Origin: a virus
Strand: one strand, 5' to 3'
IMG/VR virus record: IMGVR_UViG_3300048916_000021
Span: 1-29,451 of that record
Length of the DNA: 29,451 nt
This document shows, one piece after another, positions 1 to 29,451 of the stretch; the first letter of the stretch is position 1, and each line of letters opens with the position of its first letter. Both the position numbers and the translations under genes were made by a program. The notes below the pieces were generated by a model that saw nothing but the letters and a program-made list of their open reading frames with translations, ran no database searches and had not been told where the DNA came from.

Positions 1-354
1 CAACTTGTTCTAGCCACTCGGCGCTTGCGTCGCTGGATAGCGACGTGGTTACCCAACTCTAGACGAGTGGATTCTGTGTTTGTCAATGCGTAATTAAAAA
101 AGACAAAGCTAATGCTTTCAAGCTTTAGCTTTTAGCTAGCACAATGCTTTGTGCTTTCATTGAAGCAATTCTTTGCGACTGTATAAGACAATCAAGACGT
201 AGAGTCTTGCTTGTCACTGTTGATTGTCACGTGACGTAGTCACGGTAACGTGTATCTGCTCTAGCACCTGTGCTAGGGTAGTCAGCCGGACTAAACACGA
301 GCACGCTCACTGTCATCGGTAACACGTGCCAAAGCACGTGCTCACTGACGTGCT
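1..354. other. Non-coding leader, AT-rich part, no gene seen
   Basis: I see no credible gene here. Bases about 85-190 are much more AT-rich than the rest of the window and repeat short AAGCTTT/AGCTTTAGC-type words. Downstream, GACAATCA (187-194) and TGATTGTC (221-228) form an inverted repeat around a second nested one, CAAGAC (193-198) and GTCTTG (204-209). GTCACGTGAC (226-235) and AGCACGTGCT (333-342) are perfect palindromes. The mix of AT-rich DNA and palindromes would suit an origin or a regulatory region. That role is inference. Confidence 0.6.
160..187 (+). promoter_or_regulatory. Candidate sigma70-type promoter
   Basis: TTGAAG (160-165) is separated by 16 bp from TATAAG (182-187), a reasonable match to TTGACA and TATAAT. 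It would transcribe rightward through the nested inverted repeat at 187-228 and the palindrome array. The first convincing gene is almost 800 bp away, so the transcript would have a long leader or be non-coding. No experimental signal is visible in sequence alone. Confidence 0.35.
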
Positions 355-359
355 CTGAC

Positions 360-693
360 TTCCCATGCGACTCATGGGTGGTTACGCGTAACCCGATGGG
401 AGTCATGGGCACTCGCCCGGCGTAACCTCCGCTGGTTACGCCTGCTTCCCATGTCTCCCATGGGAACGCGGGAAACGTAACCAACGTAACCGTAACCCGG
501 TCAAACTTTTTTTCTGACCCTTACTCACGATCATCCATCCCGTCTTCATCACTTTGAACCGTCCACTTTCCAGAAGTAACCGGTTACGTTGGTTACACCA
601 TGTCTCCCATGGGAAGGCGGGGGGTTCAGGCGTAACCTGTAACCAGGTTACGTTTGGCCGTCCGCTCCCGCGTTCCCATGTCTCGCATGGAAA
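360..693. repeat. Array of hyphenated palindromes TTCCCATG-N5-CATGGGAA
   Basis: The best copy (446-466) is a perfect 21-bp hyphenated palindrome with 8-bp arms and spacer TCTCC. The copy at 595-615 shares its right 18 bases exactly (449-466 against 598-615) but has a damaged outer left arm. The copy at 673-693 has spacer TCTCG and one mismatch in the right arm. The copy at 360-380 has spacer CGACT and 6-bp perfect inner arms. 391-411 is a degenerate copy. The 5-nt spacer is constant throughout, which is typical of binding sites for a dimeric protein. A half-degraded copy recurs near 4550-4563, upstream of the DUF932 gene. Confidence 0.75.
380..652. repeat. Cluster of GGTTACG / CGTAACC elements
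   Basis: GGTTAC or its complement occurs about a dozen times. There is a 14-bp perfect palindrome at 380-393, an inverted pair at 421-427/434-440, three CGTAACC in tandem at 476-482, 485-491 and 491-497, the palindrome GTAACCGGTTAC at 576-587, GGTTAC at 591-596, and further copies at 631-637, 639-644 and 646-652. They interleave with the TTCCCATG palindromes. The GTAACCGGTTAC form recurs once more at 3067-3078, just upstream of the gene at 3108. This looks like a multi-site operator, but the cognate protein is unknown. Confidence 0.7.
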
Positions 694-976
694 GTACGTA
701 CTCGTGAACGACAAGCGTTATGGGCCGTCGTGGCCGACACTGCCTGATCTCATCGTTGCACATCGGCTACTCACGTTGCCTCGTCTACTCGATACCTCAT
801 CGAAGTCCGCTTCGGTCCACAAGCTGCGCCATGGTTATTGGCGGCGGTCGGCTGACCACCTGTCCACGGCTGTGGACGTGTGTTGGCTAACACACTATAA
901 ACAAGAGTTTGTTTTGGGAGTGAGTGTAAGTAAGAATTACATTCATGAAATACAAATTCAAACAAGGAGAAGAACA
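694..976. other. Non-coding, with DnaA-box-like sites and a possible promoter
   Basis: The frame of the gene at 977 stays open upstream to about 554, but it lacks a Shine-Dalgarno site there and runs through the palindrome array, so I treat 694-976 as non-coding. GTCCACA occurs at 815-821 on the plus strand and at 871-877 on the minus strand, and GTCCACG at 862-868. These match the core of the actinobacterial DnaA box TTGTCCACA. TATAAA at 896-901 is a possible -10 for the gene at 977, with no good -35. Confidence 0.5.
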
Positions 977-1333
977 ATGGTGACACTGGAAAGTGCAGTC
1001 ATCGTGATCATTGTGGTTGTGATGATCGCCGTCATTCTGACGTACCTGATCTGCAACTACTATTACGGGCACTCGACGCAGGCGCTCAACGATGAGCTCG
1101 AGAACTACAAGGCTCGAGAGGCCAACGGCGAAATGCCTGTGACGCTCATGACCGTGACGTTGCACGACGCGGTCAGCAACGAGTTCGTCGAGACCAAGCG
1201 GTTCACCGACGTGGTCGACGCGTTGAACTTCGTTCGCGTGCAGACGCCGAACTACACCGTGGTCATCAAGGCCTACAACAGCCGTGCGCGTCAGTCAACG
1301 CTGACGCTCGTCAACATCCAGCCGGAGGCATGA
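977..1333 (+). CDS. Small membrane-anchored protein, unknown function
   Basis: A 118-residue protein with one strong membrane helix at about residues 7-29 (rich in Val/Ile) followed by a soluble, charged C-terminal domain. The helix-first layout suggests an anchored protein. Its orientation is not clear. I chose ATG 977 because AAGGAG lies at 965-970, 6 nt upstream; longer in-frame starts (554 onwards) lack such a site and would cover the repeat array. It is the first gene of the rightward block and nearly touches the next gene. I do not recognise the family. Confidence 0.8.
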   Translation: MVTLESAVIVIIVVVMIAVILTYLICNYYYGHSTQALNDELENYKAREANGEMPVTLMTVTLHDAVSNEFVETKRFTDVVDALNFVRVQTPNYTVVIKAYNSRARQSTLTLVNIQPEA

Positions 1334-1335
1334 TC

Positions 1336-1617
1336 ATGACCAGCACAGACGTCATTTTCTTTCCGGCTGTGAACGTCAAGATCCTGCCGGTTCTGCCGGG
1401 CATGCAGCTGCCCATCAACCCGTACCAGGGCGAGACCGAGGTCGAGCAGTACGCGGTTGCGCTGTCTGACGGCTCCGGCGACGAGATCATCATCATCGGT
1501 GAGATCGTTGAGATCGACGCTTTCGTTCAGCGTCTGCGCACTCACGTGTCCGCTCTCAAGCGGCACTCGAAGGCGGTCAAGGCGCTCAACGAGAAGTACG
1601 GTCCGAAGGACAGCTGA
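1336..1617 (+). CDS. Hypothetical protein, 93 residues
   Basis: A soluble, probably mixed alpha/beta protein of unknown function. It has a hydrophobic N-terminal third (FFPAVNVKILPVLPG), an Ile-rich acidic stretch in the middle and a basic helical C-terminus. Two start codons compete: ATG 1330, overlapping the previous stop, and ATG 1336. GGAGG at 1324-1328 lies only 1 nt from the first but 7 nt from the second, so 1336 is preferred. Its last base is shared with the next start (TGATG), implying coupled translation. Confidence 0.75.
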   Translation: MTSTDVIFFPAVNVKILPVLPGMQLPINPYQGETEVEQYAVALSDGSGDEIIIIGEIVEIDAFVQRLRTHVSALKRHSKAVKALNEKYGPKDS

Positions 1618-1772
1618 TGTACGAGCTCTGGCTGTGGGTTGTGTTCTGCATGATCTGGGCTGTGTTGGCCGTTGGCTACGTGTACTGGGTCCTCATTGAC
1701 CTGGACTGGCGCATGCACCGGATCAACGAGCACCTGACCAACCTCAACTACTTGCCTGATCGGGAGCGATAA
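1617..1772 (+). CDS. Tiny single-pass membrane protein
   Basis: A 51-residue protein starting in the TGATG overlap with the gene before it and ending in a TAATG overlap with the next. Residues about 4-27 are almost entirely hydrophobic and rich in Trp, Val and Ile, a clear membrane helix. A polar, basic tail of about 24 residues follows. Overlaps at both ends and the strong helix make it credible despite its size. Function is unknown. Small membrane proteins in phage early regions can be host-takeover or exclusion factors, but nothing here shows that. Confidence 0.7.
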   Translation: MYELWLWVVFCMIWAVLAVGYVYWVLIDLDWRMHRINEHLTNLNYLPDRER

Positions 1773-1951
1773 TGGACGTGTTTGTTGTTGCACGCGCGTA
1801 CAACGGTCACCCGACCTTGCAGCACAAGATGTCCGATGATGGGACAACAACCCTGTGTGGGCGCGACGTCACCATGTGGAGTCGCGCCTACCAGGGTAAT
1901 CCCATCCCGCAGATCTACTGCAAGAAGTGCAAGCGACTTGAGGGACGATGA
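1772..1951 (+). CDS. Small putative zinc-binding protein
   Basis: A 59-residue protein beginning at the TAATG overlap with the upstream gene. Potential metal ligands are H13, H18, C29 and a C-terminal CxxC pair (C50, C53) followed by a basic tail. This resembles the small treble-clef or zinc-ribbon-like proteins that are common in actinobacteriophages. Zinc binding is inferred from ligand spacing, and no function can be assigned. It is one of several Cys/His modules in this window. Confidence 0.7.
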   Translation: MDVFVVARAYNGHPTLQHKMSDDGTTTLCGRDVTMWSRAYQGNPIPQIYCKKCKRLEGR

Positions 1952-2034
1952 CTACTGACGAGGATGACATGGTCGACCTCGCGTTGATCGCGTTAGGAGA
2001 ACTCAGTGAAGCTCCTGGTAGCTCACTACCGTGA
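1948..2034 (+). CDS. Possible 28-residue acidic leader peptide
   Basis: ATG 1948 overlaps the stop of the previous gene (ATGA), with GAGGGA just upstream. The reading frame is acidic at its N-terminus and ends inside the next gene, covering that gene's Shine-Dalgarno site and start at 2006. Such an arrangement could couple translation of the gene at 2006. The product is very short and could equally be chance. Confidence 0.3.
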   Translation: MTTDEDDMVDLALIALGELSEAPGSSLP

Positions 2035-2233
2035 TCCTGGATTCACGATGCAAGCAGTGCTGAACGACTTGTCGGCAGAACAGATGCTCACGTCGCTCGC
2101 CGAAGACGAGCGCGTGTACTGTGTCGTGGTGTACAGGATCGTAAACACCAACTTCCCGGAGATTATCGAACGGGAATCCGTCATCAACCAGTGGCAGCTC
2201 GAAGCAAAGCGACTGCCACGTCCGAACAACTGA
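2006..2233 (+). CDS. Hypothetical protein, 75 residues
   Basis: Starts with GTG at 2006, with AGGAG at 1995-1999 at a suitable spacing. The protein begins MKLLVAHYRD and contains a short hydrophobic strand-like stretch (VYCVVVYRIV) between acidic helices, then a basic C-terminus. This suggests a small folded alpha/beta domain. No family is recognised. Codon use matches the neighbouring genes. Confidence 0.7.
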   Translation: MKLLVAHYRDPGFTMQAVLNDLSAEQMLTSLAEDERVYCVVVYRIVNTNFPEIIERESVINQWQLEAKRLPRPNN

Positions 2234-2267
2234 ATACCGTCCCATCACAAGACAGGAAGAAGAAACA

Positions 2268-2942
2268 ATGTTTGGAACTGACAACGTCGACCTGATCCAG
2301 TTCGCGGCGATCAAGCTGACGATCAAGATCGAAGACCTGCTCGAAGCCGTTCGGCAGACGATCCTCGGTCGCGGGCTGGGCTACGTCTACGAGCCGCTTC
2401 ACGGCGTATGCGTGTACGTCGACGACGACAAGAAGCCGTCGTGCCTGTACGGCGTGGCGTTCAACAAGATCCTCGGCATCGCGCTCACGCAGAACTCGTC
2501 GATCGACGCCGCGCTCGACCGCTTCAACGTCACCGGTCTGAAGCCGGGCGTCACGGCGTGGCTCCGTCAGATGCAGGTCCTGCAGGACCAGCGTCTGGCG
2601 TATAGCCACGTCGCCGTGCTGTTCAACTACGGCCTCCGTCAGTTCGAGTACACGGACGTGGTCTCGGAGATCGACCTCGCCGGATACCCGATTAAGTACA
2701 TCGACAACATGCAGACGCTCGACGCGCTCAAGGAGCAGGTCGCCGAGAACGCAACGACGATCTATGGGCTGGAGCTCGAGGTTAAGGAGCTCAACGAGAA
2801 GGTCGTCGAGCTCAGCGAGTCGCAGAACCCCGAGGATAAGGTCATCAACGAGGCTTCGGACGAGTCCAAAGACCCGTGGTCGGCTTTCAACAGCGACGCG
2901 CCGTCGATCGAGAACAAGGACGAGCACGACCTCGACCTCTGA
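2268..2942 (+). CDS. Coiled-coil protein with acidic tail, unknown function
   Basis: A 224-residue protein. Residues 1-140 look like a folded domain of mixed helix and strand. Residues about 147-185 form a heptad-like coiled coil (ALKEQVAENA...ELEVKELNEKVVELSE), and the last 40 residues are strongly acidic, ending in EHDLDL. The coiled coil suggests oligomerisation, and the acidic tail could contact a basic partner. Codon use is more GC-ending than in nearby small genes, which can mark high expression. AGGAAG precedes ATG 2268. Function unknown. Confidence 0.8.
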   Translation: MFGTDNVDLIQFAAIKLTIKIEDLLEAVRQTILGRGLGYVYEPLHGVCVYVDDDKKPSCLYGVAFNKILGIALTQNSSIDAALDRFNVTGLKPGVTAWLRQMQVLQDQRLAYSHVAVLFNYGLRQFEYTDVVSEIDLAGYPIKYIDNMQTLDALKEQVAENATTIYGLELEVKELNEKVVELSESQNPEDKVINEASDESKDPWSAFNSDAPSIENKDEHDLDL

Positions 2943-2969
2943 GTTCAGCGCACCGGGCTGAGTCCGGGG

Positions 2970-2975
2970 TATAAT
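2970..2975 (+). promoter_or_regulatory. -10 element TATAAT, candidate promoter for the gene at 3108
   Basis: A perfect TATAAT in the context GGGGTATAATGG. No recognisable -35 lies 16-18 bp upstream and there is no TGn extension. The near-identical GCGGTATAATGG occurs at 16314-16325, also just upstream of a gene. Transcription would start around 2982 and read through the hairpin at 3011-3042 and two palindromes before reaching the gene. Confidence 0.55.
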
Positions 2976-3010
2976 GGTTGTACGCTACCCCACCGCCCTC
3001 GGTGCGTGGC

Positions 3011-3042
3011 CCTGGTTCCGGCTCTAGCGTCCCGGAACCAGG
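3011..3042 (+). promoter_or_regulatory. GC-rich hairpin in the leader of the gene at 3108
   Basis: A perfect 11-bp inverted repeat, CCTGGTTCCGG (3011-3021) and CCGGAACCAGG (3032-3042), with a 10-nt loop. There is no U-tract, so a simple intrinsic terminator is unlikely. It sits between the -10 element at 2970 and the gene, which suggests attenuation, RNA stabilisation or processing. Confidence 0.6.
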
Positions 3043-3049
3043 ACCGCAC

Positions 3050-3078
3050 ACTCTGTACGGTACAGAGTAACCGGTTAC
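3050..3078. promoter_or_regulatory. Overlapping palindromes, operator candidate
   Basis: ACTCTGTAC-G-GTACAGAGT (3050-3068) is a perfect 19-bp palindrome. It overlaps GTAACCGGTTAC (3067-3078), the same 12-bp palindrome found at 576-587 in the left control region. Lying between a -10 element and a start codon, they are good candidates for repressor sites. The shared sequence suggests one regulator acts at both places. Confidence 0.55.
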
Positions 3079-3107
3079 ATACCGCCCAACAGGAAGGAAT
3101 GCCAGAC

Positions 3108-3569
3108 ATGGCTCCGAAGCAGGACACCACCACCGAGACCGTCAGCCCCGCCGCCGCCGCGACGCGTGCCGAGATCGGCAACCGCCCGCGTCAGTCCGTC
3201 GTGCGCTACGTGCAGTACTACATCATCGTGCGCGACACCGCGCCGGACCAGCTCGACGAGCTGTTCGGCGACCAGGTCACGGCGCTGGAGGCCGTCGCCG
3301 ACAAGGTGACGAACCCCATCCAGGAGGCGATCGAGAAGGCGACCGCCACGCAGCACGACCTCGCGATCAAGGCGCTCGAGAACGACGACGCGCTCGTCGG
3401 CTACGCCAACTACGTGTTCGACCCCGAGGTGTTCGCGGAGAAGACGCGTGAGCGTCAGCCCCGCGTCAAGCGGACCGTCGCCGAGAAGGCGCAGGACCTG
3501 CTCGCCGAGGCGTCGGACGCCGACCTCGAGGCGCTGCGCGAGCTGCTCGCCGCGCGCGGCATCGCCTGA
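3108..3569 (+). CDS. Helical protein in its own transcription unit, unknown function
   Basis: A 153-residue, mostly helical protein. It has a Thr/Ala-rich flexible N-terminus (about 1-20), a central domain containing VVRYVQYYIIVRDTAPDQ, and a C-terminal helical hairpin ending in LEALRELLAARGIA. ATG 3108 is preferred because AAGGA ends 9 nt upstream; ATG 3099 has almost no spacing. Codons are markedly GC-ending, unlike the genes on either side. The gene has its own -10 element, leader hairpin, operator-like palindromes and a downstream hairpin. This suggests high or separately controlled expression, or recent arrival. I do not recognise the family. Confidence 0.8.
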   Translation: MAPKQDTTTETVSPAAAATRAEIGNRPRQSVVRYVQYYIIVRDTAPDQLDELFGDQVTALEAVADKVTNPIQEAIEKATATQHDLAIKALENDDALVGYANYVFDPEVFAEKTRERQPRVKRTVAEKAQDLLAEASDADLEALRELLAARGIA

Positions 3570-3589
3570 TCTCACCGCCTTCGTCGGCA

Positions 3590-3628
3590 ACGACGGCCCG
3601 CACCTGTGTACACGGTGCGGGCCGTCGT
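3590..3628 (+). terminator. Perfect 15-bp GC-rich hairpin after the gene at 3108
   Basis: Bases 3590-3604 pair perfectly with 3614-3628 (15 bp, 12 of them G-C) around a 9-nt loop. The position right after the stop at 3569 suits a terminator or an mRNA 3'-end stabiliser. It lacks the usual U-tract, so it may only be partial or act through Rho or processing. The next Shine-Dalgarno site is at 3640. Confidence 0.6.
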
Positions 3629-3649
3629 CACATGTTCATAAGGAGAATC

Positions 3650-3877
3650 ATGCTGTCAGAAAAGGACGTAGCACCATTCATCAGCTATAACATGCTGATG
3701 AACGGCGACGGTGAGCAGCAACACATCATCTCGGAATACAAGATGACAGAAGCTCGCAACGATCTGAAGGCGATCGAGCTCGAGATCAGTCGGCTGGAGC
3801 GTGTCAAGGCTGAGCTTGTTCGGTACAAGCGCAACATCAAGCGTACTCTGCTCGGTGCAGACTACCGTGCCGACTGA
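3650..3877 (+). CDS. Small coiled-coil protein
   Basis: A 75-residue protein. Its second half (about residues 33-66) is a long amphipathic helix, likely coiled coil, with alternating Leu/Ile and charged residues, then a basic tail. ATG 3650 is chosen over 3632 because AAGGAG lies at 3640-3645. It follows the 15-bp hairpin and overlaps the next gene by 11 bases. No family is recognised. Confidence 0.75.
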   Translation: MLSEKDVAPFISYNMLMNGDGEQQHIISEYKMTEARNDLKAIELEISRLERVKAELVRYKRNIKRTLLGADYRAD

Positions 3878-4166
3878 GTCTAAGGTGTCGAAGTACACCC
3901 GCGAGGTTGGCTACCAGCGCACGCTGGAAGAAGTGTTGCAGGCCAAGGGCGTCCCGTACACGTTGATCTACGCTCCAGGCGGACGATCAATCAAGGTCAT
4001 TGCAGCAAAGCTGGAATGTCTCATCACCATGCAGCCGTTGAGTGGTAACGAGGTTCGACTGCTCATCATCGGCGTGGGTCACAGCAAGCCCGTCGTAGAC
4101 ACTGTCTACGCGGACATCTTGCTCAAGCAGAAGCTTTACAAGTTCATCTCAGCAATCGAGGAGTAG
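3867..4166 (+). CDS. Hypothetical protein, 99 residues
   Basis: A soluble basic protein with alternating hydrophobic strands (TLIYAPGG, IKVIAAKL, VRLLIIGVGH) and a C-terminal helix. This is consistent with a small alpha/beta fold. The start is uncertain: GTG 3855, 3867 and 3885 are all in frame and none has a strong Shine-Dalgarno site. 3867 gives an 11-bp overlap with the previous gene and is the working choice. Function unknown. Confidence 0.65.
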   Translation: MPTESKVSKYTREVGYQRTLEEVLQAKGVPYTLIYAPGGRSIKVIAAKLECLITMQPLSGNEVRLLIIGVGHSKPVVDTVYADILLKQKLYKFISAIEE

Positions 4167-4168
4167 TC

Positions 4169-4393
4169 ATGTCGTACCAGCCGAAGCACGCTCAACAACC
4201 TGACCGTACTCTGCGAGCACGGTGGATGTTGGTGATCACGGCCTTCGTGATCATCATGATCGCGTTCATCTACGCGATCTCAGCCTGGCTCGTCCAGCTG
4301 AACCGTCCCGTGCAGCACACGCCGCAGATCGTGCACAGCGTGTGCCTCATGCCCGACTTCGCGAAGCGCTTCGACGAACGGTGTGACCGGTAG
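4169..4393 (+). CDS. Single-pass membrane protein, 74 residues
   Basis: It has a basic, Gln-rich N-terminus (about 19 residues), one strong membrane helix at about residues 20-43, and a polar C-terminus with two cysteines (in VCLMPD and ERCDR). The positive-inside rule predicts a cytoplasmic N-terminus and an outside C-terminus, where the cysteines could form a disulfide. GAGGAG at about 4158-4163 precedes ATG 4169. It is the last gene before a structured 200-bp gap. Function unknown. Confidence 0.75.
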   Translation: MSYQPKHAQQPDRTLRARWMLVITAFVIIMIAFIYAISAWLVQLNRPVQHTPQIVHSVCLMPDFAKRFDERCDR

Positions 4394-4413
4394 CAGACCG
4401 GCACAGCCCCACC

Positions 4414-4512
4414 GGAGCCACGCGAGGTTACAATCTCTGCAGCGAACGCCCGGTCCCAGCCCCAGCGGCTAGGGCCGGGCGTTCGACGCGAGAGCGGGGC
4501 GACTGTGGCTCC
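4414..4512 (+). ncRNA. Structured intergenic RNA element, unknown
   Basis: CGAACGCCCGG (4443-4453) pairs perfectly with CCGGGCGTTCG (4475-4485). The interior can extend the stem with CCC/GGG and AGCC/GGCT around small bulges. An outer stem, GGAGCCAC (4414-4421) with GTGGCTCC (4505-4512), encloses it. This nested pairing could be a small RNA, a leader of the DUF932 gene, or a processing site. TACAAT (4429-4434) upstream could be a -10 element. No U-tract follows the inner hairpin. Confidence 0.5.
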
Positions 4513-4517
4513 CTCAG

Positions 4518-4577
4518 TTTTCGAAAATTATTTTTCGGAATCCCAAAGCCCCATGCGAGTCATCGACATGGTAGAAT
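4518..4577. promoter_or_regulatory. AT-rich palindrome and possible promoter of the DUF932 gene
   Basis: TTTTCGAAAA (4518-4527) is a perfect palindrome in an AT-rich island. CCCATG-CGAGT-CAT (4550-4563) resembles the left half and spacer of the repeats at 360-693. GGTAGAAT (4570-4577) resembles the GGTATAAT element seen at 2968 and 16316. Together they suggest a regulated promoter just upstream of the start at 4603. The -35 is not recognisable. Confidence 0.4.
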
Positions 4578-4602
4578 AGAAGAGACAGGAAAGGACGTGA
4601 TC

Positions 4603-5604
4603 ATGAGTCACGGAATCAAGAGCACCGATAAGGTGCTTGCAGTTCGAGAACCCACGTGGCATGGTCTCGAGAACCTTATGATGGAACGGCCGACACGCAA
4701 GGAGGCTGAGAAGCTCGTTCACGACTTCCAGGTCCTGCGCGAGCCGATCTATCACAAGGTCTACGACATCGTGGACGGCGAGCCGACAGAGAGGTACGAG
4801 CTCGTTACTGACTGGGAGATGAATGTCCGGTCGGACACGGCGAAGAGGCTGAGCATCGTGCCGGTCACTCGCGTCGACGTCCAGCCCAGCGAAGTGTGGG
4901 ACCTCGCTGAGCTCATTCAGGGCGAAGACAAGAATATCAAGATCGAGACAGCAGGCTCGTACAACGACGGCGCCAACATCTGGGTGCTGATCTGGTTGGA
5001 CGAGCCTGTCGTCGTAAACGGAGACCCGAACGGTCTGACGTTGCCGTACTTCTGCTTGCAGAACGGCTACGTCCAGGGCGAGGGTCTGCGTGGACAGGCA
5101 ACCAACGTTCGCGTCGTGTGCAAGAACACGTCGCGCTTGAGTGACGTGGTCGCCGACTCGCAGGGTACGAACTTCTCATTCGCACACACCGGCAACCTGC
5201 GTGAGCGCGTCGAGGGAATCCGCGACGCGTTGCAGGGCTGGAGGCAGGGCATCCAGTCCTGGAAAGCGGGCAAGGAGTTCATGGCAACGCAGCGTGTGAC
5301 AACGGACCAGATCAACTGGTTCGTGGAGCAGTTCATTCCTGCTCCGCATCACACGCAGATCAGCGATCGCGTTCAGCAGAACGTGGAGCTCGATCGCACG
5401 CAGCTGATCCTCGAGCTGTTCAACAGTGAGATGAACGCTGGCATCACGCACACTGCGCTCGGTCTGTTCGAGGCGGCGTCGTCGTGGAACGAGCACGTGC
5501 GTCGTGCGCAGACGCCGTTCACTCGGTTCAAGCGAGCCATGCTTGAGCCGAGCGACATCCTTGAGCAGGCGCGGGAGCTCGCTATGGCGGCAATCAATGC
5601 CTGA
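4603..5604 (+). CDS. DUF932 phage/plasmid-like protein
   Basis: A 333-residue protein. The opening MSHGI, the WHGL motif near residues 22-25 and the long helical C-terminus match the DUF932 (TIGR03299, phage/plasmid-like) family, which is widespread on mobile elements. Its biochemical role is not established. ATG 4603 is preferred over GTG 4597 because AGGAAAGGA ends 8 nt upstream. It opens the replication-gene block and overlaps the next start by 8 bases, suggesting co-expression with DNA metabolism. Family assignment is fairly confident. Confidence 0.8.
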   Translation: MSHGIKSTDKVLAVREPTWHGLENLMMERPTRKEAEKLVHDFQVLREPIYHKVYDIVDGEPTERYELVTDWEMNVRSDTAKRLSIVPVTRVDVQPSEVWDLAELIQGEDKNIKIETAGSYNDGANIWVLIWLDEPVVVNGDPNGLTLPYFCLQNGYVQGEGLRGQATNVRVVCKNTSRLSDVVADSQGTNFSFAHTGNLRERVEGIRDALQGWRQGIQSWKAGKEFMATQRVTTDQINWFVEQFIPAPHHTQISDRVQQNVELDRTQLILELFNSEMNAGITHTALGLFEAASSWNEHVRRAQTPFTRFKRAMLEPSDILEQARELAMAAINA

Positions 5605-6043
5605 CTACCGAGGAATCCGACTCACAACAGTGTGTTGCTGTGGCCACAGGTATATGGCTCATACAGTCTATGGCTCAGACGGGCTTGAGGCTGTGGACAC
5701 TCGCTGTCTCGTAGAGAACTGCGGGTGTACCAACTTCCAACTAAGCGAGGAGAACACAGTGGCAGACCACATGGACGCGATCGTCACCGACATCCGGGCC
5801 AAGTACACGGCGAAGACCCGTGACGAGTACCCGAACGGGACGATCATCCGATTCAAGCGCAAGGGCGCGGACGGCAAGAAGTACACGTACGCCGTGCTGT
5901 ACGCGAACAAGCGCTGGTTCTCGACGGCGGTGTCGCACACCAACGTCAAGTCCATCCTTACCACTGAGCAGCTGATGGACGTGCTCAGTGGACCTGGCGT
6001 GAGCAAGGTCGAGGTCGCAACCTCGTTCGAGTCCATCAAGTAA
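5597..6043 (+). CDS. Zinc-ribbon protein with internal second start
   Basis: A 148-residue protein. Residues 13-46 carry clustered ligands: C13, C14, C15, H17, H22, then C37, C42 and C44, in a CxCGH...CxC arrangement typical of small zinc-binding modules. A separate, basic, strand-rich domain follows. Between the two parts, GAGGAG at 5746-5751 lies 7 nt before an in-frame GTG at 5759, which could give a shorter 94-residue protein without the zinc module. The start at 5597 overlaps the DUF932 gene by 8 bases. Function is unknown; nucleic-acid contact is a guess from the zinc module. Confidence 0.7.
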   Translation: MPDYRGIRLTTVCCCGHRYMAHTVYGSDGLEAVDTRCLVENCGCTNFQLSEENTVADHMDAIVTDIRAKYTAKTRDEYPNGTIIRFKRKGADGKKYTYAVLYANKRWFSTAVSHTNVKSILTTEQLMDVLSGPGVSKVEVATSFESIK

Positions 6044-6072
6044 CCATCCACGAAACAGAAAGAGACACAGTC

Positions 6073-6807
6073 ATGGCAGACAAGACTGACATCCAGTACC
6101 CGAAGAATCTGAACCTCGAGGGCGTGCTGTCGTTCCCGCTCACGAGCTCGCAGGACCTGCTCGACGTGGTAGACTGGCGCGTCAAGAAGGGACACGCCAA
6201 GCCGCAGTACGAAGACAAGATCGGCGGCACGCTGTTCCTCGACCAGGAGAACTACGACAAGGCGGTGCGCTACCTCACGGAGATTGCACTGCCGTTCTCC
6301 GACAAGCTGTGGGCGCAGACCAACGGCAAGAAGGGTATCGACCCTGAGCTGACGGCTGACCTGCTCAAGCAGGCGCAGGAGCGCGTGTGGATCGATCCCA
6401 CCGACAAGAAGAAGCGGCCCAACATGCCGCTCCGGAACCTGTCGGAGTCGGACATCGAGAACATGGGCGACTTCCAGGGCGTCGCGAAGATCAAGTTCGC
6501 GGGACCGTACCAGGCGGACATGGGCAAGAAGGCCCTGATCCACGAGGACGGTCAGGCGATGGTCGTGAAGCTGGAGGACTTGGAGGGTGACCTGGCTCTG
6601 CCGGACCTCGCCAAGGACTACGACAAGCTGTGGTGGGGTGCTGGCTGGCACTTCCGCACCGGTCTGCGCTTCAACGTGTTCGACAAGGCGTCGGTCGGCG
6701 TGACGGCGTACAACCAGACGTTGTACCTGCTGCCCGAGATGGGCATGCCGATCAGCGGCAACAACGGCGACGCCACGATCCTCGACGACGGCGACGACTG
6801 GGAGTGA
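6073..6807 (+). CDS. Single-stranded DNA-binding protein, T7 gp2.5/DUF2815-like
   Basis: A 244-residue protein, close to the 232 residues of T7 gp2.5. It is strand-rich with many aromatic residues, consistent with an OB fold, and ends in an acidic tail with a terminal aromatic (ILDDGDDWE). Such tails in phage SSBs contact the polymerase and helicase and are diagnostic in this context. It would coat ssDNA during replication and recombination. Codons are more GC-ending than in its neighbours, fitting an abundant protein. A UUCG-capped hairpin follows. The call is inferred from tail, size and position; an uncharacterised OB protein is the alternative. Confidence 0.65.
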   Translation: MADKTDIQYPKNLNLEGVLSFPLTSSQDLLDVVDWRVKKGHAKPQYEDKIGGTLFLDQENYDKAVRYLTEIALPFSDKLWAQTNGKKGIDPELTADLLKQAQERVWIDPTDKKKRPNMPLRNLSESDIENMGDFQGVAKIKFAGPYQADMGKKALIHEDGQAMVVKLEDLEGDLALPDLAKDYDKLWWGAGWHFRTGLRFNVFDKASVGVTAYNQTLYLLPEMGMPISGNNGDATILDDGDDWE

Positions 6808-6814
6808 TCCCAAC

Positions 6815-6844
6815 AAGGGCGGTGGGCTTCGGCTCACCGCCCTT
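6815..6844 (+). terminator. UUCG-capped hairpin after the SSB gene
   Basis: Bases 6815-6827 pair with 6832-6844 over 13 bp (one G-U pair), capped by the stable C(UUCG)G tetraloop. It starts 8 nt after the stop. No U-tract follows, so it may act as an mRNA 3' stabiliser or partial terminator rather than a strong terminator. The next Shine-Dalgarno site (AAGGAG) is about 15 nt further on. Confidence 0.6.
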
Positions 6845-6872
6845 CGCATGAAACAGCTAAGGAGAAACCAAA

Positions 6873-7094
6873 GTGGCAACATTCACTGTCGTCGTCCCGG
6901 TCAAGGCCGAGGCGAAGAAGCCCAGCAACTTCAACTTCAACGCGGCAACGCCCGTGGACGAGACCAGCATTCCGTTCCTCGGTCAGAGCACGCGGATGGT
7001 CTTCACCGAAGATGAGCTGCGCGCGTGGTTCGACATGTTCCTCGCGGACAACAGCATGGGCTCCATGTTCTACGTAGAGAGGCACGGTCGCTAA
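6873..7094 (+). CDS. Hypothetical protein, 73 residues
   Basis: Starts with GTG at 6873, after AAGGAG at 6859-6864. The N-terminal half is low in helix and rich in Lys, Ala and Asn; the second half (TRMVFTEDELRAWFDMFLADN) is a helix with an aromatic face. It shares its final base with the next start (TAATG). It lies between the SSB and nuclease genes, so a link to DNA metabolism is possible. No family is recognised. Confidence 0.7.
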   Translation: MATFTVVVPVKAEAKKPSNFNFNAATPVDETSIPFLGQSTRMVFTEDELRAWFDMFLADNSMGSMFYVERHGR

Positions 7095-7231
7095 TGCCGA
7101 CACCCCCAAGAATCGTTTGGTGCCCAGCAAGCTGGGTCCAGAACGGTGAGCTGTACGTGTGTACGCTCCTGAAGGATCACGACGGTCCGCATGTCGGCGT
7201 CGATGGTTCCGAGCACGACGTGCAGGGCTGA
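7094..7231 (+). CDS. Small zinc-knuckle protein, CTx4HxGxHx7H
   Basis: A 45-residue protein starting in the TAATG overlap. Ligands are C9, C23, H29, H33 and H41, within CTLLKDHDGPHVGVDGSEH. The same C-T-x4-H-x-G-x-H-x7-H spacing appears at the C-terminus of the protein encoded at 11982-12551, which supports a real zinc-binding fold. The gene overlaps the start of the nuclease gene by 41 bases. Role unknown; it may modulate a partner. Confidence 0.65.
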   Translation: MPTPPRIVWCPASWVQNGELYVCTLLKDHDGPHVGVDGSEHDVQG

Positions 7232-8396
7232 GCACTGTGTGCGTGACACGTGGATGAACTATCCCACGTGTCACGTGCACACAGTGTTCATCAAGTGCGA
7301 ACTCAAGAGCTGTGATGAGTGGTGTGACGGCGTGAACACGACGTGTGATCGTCACACCCGCATCCTGCGAACACTCAAGCAAGAGCCGTTGAGGCTCATG
7401 GCACCGACAACACAGTACGGAGGACTGAGGTTGCCCGAGACAGATACACAGCTGGACTTCAGGTTCAGCGCGTCATACGCGTCGAGGTACAGCAACTGCC
7501 ACGGCAGTGCGAACCTCGAGCGCGCTATCCCTGGCTTCGTGTTCCCCGAGCGGAACGACAACGGGATGAAGGGTCATGGCACGCGGCTCCATAAAATTTT
7601 CGAGGAAGTGATTTCCTCGGGAGCTGACCTGCGTCAGTCAGCAGAATTGCTGGACTCGATCGCAGGTCTGTGGGGACCACAGCGCGTCGCGTTCCTTGAG
7701 GACGAGAAGAAGTACATCATCACGTGGTTCATGAAGCACAAGTCGGCTCCGCCGATTGAGATCGACGTGCTGCGTGAGAACCTAATCGTGCTCAAGGCAG
7801 GCGTCGACAAGAACGGTAATCCTGATGGAACGTTCGCGAAGGCAGGTCTGCCGCCACTGCGAATCAGGTTCTTGGCTGAGGCTCTGCGCTACGTCGCAGA
7901 CATCATCGAGACCATGGATGAGGACACGCTCGAGATCTTGGTGGAAGCCAAGGTCGAGGCGTCGTGGTTGCAGACCAAGCCGAAGACCACGGTCGACCTC
8001 ATCATCAGGGACGCGTACATCATGCACGTGCTTGACCTGAAGATGGGTGACATCGAAGTGTCGCCCATTCGCAACAGCCAGCTGATGTACTACGGTCTGA
8101 CATTTGACGCAGACCAGTACGTCGCTATTCGCTTGCACATTATCCAGCGCAACCACACGGACTACTGGGACGTGGACCTGGAAACGCTGGAGCAGTACAA
8201 GACGAAGGTCTTGACGGCAGAACAGGCCATCATCGATGGTGACCTGACGCTGACACCGGGATCACACTGCACGTTCTGCCCCGCCAACCCGCATGCGCGT
8301 GGTGACAAGGGAAACAAGGCATGCCCCGCAATGATGCTCGTCCTTTATGGCGAGCGTGAAGCATCAAGATCGGATGAGGAGATTCTCGATGACTGA
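7191..8396 (+). CDS. Cas4/RecB-like PD-(D/E)XK nuclease with N-terminal zinc module
   Basis: A 401-residue protein related to DUF2800/RecB-family exonucleases. RFSASYASRYSNCHGSANLE (91-110) is the family N-terminal motif. The core has H134, E256, D269 (TVDL), D282 and K284 (LDLK) and Q297 followed by Y300-Y301, the nuclease motifs I-III and QxxxY region. C103, C360, C363 and C378 fit a Cas4-type 4Fe-4S cluster. Expected role: DNA end resection for recombination, together with the SSB and RuvC-like genes. Residues 1-60 form an extra Cys/His-rich module (C11, C16, C27, H30, C36, C41, C52, H55). The start is uncertain: ATG 7191, 7203, 7254 or 7398, the last dropping the zinc module. Confidence 0.8.
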   Translation: MSASMVPSTTCRAEHCVRDTWMNYPTCHVHTVFIKCELKSCDEWCDGVNTTCDRHTRILRTLKQEPLRLMAPTTQYGGLRLPETDTQLDFRFSASYASRYSNCHGSANLERAIPGFVFPERNDNGMKGHGTRLHKIFEEVISSGADLRQSAELLDSIAGLWGPQRVAFLEDEKKYIITWFMKHKSAPPIEIDVLRENLIVLKAGVDKNGNPDGTFAKAGLPPLRIRFLAEALRYVADIIETMDEDTLEILVEAKVEASWLQTKPKTTVDLIIRDAYIMHVLDLKMGDIEVSPIRNSQLMYYGLTFDADQYVAIRLHIIQRNHTDYWDVDLETLEQYKTKVLTAEQAIIDGDLTLTPGSHCTFCPANPHARGDKGNKACPAMMLVLYGEREASRSDEEILDD

Positions 8397-8778
8397 GAAC
8401 AAGGATTACAAGCGCGCGTACAAGTACACCAACAAGTACGGCACAGAAGAGTATCTCTTCGAAGAGCGACGTGGTGACTCGGTTCGTGGTGCGGACCAGG
8501 GCTACGTCGAAGCCGACTGGAAGATGACGATCAAGGACGCTCACGGCCTTGGTCTGCCCATCATCAAGTACAAGATCATCTTCGGCTGGGGTAACGACGG
8601 TCCGTACTTCTTCAACCAGTGGGACATCGAAGAGGACTACGACAACCCCGACTATATGACTGAGGCGTGGATCGCAGAGCGGTACGAGGTCATCACGGAC
8701 GAGAAGCAGGTCGAGCAGTTCATTCGGTCTCGGCCTGGTCTGTACGAGCAGCTGTACGACGAGGGGACTGAGGCGTGA
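8389..8778 (+). CDS. Hypothetical protein, 129 residues
   Basis: An acidic, aromatic-rich soluble protein with strand-like segments (IIKYKIIFGWG, GPYFFNQWDIEEDYDN) and a helical C-terminus. ATG 8389 is chosen because GAGGAG ends about 6 nt upstream. It overlaps the nuclease gene by 8 bases and the polymerase gene by 4, so it sits in a translationally coupled trio. A role alongside nuclease and polymerase is suggested by position only. Family not recognised. Confidence 0.75.
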   Translation: MTENKDYKRAYKYTNKYGTEEYLFEERRGDSVRGADQGYVEADWKMTIKDAHGLGLPIIKYKIIFGWGNDGPYFFNQWDIEEDYDNPDYMTEAWIAERYEVITDEKQVEQFIRSRPGLYEQLYDEGTEA

Positions 8779-10994
8779 GCGGACTGGACTACGAGACGTG
8801 GTCACGCACCAATCTTCCGGTGCGTGGCCTGGACAACTACGTCAAGGATCCTGAGTTCAAGACGCTGCTTGCAAGCGTGTCGGACTCGCGCGGTCAACGG
8901 ACATACGACTGGGTGTTCGGAACCATCTGGTGGCGCGGCAGGCGAGTCACTGACTCGTCCGGTCTCTCGTGGCAGCAGATCACGGACGAGTTCCGGGGCT
9001 GGCTGGACGACCACAAGTCAGAGCAGATCATGGCTCACAACGTGGGCTTCGAGCGTGCCGTCACACAGTGGTTGTTCCCGGACTTCGACGTTGAGTCGGC
9101 GTTCAGGGACAGCGCTGTGGATGCGCGCATGGTCGGCGCTGAGTCGAAGCTCGAAGTGGCTTCGCGTCAGCTCACCAACAGCCACAAGCTGGAGGCGGGC
9201 CGAGAGCTGGTCATGCTATTCTGTGTGCCGAACGAGTACTACCCGGACGGCCCCACGCCTGAGCTCATCGAGAAGCACGGGCACATGGACAAGTGGATGC
9301 TGTTCATCGAGTACTGTGAGATGGATGCGAAGGGCAGCGAAGAGATTCGCGAGGTTGTCAAGAGCATCCTGGATCAGTTCGACCCTGACATGGTCGAACG
9401 TGAGGGCGAGTATGAGCTCGCCACGTACGAGATGAACCAAGTCGGCTGGGCAATCGACGAGCCGCTCATGGAGCAGATGGCTCGTCGTAAGTGGGCGAAC
9501 GACATCATCGCACAGAAGGCGTTCCACATCGTGGACGATCAGGGCCAGCAGGTCATGATCAACTTCAACTCGCCGAAGCAGCTCAAACACTTCTGCGAGG
9601 TTCGTGGTGTCAAGATCACTAGCCTGGACAAGTACCATCTGCCGATCGTGCTTAAGCGAGTCAAGGCTCGCATCGAGAAGCTGACTGCAGAGCTGGCGGA
9701 TGACGACGACAGTGAGAACCTGAAGTACGCTGTCGGTCAACTCGAAGAGGTCGAGTCTCTGCTGGAGACTAAGCTGGAAATCGGTGGCACCACGCTGCAG
9801 AAGCTTCCGGTGATCAAGAACCTGCTGTCGGCTGATGGACGACTGCGCAACCAGTACATGCACTTCGGTGCAGGTCAGACGGGTAGATCGACATCTGTCG
9901 GTGCGCAACTTCAGAACATCAGCAAGCTCGAACTCGTGGACGGGGAAGTACGTGATGTGTCAACGCTGTACGACTACAAAGTCCATTGGTCGAACGGTGA
10001 CATGTCTGGGCAGATCAGACAGCTATTCATTGCTGATCAGCCGGACGGTGAAACACTCGTCGGCGACTTCAGCGGTGTGGAGTCTCGTGGTCTCGCATAC
10101 TCGGCTGAAGAGGAATGGAAGCTTCAGGTCTTCCGTGACGGTCGTGACGTGTACAAAGAACTCTTTGTGCGCTTCACGAACGGTGAGGTCAAGTATGAAG
10201 AAGTTACCAAAGAGCAGCGTCCTCGTGGAAAGTACTCGGAGCTGAGCTGTGGGTACCAGGCGTCGGCAGTAGCCGTGCAGGACTTCATGTTCCGCCTGGG
10301 CTTCGACATCACGATCGAAGAAGCTGCAGAGAATGTCATCGACTGGCGGTCGGCCTGTCCGGCGATCGTGAAGTACTGGTCGACGTTGGACGACATCCTT
10401 AAGGATGCAGTGCGTGCGAACATGCAGCTTGAGACCCACATCGGGTACGGGATGAAGGTTCGCGTGTCGCCGTTCACGCTGGCGTCTATGAGTGCGCAGC
10501 ACCCAGGCTCGGTGTCGCTCTGCATCCAGATCATCCTACCGGATGGGAAGCCGTTCGTCACGCGGTTCGTGCATGGCTGCTACTTCAAGGGTAACAAGCT
10601 GTGCTACTACAAGCCAGCAGACAAGAACACGGGTGAGCTGTGGAAGGCGACGTACAAGCACCCGAAGTTGAAGGACGCTCAGGGCAAGCCGCTCGAAGTG
10701 TTCTACAGCATCTATGGCGGTAAGCTCGCAGGCATTCTCACACAGTCCCTGTGTCGTGAGATCTTCTTCGAGAGCCTAATGATGTTGCGTGCGGCGCTCA
10801 AGGGCGCGCCGAACGTCCACATCGTGGGACAGTTCCACGATGAGATCAATGTGTACTGGCATCCGTCAACTGAGGCAGGAGCTCTGAACCGTGAAACGGT
10901 GGAAGCAGCCATGGAGCTTTGCATGAGCACGACGCGATTGCAAGGCTTCCCGCTGATTGCTGACATCAAGTCCGCGTACAGGTACATCAAGTAA
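8775..10994 (+). CDS. Family-A DNA polymerase with 3'-5' exonuclease
   Basis: A 739-residue replicative polymerase, close in length to T7 gp5. The proofreading domain shows D5 and E7 (LDYET) at the very N-terminus, HNVGFE at 88-93 and YCEMD at 180-184. The polymerase domain shows GRSTSVGAQLQNIS (370-383), motif A DFSGVE (431-436), motif B with K486 and GY (493-494), and motif C HDE (688-690). All catalytic acids are present. GTG 8775 overlaps the previous stop, with GAGGGG upstream. The exonuclease motif starts only four residues in, so the N-terminus is unusually short. It should copy the phage genome with the SSB, helicase and primase encoded nearby. Confidence 0.97.
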   Translation: MSGLDYETWSRTNLPVRGLDNYVKDPEFKTLLASVSDSRGQRTYDWVFGTIWWRGRRVTDSSGLSWQQITDEFRGWLDDHKSEQIMAHNVGFERAVTQWLFPDFDVESAFRDSAVDARMVGAESKLEVASRQLTNSHKLEAGRELVMLFCVPNEYYPDGPTPELIEKHGHMDKWMLFIEYCEMDAKGSEEIREVVKSILDQFDPDMVEREGEYELATYEMNQVGWAIDEPLMEQMARRKWANDIIAQKAFHIVDDQGQQVMINFNSPKQLKHFCEVRGVKITSLDKYHLPIVLKRVKARIEKLTAELADDDDSENLKYAVGQLEEVESLLETKLEIGGTTLQKLPVIKNLLSADGRLRNQYMHFGAGQTGRSTSVGAQLQNISKLELVDGEVRDVSTLYDYKVHWSNGDMSGQIRQLFIADQPDGETLVGDFSGVESRGLAYSAEEEWKLQVFRDGRDVYKELFVRFTNGEVKYEEVTKEQRPRGKYSELSCGYQASAVAVQDFMFRLGFDITIEEAAENVIDWRSACPAIVKYWSTLDDILKDAVRANMQLETHIGYGMKVRVSPFTLASMSAQHPGSVSLCIQIILPDGKPFVTRFVHGCYFKGNKLCYYKPADKNTGELWKATYKHPKLKDAQGKPLEVFYSIYGGKLAGILTQSLCREIFFESLMMLRAALKGAPNVHIVGQFHDEINVYWHPSTEAGALNRETVEAAMELCMSTTRLQGFPLIADIKSAYRYIK

Positions 10995-10999
10995 GACTA

Positions 11000-11038
11000 G
11001 CCGGGTCTGTGTTTCGGAGGGAGCTACACAGGCCCGGC
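11000..11038 (+). promoter_or_regulatory. Hairpin plus CACTGAGAGG leader of the resolvase gene
   Basis: GCCGGGTCTGTG (11000-11011) pairs with CACAGGCCCGGC (11027-11038) over 12 bp with one G-U pair. CACTGAGAGG (11041-11050) follows after 2 nt and contains the ribosome-binding site of the next gene. The same hairpin-CACTGAGAGG arrangement precedes the SF3 helicase gene at 14001-14047. There is no U-tract, so a translational or processing role is more likely than termination. Confidence 0.55.
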
Positions 11039-11056
11039 TTCACTGAGAGGGATCAG

Positions 11057-11599
11057 GTGAAGACCATAGTCATTGCCGGGATAGACCCCGGTATCGTAGA
11101 CACTGCGCTGGTAGCGATCGAGCTCGATCCGCAACGGCGTGAGTGGCGAGTGCACACCTACACTTGGTCCAACGTGACCAGTAAGGATGGGCTCTCGATC
11201 ATCATCAGTCCGGTGTTCCTGGACAGTCTTCGTCGTGTCTACGACGAGCTTCAGGAACACTCAGTCGCGTTCTTTGGAGTGGAAGGCTTCAGACAGCGTG
11301 GACGCAACGTAGGCCAGGATGCACGGATGCTCGCACTCGTGCAGGCAATCCGGCAGACGTTGCCCAAGTCGAAGACGGTAGACAACACCGGTCTTCGCAA
11401 GATCATCGCACCGCTCGTGATGAAACTGTTCAAGGTGAATCGCTTCACGGCGACGAACCACGCTGACCTGAAGAGCGCCGCTCGCGTCGCACTGAAGGTC
11501 GGTTACGACATTGACGAAATCAATCGGATTATCTTCGATTTCGTCCAGGCCAACTTGGATGGTGAACCATGGCGGTACGTATCTACAGTGACCGTGTAG
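11057..11599 (+). CDS. RuvC-like Holliday junction resolvase
   Basis: A 180-residue RNase-H-fold nuclease, close to the usual length of RuvC. It opens with a first strand carrying IAGIDPG (D10), has a second acid in FFGVEGF (E76), and a C-terminal NHADLKSAARVAL block (H135, D137) that supplies the last metal ligands. It would cut four-way junctions or branched DNA before packaging. GTG 11057 follows AGAGGGA. Its end overlaps the WhiB gene by 31 bases. The closest alternative is a related RuvC-fold endonuclease without strict junction specificity. Confidence 0.85.
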   Translation: MKTIVIAGIDPGIVDTALVAIELDPQRREWRVHTYTWSNVTSKDGLSIIISPVFLDSLRRVYDELQEHSVAFFGVEGFRQRGRNVGQDARMLALVQAIRQTLPKSKTVDNTGLRKIIAPLVMKLFKVNRFTATNHADLKSAARVALKVGYDIDEINRIIFDFVQANLDGEPWRYVSTVTV

Positions 11600-11934
11600 A
11601 CTTTGAGCCTGCACAGAGGGAAGAGTGGATGGATCGGAAGGCGTGTGTTGACGCCGACGATCTGGAAATCTTCTTTCCAGGCAGGAATCAAGCTGCGAAG
11701 GAAGCAGAGGCGAAGAGCTTCTGCAACGTGTGCGAGGTCCAGCGTGAGTGCCTGGTCTTCGCGCTGATCGCAGAGAAGGACAGCTACATGCGGCACGGTA
11801 TCTTCGGTGGGAAGACAGCAACAGAGCGTCGCACGCTCTGGCTAGCACTCCACCCTGAAGAAGAGCAGGATGAGGAGGTTGACAGTGACGATTCCGATTC
11901 CGATTCCGAACTCGAGGCCGCTATCGCCTGCTGA
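11569..11934 (+). CDS. WhiB-family Fe-S transcription regulator
   Basis: A 121-residue protein with the WhiB four-cysteine signature: C26, C52, C55 and C61 (C-x25-C-x2-C-x5-C), which binds a 4Fe-4S cluster. The beta-turn motif reads GIFGG (77-81) where GVWGG is usual, followed by the basic KTATERR. Host WhiB proteins bind the primary sigma factor near the -35 region, so this one could redirect host RNA polymerase. WhiB proteins occur only in actinobacteria and their phages, the strongest host clue here. The C-terminal 25 residues are extremely acidic (DSDDSDSDSE), an unusual extension. It sits inside the recombination block. Confidence 0.93.
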   Translation: MAVRIYSDRVDFEPAQREEWMDRKACVDADDLEIFFPGRNQAAKEAEAKSFCNVCEVQRECLVFALIAEKDSYMRHGIFGGKTATERRTLWLALHPEEEQDEEVDSDDSDSDSELEAAIAC

Positions 11935-12007
11935 GTTCGCAATCGCGTACGAACAAATCAAAGAGAGACTGGAGGACGACAATGTCGGACAAGAAGGAAA
12001 CGACTGA
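11885..12007 (+). CDS. Possible 40-residue protein nested in the WhiB tail
   Basis: GTG 11885 lies 6 nt after a strong GAGGAGG (11872-11878) inside the acidic tail of the WhiB gene, in another frame. The peptide begins MTIPIPIPNSRPLSPAEF and then forms a charged helix (AYEQIKERLEDD). It ends 26 bases inside the next gene and so bridges the 47-bp gap between the two larger genes. The GATTCC triplet repeat encodes SDSDSD in the WhiB frame and IPIPIP here. The strong ribosome site favours a real gene, but the size leaves doubt. Confidence 0.45.
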   Translation: MTIPIPIPNSRPLSPAEFAIAYEQIKERLEDDNVGQEGND

Positions 12008-12551
12008 CGAGCTGCTGGCGAGCCGTCGCGCGGTGTACGGTGACCGTGTCAACAACATGGAGCGCGTCGCCATGATCTGGTCGGGGCTGCTCGGCGTCGA
12101 GATCAAGGACTGGCAGGTGGCGCTCTTGATGGACGCATACAAGATGTTCCGCACGTTCGAGACCCCGAACTACAGCGACAACAGCGACGACATGGACGGC
12201 TGGAAGAAGATCTTCGTCGAGGTCATGGACGCCAATCACGGCGGCATCATCCAGGCTCGCACCGTCGAAGAGTATCTCGCGAAGCTCGCCGAGCGGGACA
12301 AGGGCGAGCCGGAGCTGAAGCCGACAATGACGGCGACGGTTGCGGCTGACGCCGAATCGGCACTGCCTAGCATGAACACACTGCATGGCAGGTGTGGGTT
12401 CGTTGGTGTCATCTTCAAGGGCAGCACGCCGGAGCTGGCGACCTGCACGCGCGCCTACGGGCACGTCGGCAATCACCTGAACGGGTGGGAAGGCATCCAT
12501 CCGATCGACTATCAGAACCCCTACGCGAACATCGGGGAGAACGTTGACTGA
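11982..12551 (+). CDS. DUF6378-type protein with C-terminal zinc knuckle
   Basis: A 189-residue protein. Residues about 8-85 (RRAVYGDRVNNMERVAMIW, ALLMDAYKMFR, DNSDDMDGW) match the helical DUF6378 domain common in actinobacteriophages, of unknown function. A flexible Ala/Thr-rich linker follows, then C137, C154, H160, H164 and H172 in CTRAYGHVGNHLNGWEGIH. That repeats the C-T-x4-H-x-G-x-H-x7-H spacing of the stand-alone 45-residue protein at 7094. GGAGGA precedes ATG 11982. Codons are GC-ending, suggesting good expression. It overlaps the helicase gene by 8 bases. Confidence 0.75.
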   Translation: MSDKKETTDELLASRRAVYGDRVNNMERVAMIWSGLLGVEIKDWQVALLMDAYKMFRTFETPNYSDNSDDMDGWKKIFVEVMDANHGGIIQARTVEEYLAKLAERDKGEPELKPTMTATVAADAESALPSMNTLHGRCGFVGVIFKGSTPELATCTRAYGHVGNHLNGWEGIHPIDYQNPYANIGENVD

Positions 12552-13812
12552 GGCGAACCACAACGTCGCAGACTGGCTGTGGTGCGAGCGTCAGTTCATC
12601 GAGGCCGACAAGCACAAGCCGGAAGAGAAGCGGTTCAACGGCTGGTCAGAGTCGCAGACACAGGCGTTCGAGCAGTGGGGCAGTCCTGAAGTGGACAACG
12701 TCATGCTCTTGTTCTACCCGACAGGGCAGGGCAAGAGCAAGACAGCCCTTGCTCTGGTGCACGTGGCAGGCTTCAGCGAGGTCGTCGTCATTGCTCCGAG
12801 AGCGACACACAACTCGTGGCAGGCTGACGCACTCGCACTGAACATGAAGGTACGAGTGGACACGCCTCAGCGGTTCCGCATGCCTGCAACGAAGTATCCG
12901 GCAGGCGTGCCGATCATCTACGACGAGGTGCATCAGGCAGGCGGACATACCGGCGACGGCTGGAAGAAGCTCAACCGTATGGCGTTCAAGATGACAGTTC
13001 CGCTCATCATGAACTCGGCGACTCCGAACTACAACGATCACGAGCGTGTGTTCTGCATGACCGCGATCGGTGACAAGGAGCCGGTACGGAACTTCCTCGA
13101 CTGGGTCGTGAAGAACTGCATCACGCGTCCGAACCCGTTCAGCATGATCCCGTACGTCGACGGGTTCTTGCACTACCCCAGTGCTCTGGAGTTCCTTCGG
13201 AGCAGACCGTGGGTCGCCTACGTCGAAGACACGGCGACCTGGAAAGAGGTCAGCCTAACACTGCCGACACCGACAGACTGGGTCTTCACCACTCTGTTCG
13301 AAGAGGCAGGGGCTAGCCAGCGTCACCTGAGAATGGTCGCAAGCGACATGGAGAAGCGCCACAAGCGCGTCGAACTGCGATTCATCGGTGACGACGGCCT
13401 CATCCGTCCAGAGATTCTGAACGCCATGTTCAGGTCGATGCACGTGAATGAGGGCAACTCGTCCAAACAGTGGATGATCTACTGCAGCCACAAGTCGGTT
13501 GCAGAAGCTCTCTACCACACGTTCGAGAGTTACGAAGTGGGATCCGAGTACTGGATCATCACAGGCGACACGAGCGAGGACGATGTCGAAAACTTCAAAC
13601 AGATGTTCATCCAGAGCGATCACGGTCTTCTGATCGGGACGAGCGCGATCGCGACCGGCATGGATGGGGTAGACAAGACCTGCCACCACATGCTGATCCT
13701 GGATGATATCGTCGGAGACAACGCGTTGCGCAGGCAGCTGATCGGGCGAATCCTGCCGCGCGGAGTTGACGACGATGACGAGCGAGTTGTCGTTCGAGCC
13801 ACCTTTGAGTAG
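12544..13812 (+). CDS. SF2 DNA/RNA helicase (DEAD/DEAH-like)
   Basis: A 422-residue superfamily 2 ATPase with both RecA-like lobes. Motif I PTGQGKS (59-65), motif Ia region VIAPRATHNSW (82-92), motif II DEVH (127-130), motif III SATP (158-161), motif V GTSAIATGMDGVD (365-377) and motif VI QLIGRILPR (398-406). It would move on or unwind DNA, as in replication-fork remodelling or recombination. The start is a TTG at 12544 with GGGGAG 4 nt upstream, overlapping the previous stop; the next in-frame ATG is 53 codons later and would cut into motif I. Compact for the family, with no accessory domain visible. Confidence 0.88.
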   Translation: MTEANHNVADWLWCERQFIEADKHKPEEKRFNGWSESQTQAFEQWGSPEVDNVMLLFYPTGQGKSKTALALVHVAGFSEVVVIAPRATHNSWQADALALNMKVRVDTPQRFRMPATKYPAGVPIIYDEVHQAGGHTGDGWKKLNRMAFKMTVPLIMNSATPNYNDHERVFCMTAIGDKEPVRNFLDWVVKNCITRPNPFSMIPYVDGFLHYPSALEFLRSRPWVAYVEDTATWKEVSLTLPTPTDWVFTTLFEEAGASQRHLRMVASDMEKRHKRVELRFIGDDGLIRPEILNAMFRSMHVNEGNSSKQWMIYCSHKSVAEALYHTFESYEVGSEYWIITGDTSEDDVENFKQMFIQSDHGLLIGTSAIATGMDGVDKTCHHMLILDDIVGDNALRRQLIGRILPRGVDDDDERVVVRATFE

Positions 13813-13867
13813 CCATTAAGTAAAACCCCAACTAACCGAAACCCATTGAGACGGAGTAGAATTAGAA

Positions 13868-13996
13868 ATGGCTGCACAAGACATCGTCGAGAAGTTCGCA
13901 GAGAAGCTGCTTGACGCAGATGAGTCGGAGACCAGGGCAATGCAACAGAAGGTTGCGATTCTGAAGGATCTCGTCGAGATCCTGCCCGAGAAGTAA
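13868..13996 (+). CDS. Small helical protein, 42 residues
   Basis: The predicted product (MAAQDIVEKFAEKLLDA...) is almost wholly amphipathic helix with heptad-like hydrophobics, ending in LVEILPEK. It lies alone between the two helicase genes, with TAGAAT (13857-13862) and GGAG just upstream and a GC-rich hairpin just downstream. It could be a small helicase partner, but only position suggests this. Its short length keeps confidence moderate. Confidence 0.55.
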   Translation: MAAQDIVEKFAEKLLDADESETRAMQQKVAILKDLVEILPEK

Positions 13997-14000
13997 GTAA

Positions 14001-14047
14001 TGGGGCGGCCGGTGACAGGAAACCGGCCGCCCCAGCCCACTGAGAGG
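14001..14047 (+). promoter_or_regulatory. 13-bp hairpin plus CACTGAGAGG leader of the SF3 helicase gene
   Basis: Bases 14001-14013 pair perfectly with 14022-14034 (12 G-C or C-G rich pairs plus a terminal T-A) around an 8-nt loop. CACTGAGAGG (14038-14047) follows after 3 nt, exactly as at 11041-11050 upstream of the resolvase gene. There is no U-tract. The shared layout suggests a common post-transcriptional element. Confidence 0.6.
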
Positions 14048-14058
14048 ACTTTAATATT

Positions 14059-15456
14059 ATGCCCCGACTCCACACGAAAGCGGAACTTGCAACTGTAGCA
14101 CAGCTTTTTGCGCTCCAGTTCGACCTGATTGACTATCAGGGACAGCTGTTCATGCCGGTGGATTTCGAGACCTACGCACACCAGCCTACCGATCCTGCTC
14201 GCACCGTCTGGATTCCGCTCAGTGAGCGGAAGCTCAGGGCCGTCGCGAATGCCTTGAACATCTTGTTCCAGTCCCCACAGGAAGAACGATCGTTCAAGCA
14301 CATGACCATGCAGTTCGCGAGACACATCGAGCAGACATCGTTCGGTGTGCTGATGCGGACCGGAGACACAATCTCTGAGCTCACGACTGAGGGTCAGCTC
14401 GTGCCGGTAACGGCGGCGAGATTCATTCCCAACTACATCAGCATTCCGTACGTCAAGAACAATCCGAAGACGCCGGAGATGTGGGGTTACCTGACAGAGT
14501 GGCTCGGCTCAGAGAGCCAGGCACACTCACTGCTCTATCACCTGGCGACGATCTTCCAACCGTCGTGGAGCGCTGTCAAGTACGTCCTGCTGCTGGGCAG
14601 TGGGCGCAACGGCAAGAGCACGCTGTTGCTCATGCTGCAGGACATTCTAGGCCGAGCGAACTATAGCAAGGTCAAGCGACAGATGATGTCAGAGCAGAGT
14701 CCACTCATGCTCGATCTCAACAACAAGTTGGCGAACATCGTCCTCGATGGTATGAAAGAGTTCCTGAAGGACTCGTCTACCGAGAAGACGCTGGTCGCTG
14801 GCGAGGACCTCGACATCGAGATCAAGTACGAGAACGCACCGTACACGGTGCAGACGAACGCTCTGTTCATCGAAGGCTTGCAGACGGAACCGCGTGTGAG
14901 CGACAAGTCGGTTGCGTTGCAGAAGCGACTGGTGCGCTTCTACTTTCCGAACGAGTATCCGCTCAACAAGAAGTTCGAGGACTACATGCGTCAGCCTGAG
15001 ATGCTGGCGGCACTCGTGGAGTTGATGCTCCAGCACTGGGTGACGAAGGACACGCTCGAAGAGAAGCTGGCGATCACGGCTGAGTCGATGGACCTGCAGA
15101 TGAATGCGGTCTGGACGAACAGTCCGATCATCCGCTTCTTGGAATGGATGTCTGGCAGGGAGATGAACTTCCTGGAAGACATCGTAAACAAGAAGATGAT
15201 GGTCGACGTGTTCTTGCTCTCGTACCGTAGCTGGTGTGACAACAACGGGTACAAGAACATCGAGGACGATTACCTGTTGCAGGTGATCGGTGAGCACTTC
15301 ACGATCGGTAAGAAAACTTTTCGCATCAACGGAAAGCCTACGAGCCGGAAGTATCTTGAGAAGGTCGGTTCCGACACTCTCAATTCGATTCAAGCACTGC
15401 TTCGAGGCGAGAGCATCGTGGCTGAGACAGAGGATGAAACCATCCTCGCTGAGTAG
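14059..15456 (+). CDS. SF3 replicative helicase (D5/P4-type)
   Basis: A 465-residue protein with the AAA+ core of phage and plasmid superfamily 3 helicases. Walker A GSGRNGKS lies at 180-187, a Walker B-like region around D230/E234, the family block AGEDLDIEIKYENAPYT (247-263), the sensor TNALFIEG (266-273) and an arginine-finger-like KRLVRFYFP (289-297). It should form a ring that unwinds the fork. The N-terminal 140 residues do not look like a primase; that activity is in the next gene. Usually Prim-Pol and SF3 domains share one polypeptide in the order primase-helicase; here they are separate and reversed. Confidence 0.9.
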   Translation: MPRLHTKAELATVAQLFALQFDLIDYQGQLFMPVDFETYAHQPTDPARTVWIPLSERKLRAVANALNILFQSPQEERSFKHMTMQFARHIEQTSFGVLMRTGDTISELTTEGQLVPVTAARFIPNYISIPYVKNNPKTPEMWGYLTEWLGSESQAHSLLYHLATIFQPSWSAVKYVLLLGSGRNGKSTLLLMLQDILGRANYSKVKRQMMSEQSPLMLDLNNKLANIVLDGMKEFLKDSSTEKTLVAGEDLDIEIKYENAPYTVQTNALFIEGLQTEPRVSDKSVALQKRLVRFYFPNEYPLNKKFEDYMRQPEMLAALVELMLQHWVTKDTLEEKLAITAESMDLQMNAVWTNSPIIRFLEWMSGREMNFLEDIVNKKMMVDVFLLSYRSWCDNNGYKNIEDDYLLQVIGEHFTIGKKTFRINGKPTSRKYLEKVGSDTLNSIQALLRGESIVAETEDETILAE

Positions 15457-15468
15457 ACAGGACTCAAC

Positions 15469-16278
15469 GTGGCACAATGGTATGAAGACATCGAGCAGTA
15501 CACTGAGAGCATCGCACTACCCGTACAGCTTCCGTACGACAAGCTGTCGCTTGTCAGGGTCTACGCGTCGGGTAAGACCCAGCCAGGCTGGGGCGCGAAG
15601 GAGTTCGTAGACAACTACGCGAACAACGCGTTCGATCCGGGGCGAGCACTCTGGTTCTTCGAGAAGTACAAGTCAGCGTTCGGCATCGTGATGAGGTCGG
15701 TGCCGTGCATTTGCGTCGACATCGACGGCAAGAACGGCGGCATCGAGATCGCTCGGAACATGCAGCTGCCCCGCACACTGGCAGAGTTCAGCCGGAGCGA
15801 GAACGGATTCCACCTGTTCTACGAGGTCCCTGGGACTGAGTGGAATCCACTCAGAGGCTACGATGAGTTCCCAGACATCATCGGGCTCGTGCCGGGCGTC
15901 GACATCAAGGGTACAGGTATCGTGTTCCACTACCCGAACCAGCGCTGGAACAATCGTGAACTCGCACTGGCACCGGCGAAGCTCATGGAGCTGATCGGTC
16001 GAGCGCGAGACACGAAGCGTCTGACGCGGCAGATGGCGTTCGGCGTGTCGACGATGGATCCAGACGAGCTCGTGCTTGTACACGACTCGCTCCTGAGCGA
16101 TCTGGCGGGAACGTTCGAGGTCGGCAAGAGGAACTCGAAGTTGTTCGCGATCGGTGCACAGCTCTACGGCGCACAGTATCCGCACTGGGACACGGCGATC
16201 TACGACCGTGGCGTTCAGATCGGGCTGGAGCTCGAAGAGATCGCTGACATCATCAGGAACATCGAGTCATACTCGTGA
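15469..16278 (+). CDS. Prim-Pol type DNA primase/polymerase domain protein
   Basis: A 269-residue archaeo-eukaryotic-type primase. The metal site appears in CICVDIDGKNGG (D84, D86), the nucleotide-binding S-x2-G-x-H in SENGFH (110-115), and a third acid in VDIKGTG (D145). It would make primers for the family-A polymerase, working with the SF3 helicase encoded just upstream. GTG 15469 has AGGA 6 nt upstream. A short helical C-terminal region (about 180-269) may be the helicase contact. It is the last gene before the strong terminator. Confidence 0.88.
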   Translation: MAQWYEDIEQYTESIALPVQLPYDKLSLVRVYASGKTQPGWGAKEFVDNYANNAFDPGRALWFFEKYKSAFGIVMRSVPCICVDIDGKNGGIEIARNMQLPRTLAEFSRSENGFHLFYEVPGTEWNPLRGYDEFPDIIGLVPGVDIKGTGIVFHYPNQRWNNRELALAPAKLMELIGRARDTKRLTRQMAFGVSTMDPDELVLVHDSLLSDLAGTFEVGKRNSKLFAIGAQLYGAQYPHWDTAIYDRGVQIGLELEEIADIIRNIESYS

Positions 16279-16283
16279 GGAAG

Positions 16284-16311
16284 ACGGGGCTTCGGCCCCG
16301 TTTTTCTTTTT
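16284..16311 (+). terminator. Intrinsic terminator of the rightward block
   Basis: ACGGGGC (16284-16290) pairs with GCCCCGT (16295-16301) around a TTCG tetraloop, followed by a T-rich run of about ten bases. It lies 5 bases after the primase stop. This is the only hairpin in the rightward block with a proper U-tract, so it is the most confident terminator in the window. Confidence 0.92.
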
Positions 16312-16317
16312 AAGCGG

Positions 16318-16323
16318 TATAAT
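16318..16323 (+). promoter_or_regulatory. -10 element TATAAT upstream of the gene at 16356
   Basis: TATAAT within GCGGTATAATGG, immediately after the terminator. It shares GGTATAATGG with the element at 2968-2977. No -35 match and no TGn extension are visible; the would-be -35 falls in the terminator stem. The start codon is 33 bp downstream, giving a short leader with GGAAGGA. Confidence 0.6.
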
Positions 16324-16355
16324 GGTCTCACGCCCCATGTGTCGGAAGGAACACT

Positions 16356-16907
16356 ATGCCTGAGAGGTCCATCAGTGATCTGGAACGCGAGCTGCAAGCA
16401 CGCTTCAATCCAGAGAAGTCTCGCAAGTTCAGCAGCACGGTCGATGAAGGCGTTCAGCCGTCGGCCTACGTGCAGGACTTGGCTCTGCCTGACGAGAGCC
16501 GTGGCAGACTGCCGCTGACGAAAGATACTTACGTCATCAACGAGAATCCCGCTCGTGTCGAGTGGGAGCGTGAAGTGCGCAAGTTCTTGAACCAGCTGAA
16601 TAGTGACTTCGGTCACAGGATCACGGCACCCATGGTCTACGAGTGGGTGACGGGGATTGATCTTCGAGACCTGATCAACCCTCAGGCGAATCCGCAGGGC
16701 GGTGGTCAGTGGGGTATTGCGAACGTGCATCTCCGCCACATCAACTGGGTGCTGAAGGAGTACTTCGGCACGGCCTACAAGACCAAGATCGCGGGCCGAC
16801 CTGTCGGCAAAGCGTACACGGTCCGTCCGTACTTCAGGGTCAAGGATAAGAAGCCTGCGAACCTGACGTTGTGGCCGGAGTGGGAACAGAAGACGTTGAA
16901 CCCATGA
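16356..16907 (+). CDS. Hypothetical basic protein with own promoter
   Basis: A 183-residue protein. It has a charged N-terminal region (1-65) followed by a domain with helices (EWEREVRKFLNQLNSDFG, APMVYEWVTG) and a basic, aromatic C-terminus (KAYTVRPYFRVKDKK, WPEWEQ). The basic C-terminus could contact nucleic acid. GGAAGGA precedes ATG 16356. It lies beyond the early terminator and just before the convergent late operon, a position that would suit a late-switch or packaging factor. That role is speculation. It overlaps the next gene by 4 bases (ATGA). Confidence 0.8.
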   Translation: MPERSISDLERELQARFNPEKSRKFSSTVDEGVQPSAYVQDLALPDESRGRLPLTKDTYVINENPARVEWEREVRKFLNQLNSDFGHRITAPMVYEWVTGIDLRDLINPQANPQGGGQWGIANVHLRHINWVLKEYFGTAYKTKIAGRPVGKAYTVRPYFRVKDKKPANLTLWPEWEQKTLNP

Positions 16908-17302
16908 CTGGGAAGAAGCAGGAGCTAAGCCCTGAGGCGTACCAAAGATGGTACGAGCAATGGAAGAGTACTGAATGGCAAAGGCGATGGAAGAAGAAGC
17001 TAGAGGCGAATCCAATTAACGCGCTTCCAATGGAAGCGCGTGGCCCGATGCCGGAGACCTATAGCCTTGAGGAAGCATACTGGCACCCGCTAGCGTGTGA
17101 GTGCGGGAGCTGCTTGGGCCGTGCTGCCGAGATCGCGAAGCAGATGCGCATGGTAACACGGCCCATCCCACCTGCCGTCAAATCGGCATGGAGTCATCTT
17201 CCTGCAACTTCTCATCTGGTACTGAACCGCCTTCGAGTCGTCGAAGTAGCTGTTCTATCGATGGAAGGTTTGCGGACCAAGCAGCAAGCAGCACAAGACT
17301 AG
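16904..17302 (+). CDS. Hypothetical protein converging on the late operon
   Basis: A 132-residue protein starting in the ATGA overlap with the gene before it. The N-terminus is very basic and Trp-rich (YQRWYEQWKSTEWQRRWKKKL). The middle has HPLACECGSCLG, a CxCxxC cluster that may bind metal. The C-terminal third is helical. Its last 125 bases run antisense to the gene at 17178-17465, with no terminator between them. Function is unknown; the Lys/Trp-rich start suggests nucleic-acid or membrane contact. Confidence 0.65.
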   Translation: MTGKKQELSPEAYQRWYEQWKSTEWQRRWKKKLEANPINALPMEARGPMPETYSLEEAYWHPLACECGSCLGRAAEIAKQMRMVTRPIPPAVKSAWSHLPATSHLVLNRLRVVEVAVLSMEGLRTKQQAAQD

Positions 17303-17465
17303 CAGCCATCTTGTCGCGAGCGGAGTCGGTGTTGGTGTAGATCCACTGCACCACGATGAGTCGCTGGTTCCACAGCCACTCGAGACGTGTGTCGTCCGTC
17401 TTGCGGTGCTCTTGCGGGATGTTGTTCAACATCTTCCGCTGGCGCTCGACCTCAGTTGTTGTCAT
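17178..17465 (-). CDS. Last gene of the leftward operon, 95-residue helical protein
   Basis: A helical protein with an N-terminal charged region (TTTEVERQRKML), a Trp-rich middle (LEWLWNQRLIVVQWIYTN) and a hydrophobic helix (MAASLVLLAAWSANL). GGAG lies 8 nt upstream of its ATG, and it overlaps the preceding gene by 14 bases, both supporting expression. Its 3' 125 bases oppose the rightward gene at 16904-17302. Downstream of the terminase, it could be a small packaging or late accessory protein. Not recognised. Confidence 0.65.
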   Translation of the reverse strand: MTTTEVERQRKMLNNIPQEHRKTDDTRLEWLWNQRLIVVQWIYTNTDSARDKMAASLVLLAAWSANLPSIEQLLRRLEGGSVPDEKLQEDDSMPI

Positions 17466-17778
17466 CGGTCTTCTCCGGCTCTACGAAGACAGTCAGGTCG
17501 GCCATAACGACCTTCTTCGCGTTCGCGACAGCAGGTCCGGTACCGGCTCGTCGAGTACCAGTGAGTCGGTCCAGAATAATTTTCTGAGCGCGAGTTGCTT
17601 TTGCCACTGAACCAATGACTGTTGAGTCGGGGTTGTTCGCGATGTCGAACAGGTTGCGAGCGACCAGCTCCCAGACGGGCATCTCAAGGCGCTGGCGGAC
17701 CTGATCGCTGGGCCACTCGGGGTTACGATCAACGTACTCCAGAGCCTGTTTGATGGTTTTGTGCTTTGCAAGTGCCAT
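17452..17778 (-). CDS. Hypothetical 108-residue protein downstream of terminase
   Basis: A basic helical protein (KHKTIKQALEYVDRNPEW...EMPVWELVARNLFDIAN) with a central KATRAQKIILDRLTGTRRAGTG segment and an acidic end. The first half resembles a small helical DNA-binding domain in overall character, but no motif is diagnostic. AGGAAGG precedes the ATG. It lies 11 bp after the terminase gene and overlaps the next. A small terminase subunit is possible from position and size, and is unproven. Confidence 0.7.
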   Translation of the reverse strand: MALAKHKTIKQALEYVDRNPEWPSDQVRQRLEMPVWELVARNLFDIANNPDSTVIGSVAKATRAQKIILDRLTGTRRAGTGPAVANAKKVVMADLTVFVEPEKTDDNN

Positions 17779-17789
17779 GTCCTTCCTTC

Positions 17790-19307
17790 CTAGGACCAGA
17801 CTCCACTGTAGTCTTCGACGTAGTCTCCGGACTTGGCAGCTCCGGAGATGTTGTAGAGCGATCCACCGAAGAAGTCCAGCTCCTTAGTAGCCTGGACGAC
17901 ATAGCGGAGAGCATCCATCATGTGCGAGTACTGGTCGTGGACAGGGAACGGCGACCACTCGCCCATCTTGGTGTTGAACGCGTACTTATAGTTCTCAAAG
18001 CACTCAAGTACGCGGTCGCAGTTGGGGCGGTCGCTCAGACCGCGAGACTTCTCAGACGGCTCGAGACCGTTGATGTACGTGTTGTACAGCGTCAGTCGAA
18101 CCTGCTGGACCATCGTGATGATGTCGGCAGAGCCGGTCTGGGGCAGACCCTTGACGGTCCAGATGTTGGTGCCCTTTGCGAGCACGGCCACGTTCGGGAA
18201 CCGCAGTCGCATCATGTCAGCGGGCGTCGTGTTGACGGCAGTCTCGTGGTGATCGCCGTCCCACGGCAGGATGATCTGAGCTAGCTGGTTGTACCAGGGT
18301 CGGCTGGCAAGAACGTCAACGTATTCAGGTAGTGCCTTGCCGTGTCCTTCCCCACAGTCGATAAGAAAGAGCTTTTCGTTGTACCACTGGAAAGCAATCC
18401 AGCACGTTGCATCAGAATGAATGCCAGATGATCCGATGTCGAAAGCCACATAGATGGGGCGCTCTCTGTTCCAGTTAAAGGGCTGGTCACGCTTCTCGAG
18501 AATGATCTTGCTGTACGCCTCACCGTAGACGGCGGCGCTGTCCATCTCTTCGAACGAGCAATAGTACTCCTGCTCGAACATGCGGCTGTTGCCGAAGAGC
18601 TTCAGGTAGTTATCCTGGATGATTTCGAGCTGGGACTCGGTCAGGACGGGCGGGAGACCGTAGCTTCGCATGATCGCGTTGATGTCGTCGATCGTGCGAA
18701 TAAGGACAGCACCGTCCTTGCGGCTCTCTGCCAGCTCCTTGAGAGTCCAGAGCGGATTGTTCCGCTTGCCACGGGGCGTGGCGACGACCATGAGTCGCTT
18801 GTGACCCTGCTCGCTGTCGATGATCGGGAGCAGACGAGGGATCGGGTTCTCGCGAGTGAACAGCGAGAGCTCAGTGAAGGAGTAGTCGTCGAACGACGTG
18901 CCAACGCCGTTCTGATCCTTGCCCGACTGGAAGAAGCCGAGCAGTTTGAGCTTGGAGTGGTTGTGGAACCAGCCCTCCATGCGGGTGTCTTTCCACCCGT
19001 TGCTGCCGAGCATCAGGTCCGCAGGCACGTTATCCTGTAGCATGCGGACCTGACGCCCGACTTCTGGGTCCCAGTAGGTCTTGTCGTACAGAATGTTCCG
19101 GATAGCCGGACTGTCTGTGCCGACGTAGACTCCCGTTGTTCTCGGGTACTTTAAGCGAGCGTCGACCTGCTCCATCGACATGCACGTGTCTTTGCCGGAC
19201 TGACGGCTAAAGACACCCAGGCCGATCCGGTTGTTCCGGAACACCTTGTGCAGCTCCGCCTGGTAGGGGCGGGGCCTGTAGTAGACGGGGAAGTTGAGCT
19301 CGCTCAT
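17790..19307 (-). CDS. Terminase large subunit
   Basis: A 505-residue packaging motor. The ATPase part has the adenine-contact region YRPRPYQ (10-16), Walker A SRQSGKD (34-40), a Walker B region around SFDDYSFTE (138-146) and the coupling motif VATPRG (175-180). The nuclease part has D290 (VAFDIG), D350 (LPWDGD) and D465 (HMMDALRY), the expected RNase-H-like metal ligands. It translocates and cuts genomic DNA at the portal. ATG 19307 is the first start after an in-frame stop but has no clear Shine-Dalgarno site, so translation may be coupled to the gene before it. Placement near the 3' end of the late operon resembles T7. Confidence 0.93.
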   Translation of the reverse strand: MSELNFPVYYRPRPYQAELHKVFRNNRIGLGVFSRQSGKDTCMSMEQVDARLKYPRTTGVYVGTDSPAIRNILYDKTYWDPEVGRQVRMLQDNVPADLMLGSNGWKDTRMEGWFHNHSKLKLLGFFQSGKDQNGVGTSFDDYSFTELSLFTRENPIPRLLPIIDSEQGHKRLMVVATPRGKRNNPLWTLKELAESRKDGAVLIRTIDDINAIMRSYGLPPVLTESQLEIIQDNYLKLFGNSRMFEQEYYCSFEEMDSAAVYGEAYSKIILEKRDQPFNWNRERPIYVAFDIGSSGIHSDATCWIAFQWYNEKLFLIDCGEGHGKALPEYVDVLASRPWYNQLAQIILPWDGDHHETAVNTTPADMMRLRFPNVAVLAKGTNIWTVKGLPQTGSADIITMVQQVRLTLYNTYINGLEPSEKSRGLSDRPNCDRVLECFENYKYAFNTKMGEWSPFPVHDQYSHMMDALRYVVQATKELDFFGGSLYNISGAAKSGDYVEDYSGVWS

Positions 19308-19331
19308 CGGGAGGTGGGAACCAGCCTGTGA

Positions 19332-19568
19332 TCACTGCTGCTTGGCGCGCCAGTGCAGGAACTTGGCCTGCTCGGTCGCGGCATTCAGCGCGAAGCGGAC
19401 CTGCGTCCACTCCACGCCGTCGTCAGCGATCTCGTCCAGAACGCTGTTCAGCGAGGCGATGGAGGCGTCGAGGTCGACTTCGGCCTTCGGCTCTTCCTCG
19501 ACCACCTTGGCTGGCTTCGCTTCGGCTTCTGTCGCTTTGTCATCGGTCTTCTTCGCGGTGGGTGCCAC
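19332..19568 (-). CDS. Small Ala/Lys/Glu-rich protein upstream of terminase
   Basis: A 78-residue protein starting with GTG, preceded by AGGAA. The first 35 residues are low-complexity (Lys, Ala, Glu) and probably disordered; the rest forms helices (LDASIASLNSVLDEIADD, VRFALNAATEQAKFLHWRAKQQ). Its position directly before the large terminase suggests an assembly or packaging role, but there is no diagnostic motif. It ends in the same frame as the terminase, 24 bases before that start. Confidence 0.7.
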   Translation of the reverse strand: MAPTAKKTDDKATEAEAKPAKVVEEEPKAEVDLDASIASLNSVLDEIADDGVEWTQVRFALNAATEQAKFLHWRAKQQ

Positions 19569-19582
19569 TTGCTTGTTCCTTT

Positions 19583-20683
19583 CTAGATGTTCATGTTCAG
19601 GTTCGGCATGTTCTTGAATGGCGTTGCACCCCAGAACGTGGAGAAGTCGTCATCCGGCTCGCCTTCCATGCCGGACTTCGACGCGATCCCCGCCTGAGGA
19701 GTGTCGAAGCGACCGTCCTCGGTTCGGGGCTGGGCTGCTGCCGCCTGCCGCTGCTGAACAGTACGAGTCTCAACCTGCTGACGCTCGCCGGTCACGGCAC
19801 GCTGTGCAACGAGTTGCGAGCGGAGGCCGTTGATCAGCGGCTGTACGTCTACCTGGTAGCCGAACAGCTTACCGTCCACGCGGAGCTCGTACGCCTCCGC
19901 GATGCTTGCGAACTGATCCGCGAGCTCCTGATCGAACTCAGCAGCATACGGGAACAGATCGGGGTTGTTCTGGAACATCAGGAACGAGTCCTGGATGACC
20001 GACATCAGCGGACGAATGTTCTCGTTCTGCTGTTCGATCTTATCTTCGACCTCGTTCTCGATGAGCTTCGTGACACCTTCATGCCAGTCACGAGCCATTT
20101 GAGTGTCCAGGATTCGCATCGTGTCGCCGGGGCGAGCGTTGACCGCGATGCTCGGGACCTCAGACCCGACCAGCGCGATTGGCGACACACGCAGGAACTT
20201 GATGAAGTCAGGGTTCAGCTCTTCGCGGACCTGGCTGAACGCCTGGGCCTTGAAGCTCTGAGCCATGCGCTCCTGCATGGCGTTCTGCGCCTGCGGAAGC
20301 GCCTCCGCCGCTAGTTCTGCGAAGGGCTTGAATCCGTTGTCGACAGGAACTCCAGCACTATCTTGCTGCGTCCCTGTGTCTCCAGCTGTATCAGTGCTGG
20401 CAGCACTGCCGGACTCGTCGTGAGCTCCGGCGAGGACGTCAGTTGCGGACTGAGCTCCTGCTGGCGGTGTTGCAGCATCAGTGTTTCCTGCTGCAGCTCC
20501 TTGATCCGTAGCAGCTGGTGCCGTGTCTCCAGGTCCAGCGCCTTCAGTCGACGCTCCGCCTTCTGAATCTGTCGTGTCCTCTTTCGGAGCGAACTCGTCG
20601 TTCCATGCTTTCGCAAAGAGGTCATCAAACTCAGAATGATACGGGGCGTCCTGAGTCTCGTTGCCGAAGCCGCCATCACTCAT
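19583..20683 (-). CDS. Scaffold-like acidic assembly protein candidate
   Basis: A 366-residue protein. Residues about 1-115 are low-complexity, rich in Asp, Gly, Ala and Thr and strongly acidic. Residues 120-300 are mainly helical with coiled-coil-like parts (HEGVTKLIENEVEDKIEQQ), and a Gln/Arg/Ala-rich stretch precedes a tail with DDDFSTFWG. Disordered acidic start plus helical body is typical of phage scaffolds, but no capsid gene follows, so another assembly or internal role is possible. The second of two adjacent ATGs (20683) has the better spacing to GAGG. It overlaps the previous gene by 8 bases. Confidence 0.65.
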   Translation of the reverse strand: MSDGGFGNETQDAPYHSEFDDLFAKAWNDEFAPKEDTTDSEGGASTEGAGPGDTAPAATDQGAAAGNTDAATPPAGAQSATDVLAGAHDESGSAASTDTAGDTGTQQDSAGVPVDNGFKPFAELAAEALPQAQNAMQERMAQSFKAQAFSQVREELNPDFIKFLRVSPIALVGSEVPSIAVNARPGDTMRILDTQMARDWHEGVTKLIENEVEDKIEQQNENIRPLMSVIQDSFLMFQNNPDLFPYAAEFDQELADQFASIAEAYELRVDGKLFGYQVDVQPLINGLRSQLVAQRAVTGERQQVETRTVQQRQAAAAQPRTEDGRFDTPQAGIASKSGMEGEPDDDFSTFWGATPFKNMPNLNMNI

Positions 20684-21341
20684 CATCGACCTCGGCGAGC
20701 ACGCGCTCGTTCACCGACTTGATCTCCTCATCGGTGATCGCGAAGTTGGCGAGGTTGCGGATCTGTTCGGACAGACCGTTCTGCGGGTGGGTGAGGAACG
20801 CGTTGAGGTCGGCGACGACCGCGTGCTCGATACCTTTGTCCTTGTTGTTGAGAGCGATCTTGTCCCACTGATCGACCCACGCGTTGCCGAGGCGCTGCCA
20901 CGCGACGATGATGTCGAGGTAGATGTCCTTGTGACGGTTCCAGTCATCTTCGGACTCGGCGAACAGCTCCTCGATGTCCTTGTCCTCGGGGTAGCACATG
21001 CGCATGACCGTCTTGGCCTCCGCCAGCTTGCGGTAGCGGGAGCGCAGGTACTTGGGCAGGTCCATGTACGAGAGCCACGGCCACTGACGGAGCACGCCGT
21101 CGGCCATGGGGATCGTGACGCCGACCTCGCAGGCGTGGGCGGTGCCGTCGATGACAGACTCCCACATCTGCAGGAGCGTCGTGTCGTAGATGCCGAGCTC
21201 GGCACGACGAACCATCTCTGCCATTTCGGGGTCGTCGAACGGCGAATCGGGAGTCTCGTACTCGATGTCCGGGTCGACCGGCATCTCCGGCAGATCGAAG
21301 GTCTCGTACTCGCCGAGCGGCATTTCGGTTGCGTCAGTCAT
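20676..21341 (-). CDS. Hypothetical late protein, 221 residues
   Basis: An acidic N-terminus of about 45 residues (rich in Glu, Asp and Pro), then a helical domain with conserved-looking aromatic clusters (QWPWLSYMDLPKYLRSRYRKL, DWNRHKDIYLDIIVAWQRLGNAWVDQW) and an acidic end. Codons are strongly GC-ending, suggesting high expression. ATG overlaps the upstream stop (TAATG), with AAGGAG 10 nt before. It sits in the structural operon and is probably a virion or assembly protein. Not recognised. Confidence 0.75.
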   Translation of the reverse strand: MTDATEMPLGEYETFDLPEMPVDPDIEYETPDSPFDDPEMAEMVRRAELGIYDTTLLQMWESVIDGTAHACEVGVTIPMADGVLRQWPWLSYMDLPKYLRSRYRKLAEAKTVMRMCYPEDKDIEELFAESEDDWNRHKDIYLDIIVAWQRLGNAWVDQWDKIALNNKDKGIEHAVVADLNAFLTHPQNGLSEQIRNLANFAITDEEIKSVNERVLAEVDDE

Positions 21342-22318
21342 TACAGGATGCTCCTTCCAAGCGTCCGTTCACGGTACAAGCGCTCGATGGTCTCGCGCGT
21401 CTTGTTGATGTCGTAGCAGAGGTCCTGCCCGACATAGATGTGGGCGACGGACTCGGGGACGAGGTCCATGCCGCCGAAGTACTTAACGACCTCCATGCGG
21501 TCGAAACCGCGGATGCCGTTGTACTGATGGATCTTGAAGGGCATGCGCGGGTCACGGTAGATGCCGACCTGCCACGAGGGAAGCGTGATCTTGACTTCCA
21601 TCTCGTGCTGCTCCTGACCAGCGACCTCGAAGGTCTCGTCCAGTCGCCCGTCCGGGTGGTAGGTCGAGACCGTCTTCACGTCGCTGGTCATGGTGCGAAC
21701 GCGGCGACGCATGCGCGGCTTCGGAATGGCGGGCTTGATGACCTCGTCCATGTACCACACGCGTCCGCGTGAGTCGACCCGGACGGGATCGTTGGGACCG
21801 TGCGTGTTGAACGTCAGTCCCGCACGTTCGGCTCCGCGATCCTGGAAGGGGATGTCCAAGATCTTGGCGAGGCGCTCAGGCGCATACTGGCCCCACAACG
21901 ACGGGTCGCTTCGGACGATCTCAGCCGCCTGATCGTAGCTGAGAGTGGCCACAGGTGCCGCGCTCTGGGCCGCACTGGGCACCGTAGCCCCGGTGGGTCG
22001 GGGCGGGGGCGCGGGCTGAGAGTCGGCAACCTCGCGCTGAACAGCCTGGATTGCGGGCGACGGCTCCGGCTGCTGCTCAGCGAAGTCACCGAGCAGTTCG
22101 GCGAGCATGTCGTCGGCCTCATCAGGAAGCTCGATCGGCTCTGCTTCCTCGACGGCCTGCACGTTCAGGTGCGGGGACACGTAGGCGTCGAACAAGCCCT
22201 GGAGCTCGGCGACGGTGTACGAAACGAACTGCTTCTGGAACTCGGGAACGGGAAGCCCCGCATTCCGAGCATCCTTGAGCGCATTGTAGAGCTGCGCTTT
22301 CATGTTGGGTGCGGCCAC
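21341..22318 (-). CDS. Hypothetical structural protein with Pro/Ala linker, 325 residues
   Basis: Residues 1-50 form a small helical domain (MKAQLYNALKDARNAGLP, SYTVAELQGLFDAY). An acidic then Pro/Ala-rich linker spans about 55-125. The C-terminal 200 residues are a mixed domain with a basic RMRRRVR patch, strands (MEVKITLPSWQVGIY) and a helical end. GTG 22318 is chosen because GGAGG lies 5 nt upstream; longer starts would run into the hairpin at 22337-22364. The two-domain, flexible-linker plan suits a virion component. Family not recognised. Confidence 0.75.
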   Translation of the reverse strand: MAAPNMKAQLYNALKDARNAGLPVPEFQKQFVSYTVAELQGLFDAYVSPHLNVQAVEEAEPIELPDEADDMLAELLGDFAEQQPEPSPAIQAVQREVADSQPAPPPRPTGATVPSAAQSAAPVATLSYDQAAEIVRSDPSLWGQYAPERLAKILDIPFQDRGAERAGLTFNTHGPNDPVRVDSRGRVWYMDEVIKPAIPKPRMRRRVRTMTSDVKTVSTYHPDGRLDETFEVAGQEQHEMEVKITLPSWQVGIYRDPRMPFKIHQYNGIRGFDRMEVVKYFGGMDLVPESVAHIYVGQDLCYDINKTRETIERLYRERTLGRSIL

Positions 22319-22336
22319 TTGATCCTCCGGTTGGGC

Positions 22337-22372
22337 GGTGGGTGGGCAAAAAGGCCCACCCACCCCATTTTA
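22337..22372 (-). promoter_or_regulatory. Hairpin and -10-like element before the gene at 22318
   Basis: On the minus strand, TAAAAT (22372-22367) lies in the context GGGTAAAATGG, similar to the GGTATAATGG elements on the plus strand. Directly after it is a perfect 11-bp hairpin, with arms 22354-22364 and 22337-22347 and a 6-nt loop. This is one of the few gaps in the late operon. It may be an internal promoter, an attenuator, or an mRNA processing point separating the tail genes from the downstream genes. Confidence 0.45.
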
Positions 22373-22393
22373 CCCGGTGGCGCGCCGCGAGGG

Positions 22394-22948
22394 TTAGTAG
22401 GCGTACATCAGCACGAGACCGCTTCGGGTGAAGACGCCGTTGTTGCCTGTCGAGAAGCGGATGCCTGCACCACCAGGGCCGCTGTTGTAGACGAACGCAC
22501 CGGCGTTGGCGATGTCGTGCTCGAAGTAACCGTCGTCCTTGGGACGGGCGATGTTCGTGCCGAAGGGAATGTCGAAGAACCACGTGGCTGCGGCAGTCAC
22601 GTCGATCTGGAACTCCATGCGGTTGGAGTACTTCTTGCAGGTGACGGTACCGGTCGGCGAGCCGCTGACGTTGGTCACTTGGCTCGGCACGGTGAGGACG
22701 GTCGTCGTCGGGACCTCGCCACCGAGCGTGACACCGTTCAGCAGGGTACCGATGTCGTCGAGCAGCTGGCCCTCACTCGTGAAGGCGGGGTACGTGCCGT
22801 ACGAGCCGTTCTTCAGCTTGCCTGCCTGGTAGGCGATGTCGGTCAGGGCCTTGCCCCTTGTTGTGAACACTGGTACTGCTCCTCCACCGTTGAGACGGAT
22901 AAGTTCTGCGAGAATGCCGGTGAGCTCGTCACCACGGTTTGAAAACAT
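22394..22948 (-). CDS. Candidate tail appendage or decoration protein
   Basis: A 184-residue protein. The N-terminal 90 residues are mostly short helices with glycine-rich turns. The C-terminal 90 are beta-rich, Gly/Asn/Thr-rich and end in FTRSGLVLMYAY, resembling the compact jelly-roll-like end domains of phage fibres or decoration proteins. ATG 22948 (TGATG overlap with the nozzle gene) is chosen over GTG 22951 because GGAGG is 5 nt from it. Lying right after the nozzle gene supports a tail role. This is inference from composition and position. Confidence 0.55.
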   Translation of the reverse strand: MFSNRGDELTGILAELIRLNGGGAVPVFTTRGKALTDIAYQAGKLKNGSYGTYPAFTSEGQLLDDIGTLLNGVTLGGEVPTTTVLTVPSQVTNVSGSPTGTVTCKKYSNRMEFQIDVTAAATWFFDIPFGTNIARPKDDGYFEHDIANAGAFVYNSGPGGAGIRFSTGNNGVFTRSGLVLMYAY

Positions 22949-25359
22949 CACGGCCTCCGAGTGTTGAGCGGCATGGGGATGCCATTACGTGTGATCGACT
23001 CACCGGAGTTCGGACCCTGACGCGCGTTCCTCTGGTACTCGAACGTCTGGATCGAGCCGAGTTCGGTGTTGACGTTCGTCGACTCCTGCATGAGCATGAA
23101 CTGCACGAAGTCAATTTGGCCGTAGCTCATCCAGTCGATCGCAGCACCGCCCGCGACCGGGTCAGGAGCGTTGATGGACTGTGCGTAGAACGTCCACTCC
23201 ATCATGTCGCGCTTGATCTCGAGATAGTCGTTGCTATCTCCGAGGTCCTGGCCAGGAGCGAGGACACCATTGCCCATCGTGACACCGGTGTTATCCTGCG
23301 GAGACTTCGACCGCTTGTACTTGTGCACGAAGCGGTTGTGGATGTCAAAGCCCTTGACGCCCCACTCGAAGGTTCCGATCCAGTCTCCTGCATGGATCTG
23401 AGCCTGGTAGACGTTCGCCCACGCGTCGTGTGCACGGTTGGCACCGAGCGTGTTGGTCTCGATCTTCCAGGGGATGTTCTTGCGCTGGGTCGTCGCGCCG
23501 GACGCGTACTCATCCTGGTAGGCGAGCTCGTCGAGAATGAAGATCGCGTCAGGCTTGACGACAGCCATGTACAGCTTGTCGCCGATCTGAAGCTTCTTGA
23601 GAGCGATGCCCTGGATCAGCCAGCGGGACCACGTAGGCGTGTCGACGCCTGTGTCCATGACCCAGATTTCGTTGCCCATGCAGTCTTCTTCGAGCGCCGC
23701 ACCCTGAGGGTTGTTCACGATGTAGTACAGGCGCGAGTCGTGCTGCGAGGAAACGATGTCGTCTTTGTTGACGAGTCTCTGCCACTTGTTGGCGATGTCA
23801 GTGGTCATCGTCTTGTGGCTGATGTTGTAGTTTGCCGCGACGCTCTTCATGAGCTCGGCTTCGAGCGGGTGGTACAGCTGGTTGTTCAGGACTTCGACAC
23901 CGTACGGTGAGACCGTTCCAGGTGTCGCTGTCGTTTCTTCGAAGCCCATGATGACAGTCGAGTCCGACTGCCCTGTGACCTGTGCAGGTGCCATGTAGAA
24001 AGCGCCGTGATAGCCATCGAGTCCCTTACAGAGAATGACGATCGTGTCGGTTGACTGTGGGTTCTGCCACAGCTGGACATTCATCGGAACGAGCAGGTTA
24101 CCTGTGGACAGTGTCTTCTGTCCGCCACCCTTCGACGGCGACATGTTCGTGTACTCGCCGGGAACGTTTGCAGTCCAGGCGATGCGTGCCTGGTTCGCGC
24201 CGTCGTTTACGAGGACGAGGCGGTCACCGACAGCGAGACCCTGACGAGCTGTCGGACCGCCGCTGTAGTTGACACGATTGTCCTTATTCGGGACGGGAAC
24301 GATCCAGGAGTCTGCGAGAGCAGCGGCCGTGTTAATGATCCACGACTCGGTCGCTTCCGTCCCGGCCGCTGTGATGTTCTGCGTGCCGACGAGAACGGCG
24401 ACAGAGGGGACGGACGACGTGTCGTTCCAGGTGAACTGGTAGAGGTTCCAGCTGATTGCACCTGCAGCCTTGGCGGTAGCGTACTGACCGCTGGGGAGCA
24501 TACCGACCAGTTGGTCCATAGCGAGAGTGGGATCGACGACAATGACGGTCTCGGCGTTACCAGAGGCGTCAGGGCTGTTGAACTTCCACTGGCTCCAGCC
24601 GCGCTGGGTCTTGATGACTGTGATTCCACTGGGAGCCGACTCTCCGAACTCGGTCTCGAACGTGTAGAAGTAGCCGAACGAGTACGTGTTGCTTGCTGTC
24701 GTACTGGAAACGAGTGTGCCAGTCGTGGGAGTCTCCGCAGCGGGGCGAGTATTCTTCACAGTGCCGTCAATCCACGGCGCGTCGGGATGCACGACGGTGG
24801 GAGCATCGGTGAAGGCTGGGACACTCAGCCCCGCTGCAGGAACCTTCTTTGCAGACTTGGTCGTACCGACGTTGAACAAGATCGCGGGCTCAACGGGATC
24901 GTCGGAGAGCGCGAGGATCTTGTTGTCGATCTGCAGGTAGCGGACGTAGGTTGTGGTCGTGCTGAACGTCAGGGCTGGGAAGACTCCGGGCTGATCGTCG
25001 TATCGCTTGGTAGCGGCATTGTAGACAACAACTCGGAACCGGACAATGTTGTCAGTTCCCCGGACGGCGAACAGAAGAGCAGCTCGACCGGTAGAGTCGT
25101 AAATGAAGTGCTCGAAAGCACCAACGATAGACTCGCCGGTGTTGCCGAGCCACCAGTCGGCGGTGAAGACAGATCGAATTCCTGGTCGAATTCGGCATGC
25201 ACCTTCTCGCGTGACATAGACGTTCTCCATCGTTCTCATCGAGGTCGGGTCGCTGAGACCAGGCGGGTACGCCGTCGACCATCCGCTGAACTCACGAAGG
25301 TAGGCGCGAGCCAGAGGACGGTCGATCGGAGCCTGGATGACCTGCTTTCCGCCTGCCAT
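22948..25359 (-). CDS. Tail nozzle protein (T7 gp12-like)
   Basis: An 803-residue protein, almost the length of T7 gp12 (794). Its N-terminus (PLARAYLREFSGWSTAYPP...MENVYVTREGACRIRPG) has the 'list of names' motif typical of podoviral tail tubular/stabilisation proteins. The rest is long beta-rich sequence with repeated strands, as in the nozzle beta-propeller. It should form the hexameric tip through which DNA leaves. ATG 25359 shares a base with the upstream stop (TAATG); longer starts are less likely. It follows directly after the adaptor-like gene, as gp11-gp12 do in T7. Confidence 0.8.
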   Translation of the reverse strand: MAGGKQVIQAPIDRPLARAYLREFSGWSTAYPPGLSDPTSMRTMENVYVTREGACRIRPGIRSVFTADWWLGNTGESIVGAFEHFIYDSTGRAALLFAVRGTDNIVRFRVVVYNAATKRYDDQPGVFPALTFSTTTTYVRYLQIDNKILALSDDPVEPAILFNVGTTKSAKKVPAAGLSVPAFTDAPTVVHPDAPWIDGTVKNTRPAAETPTTGTLVSSTTASNTYSFGYFYTFETEFGESAPSGITVIKTQRGWSQWKFNSPDASGNAETVIVVDPTLAMDQLVGMLPSGQYATAKAAGAISWNLYQFTWNDTSSVPSVAVLVGTQNITAAGTEATESWIINTAAALADSWIVPVPNKDNRVNYSGGPTARQGLAVGDRLVLVNDGANQARIAWTANVPGEYTNMSPSKGGGQKTLSTGNLLVPMNVQLWQNPQSTDTIVILCKGLDGYHGAFYMAPAQVTGQSDSTVIMGFEETTATPGTVSPYGVEVLNNQLYHPLEAELMKSVAANYNISHKTMTTDIANKWQRLVNKDDIVSSQHDSRLYYIVNNPQGAALEEDCMGNEIWVMDTGVDTPTWSRWLIQGIALKKLQIGDKLYMAVVKPDAIFILDELAYQDEYASGATTQRKNIPWKIETNTLGANRAHDAWANVYQAQIHAGDWIGTFEWGVKGFDIHNRFVHKYKRSKSPQDNTGVTMGNGVLAPGQDLGDSNDYLEIKRDMMEWTFYAQSINAPDPVAGGAAIDWMSYGQIDFVQFMLMQESTNVNTELGSIQTFEYQRNARQGPNSGESITRNGIPMPLNTRRP

Positions 25360-26153
25360 TAGAACATACGCTCCCAGTTCGCAGACGGACGACCAGTCCA
25401 AGGACGAGTGTAGGTGGTCGTGCCCTCGATGCCGAGGTCCCACTCGTTCTGGAACGGCGTGTCGGTGTTGCGAGTGTCACGCTCAGTGAGAGCGTACATC
25501 AGCTCCTTGTAGTTGGCTTCGAGCGTCTGCACGCGCGGCTGCCAGAGCGGATTCGTCTGCGCGTAGTAGTAGGCCGCTCTTCGAACCACCAAATCAGGAT
25601 AGTCGAAATCCACCAGCTGATCCCGAATATCAGGATCGACAGGAACAACAGGTGCATCTGGGTCCTCCGGCTGGGGCGGGATGCGGAACATGATGGGCTC
25701 ACGCATCACGGGGACGTGAATCTCGAGCCCGTCTTCGCTCGTGAAGAACGCGCGGCTGAACTCTAGCGTCGTGCGCGTGTACGCAACCTTGATCGGACCG
25801 TTGACCGGGTACTTCATCAGCGCGTCGCGCGACATGAAATAGATAAACTCGACGACCTGCTGAGAGTCAGGATCGACGAGCTTGACGGAGTCGTCGCCGA
25901 TGATGCGGGGGCGGACGCTGGAGCGGAGCGCCACCGTGCGGTCGCCTGCATGCACGAGGCCAACGTTCTCTGTTGACGAGTAGTACGACCACTCGTTGTC
26001 GAGAGCGACGGCACGAAGAGCACGATTGAGCTGTCGGGTCACGGACTGGTACTTGTCCAGCTCCGGGATATAGTCGAGATCGAGGCCGATGAGAAGCCCA
26101 AGGACTTCTGCAACGGCCTCGTCCAACGTCATAGCGACGTCAGGATTGGGCAT
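25359..26153 (-). CDS. Tail adaptor / tail tubular A-like protein (T7 gp11-like)
   Basis: A 264-residue protein. The helical start (MTLDEAVAEVLGLLIGL...VTRQLNRALRAVALDNEW) and the C-terminal DYPDLVVRRAAYYYAQTNP helix are typical of podoviral adaptors that dock on the portal. The middle is strand-rich, with an insert rich in Pro and Asp (PPQPEDPDAPVVPVDPD) that makes it longer than T7 gp11 (196). ATG 26153 is supported by GAGAGGAC; the internal ATG at 26132 has no ribosome site. Placement just before the nozzle gene supports the call. Confidence 0.75.
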   Translation of the reverse strand: MPNPDVAMTLDEAVAEVLGLLIGLDLDYIPELDKYQSVTRQLNRALRAVALDNEWSYYSSTENVGLVHAGDRTVALRSSVRPRIIGDDSVKLVDPDSQQVVEFIYFMSRDALMKYPVNGPIKVAYTRTTLEFSRAFFTSEDGLEIHVPVMREPIMFRIPPQPEDPDAPVVPVDPDIRDQLVDFDYPDLVVRRAAYYYAQTNPLWQPRVQTLEANYKELMYALTERDTRNTDTPFQNEWDLGIEGTTTYTRPWTGRPSANWERMF

Positions 26154-27223
26154 CAGCCACGTCCTCTCAGCGTTGCACCCTCAGCTGCCTTGGGAGCCTT
26201 GATCGTAGACGTGCCCGCGCGGTTGGTCGACGTGATCTGCGTCTGACGACCGTCCTGGCGGTTGGCGAACTTCGTGAAGAAGTCGTCTTCCTTGTCCTGG
26301 ATCTTGTACGTCTGACCGGCGGCGGCAGCAGCTTCCTTGACAGGGTCCTTGCCGCCAAACTGAGCGTTGAAGCCGGTCGAGTAGTCAGTGTCAGTGTTGG
26401 CGTTGCCAGCGGCGGTACGCTGGATGTTCGTCCACGTGTCGCCCTGGTTCTTCCAGAAGTCGTTCCACGCGGAGCCGATCGCCTCCTGGTTCTGGTTGTA
26501 GGCGGAGCGACGCTGTGCCTCAGCCTGCGAGTTGGCACCGGCGACCTGGCTGTTGATCTGGCCCTGCGTGTCGAAGAATGCGCGGTCGACCTCACTCTGG
26601 TTCTGATCAGCGTTCAAGAACGCCTGGACCTGAGCACGGAGCTGGTCGGTCTCACCGGCTCCCTGGGTCGCGGCCTGCTGCAGAAGCGACATACGCTCAC
26701 GGGCGCGGTTCGTGATGTTGGCCGCGGTCTTGGACGCTTCGTCCTGCTCGTTCTGATCGAGCAGACCGTTGTAGTTCTCCAGTGCCTGGTCGTAGGTGGA
26801 CTGGATACCCTTGAACGCGGCTTCCATGGCGGCGTTCGCGTTCGTGATCTGGGTGTCGCGACCGGTTGCGAAGCCGGAGAGACTGCCCATGAGTGCGTCG
26901 ATGATCGCCTGCGTGTTCTGGTTCTGCTTCAGCGTCTGGGCCTTGCCAGCGGCCATGGCCTTGGCCGTAGCGTCGGCAGCGTTGGCAGCAGCGATGTCGG
27001 CGGCAGAAGGACCGCCACCGACCTTAGAGGACTTAGCCGTGGGCACGCGGTTGACGGAGCCGCCCTGCAGTACGGACGCGGGCGGTGCGGCCTGCGTCTT
27101 CTGTGCGTTGGCGAGCTGGGTGTCGAAGAACGACCGGGCGTCGGGCTTCTGCACGAGACCGGGTGTCTTGCTGATCGGCATACCCGATCGGATGTAGTTG
27201 TTGAAGTCGTCTGCGAAGCCCAT
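26153..27223 (-). CDS. Ejection (internal virion) protein candidate
   Basis: A 356-residue protein, rich in Ala, Gln and Asn, with long helical coiled-coil-like segments (about 85-290) between flexible ends. It begins MGFADDFNNYI and ends in a basic, Gly-rich tail. This composition is typical of podoviral ejection proteins stored inside the capsid and extruded with the DNA. AGGAG lies 6 nt upstream of ATG 27223. It starts in a TGATG overlap with the adaptor gene downstream, so the two are probably co-translated. A tail-associated chaperone or scaffold is the main alternative. Confidence 0.6.
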   Translation of the reverse strand: MGFADDFNNYIRSGMPISKTPGLVQKPDARSFFDTQLANAQKTQAAPPASVLQGGSVNRVPTAKSSKVGGGPSAADIAAANAADATAKAMAAGKAQTLKQNQNTQAIIDALMGSLSGFATGRDTQITNANAAMEAAFKGIQSTYDQALENYNGLLDQNEQDEASKTAANITNRARERMSLLQQAATQGAGETDQLRAQVQAFLNADQNQSEVDRAFFDTQGQINSQVAGANSQAEAQRRSAYNQNQEAIGSAWNDFWKNQGDTWTNIQRTAAGNANTDTDYSTGFNAQFGGKDPVKEAAAAAGQTYKIQDKEDDFFTKFANRQDGRQTQITSTNRAGTSTIKAPKAAEGATLRGRG

Positions 27224-27224
27224 C

Positions 27225-28436
27225 TTACTCTCCTAGCCAGGTCTTAGTGAATTCGTCGGGCGACATGAAGTTCACAGGGTCACCGAACTGCTGAGCCCGG
27301 TTGCGGAGGTAGCGAGCGACGACGTCAGAGCCGTGCTTCGTCACCATTTCGTCGATGCCAGCCTGAAGCTGCTGGTTGAGGCTCGGGTCGCTCTGAGCCT
27401 GGCTGTAGACGTTTCGACTGCCGAGGTTCTTGACGAGGATGTCGAGCTCGTCCTGGTCAGCAGTCGAGAGGTTGTCAGACGGAGACTGGATACCACCGAG
27501 AGCGAGCAGGTCCTTCGGCGTTGCCGAGGTTCGCTGGAGCGAGTTGATCAGCGACGCGCCGCCGTTGAGCGAGGACTTCAGGCTCTCGTTGTTGTACACG
27601 TCACTGTCGCCGAGAGACTGCAGGATCGCGGAGCGAGCGTCGTTCTGCTCTTCGCCAGTGATGTTCTCGTAGGTCGGGATTGCCGAGCCGTTGAGGAACT
27701 GGTCCAGGTCACCCTTGTCGTTCTTGTAGCCGAGCTCGTTCAGGAGCGCCACAGTCTTCGGTGCGTAGGTGTCGGAACCACCCTGCTCACCGAAGATACC
27801 AGAGACCTTGTCCTGGTAGTCAATCTTGCCGGTGTCGTGTGATCCGGCCTTGCGGTCAGCTTCACTGGCCTGATACAGCGCGTAGGAGTTGATCACGTCG
27901 CGCTGCTGGTTCGGCGTGAGTGCGGTCCACTCCTGATCAGTGAGCTGTCGCACCTGACGGCGACCGGCAGGTCCGAGCGACCCAGCGTACCTGTCGCGCT
28001 CCAGTTGCGCGTCGTCGGAGGCTTTCTTCTCCACGTACTGCGCCTGGCCGATGTCGTTGATTCCCTGCGAGAGCTCGGGCACGCCGCGACCGGAGATGGA
28101 CGGGACCGTGTCGTTGCCCTTGACGAGCGGCGACTTCTCGAGTCCGTGGCTGAAGTCAGACAGTGCACGACCAATATTTGCCCACGGATCGAAGGCCTTC
28201 TGGCTCTGCGACGCCTGCGGACGAATGACGTCGTTCACAGTGTTCTGGCGAGGCGCGGAGGTGGCGGATCCCTTGGCACCACCTCCGCGCGTCGCAATCA
28301 GCGTTGGGGCAGAGCTGGGGATGCCTCCGGTGAACCGCTGACCTGCGGGCAGCAAAGGTGCCCGCGTGCTTGACGGAGTCGGCGACGGCTTCGATCCACC
28401 ACCGAACGCGGCGAAGATGTCTTCGAGGATGCCCAT
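27225..28436 (-). CDS. Second ejection (internal virion) protein candidate
   Basis: A 403-residue protein beginning MGILEDIFAAFGGG, a small hydrophobic Gly-rich start like that of several podoviral internal proteins. A Pro/Ser/Gly-rich disordered segment follows (15-75), then helical, Gln/Asp/Ser-rich sequence to the end (FMSPDEFTKTWLGE). No lytic transglycosylase or protease motif is visible. AGGAG 6 nt upstream supports the start. A -10-like TATTAT lies in the gap before it. It is the neighbour of the other candidate, as gp14-gp16 cluster in T7, but its sequence does not prove the role. Confidence 0.55.
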   Translation of the reverse strand: MGILEDIFAAFGGGSKPSPTPSSTRAPLLPAGQRFTGGIPSSAPTLIATRGGGAKGSATSAPRQNTVNDVIRPQASQSQKAFDPWANIGRALSDFSHGLEKSPLVKGNDTVPSISGRGVPELSQGINDIGQAQYVEKKASDDAQLERDRYAGSLGPAGRRQVRQLTDQEWTALTPNQQRDVINSYALYQASEADRKAGSHDTGKIDYQDKVSGIFGEQGGSDTYAPKTVALLNELGYKNDKGDLDQFLNGSAIPTYENITGEEQNDARSAILQSLGDSDVYNNESLKSSLNGGASLINSLQRTSATPKDLLALGGIQSPSDNLSTADQDELDILVKNLGSRNVYSQAQSDPSLNQQLQAGIDEMVTKHGSDVVARYLRNRAQQFGDPVNFMSPDEFTKTWLGE

Positions 28437-28458
28437 CGTCGACTCCTTTCTCGAACGG

Positions 28459-28464
28459 ATAATA
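28459..28464 (-). promoter_or_regulatory. -10-like TATTAT before the gene at 28436
   Basis: On the minus strand the context is GCGGTATTATCC, close to GCGGTATAATGG at 16314. It lies 10 bp after the holin stop and 23 bp before the next start. No -35 match is seen. It could give the virion genes a promoter separate from lysis genes. Confidence 0.4.
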
Positions 28465-28473
28465 CCGCGAAGT

Positions 28474-28737
28474 TTAGAACTTCGGGTAGTTGCGGTTGGT
28501 GACGCCCAGTCCGAACCACGCCGACACGAAGGTGACGACGGCAGTCAGGAACTGGATCGCGCGGGCGGGGATGTCCGTGCCGAACGCGGCCTCCGGGAAG
28601 ATCGCGAAGAACAGCGCGGCGACTCCCACGATCAGGAGCAGCAGGCTCAGGATCGTGTTGAAGCGCTTGCGGGTCTTCGGGTCCTCGATGACGATGTTCG
28701 GGGTCTCGGTCGGCAGGGTGTTGTCGGGCGTGGTCAT
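28474..28737 (-). CDS. Holin, two membrane helices
   Basis: An 87-residue protein. It has a polar N-terminus with a KTRKR basic patch, membrane helix 1 at about 28-48, a short outside turn (EAAFGTDIP), membrane helix 2 at about 57-79, and a basic tail. The size, two-helix hairpin and FPE-x-FGTDIP turn resemble actinobacteriophage holins. It would time lysis by making holes in the inner membrane. AGGAGA precedes the ATG. It sits with two other membrane genes in a lysis cassette; no endolysin is in the window. Confidence 0.75.
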   Translation of the reverse strand: MTTPDNTLPTETPNIVIEDPKTRKRFNTILSLLLLIVGVAALFFAIFPEAAFGTDIPARAIQFLTAVVTFVSAWFGLGVTNRNYPKF

Positions 28738-28745
28738 TGTTTCTC

Positions 28746-29141
28746 CTAAATGTCCGGCGCGATTTCGGCCGGTGCGGGCGGTGCCAGGTCGGCGACGTCA
28801 GTTGTGCGGTGAATCCACGCGATGAGGATTCGAACGTAGTTGATTGCAAGCCAGTACTTGCGCTTGCTGGTCTCGAGCTCGGCCTCCAATCTTTCGACTT
28901 TGAGCTGCAGTTCCTGGAGCTGTGCCTTCATAGGCTCCAGGAGGTTCTTGGTCTGTGTCTCGATGATCAGACGCCAACGATCGGCCTCTGAGTTCTCTTC
29001 ATCGAGTTCGTGATTCGCAATCCCCTGCTTTGAATCCTTATTAAGTTTTACCCAGGCGGCGATGCCACCTGATCCCAGCACAGCTGAAACAAGAAGCGCT
29101 ACCCATGGAAGCCAGGGCGCGACCAGTTCAGGAGTCGGCAT
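28746..29141 (-). CDS. Membrane protein with coiled coil, lysis accessory candidate
   Basis: A 131-residue protein with an N-terminal membrane helix (about 8-30), a charged linker, a long coiled coil (about 50-95, ending KVERLEAELETSKRK) and a second mildly hydrophobic stretch (INYVRILIAWIH) before a Pro/Ala-rich end. Start 29141 has GGAGGA 5 nt upstream; longer in-frame starts lack one. One helix plus a coiled coil resembles actinophage lysis-cassette membrane proteins that act with holins. Its exact role (second holin or spanin-like) is unclear. Confidence 0.65.
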   Translation of the reverse strand: MPTPELVAPWLPWVALLVSAVLGSGGIAAWVKLNKDSKQGIANHELDEENSEADRWRLIIETQTKNLLEPMKAQLQELQLKVERLEAELETSKRKYWLAINYVRILIAWIHRTTDVADLAPPAPAEIAPDI

Positions 29142-29451
29142 TAGTGTCCTCCAAAGGAAGCGTTTCGAAGTGCATGATCCGCAAGTACGCAGCATGAGCT
29201 GTGCAGAAGATTGCACGCGAGAGGGCACTGATCCCCAGCGCACACAAGAAGCATGCGGCCGCAATGCGGCTCATGTCAACATTGAGTGCATACCAGAAGT
29301 AGATGAATACGAACGGCGTAAACGCTGCTGTACTGAACCACGCCGCCACCCATTCAAGGCGGTAGTGGTCCAGTATCACCCCTGTTGCAGCGAGAAACGT
29401 CGTGCCCATCAGGATGATGCCGAAGATCGTGCGAAGCTGATCGATGACATC
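29128..29451 (-). CDS. Multi-pass membrane protein, 5' end outside the window
   Basis: The frame is open to the right edge, with DQLRTIFGIIL upstream of the internal ATG at 29409. That ATG falls inside the first membrane helix, so the true start is probably beyond 29451. At least three membrane helices are visible (IFGIILMGTTFLAATG, WFSTAAFTPFVFIYFWYAL, IAAACFLCALGISAL), and the end is acidic. It overlaps the next gene by 14 bases, so it is part of the same lysis cassette. It could be another holin-type protein. At least 107 residues are present. Confidence 0.6.
   Translation of the reverse strand, partial: DVIDQLRTIFGIILMGTTFLAATGVILDHYRLEWVAAWFSTAAFTPFVFIYFWYALNVDMSRIAAACFLCALGISALSRAIFCTAHAAYLRIMHFETLPLEDTNADS

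Follow-up and report, generated by a model that had tools for sequence, protein, structure and literature searches.

The leader at positions 360-693 raises a simple question: why should a short palindrome recur several times in a region that appears to lack genes? The window (that is, the whole stretch of viral DNA that was analysed, 29,451 bases in length) belongs to the Microbacterium podophage cluster EK (Eekayvirinae) and is inverted in orientation with respect to the GenBank records. A preliminary description, made from the sequence alone, had proposed a five-copy palindrome, here called P. This is borne out: four exact CCATG-N5-CATGG cores (starting at 363, 449, 598, and 676) and one copy with a single mismatch all lie within 363-690. 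No further exact core is present anywhere in the window, and none appears in 2,000 dinucleotide shuffles of the leader. When the longer pattern TTCCCATG-N5-CATGGGAA is searched for with up to three mismatches, the window contains four matches (360-380, 446-466, 595-615, and 673-693) versus 0.06 expected, a number reached by none of 100 shuffles; the copy at 446-466 is perfect over 21 bp, as claimed. The five sites are as follows.

360-380, no strand assigned: P site 1, TTCCCATGCGACTCATGGGTG, core at 363-377
391-411, no strand assigned: P site 2, core at 394-408 (CGATG-GGAGT-CATGG, one mismatch)
446-466, no strand assigned: P site 3, perfect TTCCCATGTCTCCCATGGGAA, inner left bracket
595-615, no strand assigned: P site 4, core at 598-612, inner right bracket
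673-693, no strand assigned: P site 5, TTCCCATGTCTCGCATGGAAA

The leader was also correctly described as gene-free, in that it contains no convincing gene and relatives annotate only a few short, doubtful open reading frames (ORFs) there. Two such ORFs in or overlapping the region, at 16514-16627 in EugeneKrabs (L234) and 6435-6527 in LilyLou (L161), are probably spurious. An Rfam search of window positions 1-5000 returned two weak microRNA matches below gathering scores, neither of them in the leader.

In the phage records searched, P occurs in a single group of phages, which infect soil bacteria. A 33-nt probe containing the motif matches 49 of 50,697 phage records, all of them Microbacterium EK phages (Eekayvirinae) and Burro; among the matches listed, all lie outside annotated genes except that of Zhengyi, which overlaps one hypothetical ORF. 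Rather than being missing from relatives, P is found at the same place in EK phages and Burro, and rather than being equally frequent inside genes, exact copies outside the leader are rare: in whole genomes, 4/4 copies in Akoni, 5/5 in EugeneKrabs, and 5/6 in Unphazed fall within it, and no stray copy has a GAGA centre. Exact-pattern scans of viral contigs gave mostly chance matches.

The anatomy of P was examined in 95 sites from 23 genomes (68 distinct). Arm conservation is not independent evidence in this set, as the arms served for site selection; the spacer was not used, apart from the choice of orientation. The spacer has the consensus SGAGA in either orientation and is CGAGA in 46 of the 68 distinct sites, with the remainder mostly differing by one or two bases. 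The varied spacer of the preliminary description is not supported by these counts: the window spacers that it quoted are literally right, but when read in one orientation (CGACT, GGAGT, GGAGA, GGAGA, and CGAGA) all are variants of one sequence. Because the spacer is conserved, the centre is probably also read by protein, and the reader of P is probably a dimer that contacts the centre as well as the arms. Across copies the centre occurs in both orientations (77 versus 18), none of seven core variants shows a compensated arm change, and covariation in the flanks is weak or absent; because of the two orientations and the uncompensated arms, P is best described, from its sequence, as a double-stranded protein-binding site with a conserved centre and not as a hairpin. 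The earlier suggestion of selection on a dimer-type site in the gene-free leader is supported to this extent. P and its centre are kept across phages whose helicases share only approximately 42% identity.

Interleaved with P is a second repeat, R, that had escaped the preliminary description. In the window, R consists of GTAACC/GGTTAC arrays, with 13 copies in 290 bp of the leader where the rest of the window would predict 0.10, and the arrays include a perfect 16-nt inverted repeat (477-492/581-596).

380-439, no strand assigned: outer left R (GGTTAC 380, GTAACC 388, GTAACC 422, GGTTAC 434)
477-497, plus strand: inner left R iterons (GTAACC 477 and 486, 9 bp apart, and 492)
498-575, no strand assigned: AT-richer gap, 55% AT versus 41-42% in the flanks, a candidate unwinding element
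576-596, minus strand: inner right R iterons (GGTTAC 582 and 591, 9 bp apart, and GTAACC 576)
632-651, no strand assigned: outer right R (GTAACC 632, GTAACC 639, GGTTAC 646)

This arrangement is shared. R forms inverted arrays that face each other over a gap of 71-90 bp, with inner copies 8-9 bp apart; in the leaders of 11 relatives the gap measures 71-81 bp and is 56-67% AT versus 38-42% in the flanks, and R is enriched approximately 50-130 fold in the leader versus the rest of each genome. The layout P-Rn-P-RR-gap-RR-P-Rn recurs in the leaders examined, with P sites marking both the inner and the outer edges of the R arrays. R differs in sequence between lineages, whereas P barely changes and the layout is constant: Akonivirus-type phages, like the window, use GTAACC as the R word, Tinytimothyvirus-type phages use GAACCG, and Burro uses GGTAACG, and two environmental relatives have ATAAAACGCG and GCGTGTATC, respectively. 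Two genomes depart from the full pattern: G007 has P sites without a clear R array, and Burro has only one intact P, the others being mostly degenerate. These features of P and R, their conservation, architecture, and anatomy, were observed directly in the genomes.

Four conserved proteins encoded in the window bear on how these sites might be used.

6073-6807, plus strand: gp15 homologue, kept in all genomes
14059-15456, plus strand: gp3 homologue, a D5/SF3 helicase like SaPI5 Rep with a C-terminal winged helix, candidate R-binding initiator
15469-16278, plus strand: gp2 homologue, PrimPol (PF09250)
16356-16907, plus strand: gp1 homologue, an uncharacterised winged-helix protein, candidate P-binding protein

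The gp3 protein of EK phages is annotated as "DNA primase", a label that we correct here: it is a D5/SF3 helicase like SaPI5 Rep. Both its presence and its predicted fold are direct observations. A gp3 profile finds the SaPI5 primase-helicase 7ola (hmmsearch E 2.5e-8), and the gp3 model (mean pLDDT 75.8, C-terminal winged helix at approximately 382-436) matches the same structure with a Foldseek E of 6e-14 and a VIA Z of 24.2 (rmsd 5.6, 374 residues). SaPI Rep helicases read short origin iterons through their C-terminal domain, and the related Cch2 likewise uses its C-terminal domain to bind short repeats at a putative origin (PMC7581432); by analogy, R is probably the iteron set of gp3. A comparison of R type with gp3 residues does not separate this pairing from ancestry, as all core genes follow the same split. 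EugeneKrabs was tried as a recombinant that might separate the two, and its core genes group with those of Unphazed and Pabst. Although EugeneKrabs (L234) is labelled Akonivirus, most of its core replication genes are nearer to those of Tinytimothyvirus phages. The acidic tail of gp15 suggests a single-strand DNA-binding protein.

P is probably read by gp1. Nine proteins occur in every genome scanned, Burro included, and gp1 is the only one of these that is both uncharacterised and predicted to contain a winged helix. The gp1 model (mean pLDDT 70.7) has no Foldseek match below E 0.001; its best VIA match, tied, is the SaPI5 PriRep1-dsDNA structure (Z 5.8, rmsd 3.1, 81 residues), a weak similarity of fold only. 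The protein carries a near-invariant helix, GSANxHLRHIN, taken to be its recognition helix. In G012, which keeps the R arrays (GTAACCGG) and the gap but has TACCAGGGG words in place of P, this helix reads GKLNVHLRAIN, and in Burro, with its one intact P, it reads GAANGDLRKIN. Changes in the helix thus appear to track the loss or degeneration of P in these two genomes. The correlation is suggestive rather than proof, because G004 has altered P centres (CACTA, TACTG, and CACCG) and yet its helix is unchanged except for one residue. Two other candidates were rejected as P binders: the DUF932 protein is absent from Tinytimothyvirus phages, Fede, and Burro, all of which keep P, and gp30 exists as two unrelated types, with most relatives having no recognisable homologue.

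We infer from this combination that window positions 360-693 are probably the core of an iteron-type phage replication origin, in which R serves gp3 and P serves gp1; the function, both protein-site pairings, and the order of events that follows are all part of this inference. The GTAACC repeats would be iterons that gp3, a hexameric helicase, recognises through its C-terminal winged helix, and two gp3 hexamers would sit on the two inner R pairs, which face inward. These hexamers would melt the AT-richer gap between the pairs, after which the gp2 PrimPol would prime synthesis. P would be bound as duplex by a dimer, most likely of gp1, which, placed on the inner and outer sides of each R array, could organise the complex or gate loading. 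Several observations count against this model: the leader is approximately 13 kb from gp3, the cumulative GC skew of Akoni has a local maximum near the leader, not a minimum (coding bias may explain the latter), the fold match of gp1 is weak, and G007 and Burro depart from the full set of P and R sites.

Next in likelihood comes an early regulatory region, in which a phage regulator would switch the early operon (start 977) from P sites acting as its operators, R sites would belong to a second regulator, and replication would start elsewhere. The leader lies directly upstream of that operon, and the predicted winged helix of gp1 is regulator-like. In addition, the broken copy of P claimed near 4550 is a real match, with one mismatch, and overlaps the promoter region upstream of the DUF932 gene.

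4548-4575, plus strand: P-like site, CCATGCGAGTCATCG, just upstream of a TAGAAT -10 hexamer, before the DUF932 gene

A P-like site occurs at the same promoter in Akoni, Phedro, Mazun, TrippleS, Atraxi, and Astartes, which suggests that the P-binding protein also regulates transcription. We nevertheless regard purely transcriptional control as unlikely: both motifs keep to a single region instead of being spread over promoters, and the inward-facing iteron pairs, the AT-richer gap, and the SaPI5-Rep-like helicase would be left without a role. Since the P-like site recurs at the DUF932 promoter, the leader could be an origin and an early regulatory region at once. In several Akonivirus phages the P-like site at this position precedes a TATAAT, and in other relatives the position is occupied by a different palindrome.

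P could also act as a hairpin in single-stranded DNA or RNA, either as N4-type hairpin promoters for a giant virion protein or as terminator-like RNA stems. Perfect P arms are able to pair into a stem (about -10 kcal/mol as RNA), and EK phages encode a giant protein exceeding 4,400 residues, the gene for which is not on the window; the Burro giant protein is virion associated, and the same study reports that the giant proteins show no similarity to N4 vRNAP (PMC7302621). We rejected this reading, now very improbable, on the uncompensated arm changes, and the weak or absent flank covariation and the asymmetric centre found in both orientations also speak against it. A packaging (pac) or partition site is similarly improbable. 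Since EK genomes are circularly permuted (PMC8281081), they should have a start site for packaging; however, the terminase gene is far off on the Akoni record (51.6-53.1 kb versus 16.5 kb), no ParB-type partition protein turned up in those window proteins that the Pfam and PHROGs scans covered, and EK phages are described as lytic. Least credible is recruitment by the phage of a host protein (a nucleoid factor or regulator) to P: the conservation of P and its centre among phages with such divergent helicases would fit, but direct counts in host genomes led us to reject P as a host regulon site, with CCATGNGAGACATGG matching three times in 198 Microbacterium genomes versus approximately five expected (about chance) and looser P arms near control frequency in three Microbacteriaceae genomes.

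Iteron origins with SF3 initiators are already known, and the proposed EK origin resembles those of the SaPI5 family (Rep/PriRep1) in its clusters of short iterons and in the pairing of a D5/SF3 helicase initiator with an AEP-type primase; the match to the SaPI5 primase-helicase spans nearly the whole length of gp3. It differs in that primase and helicase are separate proteins, that the iterons are bracketed by a second, palindromic set of sites (P), and that EK phages are lytic phages and not satellites. Further, the SaPI origin is directly downstream of rep, whereas the EK leader (360-693) is remote from the helicase gene (14059-15456), and for this reason we do not class it as a SaPI origin proper. 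At the putative origin of SCCmec cch2, the C-terminal domain of the D5-type Cch2 recognises short direct repeats and inverted repeats are also present (PMC7581432), but those inverted repeats are dispensable for Cch2 binding, there are only three iterons, and the polymerase partner is different. Microbacterium phages of clusters EC, EF, EG, and EI also have short conserved intergenic repeats, including an 18-bp inverted repeat in EG; these stand singly before many genes, in contrast to the EK motifs, which are concentrated in one region, and no such intergenic motif is reported for cluster EK in the accessible part of that work (PMC7302621).

The literature searched yielded no description of an EK origin, nor, to the extent that it shows, of a palindrome that brackets iterons and has a candidate protein family of its own. 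To our knowledge, few origins of actinobacterial phages have been located. The present analysis places a predicted origin within approximately 350 bp across a whole subfamily, represented by 49 database records with Burro counted in, and names for EK phages both a likely initiator (gp3) and an unstudied partner protein (gp1). As iteron sequence varies while layout is constant, these phages form a natural series in which initiator-origin coevolution is directly testable.

Beside the leader is a further conserved element, which accompanied each origin region that was checked for its presence.

10-75, plus strand: conserved structured element, CTAGCCACTCGGCGCTTGC-hairpin-GTGGTTACCC

The element has an invariant GCGCTTGC beside the hairpin, all six pairs of which show double compensatory changes; over the whole element there are 27 cells with a double change versus 6.4 in shuffles. 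Rfam gave no match to it. It could function as an RNA or belong to the origin. A fuller reading of the locus, which we put forward only tentatively, is a two-code origin: fast-evolving iterons read by a SaPI5-Rep-like helicase would be combined with a slow-evolving bracketing palindrome read by gp1 as a new, standalone winged-helix family, with the structured element as a third component. All 19 phages and contigs that were examined for the element carry it in their leaders, as do two further relatives, one of which lacks P. Other copies lie at 17034-17105 (minus strand) in Akoni (L006), at 1502 (plus strand) in L411, and at 17140 (plus strand) in L414.
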